Notes under the pieces: model-generated
What the model was told of the DNA's origin: nothing
The model's database searches: none
What the model saw: only the letters and a program-made list of their open reading frames with translations
Source of the DNA: a bacterium
Lineage (GTDB): Bacteria; ARS69
DNA: 9,935 bases
Direction: 5' to 3'
Assembly (NCBI GenBank): GCA_025774865.1
Contig: JALGZO010000286.1
Location: forward strand, 1-9,935
Program-made: the position numbers and the translations under genes
Shown: positions 1 to 9,935 of the stretch, in pieces
How the letters are laid out: the number at the start of each line of letters is the position of its first letter
Position numbering within the stretch: position 1 is the first letter of the stretch

Positions 1-1610
1 CGATCGTCGCCTGGACGACGGTCGGCCAGAATGCGGGATGGCCGAAGTTCACGTCGAACTGGATCTTCAGCTCCGTCGGGATGCTGGACGCGGACGACAA
101 CGGTACAAAAGAAGTGTACGTCGGATCTCACGACTTCTCTCTCCACGCTTGGGAGGCCGACGGTGCCGACGTGGGTGGGTTTCCGCTCTCGACCGAGGGT
201 CAGATCTGGGCCACGCCGTCGTTCGCCGACGTGGACAAGGACGGCGACGAAGAGGTCTTCGTGGTCTCGCAGGACTCGAAGTTCTACGCCGCTCACCACG
301 ACGGGAGTCCCGTCTACGGGGCCAACCAGGGCTTCTTCCTCATTCCGTCGCTGCAGGGGTCGCGAGGCTCGGTGGCGATCGCCGACATCGACAAGGACGC
401 GCAACTGGAGATGTTCGTCGGCACCGACTTCGGACGTGTCTTCGCGTTCAACCACGACGGAACGGCGTACTTGAACCACGTGGGCACGGCCTTCTACGAG
501 GTCGCCTCGCCGGGCACCGCCTCCCGGATCTGGGGCCCCATCGCCATCGGTGACATGGACGACGATGGTACGCGGGAAATCGCGTTCTGCAGCTGGGACG
601 ACCACCTGTATCTCGTCGATCCGGACGGAAAGGACCTTCCCGGCTTCCCGAAGACGGCGCTCGACAACTTCCGAACGGGGCCAGTCCTTGCGGATCTCGA
701 CGACGACGGAACGATGGAGATTCTCGCCGGCAATGACGACGGCAATCTTTACGCCTACAACCACGACGGTTCGGACTACGGGTCTGGTGGAATCCTGGCG
801 TCGATGCCGGGCGACGTTCGGAGCGTGCCGGCCGTGGCGAACATCGACGGGGATCCGGAGCTCGAGATCTTCGTGAGCTGCATGGATGGTCGCCTCTACG
901 GTTTCGAGCACGACGGCACCGGGATCCTCAACCCGAGTGGCCTCTTCGTGGACATCGACAGCACGCGGGAATTCTCGGCGAGCCCGATCGTCGTGGACGT
1001 GGACGGCGATTCCGACATGGAAATCCTCGTGGGGCATCGTAACGGGAACTTCTACGGGTTCCATCACGACGGCACGCGAATCAGCGGGATGCCCATCCCG
1101 ACCAGCAACGAGATCTACTCCACCGCGTCAGCGGGCGATCTCGATGGAGACGGGGACGTCGATGTGGCGTTCGGGTCGTACGACGCGAGCGTGAACGTGA
1201 TCGACTTTCCCGGCGCTTCGACCCCGGCGGCCTACGAGTGGCCGACGTTCGGCGGAAACAACCATCGTACGTCCGTCTACGGGGAATTGGGTCCGCACCA
1301 GACGGGGGCGGATCCCGGACCGATGGCGGCGCTCTCGTTCGCTCTCCTGCAGAACTCGCCGAACCCGTTCGCACTGGGCACGTCGATCGGTTACGTGATC
1401 CCGGAGGCGGGCCAGGTCACTCTCCGGATATTCAACGTGTCGGGTCGTCTGGTGCGCACGCTCGTGAACGGATCGGCGCCGGCGGGTCGGAACACGGTAG
1501 CGTGGGACGGCCGTGATGGTCAGGGTCGTCGCCTCTCGTCGGGGGTCTACTTCTACCGGCTCGAGTCCGAGGCCAAGTCGCTCACGAAGAAGAGCCTGCT
1601 CTTGCGTTGA
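1..1610 (+). CDS. Secreted FG-GAP/VCBS-repeat beta-propeller protein with FlgD-like C-terminal domain (5' partial)
   Basis: The frame is open from the window edge (first whole codon at 3), so the true start lies upstream; 535 residues are visible. At least eight repeat units carry an Asp-rich loop of the type D-x-D-x-D-G-x-x-E followed by a hydrophobic strand, with cores starting near 87, 228, 384, 552, 693, 840, 996 and 1137. Most units also carry an aromatic-x-x-HDG-like turn. This is the calcium-binding FG-GAP/VCBS pattern of extracellular beta-propellers. A closing WPTFGGNNHRT segment lies near 1240-1270. After a linker, about 1333-1607 encodes an Ig-like domain with an NSPNPF motif, a GRLVRTL strand and a GVYFYRL strand, resembling FlgD-Ig/type IX sorting domains. 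The protein is probably exported and surface-attached. What lies N-terminal (for example a protease domain) cannot be seen. No enzymatic motif is visible, so the specific role is unknown. Confidence 0.85.
   Translation, partial: IVAWTTVGQNAGWPKFTSNWIFSSVGMLDADDNGTKEVYVGSHDFSLHAWEADGADVGGFPLSTEGQIWATPSFADVDKDGDEEVFVVSQDSKFYAAHHDGSPVYGANQGFFLIPSLQGSRGSVAIADIDKDAQLEMFVGTDFGRVFAFNHDGTAYLNHVGTAFYEVASPGTASRIWGPIAIGDMDDDGTREIAFCSWDDHLYLVDPDGKDLPGFPKTALDNFRTGPVLADLDDDGTMEILAGNDDGNLYAYNHDGSDYGSGGILASMPGDVRSVPAVANIDGDPELEIFVSCMDGRLYGFEHDGTGILNPSGLFVDIDSTREFSASPIVVDVDGDSDMEILVGHRNGNFYGFHHDGTRISGMPIPTSNEIYSTASAGDLDGDGDVDVAFGSYDASVNVIDFPGASTPAAYEWPTFGGNNHRTSVYGELGPHQTGADPGPMAALSFALLQNSPNPFALGTSIGYVIPEAGQVTLRIFNVSGRLVRTLVNGSAPAGRNTVAWDGRDGQGRRLSSGVYFYRLESEAKSLTKKSLLLR
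87..1190 (+). repeat. Eight degenerate FG-GAP/VCBS coding units
   Basis: This is a protein-level tandem repeat inside the first gene. The Asp-rich cores are spaced 141, 156, 168, 141, 147, 156 and 141 nt apart (47-56 residues). The DNA itself is diverged, so these are old structural repeats, not recent duplications. Each core is predicted to bind calcium in one blade of a propeller. Confidence 0.7.
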
Positions 1611-1642
1611 CAGTCGCGGGGGCAGCCGCCGATTCTGGGCGA

Positions 1643-3064
1643 ATGCCGAGAACCAAGATCGTCGCCACGCTGGGCCCCGCGTCGAAGGAGCCCGAGCTCC
1701 TCTTTCGGCTGATTCGCGCGGGCGTCGACGTCTTCCGTCTGAACTATTCGCACGGTACCCACGAGTCGCATGCGGAGCTGTTGCGTGCGGTTCGAGAAGC
1801 GTCGTCGCGCGCCGGGAAAGAGGTCGGGGTCCTGCAGGATCTCGCCGGACCGAAGATCCGGACCGGTGAGGTCGAAGGGGGCGGGAGTATCACCCTGGAG
1901 CGGGGTGGCGGCGTCCTTCTCCGCGCGGAGCCGGGACCCATGCGGCCCGGGCTCCTGACCGCGAGCCGTCCCGAGCTCGTGCGCGAGCTAGACCCCGGCC
2001 AGCGAGTGTACCTGAGCGATGGACGGATCGAGCTCGTCGTGGAGGAGATGGACTCGGACGGAGTACGACTCCGGGTCGAACGCGGAGGCCAGCTCACCGG
2101 GAATGCGGGCATCAACCTGCCGTCGACGCGGCTCGAGGTCCCTTCCCTGACCGACAAGGACGAGGCGGACCTCGTTCACGGTCTCGAAGCCGGCGCGGAC
2201 GTCACCGCGCTCTCGTTCGTGAGGAGCCCCGACGACCTCGACGCCCCGCGGCGCATCGCGAGCGGGCGTGATCACGACATCTTTCTCATCGCGAAGATCG
2301 AAAAGCGAGAAGCGGTCGACAACCTCGAATCGATCCTCGATCGGGCCGACGGTGTCATGGTGGCTCGCGGTGACCTCGGGGTGGAGCTGCCGCCGGAAGA
2401 AGTGCCGCTGCTGCAGAAGCGTATCATCCGCGCCGCGAATGAGCGGCGGATCCCCGTGATCACTGCGACCCAGATGCTCGAGTCGATGATCGAATCGCCT
2501 CTCCCGACGCGGGCGGAAGCGTCCGACGTGGCGAACGCGATCTTGGACGGCACCGACGCGGTGATGCTCTCCGGCGAGACCGCGATCGGGAAGCATCCCG
2601 TGGAAGTCGTGGAGACGATGATCCGCATCGCCGAGAAGGCGGAGCTGCCAACGCCCGCCACCGAGCTCCGGCGTCAGGTCGCCGGCCAGGTCCCGCCCGC
2701 CGAGGCCGTGGCCCGGGCTGCGAGCCGTGCCGCCGAGGACGTCGGCGCCCGGGCGATCGTCGTGTATACGGAGTCGGGAAGCACCGCTCGGCTCCTGGCC
2801 TCCGCCCGCCCCAACGTGCCCGTTCTGGCGCTGTCGCCGGACATCCGGACGATTCGGCGCCTGAGGCTCTCCTGGGGCGTCTACCCTCGGCTCATGCCCC
2901 GGGTGGACCGGCTGGCCGAGATGCTGGCGATCGGGGAGAAGATCCTCATCGACGCCGATCAGGTCCGCCCCGGTCAGCGCGTGGTGGTCGTCTCCGGCAG
3001 CCGGGCCGCCCATCGCGGCGGGACGAACATGATGAAGGTCCTCACGATCGGGGAGGACCTCTGA
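1643..3064 (+). CDS. pyk: Pyruvate kinase
   Basis: Encodes 473 residues, the usual length for bacterial pyruvate kinase, which transfers phosphate from phosphoenolpyruvate to ADP in the last step of glycolysis in the cytosol. Visible motifs in order: KIVATLGPAS at the N-terminus; FRLNYSHG (31-38); DLAGPKIRTG (66-75); the active-site signature around IAKIEKREAV with Lys218 and Glu220; MVARGDLGVELP with the metal-binding Glu/Asp region (239-250); ATQMLESM with the catalytic Thr276; and SGETAIGKHP. The C-terminal domain has VVVYTESGSTARLL-type and GTNMMKV segments. There is no extra PEP-utiliser domain. Lys71 stands where K+-dependent enzymes have Glu, which predicts K+ independence. ATG 1643 was chosen because family members start just before the KIVATLGPAS strand. 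The frame could also open at TTG 1607, overlapping the upstream stop, but that adds 12 unconserved residues. No clear Shine-Dalgarno sequence precedes 1643. The gene lies 32 nt after the propeller gene, so co-transcription is possible. Confidence 0.95.
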   Translation: MPRTKIVATLGPASKEPELLFRLIRAGVDVFRLNYSHGTHESHAELLRAVREASSRAGKEVGVLQDLAGPKIRTGEVEGGGSITLERGGGVLLRAEPGPMRPGLLTASRPELVRELDPGQRVYLSDGRIELVVEEMDSDGVRLRVERGGQLTGNAGINLPSTRLEVPSLTDKDEADLVHGLEAGADVTALSFVRSPDDLDAPRRIASGRDHDIFLIAKIEKREAVDNLESILDRADGVMVARGDLGVELPPEEVPLLQKRIIRAANERRIPVITATQMLESMIESPLPTRAEASDVANAILDGTDAVMLSGETAIGKHPVEVVETMIRIAEKAELPTPATELRRQVAGQVPPAEAVARAASRAAEDVGARAIVVYTESGSTARLLASARPNVPVLALSPDIRTIRRLRLSWGVYPRLMPRVDRLAEMLAIGEKILIDADQVRPGQRVVVVSGSRAAHRGGTNMMKVLTIGEDL

Positions 3065-3114
3065 TCCTTCGACGCTGAATCCGCGCCTCCCGGCGGCCGA
3101 ACTTGAAAGGGAGA

Positions 3115-3130
3115 GGGGGGTTCACCCCCT
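3115..3130 (+). terminator. G/C hairpin after pyruvate kinase (weak terminator candidate)
   Basis: Five G:C pairs (3116-3120 with 3125-3129) plus an outer G:T pair close a TTCA tetraloop, 50 nt after the pyk stop. No T-run follows, so it is not a classical intrinsic terminator. It could stabilise the transcript end or mean nothing. Confidence 0.25.
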
Positions 3131-3160
3131 GACAGCGCGGTCCGGTACTCGGCCCCTTTC

Positions 3161-3186
3161 TATGCTCGGAGAGGCCGTGATATGAT
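3161..3186 (+). promoter_or_regulatory. Possible -10 elements upstream of the selenoprotein gene
   Basis: Two -10-like hexamers lie here: TATGCT at 3161-3166 and TATGAT at 3181-3186, the latter five of six matches to TATAAT. The second is 44 nt upstream of the ATG at 3231. No convincing -35 element is seen 16-18 nt upstream of either. The 166-nt gap after pyk is the largest in the window, which fits a new transcription unit starting here. Confidence 0.25.
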
Positions 3187-3218
3187 CCTCGGGCTGTTTC
3201 CGCGAACCCAAGACACCG

Positions 3219-3226
3219 AAGAGGTG
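3219..3226 (+). promoter_or_regulatory. Shine-Dalgarno sequence fixing the start at 3231
   Basis: AAGAGGTG ends 4 nt before ATG 3231 and is a good match to the anti-Shine-Dalgarno sequence. It supports initiation at 3231, upstream of the in-frame TGA, rather than at a downstream GTG such as 3444. Confidence 0.65.
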
Positions 3227-3230
3227 CTGC

Positions 3231-4613
3231 ATGCGCAAGGCCGTCGGATTCACCTTCTTGTCGGTCCTCGGACTCGCGTGGGGCCTCGGGGCCGACGCTG
3301 ATGGGCCGGGGAAGAAAGTGTTCCTGGTCTACTCCGCCGATGAGAGGTCCGAGCTCGCCCCCTGCGGCTGAAAGGCCAAGGATAAGGGTGGGCTGGCCCG
3401 GCGGGCTGGCGAGATCGAGGAGTTCCAGAAGATCCATCCGCGGGTGTTCGCTTGCAGCTCGGGCGACATCTTCGAATGGGCGTCGGCGACCCGCGCGCCG
3501 CGCGACGATTCGTTGCTGAAAGCGAATTTCATGGCGCAGGCCCTCGGGCTCTTGGACTACGACGCGATCGCGCTCGGAGAAAAGGACCTGGCCTACGGCC
3601 GGGCGTTTCTTCAGGACGCCGCTAACCAGCACGGCCTGAAGTTCGTCTGCGCCAACGCGATCGACCGCACGACGAAGGAGACCATCTTCCCTCCGTACGC
3701 GGTCAGCGAGCGCAACGGAGTTCGAGTGGCGTTCATCGGCGTCGTGTCCCCGGAACGGCACATCACGGCCCAGGTCGAGTCGGCGCTCCTCGATCACCAG
3801 ATCGAGATCGTGGACCCGACCGAGATGACCATGAAGGTCATGGACGAGATTCGCGCCAAGGCTGACCTCGTCGTCCTCTTGTCGCACACCGGCATCGAGA
3901 GCTCGGAGTATCTCGCCGAGGATCTCCCCGTGGACGTGGTCCTCGTCGGACACTACCCGGCGATCCAACACGACCCGAAGGAGGTCGGGGGCGCCGTGTT
4001 CGCCATGGCCGGATCGAAGTCCGATCGCTTCGGCACGCTGGAGCTGACGCTGACCGAGGACTTGTCCGAGGTCGCGGCGTTCGAGGGTGATGCGATCCGA
4101 CTCCTCTCGAAGGGACCCGAAAACGCGCAGATCAACGCGCTCGCGGTCGAGTCCGACCGGCTGGACAAGGAGCGAAAGAAAGAGCAGCAGCTGGCGAGGC
4201 AGCGGGAACGTGAGGATGCGAACAAGCTACAGACGACCGCGAAGATCCATCAACGGGGCGGCGTGTTCGGGGCCGAGTCGTGCAAGTCTTGCCACGAACC
4301 GGTGTACGACACGTGGATGCAGACACCGCACGCGACCGCATTCGCCACGCTTGCCGAGGCCGACTCCTGGGACGATCCGGACTGCATCGGCTGCCACGTG
4401 ACGGGCGTGGAAGACAAGACCTACGTGGCGGACGTCAACTTGCCGCCCGAGGTCTGGAACGTGCAGTGCGAGGAGTGCCACGGCAGTGGACTCCAGCATG
4501 CGCGCGACGGTTCCTACATGACGAGTGGCGAAGCCACTTGCCGCAAGTGCCACGATCCGGACAACAGTCCGGAATTCGACTACGAGCTGTACTCGTCATA
4601 CGGAGTGCACTGA
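3231..4613 (+). CDS. Probable selenocysteine-containing periplasmic tetrahaem cytochrome with 5'-nucleotidase-like (metallophosphatase-fold) domain
   Basis: Encodes 460 residues if TGA 3369 is read as selenocysteine (residue 47). ATG 3231 has a strong Shine-Dalgarno and begins a clear Sec-type signal peptide: basic MRK, a hydrophobic core, and a GADA cleavage site near residue 23/24. A metallophosphatase/5'-nucleotidase-like domain follows. Asp37, Asp79, SHTG (His219) and VGHYP (His241) are recognisable, but the usual D-x-H is SADERSE and the usual GNHE/D is LGEKDL, so the dimetal site looks degenerate and phosphatase activity is doubtful. The motif Pro44-Cys45-Gly46-TGA47 and GGLARRA (53-59) matches the PCGC...GGLxRR segment I recall from Cys-containing relatives. 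After a charged helical linker (about 304-343) come four CxxCH haem c sites at 351, 385, 413 and 437, in a cytochrome c554-like pattern that includes TPHATAF and a C-terminal SPEFDY. The protein should act in the periplasm as an electron-transfer or redox enzyme; its substrate is unknown. The alternative is a nonsense mutation or base error at TGC. Confidence 0.8.
3369..3371 (+). other. In-frame TGA, predicted selenocysteine codon (Sec47)
   Basis: This is the only stop triplet between ATG 3231 and the terminal TGA at 4611. It directly follows Cys-Gly (TGC GGC), giving Cys-Gly-Sec. Both flanks keep strong G/C third-position bias and protein-like sequence: 46 codons upstream, and 24 codons downstream before the next possible start at 3444. 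In relatives as I remember them this position is Cys, and TGC to TGA is the classic Cys/Sec exchange. Confidence 0.75.
3392..3410 (+). promoter_or_regulatory. Candidate bacterial SECIS hairpin
   Basis: Eight pairs (3392-3399 with 3403-3410: GCTGGCCC against GGGCTGGC, including two G:U pairs) close a GGC loop. The loop starts after 28 nt of sequence downstream of the TGA. A G as first loop base and this spacing fit what is known of bacterial SECIS elements, which lie inside the coding region just after the UGA and bind SelB. The alternative pairing 3374-3378 with 3394-3398 (GGCCA/TGGCC, 15-nt loop) would exclude it. Local GC is high, so chance hairpins are likely; the support is moderate. Confidence 0.5.
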
Positions 4614-5584
4614 TCCGACTCCGCCTCCGGGCGGTCGCGGCGGCGACCGGCGTGGCGCTCTTCGTGCCGAGCCCGGCCGGAGCGTGGGGCGAGCGGACCC
4701 ACGAGATCATCAACCGCCGCTCGATCGAGTTCCTCCCCGAGCCGGCGCGTTCGGAGTGGGCGGCGATGGCGCTCCCCCTCGGCGCCCATGCGAGTGACGC
4801 CGATCACCGCAAGAGCCGCGTGCCCGGCGAGCGCCCCCGTCACTTCATCGACATCGACGTCTACGACGAGCACCCGTTCGACGACGTGCCGCGGGACCTC
4901 GAGGAGCTCGTGCGGAAGCGGGGTCGGGAGGAGGTGGACCAGTGGGGCACCGTGCCGTGGGCCATCGAGGAGTGCTGGCGGATGCTCGTCCTGTCTCTCG
5001 AACGCGGCGACTGGAGCTCCGCCGGAGCGTGGGGGGCGGATCTCGGGCACTACGTCGCGGACTCTCACCAGCCGCTCCACTGCACCGTGAACTACGACGG
5101 CCAGAACACGGGAAACGATGGCGTGCACCTGCGCTTCGAGGTGCACATGATGAATCGGCACTTCGACGAGACCCTGATCGACCGGACGGCCCCGCTTCCG
5201 GATCCGGGGGGAGACGTGGTCGAGTTTTGCTTCGGCTGGATTGCGGCCGCCTACCCCGGTCTCCACCCGATCCTGCGCGCCGATACGGAGGCGCGCGAGG
5301 CTGATTCCGGGCACGGCGACGCCTACTATCAGGAGATGTGGTCCCAGACCCGGGATCTTGCGACCTCCCAGGTGACCGCCGCGGCTCGAGATCTGGCCGC
5401 CCTCTACCTGGCCGCCTGGGAGGAGGCAGGGAGCCCGCCCGGGCCCGAAATTGCGCCTCCGTTCTCGGCTCTGCCCCCGGAGGTTCTCGACCCCCCCCAG
5501 ACGCGCTCCGGGACCGCCCACCGGGGGGCCTGGCTCACCGCGGCCGCGATCCTCGTCTCGGCGCTCGTCCTGGGGAGCCGCTGA
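4610..5584 (+). CDS. Secreted zinc-dependent S1/P1 nuclease / phospholipase C family protein
   Basis: Encodes 324 residues from CTG 4610. The family uses three zinc ions to cleave phosphodiester bonds in nucleic acids or phospholipids outside the cytoplasm. From CTG the protein begins with a 25-residue signal peptide ending PSPAGA, so the mature chain starts at Trp26. This is the hallmark N-terminal Trp whose amino group binds zinc. The other ligands line up by spacing: His31, Asp63, His78, His147-x3-Asp151-x5-His157 (within LGHYVADSHQPLH), His173 and Glu177. Trp-x4-His is S1/P1-like, while His173-x3-Glu177 is phospholipase C-like. A hydrophobic C-terminal segment (about 308-322, with a final Arg) may anchor it in the membrane. 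No ATG, GTG or TTG stands at the right place: GTG 4547 would give a 46-residue leader, and GTG 4652 would destroy the signal peptide. GGAG at 4602-4605 precedes the CTG, which overlaps the upstream TGA (CTGA), suggesting translational coupling. Substrate class is undecided. Confidence 0.85.
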   Translation: MIRLRLRAVAAATGVALFVPSPAGAWGERTHEIINRRSIEFLPEPARSEWAAMALPLGAHASDADHRKSRVPGERPRHFIDIDVYDEHPFDDVPRDLEELVRKRGREEVDQWGTVPWAIEECWRMLVLSLERGDWSSAGAWGADLGHYVADSHQPLHCTVNYDGQNTGNDGVHLRFEVHMMNRHFDETLIDRTAPLPDPGGDVVEFCFGWIAAAYPGLHPILRADTEAREADSGHGDAYYQEMWSQTRDLATSQVTAAARDLAALYLAAWEEAGSPPGPEIAPPFSALPPEVLDPPQTRSGTAHRGAWLTAAAILVSALVLGSR

Positions 5585-5586
5585 GC

Positions 5587-5609
5587 GGATGCCGCCCCAG
5601 ACGGCGTCT
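5587..5609 (+). terminator. Hairpin just after the nuclease stop codon
   Basis: Seven pairs (GATGCCG at 5588-5594 with CGGCGTC at 5602-5608), plus an outer G:T pair, close a 7-nt loop that begins 10 nt after the stop codon. It lacks a T-run. The position suits transcript termination or 3'-end protection before the receiver gene, but this is inference. Confidence 0.35.
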
Positions 5610-5700
5610 CAAGGCACGGTGAGTCGCTGCCGATGCTACTAGGCTGGTCTCTAGCTCGCGGGGTTCTCTGGTCCCCGGGGCGAAAGGGGGAGAAACGTCC

Positions 5701-6066
5701 ATGAGCGCCAAGAGAATCCTCGTCGTGGACGACCAGGAGAGCATGCGTGACATGCTCGCGGATCTCCTCGACATGATGGGGTACGCCCCGCGGGCGGTGG
5801 CGGGCGGGGCCGAGGCGCTCCACGAGCTCGAGGCCGGCGGCATCGATCTCGTGATCACCGATCTGAATATGCCGGTGATGGACGGGATGGAGCTGATGAA
5901 GCAGATCAAGTCCCGCACCCCCGACCTCCCGGTCATCGTCATCACCGGGTACGGCACGTTCCACACCGAGAGGCAAGTTCTCTCCAGCGGTGCCGATGGC
6001 TACATCCCGAAGCCGTGCACGATCAATCGCGTGCAGGAAACGGTGAGCGCCGCCTTCGGCGAGTGA
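5701..6066 (+). CDS. Stand-alone CheY-like response-regulator receiver protein
   Basis: Encodes 121 residues, a single receiver domain with no output domain. The phosphorylation set is complete: acidic pair Asp10-Asp11, phospho-acceptor Asp54 within ITDLNMPVMDG, switch Thr82 in VITGYG, and Lys104 in PKPC. Such proteins act by binding partners or passing phosphate along a relay in the cytosol. No histidine kinase or motility gene is in the window, so the partner is unknown. ATG 5701 is preceded by GGGGGAG at 5686-5692 with 8 nt spacing, a good ribosome binding site. The 116-nt spacer before it, with a hairpin near the upstream stop, suggests its own promoter, although I find no clear -35/-10 pair. 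The methyltransferase start lies 37 nt downstream, so it may be co-transcribed with the bacillithiol genes. Confidence 0.93.
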   Translation: MSAKRILVVDDQESMRDMLADLLDMMGYAPRAVAGGAEALHELEAGGIDLVITDLNMPVMDGMELMKQIKSRTPDLPVIVITGYGTFHTERQVLSSGADGYIPKPCTINRVQETVSAAFGE

Positions 6067-6090
6067 CCGGCTGATTCTCGCCCGGCATGC

Positions 6091-6096
6091 TATGCT
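6091..6096 (+). promoter_or_regulatory. Possible -10 element for a near-leaderless bacillithiol operon transcript
   Basis: TATGCT lies 7 nt before ATG 6104, which has no Shine-Dalgarno sequence. The same hexamer occurs at 3161 ahead of the cytochrome gene. A transcript starting near the ATG would be leaderless. No clear -35 is seen, so this is weak. Confidence 0.2.
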
Positions 6097-6103
6097 CCAC
6101 GCC

Positions 6104-6853
6104 ATGTCCTGGGTCTTGGACGCATTCGGTCCCTGGTATCCGACCATCTACCCCCACCGAAACGACGCCGAGGCGGCGCGATTGCTCGCAACGCTGGCCG
6201 AGAACGTGACCTTGGCCGGGCGCCGCATTCTCGACGTCGGCTGCGGCGCGGGCCGTCACCTCGTCCGCCTCCGGAAGCTGGGATCCGATCCGGTCGGGCT
6301 CGATCTCTCGCCATCGCTCCTGGCGGAGGCTGCCCGCCACGGGCGGGAGGTGGGGGTCCGGGTCCCCCTGGTCCGGGGTGACATGCGGCACCTGCCGTTC
6401 GCGAGCCGCCGCTTCGACGGCGTCACGAGCCTGTTCACGAGCTTCGGCTACTTCAGTCGCGACGAGGATCGCCGGGTGGTCCGTGAGGCGACCCGGGTCC
6501 TCGTCCCGGACGGATTTCACCTTCTGGACTTCCTGAACCGCGATCGCGTGCTCGCGCATCCCAACCCCGAGAGCGAGCGTGAATCGGAAGGGTATCGAAT
6601 TCGGGAGCGCCGCCGGATCGAGGATCGGGGCGGTCGCGTGGTCAAGCGCGTGACCGTGCTCTCGAAGGACGCCGAGGAGCCGGTCATCGACTACGAGGAG
6701 CGGGTGAACCTCTGGGGGCCGGACGAGCTGCGCTCGCTTCTCGAGAGCGCCGGACTTCACGTGCTTCAGGAGTGGGGCGAGTACGACGGCTCCCCGTTCG
6801 AAGCCGGGTCGAGCTCCCGGCACGTGTGGCTGAGCCGCAAGGAGAGGGGATGA
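6104..6853 (+). CDS. Class I SAM-dependent methyltransferase, coupled to bshC (candidate bacillithiol N-methyltransferase)
   Basis: Encodes 249 residues with a Rossmann-like methyltransferase fold. Motif I is ILDVGCGAGRH (42-52), followed by an acidic GLDLSPSLL strand end, GDMRHLPF (92-99), FTSFGYFS, a DFLNRD segment, and a C-terminal YDGSPF motif typical of small-molecule SmtA/UbiE-like enzymes. The N-terminus reads MSWVLDAFGPWYPTIYPHR, matching the W-x-x-x-F...Y...HR opening I recall for this family. For that reason ATG 6104 is preferred over ATG 6092, which would add four residues. Neither start has a clear ribosome binding site. The stop overlaps the bshC start as ATGA. Green sulfur bacteria make N-methyl-bacillithiol with a SAM methyltransferase called NmbA. 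The coupling here makes a similar role plausible, but orthology cannot be judged from the sequence alone, so no symbol is given. Confidence 0.9.
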   Translation: MSWVLDAFGPWYPTIYPHRNDAEAARLLATLAENVTLAGRRILDVGCGAGRHLVRLRKLGSDPVGLDLSPSLLAEAARHGREVGVRVPLVRGDMRHLPFASRRFDGVTSLFTSFGYFSRDEDRRVVREATRVLVPDGFHLLDFLNRDRVLAHPNPESERESEGYRIRERRRIEDRGGRVVKRVTVLSKDAEEPVIDYEERVNLWGPDELRSLLESAGLHVLQEWGEYDGSPFEAGSSSRHVWLSRKERG

Positions 6854-8490
6854 GCTTGACCGTGTCCGCACGCGCGCCCGTCTCCGTCGCACCGATCGCG
6901 GACGGTTTCCCGGGCGCCTGGCTGCGGGGCGACCCCAAGGCGCGTCCCTTCCTACCGCGACACCCGTCGGTCGAGGGCGACTGGACGGCACGAATCGACG
7001 AAGTCGATCGCACGCCGCCGGCGGTCGAGGTCTGGGAACGGGCTCGGGCCTGTGGCGAGCGTCTAGGAGCGTCGAGCGAGTCGACCTCGAACGCACGCGC
7101 CCTGGCGGACGGCTCCACCCTGTGTGTCACGGCGGGGCAGCAGCCGGGGCTCTTTCTCGGTCCTCTCTACACGGTGTACAAGGCGATGACGGCGGTCGCG
7201 CTGGCGCGGAGCCTGGCGGCACGAGCCGAGCGGACCGTCGTCCCGGTGTTCTGGAACGCGGCGGACGACAGCGATTTCGACGAGATCGGTTCGGCGGTCC
7301 TGCCGGATCCGGATTTCCGACTCACGAAGCACTCGCTCGCCGGCGGCGATCTCGCGGCCGGCGGGATGGTCGGTGATCTCTCCACGGACGGTACGGCGCG
7401 CGCCGTCGAGGAAGCCCGCGAGCTCCTGCGTGGCCGATCCGCGGGAGAGGCGATTCTTCGTCACCTGGACGGAGCGGTCTCGCGGGCGAAGGACCATGGC
7501 GAGATCGCGACGGCGCTCCTCTACGATCTCTTTCGCGGAACGGGGCTCGTCGTCGTCGATGGGAGGTGGCCGGAGCTTCGTCGCGCGGCCGCGCCCCTGT
7601 TCGAGCGGTACGCGAAGCAACGCGAGGCGATCGGCCGGGCGGTGATGTCGGCGGGAGCCGATCTCGAAGAATCGGGATACCGTGCGCCGATCGCCGAGGT
7701 GTCCACGCACTCCGCCCTCTTCGAGCTTCGCTCTGGGCGAAGGCATCAGTTCGAGGGAACCACCGACGAGCTGCTGAAGCGGATCCGCGAGGCTCCGGAG
7801 ACGCTGTCGCCGAACGTGATGCTCCGTCCCGTGGTTCAGGATTCGCTATTTCCGAACGTGGCGACGGTCGGGGGGCCGGGCGAGGTCTCCTACCACGCCC
7901 AGCTCTCGCCGAACTACGAAGCGCTCGGCGTCTCGATGGCCATTCTCTTCCCGCGGTTCGAGGCAACGCTCGTGCCACGGGGAGTGTACGAGCTCGCCGA
8001 GCGTCGCGGCGCTTCCGTCGAGGCGTTCGTGCTCGACTTCGACGCGGCGATGAAGAAGACCGCACCACGGGCGCTGCCCGAAGCGCTCAAGGTGGCGCTC
8101 GACGGCTTCGAGGCGCGCGTCGTCGGCGACGCGGATCGGCTGCGAGAGGAGGCCGCGAGCTTCGATGCGGGCCTGACCGGCGCGGTCGATGAAGCGCTGC
8201 AGCGGGCGCAAGACGCCGTGCGGAAGCTGCGGGGCAAGGCGGCGGGTGCGGCGCGCGCGGCGGAGAAGCGTCGCGATCCGTCAGTGAAGCACTACCGGGA
8301 ATTCTTGCGCCCCCGGGGAGTTCCGCAGGAGCGAGTGCTCTCGGCCTTGACGCTCTTCCTGGAGACGATCGGGAGCCCCCTGGACTGTCTCGAGGAGGCT
8401 CTCGCCCGGCACGTGGAGGCGGCGCGGGACGGGCGTCCGGGGCATTGGCTCCTCGACTTCGGCGGCTGCCGCGACGGGGAAGCAGCGTGA
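6850..8490 (+). CDS. bshC: Bacillithiol biosynthesis cysteine-adding enzyme BshC
   Basis: Encodes 546 residues, a normal BshC length. BshC is the cytosolic enzyme assigned to the last step, joining cysteine to glucosaminyl-malate to give bacillithiol. Family landmarks are clear: GQQPGLFLGPLYTVYKA (96-112), PVFWNAADDSDFDEI (132-146), LSPNVMLRPVVQDSLFPNVA, and VGGPGEVSYHAQLSPNYE (340-357). A charged helical, coiled-coil-like segment follows (about 425-480), then FLRPRGVPQERVL near the C-terminus. The start is ATG 6850, overlapping the methyltransferase stop by 4 nt, with GGAG at 6841-6844. It overlaps bshB1 by GTGA. The fold resembles class I aminoacyl-tRNA ligases with an added coiled coil. 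I saw no disruption. Confidence 0.95.
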   Translation: MSLTVSARAPVSVAPIADGFPGAWLRGDPKARPFLPRHPSVEGDWTARIDEVDRTPPAVEVWERARACGERLGASSESTSNARALADGSTLCVTAGQQPGLFLGPLYTVYKAMTAVALARSLAARAERTVVPVFWNAADDSDFDEIGSAVLPDPDFRLTKHSLAGGDLAAGGMVGDLSTDGTARAVEEARELLRGRSAGEAILRHLDGAVSRAKDHGEIATALLYDLFRGTGLVVVDGRWPELRRAAAPLFERYAKQREAIGRAVMSAGADLEESGYRAPIAEVSTHSALFELRSGRRHQFEGTTDELLKRIREAPETLSPNVMLRPVVQDSLFPNVATVGGPGEVSYHAQLSPNYEALGVSMAILFPRFEATLVPRGVYELAERRGASVEAFVLDFDAAMKKTAPRALPEALKVALDGFEARVVGDADRLREEAASFDAGLTGAVDEALQRAQDAVRKLRGKAAGAARAAEKRRDPSVKHYREFLRPRGVPQERVLSALTLFLETIGSPLDCLEEALARHVEAARDGRPGHWLLDFGGCRDGEAA

Positions 8491-9221
8491 CGGTTCTCGC
8501 GTTCGGCGCGCATCCCGACGACGTCGACCTCTACGCCGGTGGGCTCGTGGCGGCGCTGACGCGGCGGGGGGTGGAGGTCGTTCTGTGCGACCTGACGGCC
8601 GGCGAGCTCGGTACGCGGGGCACTCCCGAGCTTCGCGCGGAAGAAGCGGAGGAGGCGGCGCGCATCCTCGGCATCGAGACGCGCGAGTGTCTCGGCCTCC
8701 CCGACGGCGGCATCGTGCGAACCGACGAGGCGCAGACGCGGGCGGTGGTGGAGTCGATGCGTCGGTATCGCCCGGAATTGATTCTCGCGCCGTACGAAGT
8801 GGATCTCCACCCCGATCACCGGGAAGCGGCGCACCTGGTCCGACGGGCTCGGTTCTTCGCTCGGGTCGACCGGTTCGACGCGACTGGCGATCCCTGCCGC
8901 CCCGGCCCGATCCTCTTCTACGAACAGAAGATCCCGCTCGAGCCGCACCTCGTGGTCGACATCGGGGAAGTGCGGGAAGTGAAGCGCGAGGCGGTTCGCG
9001 CGTTTTCGTCGCAGTTCTTCCGCGCGCCCGACGATCCCGTCCGCACCGAAATCTCGGAGCCCGAGTTCCACGAAATGCTCGACGCGCGCTCGCGCGCGCA
9101 CGGCTCGCGCATCGGGGTCACCTGGGGTGAGGGGTATCGTCGCGACGAGCCCCAGGCCGTTCAGGACCCCGTTCATCTTCTCCCGGGGACGCGTCTCGCG
9201 AGGAAGGTGGAGCACTCGTGA
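8487..9221 (+). CDS. bshB1: Bacillithiol biosynthesis deacetylase BshB1
   Basis: Encodes 244 residues from GTG 8487, which overlaps the bshC stop as GTGA and has GGGGA at 8476-8480. It is a LmbE/PIG-L-type zinc deacetylase that removes acetate from N-acetylglucosaminyl-malate. Motifs: GAHPDDVDLYAGG with His9, Asp11 and Asp12 (zinc/catalysis), DLTAGELGTRGT, PYEVDLHPDHREA with His108 to His111 (zinc side), KREAVRAFSSQF, and a C-terminal GVTWGEGYR. The DLTAGELGTRGT and GVTWGEGYR signatures separate BshB1 from MshB and other PIG-L proteins. An Asp replaces the more usual Glu two residues after AHPDD, a mild change. It lies between bshC and bshA and completes the pathway. Confidence 0.95.
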   Translation: MTVLAFGAHPDDVDLYAGGLVAALTRRGVEVVLCDLTAGELGTRGTPELRAEEAEEAARILGIETRECLGLPDGGIVRTDEAQTRAVVESMRRYRPELILAPYEVDLHPDHREAAHLVRRARFFARVDRFDATGDPCRPGPILFYEQKIPLEPHLVVDIGEVREVKREAVRAFSSQFFRAPDDPVRTEISEPEFHEMLDARSRAHGSRIGVTWGEGYRRDEPQAVQDPVHLLPGTRLARKVEHS

Positions 9222-9935
9222 GAATCGGGATGGTCTGCTACGCCAGCCACGGCGGCAGCGGCATCGTGGCGACGGAGCTCGGCACGGAGCTGGCGCAGCG
9301 AGGCCATGAAGTACACTTCATCACGAACGACGTTCCGGTCCGCATGGACCGGTTCATGGAGAACATCTTTTTCCACCGGGTGGAGGTCGACACCTACCCG
9401 GTCTTCGCGTACACGCCCTATTCGCTGAATCTCGCGGCGAAGATCCTGGACGTCATCAAGAGTCACGGACTCGACGTGATTCACGCCCACTATGCGGTTC
9501 CCCACGCGACGTCGGCGTACCTCGCCAAGCAGATGCGTCGCCCCTGTGACGTGCGCACCGTCACGACGTTGCACGGCACGGACATCACGCTCGTCGGTGT
9601 GAAGCCGTCCTTCTACGAGATCACGCGTTTCTCGATCGAGCAGTCGGATCGCGTGACCGCCGTGTCCGACTGGCTCCGGCAGAAGACCATCGAGAGCTTC
9701 GAGTACGAGAAGCCGATCGACGTGGTCCACAACTTCGTGGACGCCGATCGGTTCCGTCCTTTTCGCGGAGACAAGAAGCGGAGCCGTTTTGCCGCGGCGG
9801 GCGAGTTCGTGATCATGCACGCGTCGAACTTCCGGCCGGTGAAGAACATCCCGACCGTGATCCGGGTGTTCGAGGCGCTGCGCAAGCGCTATCCCGTGAA
9901 GCTCCTCCTGGTGGGGGACGGCCCGCAGCACGCGG
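9218..9935 (+). CDS. bshA: N-acetyl-alpha-D-glucosaminyl L-malate synthase BshA (3' partial)
   Basis: Starts at GTG 9218, overlapping the bshB1 stop as GTGA, with GGAG at 9209-9212. It runs off the window after 239 codons of an expected ~375-380. BshA is a GT4-family glycosyltransferase that joins GlcNAc from UDP-GlcNAc to L-malate, the first step of bacillithiol synthesis, in the cytosol. Landmarks: an N-terminal GGSGIVATELG glycine-rich loop (12-22), GHEVHFIT, FFHRVEVDTYPVF, HAHYAVPHATSAYLAKQM, TTLHGTDITLVG, RFSIEQSDRVTAVS, VVHNFVDADRF, HASNFRPVKN and the start of the donor-binding half, LLLVGDGPQ. These are diagnostic for BshA within GT4. The catalytic C-terminal glutamate region lies outside the window. 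Confidence 0.94.
   Translation, partial: MRIGMVCYASHGGSGIVATELGTELAQRGHEVHFITNDVPVRMDRFMENIFFHRVEVDTYPVFAYTPYSLNLAAKILDVIKSHGLDVIHAHYAVPHATSAYLAKQMRRPCDVRTVTTLHGTDITLVGVKPSFYEITRFSIEQSDRVTAVSDWLRQKTIESFEYEKPIDVVHNFVDADRFRPFRGDKKRSRFAAAGEFVIMHASNFRPVKNIPTVIRVFEALRKRYPVKLLLVGDGPQHA

Follow-up and report, generated by a model that had tools for sequence, protein, structure and literature searches.

A gene at positions 3231-4613 of the forward strand of the window (the whole stretch of 9,935 nucleotides that was analysed) very probably encodes an exported member of the catalogued UshA-like (PCGU) selenoprotein family, in which an in-frame TGA codon (3369-3371) serves as the selenocysteine (Sec) codon; the probability of this reading is put at about 0.95. 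Here, a stop codon would be read as Sec in a poorly known bacterial lineage, within a gene that a plain open reading frame (ORF) caller would truncate. The novelty of the gene itself is small, as its family is already among the catalogued selenoprotein families. The new detail is the combination of a degenerate metallophosphatase site with a retained Cys-Gly-Sec motif and four haems, which offers a concrete mechanism to test.

The reading frame starts with an ATG at 3231, ends with a TGA at 4611-4613 and contains a single internal in-frame stop, the TGA at 3369-3371, giving on read-through a product of 460 residues with Sec at residue 47. The ATG is preceded at a distance of four bases by a Shine-Dalgarno-like GAGGTG (3221-3226), and the frame opens with a probable signal peptide (3231-3290) whose hydrophobic N-terminal segment, residues 2-18, is also a helix in the structural model. 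The TGA is the last codon of a Cys45-Gly46-Sec47 motif (TGC GGC TGA, 3363-3371) located within the block PCG-TGA-KAKDKGGLARR. Four CxxCH haem sites can be recognized in the translation and the alignment at residues 351-355 (4281-4295), 385-389 (4383-4397), 413-417 (4467-4481) and 437-441 (4539-4553). The G/C content of third codon positions is 0.87 upstream of the TGA, 0.83 from the TGA to 3443 and 0.86 beyond, and downstream of the TGA the two other frames contain 8 and 5 stops, compared with none in the frame of the gene. An earlier reading made from the letters alone (the sequence-only reading) had described the single in-frame TGA, the good Shine-Dalgarno sequence, the signal peptide, the metallophosphatase-like domain, the four haem sites and the third-position bias on both sides of the TGA, and each of these was recovered. 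It had also stated that an automatic caller would see only 3444-4613. This holds for a plain table-11 ORF list, where the sole long ORF remaining on the frame is 3444-4613 (GTG start, 389 amino acids), but a pipeline using the NCBIfam model NF041198 could recognize the gene.

With the TGA presented to programs as Cys, the read-through product scores 282.6 bits against NF041198, above the curated cut-off of 275. This model, 'UshA-like (seleno)protein' (UshA_like_PCGU), is named for its PCGU motif and is matched in two parts, profile positions 21-269 (the UshA-like domain) and 345-519 (the four-haem domain), the latter aligned to window positions 4065-4586. The family motif, PCG(U/C) followed by GGLxRR, is present as PCGU-KAKDK-GGLARR. 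The haem sites form a cytochrome c554-type tetrahaem domain (4281-4553) with a PF13435 match at residues 350-418, and all 53 haem-bearing homologues that were gathered match both NF041198 and Pfam Cytochrome_C554. The window protein shares with the NF041198 family the score, the PCGU motif and the UshA-like and haem profile parts; no substantive difference is seen, and it can be considered a further member, contributed by an uncultured lineage. A second model, UshA-like (seleno)protein family 2 (NF049981), is short (262 positions), lists the motif CxxU and is matched weakly, with 45.8 bits over residues 32-240 against a cut-off of 140. Searches against plasmids with tblastn returned general UshA/SoxB-type relatives only. 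The UshA-like proteins have been catalogued as a selenoprotein family with the motif CxU since a marine metagenome survey of 2008 (PMC2398784), and the family is also listed, under COG0737, in later reviews (PMC9312934, PMC13188914). The suggestion in the sequence-only reading that Sec together with four c-type haems in one exported protein would be unusual did not survive: novelty was overstated because NF041198 already describes this selenoprotein family and includes the haem domain in its model, and 33 of 40 Sec members carry CxxCH motifs in frame downstream. The PCGU family is common in selA-bearing genomes, and no known function for it was found in this analysis.

The identity of residue 47 among homologues was assessed in 386 genomes taken as relatives, mostly from elsewhere in the domain Bacteria, with a family match in 166. 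When the fetched loci were tallied with a profile, the residue-47 column was TGA in 50 cases and Cys in another 50 (29 TGC and 21 TGT), in keeping with the claim that the TGA follows Pro-Cys-Gly directly at a position where relatives have Cys or Sec. The other 22 matched stretches, with a gap in 11 and other residues in 11, belong for the most part to general UshA-type proteins that lack the CxC/U motif. For column 47 this tally is preferred to a search by motif, in which Cys45 was taken as given and a small number of residues were spurious; it is also preferred to the member alignment, where residues 45 and 47 are invariant partly because of how members were selected. The phylum is represented by five genomes, all of one taxonomic family, each with at least one PCGU gene, and all nine members found there, which fall into two paralogue groups, have TGA. 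Four further genomes of that taxonomic family also have TGA at this codon, which rules out a sequencing error at a single base. Relatives keep the gene order that surrounds the window copy, so the contig belongs to the same lineage.

The sequence-only reading had proposed a search of the same genome for the selenocysteine machinery, and all four genes were found, as is expected for a bacterial selenoprotein: selA (543 bits), selB (340 bits, or 367 bits with a C-terminal piece added in frame), selC (a single tRNA-Sec scoring 72.7 bits, anticodon TCA) and selD (369 bits). The selD gene (contig C477, 1420-2355) has an in-frame TGA of its own (SHTAG-U-ASK), and its product is likely a selenoprotein itself. 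A second PCGU paralogue is found on contig C428. The sel genes are located on contigs other than that of the window, in a genome bin with 8.3% estimated contamination; a relative that is 100% complete (G001) has both PCGU genes and selA. Among motif-bearing members of the protein family selA is present for 36 of 40 Sec forms versus 11 of 29 Cys forms (Fisher p = 6e-6, with related genomes not independent). The four Sec forms without selA come from three genomes: G290 and two incomplete genomes of the taxonomic family of the window (completeness 82% and 67%). Reading the TGA as Sec is thus supported by the residue-47 column of the homologues and by the sel genes.

Two other accounts of the TGA can be weighed against this evidence. 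Were it a true stop, or an error of sequencing or assembly, the locus would be a pseudogene or the gene would start at the GTG at 3444, an account with which both the table-11 ORF of 389 amino acids and the derivation of the sequence from a single metagenome-derived contig agree. It is nevertheless very improbable, given that 50 family members, spread over many genomes, have TGA at that codon and Cys codons are otherwise found there, that no decay is seen on either side of it, that the PCGU...GGLARR block is conserved upstream of 3444, and that Sec forms are associated with selA. Hardly credible at all is a genome-wide reassignment of UGA to another amino acid, which would make it an ordinary sense codon; read-through does leave an open frame, yet TGA terminates the window gene (4611-4613) as well as the neighbouring genes for pyruvate kinase and BshC, its occurrences inside genes are confined to expected Sec positions (PCGU and SelD), and the homologue column holds Cys rather than Trp or Gly.

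Decoding of the UGA at codon 47 as Sec would be carried out by SelB, aided by a SECIS hairpin with its loop 28 nucleotides downstream. The candidate hairpin at 3392-3410 (5′ stem 3392-3399, loop GGC 3400-3402, 3′ stem 3403-3410) has an 8-bp stem, and with 28 nucleotides between UGA and loop it agrees with the published model of bacterial SECIS elements that PMC13188914 quotes. By itself the hairpin of the window is not significant (z of -0.88 against dinucleotide shuffles; 11 of 100 against synonymous shuffles), and an Rfam scan of the window at gathering thresholds gave no match. The argument for a putative SECIS element comes from comparison of family sequences rather than from this hairpin. 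A fitting hairpin occurs in 40 of 40 Sec genes, with a mean z of -1.71 against synonymous shuffles, versus a mean z of -0.37 for Cys genes, five of which have no hairpin. Two recurrent forms can be recognized among the Sec genes, one with a GGC or GGA loop mostly at 28 nucleotides and one with a GGTCT-type loop at 18-19 nucleotides. Among 37 Sec genes the first Arg codon past the GG is CGG in 28, where 11.0 would be expected from the codon usage of each gene; among 24 Cys genes it is CGG in 8, where 6.5 would be expected. Several stem pairs vary on both sides yet stay paired (+24/+36 is G-C, G-U, U-A or U-G), a covariation of limited weight as the same bases are also under coding constraint.

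The fold of the protein was examined with an AlphaFold2 model built from 53 sequences (mean pLDDT 86.7), in which residues 27-318 match 5′-nucleotidases with Z scores of 31-33 (UshA 31.7) and SoxB with a Z score of 30.6. The N-terminal domain (3312-4100, about residues 28-290) shares its fold with the SoxB thiosulfohydrolase and the UshA/CD73 5′-nucleotidases (Z 30-33) but differs from them in its degenerate metal-binding and catalytic motifs and in the additional CxC/U motif and haem domain. Where metallophosphatases have DxH, GD, GNH(E/D), H and GHxH, the window protein has DER, GD, GEKD, H219 and GHYP, with GEKD (residues 116-119, 3576-3587) at the GNH(E/D) position, where the Asn metal ligand and the catalytic His are replaced. 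The intact UshA-type motif set is thus absent from the window protein, and the set is degenerate across the family: the GNH(E/D) Asn and His, the DxH His and the GHxH pair are not conserved in the 53 members, D79 is Asp in 28 of the 53 and H219 is His in 26. The conserved features of the family are the CxC/U pair, the GG-R-R block, the four CxxCH motifs and two histidines, His 367 and His 423, which are the probable distal haem ligands. In a partial literature search no paper was found on the haem domain or the lost metal site of the UshA-like selenoprotein.

The first metal-binding motif is followed by a loop that contains Cys45 and Sec47, and because of this position a Cys-Gly-Sec redox pair may have replaced the hydrolase centre: the N-terminal UshA/SoxB fold would have been kept and the residues that form the two-metal centre lost. 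Cys45 and Sec47 would cycle between a selenenylsulfide and the thiol/selenol state, would exchange electrons with the four haems, which would link them to the electron-transport chain of the periplasm, and might act on a small sulfur or selenium species or a similar substrate. On balance, the protein appears to be a haem-linked Cys-Gly-Sec redox enzyme rather than a nucleotidase. A functional metallophosphatase or nucleotidase that merely carries a haem tail, and in which Sec would be a metal ligand or have a structural role, is improbable; its kinship in fold and sequence to UshA and to cyclic-nucleotide phosphodiesterases speaks for it, as do D37, D79, H219 and H241, which the window protein retains and through which some residual metal binding may persist, but GNHE has lost its Asn and His, DxH its His and GHxH its second His, and D79 and H219 vary among members as described above. 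Less remote, yet still unlikely, is a role in which a metal, metalloid or organometal would bind to the Cys-Gly-Sec motif and be reduced there by the haems, in the manner of a detoxification enzyme. Selenocysteine binds soft metals well, which is consistent with such a role. A comparable case would be ExtKL, a multihaem selenoprotein suggested to take part in selenite reduction by Geobacter (PMC5877670), but ExtKL belongs to another family and no conserved metal-resistance or transport gene adjoins the PCGU genes.

ExtKL (NF040886) and MccSep (PDB 9wt8) are precedents for Sec and several c-type haems in one protein. Both are of a different family from the window protein, which they resemble weakly and in the haem part only (22.4 bits against a cut-off of 250 for ExtKL; E = 0.26 for MccSep), and no gene in the genome of the window exceeds the ExtKL cut-off of 250 bits. 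As for the haem-linked redox enzyme favoured here, coupling to haem is not obligatory for the family. The N-terminal domain can probably work without the fused haem domain, because 7 of the 40 Sec members lack CxxCH motifs downstream in frame. It is tentatively proposed that the PCGU proteins are exported redox enzymes of an uncharacterised class, built on a degenerate metallophosphatase scaffold whose two-metal centre has been exchanged for Cys-Gly-Sec wired to an integral tetrahaem module, and that they act on a sulfur, selenium or metal species in respiration or detoxification.

No neighbouring gene of the window copy suggests a substrate, and the neighbourhoods of family members in seven other genomes and of the second paralogue in the same genome show no consistent partner gene. 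Directly 3′ of the selenoprotein gene lies a region (4616-5584) encoding a weakly S1/P1-nuclease-like exported protein, for which no ATG, GTG or TTG start was seen near the selenoprotein stop; the pair is conserved in three relatives (G001, G003 and G004). A few genes further downstream, a bacillithiol cluster bshC-bshB1-bshA occupies 6850-9934 (325.5, 257.4 and 348.9 bits, all above cut-off), and bshC is also kept nearby in G004. A TonB-dependent receptor with similarity to B12 receptors is encoded near the second PCGU paralogue of the genome (locus L159:2848-4791). Two PCGU-family genes are adjacent to each other in G200, in the four-haem form, and in G140, in the haemless form. In two distant genomes, G151 and G289, the PCGU gene adjoins genes for homologous 11-haem cytochromes that are 54% identical (loci L163:4553-6172 and L165:7063-8709) and are possible electron partners of the PCGU proteins.

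Follow-up and report, generated by a model that had tools for sequence, protein, structure and literature searches.

A probable N-methyl-bacillithiol operon in which an NmbA-like methyltransferase gene overlaps bshC

Bacillithiol (BSH) is synthesised by the enzymes BshA, BshB1, and BshC. In Bacillus and Thermus, the pathway operates without methylation. In Chlorobaculum tepidum, the cysteine amine of reduced bacillithiol is methylated by NmbA (CT1040, PDB 9RI2), an assignment based on gene deletion (PMC6282198), and the NmbA proteins of C. tepidum and P. polymyxa are active on BSH in vitro (PMC12719100). Polaribacter also makes N-methyl-bacillithiol (PMC6282198, PMC12719100), and the pathway has been predicted in 1,765 species, Gemmatimonadota among them (PMC12719100). 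N-methyl-bacillithiol, NmbA, and their occurrence in many phyla including Gemmatimonadota are already published. The novelty that the original prediction attached to a lineage outside green sulfur bacteria is outdated in view of Polaribacter, Paenibacillus, and the predicted species (PMC6282198, PMC12719100).

The locus described here shares BshA, BshB1, and BshC with the Bacillus and Thermus pathway, but carries an extra methyltransferase gene heading the bsh genes. The C. tepidum genome likewise contains bacillithiol genes. However, nmbA and these genes are scattered in C. tepidum (CT1040, CT0548, CT1419, and CT1558), whereas all four genes overlap in one operon in the window, the whole stretch of DNA analysed.

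The gene run and its junctions

The window is an entire contig of 9,935 bases from a genome of 4.7 Mb in 785 contigs. Its forward strand sequentially encodes a predicted SAM-dependent bacillithiol N-methyltransferase (nmbA, 6104–6853, 249 residues), named from its PDB match and family residues; bacillithiol synthase, the cysteine-adding enzyme (bshC, 6850–8490; TIGR03998, PF10079); GlcNAc-malate deacetylase (bshB1, 8487–9221, GTG start; TIGR04001); and GlcNAc-malate synthase (bshA, 9218–9935, GTG start; TIGR03999), the 3′ end of which lies past the contig end. BshC and BshB1 score above the cut-offs of their NCBIfam equivalog models, with 325.5 bits against 265.8 and 258.6 bits against 182.5, respectively. 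BshA reaches 347.5 bits against a cut-off of 273.7 despite being cut by the contig end, covering profile positions 2–241 of 375. The gene run of nmbA thus holds a full bacillithiol gene set, with BshA truncated, in which every member exceeds its cut-off.

Each of the three junctions is a 4-nt overlap. The sequence ATGA at 6850–6853 joins nmbA to bshC, which starts at ATG 6850, and GTGA joins bshC to bshB1 at 8487–8490 and bshB1 to bshA at 9218–9221. These stop–start overlaps suggest that the four enzymes may be co-translated at matched levels by translational coupling. The coordinates, gene names, and gene order given in the original prediction are all correct, as is the overlap of the methyltransferase gene with bshC. 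Its description of the methyltransferase as fused into the operon is loose, overlapping being the better word: the genes overlap in different frames, which rules out a methyltransferase–BshC fusion protein.

An alternative in-frame ATG for nmbA is present upstream, at 6092. The start at 6104 is favoured because the N-terminal residues W3 and F8 are conserved. A promoter scan upstream of the nmbA–bsh operon found nothing.

Relationship of the methyltransferase to NmbA

The best PDB match of the methyltransferase in a phmmer search is C. tepidum NmbA (CtNmbA, 9ri2), with an E value of 2.1e-38 and 135.6 bits; the runner-up protein scores 64.6 bits, about half as much. The alignment to CtNmbA covers residues 9–245 of the 249 in the query at 36% identity and runs through the cap as far as the C-terminal G(D/E)Y(D/E)GSPF motif. 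NmbA homologs were defined in PMC12719100 by an E value of at most 1e-20, coverage above 80%, and identity above 25%. The window protein falls within all three limits, its E value being derived from a PDB-sized database rather than from a RefSeq search as in that study. None of the NCBIfam models matched by the methyltransferase names NmbA and all scores are far below cut-off, so NCBIfam neither supports nor refutes the identity.

Relatives from Chlorobiota/Ignavibacteriota, Bacteroidota, the bshC-linked group, and Paenibacillus were compared with about 20 other methyltransferases to locate positions conserved in NmbA relatives but not in the others. The specific positions found include R19, A24, D142, N145, K181, E199, Y227, and R239, all of which are kept in the window protein. 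Their equivalents in CtNmbA include R33, D161, N164, K198, E214, Y242, and R254. The numbering was verified on Y134 and F135 of CtNmbA, which are named in PMC12719100. The original prediction had called for a comparison with NmbA of green sulfur bacteria, and this comparison shows a relationship: CtNmbA outscores every other PDB entry by a wide margin, along almost the entire protein, and every family residue is present.

The AlphaFold model of the methyltransferase has a pLDDT of 93, and its predicted fold is similar to that of CtNmbA. The top structural match is 9ri2 with a Z score of 27.6, but 3d2l and 7wzg, two class I methyltransferases, are tied with it within one Z unit. Fold alone would not decide the NmbA identity because of this tie. 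The cap strands of NmbA are unusually arranged in the crystal, and AlphaFold is reported to mispredict the CtNmbA cap (PMC12719100).

A tree of 42 rows places the window protein and CtNmbA in one group of 28 rows with moderate support (85/86). In a larger tree, the deep branches form an unresolved comb, and the data neither establish nor reject a single clade of all NmbA-like rows (p-AU 0.37). There, the window protein belongs to a mostly bshC-linked branch with members from Gemmatimonadota, Planctomycetota, and Fibrobacterota (support 94/89).

Linkage and co-occurrence with bshC

BshC was sought in the genomes that contributed 50 homologous loci. It is present in 35 of the 36 genomes with NmbA-clade genes and in none of the 14 with other methyltransferases (Fisher p = 1.6e-11, kinship ignored). 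Among five genomes of the window's phylum, the three that contain both genes all have nmbA immediately before bshC; of the remaining two, one lacks both and the other carries a partial NmbA at the edge of a contig.

In a sample of 121 Gemmatimonadota genomes, the matches to an NmbA model split into two score classes. For all 50 members of the high class (237–274 bits), the next gene downstream is bshC, in the same orientation, whereas none of the 40 members of the low class (141–168 bits) is linked to bshC. The high-class pairs resemble the window in gene order and strand, form its nearest branch in the tree, and often have a similarly tight stop–start junction. They differ in belonging to another phylum, and the likeness rests on nmbA and bshC within short flanks.

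The low-class methyltransferases (loci L125–L133) lack most NmbA-specific residues and could pass as NmbA under loose similarity cut-offs. In 15 Gemmatimonadota genomes, the low-class gene is on the same contig as bshC at a distance of 109–170 kb and always on the opposite strand. The two classes indicate that similarity cut-offs alone may mix NmbA with look-alikes. Linkage to bshC provides a practical marker for separating them.

Of 149 Planctomycetota genomes, 71 have NmbA, 82 have BshC, and 69 have both (Fisher p = 2.6e-26); the two genes are adjacent in 40 of these 69. An nmbA–bshC pair is also present in a Fibrobacterota locus (L024), and a bshB gene is found near the nmbA homolog of an Ignavibacteria locus (L021). 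Apart from L021, the Chlorobiota and Bacteroidota loci examined have no bsh genes nearby, bshC having been sought with lineage-specific queries as well. Divergent bshA and bshB of these groups could be missed, since such queries were used for bshC only. A search of the window's incomplete genome for the bacillithiol disulfide reductase YpdA/Bdr returned flavoproteins below the cut-off, the best with 142.7 bits against 339.9.

The nmbA–bshC order recurs in other genera of the window's phylum and in other phyla, and is thus beyond chance; linkage in other phyla rules out an accidental neighbourhood. The orthologs therefore keep the company that the original prediction had expected of them, with bshC linkage conserved in the window's phylum, Gemmatimonadota, Planctomycetota, and Fibrobacterota.

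The main texts of PMC6282198 and PMC12719100 do not mention an operon or a gene neighbourhood for nmbA. An nmbA–bshC operon was likewise not found in a wider literature search, which had subscription journals and supplementary files outside its scope. On these grounds, the operon conserved across several phyla is probably a detail of a known system that has not been described before. The frequency of this operon in Planctomycetota, a phylum not named in the main text of PMC12719100, and its presence in the small phylum of the window also seem to be unreported. The operon and the co-occurrence with BshC give independent genomic-context support for NmbA function beyond the three tested lineages. 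They also add about half of the sampled Planctomycetota and the window's small phylum to the likely producers of N-methyl-bacillithiol.

Predicted product, alternatives, and neighbouring genes

The locus is, with high likelihood, an N-methyl-bacillithiol operon. This reading draws on CtNmbA as the best PDB match, the family residues, the co-occurrence with BshC, the linkage in several phyla, and the three lineages with tested members. BshA, BshB1, and BshC would produce bacillithiol, and NmbA would then methylate the cysteine amine of its reduced form. The bacterium very probably makes N-methyl-bacillithiol, as nmbA sits in a tight operon with three bacillithiol genes. We infer the enzyme activity, methylation site, co-expression, and cellular product from homology, conserved residues, and gene context. 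The pathway in another lineage, as originally predicted, is supported by the NmbA match, the family residues, and the bsh linkage.

The bshC-linked branch, which comprises the window's phylum, Gemmatimonadota, Planctomycetota, and Fibrobacterota, is unlikely to be functionally distinct, with its NmbA–BshC pair making the methylated thiol only or a differently methylated bacillithiol. Quite unlikely, too, is methylation elsewhere on bacillithiol or a precursor, such as N,N-dimethylation or modification of the malate carboxyl or a sugar hydroxyl, which would yield a different methylated thiol. The separate position of the branch in the larger tree and the identity of about 36% to CtNmbA would be compatible with such a change, as would the fact that CtNmbA also accepts the secondary amine of a by-product (PMC12719100). 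However, the enzyme keeps all family residues, which also occur in lineages with enzymes that act on the cysteine amine. A different methylated thiol was also the alternative offered in the original prediction, and it gained no positive support.

It is highly improbable that the enzyme is a general small-molecule methyltransferase with an unrelated substrate, located beside bshC for operon reasons only. Class I methyltransferases are abundant, several distant paralogs are encoded elsewhere in the genome, and the Pfam matches are to generic domains only. These points are countered by the multi-phylum linkage, the near-strict co-occurrence with BshC, and the low-scoring Gemmatimonadota methyltransferases, which are never linked to bshC. 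Least probable of all is a route in which cysteine is N-methylated first and BshC ligates N-methylcysteine to GlcN-malate: the position of nmbA next to bshC, and not next to bshA or bshB, makes a coupling to the cysteine step conceivable, but CtNmbA acts on finished BSH in vitro, the C. tepidum deletion leaves BSH, and N-methylcysteine was never seen (PMC6282198, PMC12719100).

Upstream of the predicted N-methyl-bacillithiol operon, a single-domain response regulator (5701–6066, forward strand; PF00072, E value 1.8e-29) ends 37 nt before nmbA. The same gene is also found directly upstream of nmbA in two other genera (L007 and L008), which makes three genera of the phylum in all, and it is possibly the first gene of the operon. 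Further upstream, a frame at 4613–5584 on the forward strand contains S1/P1-nuclease-like motifs, identified by eye only. In L007 and L008, this frame is likewise conserved in front of the response regulator. The forward-strand gene at 3–1610 encodes a protein with FG-GAP repeats and a C-terminal FlgD_ig/sorting-type domain and is cut by the contig start.

The segment at 3231–4613, also on the forward strand, encodes a UshA-like/multihaem protein with an in-frame TGA at 3369–3371, within APCG*KAKDKGGLARR. The part downstream of the TGA matches NF041198, the 'UshA-like (seleno)protein' PCGU, with 248.7 bits against a cut-off of 275, the N-terminal part being excluded from this score. The protein very likely belongs to this known selenoprotein family, with selenocysteine at the TGA. 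The genome contains a tRNA-Sec candidate that scores 72.7 bits against a gathering threshold of 47.
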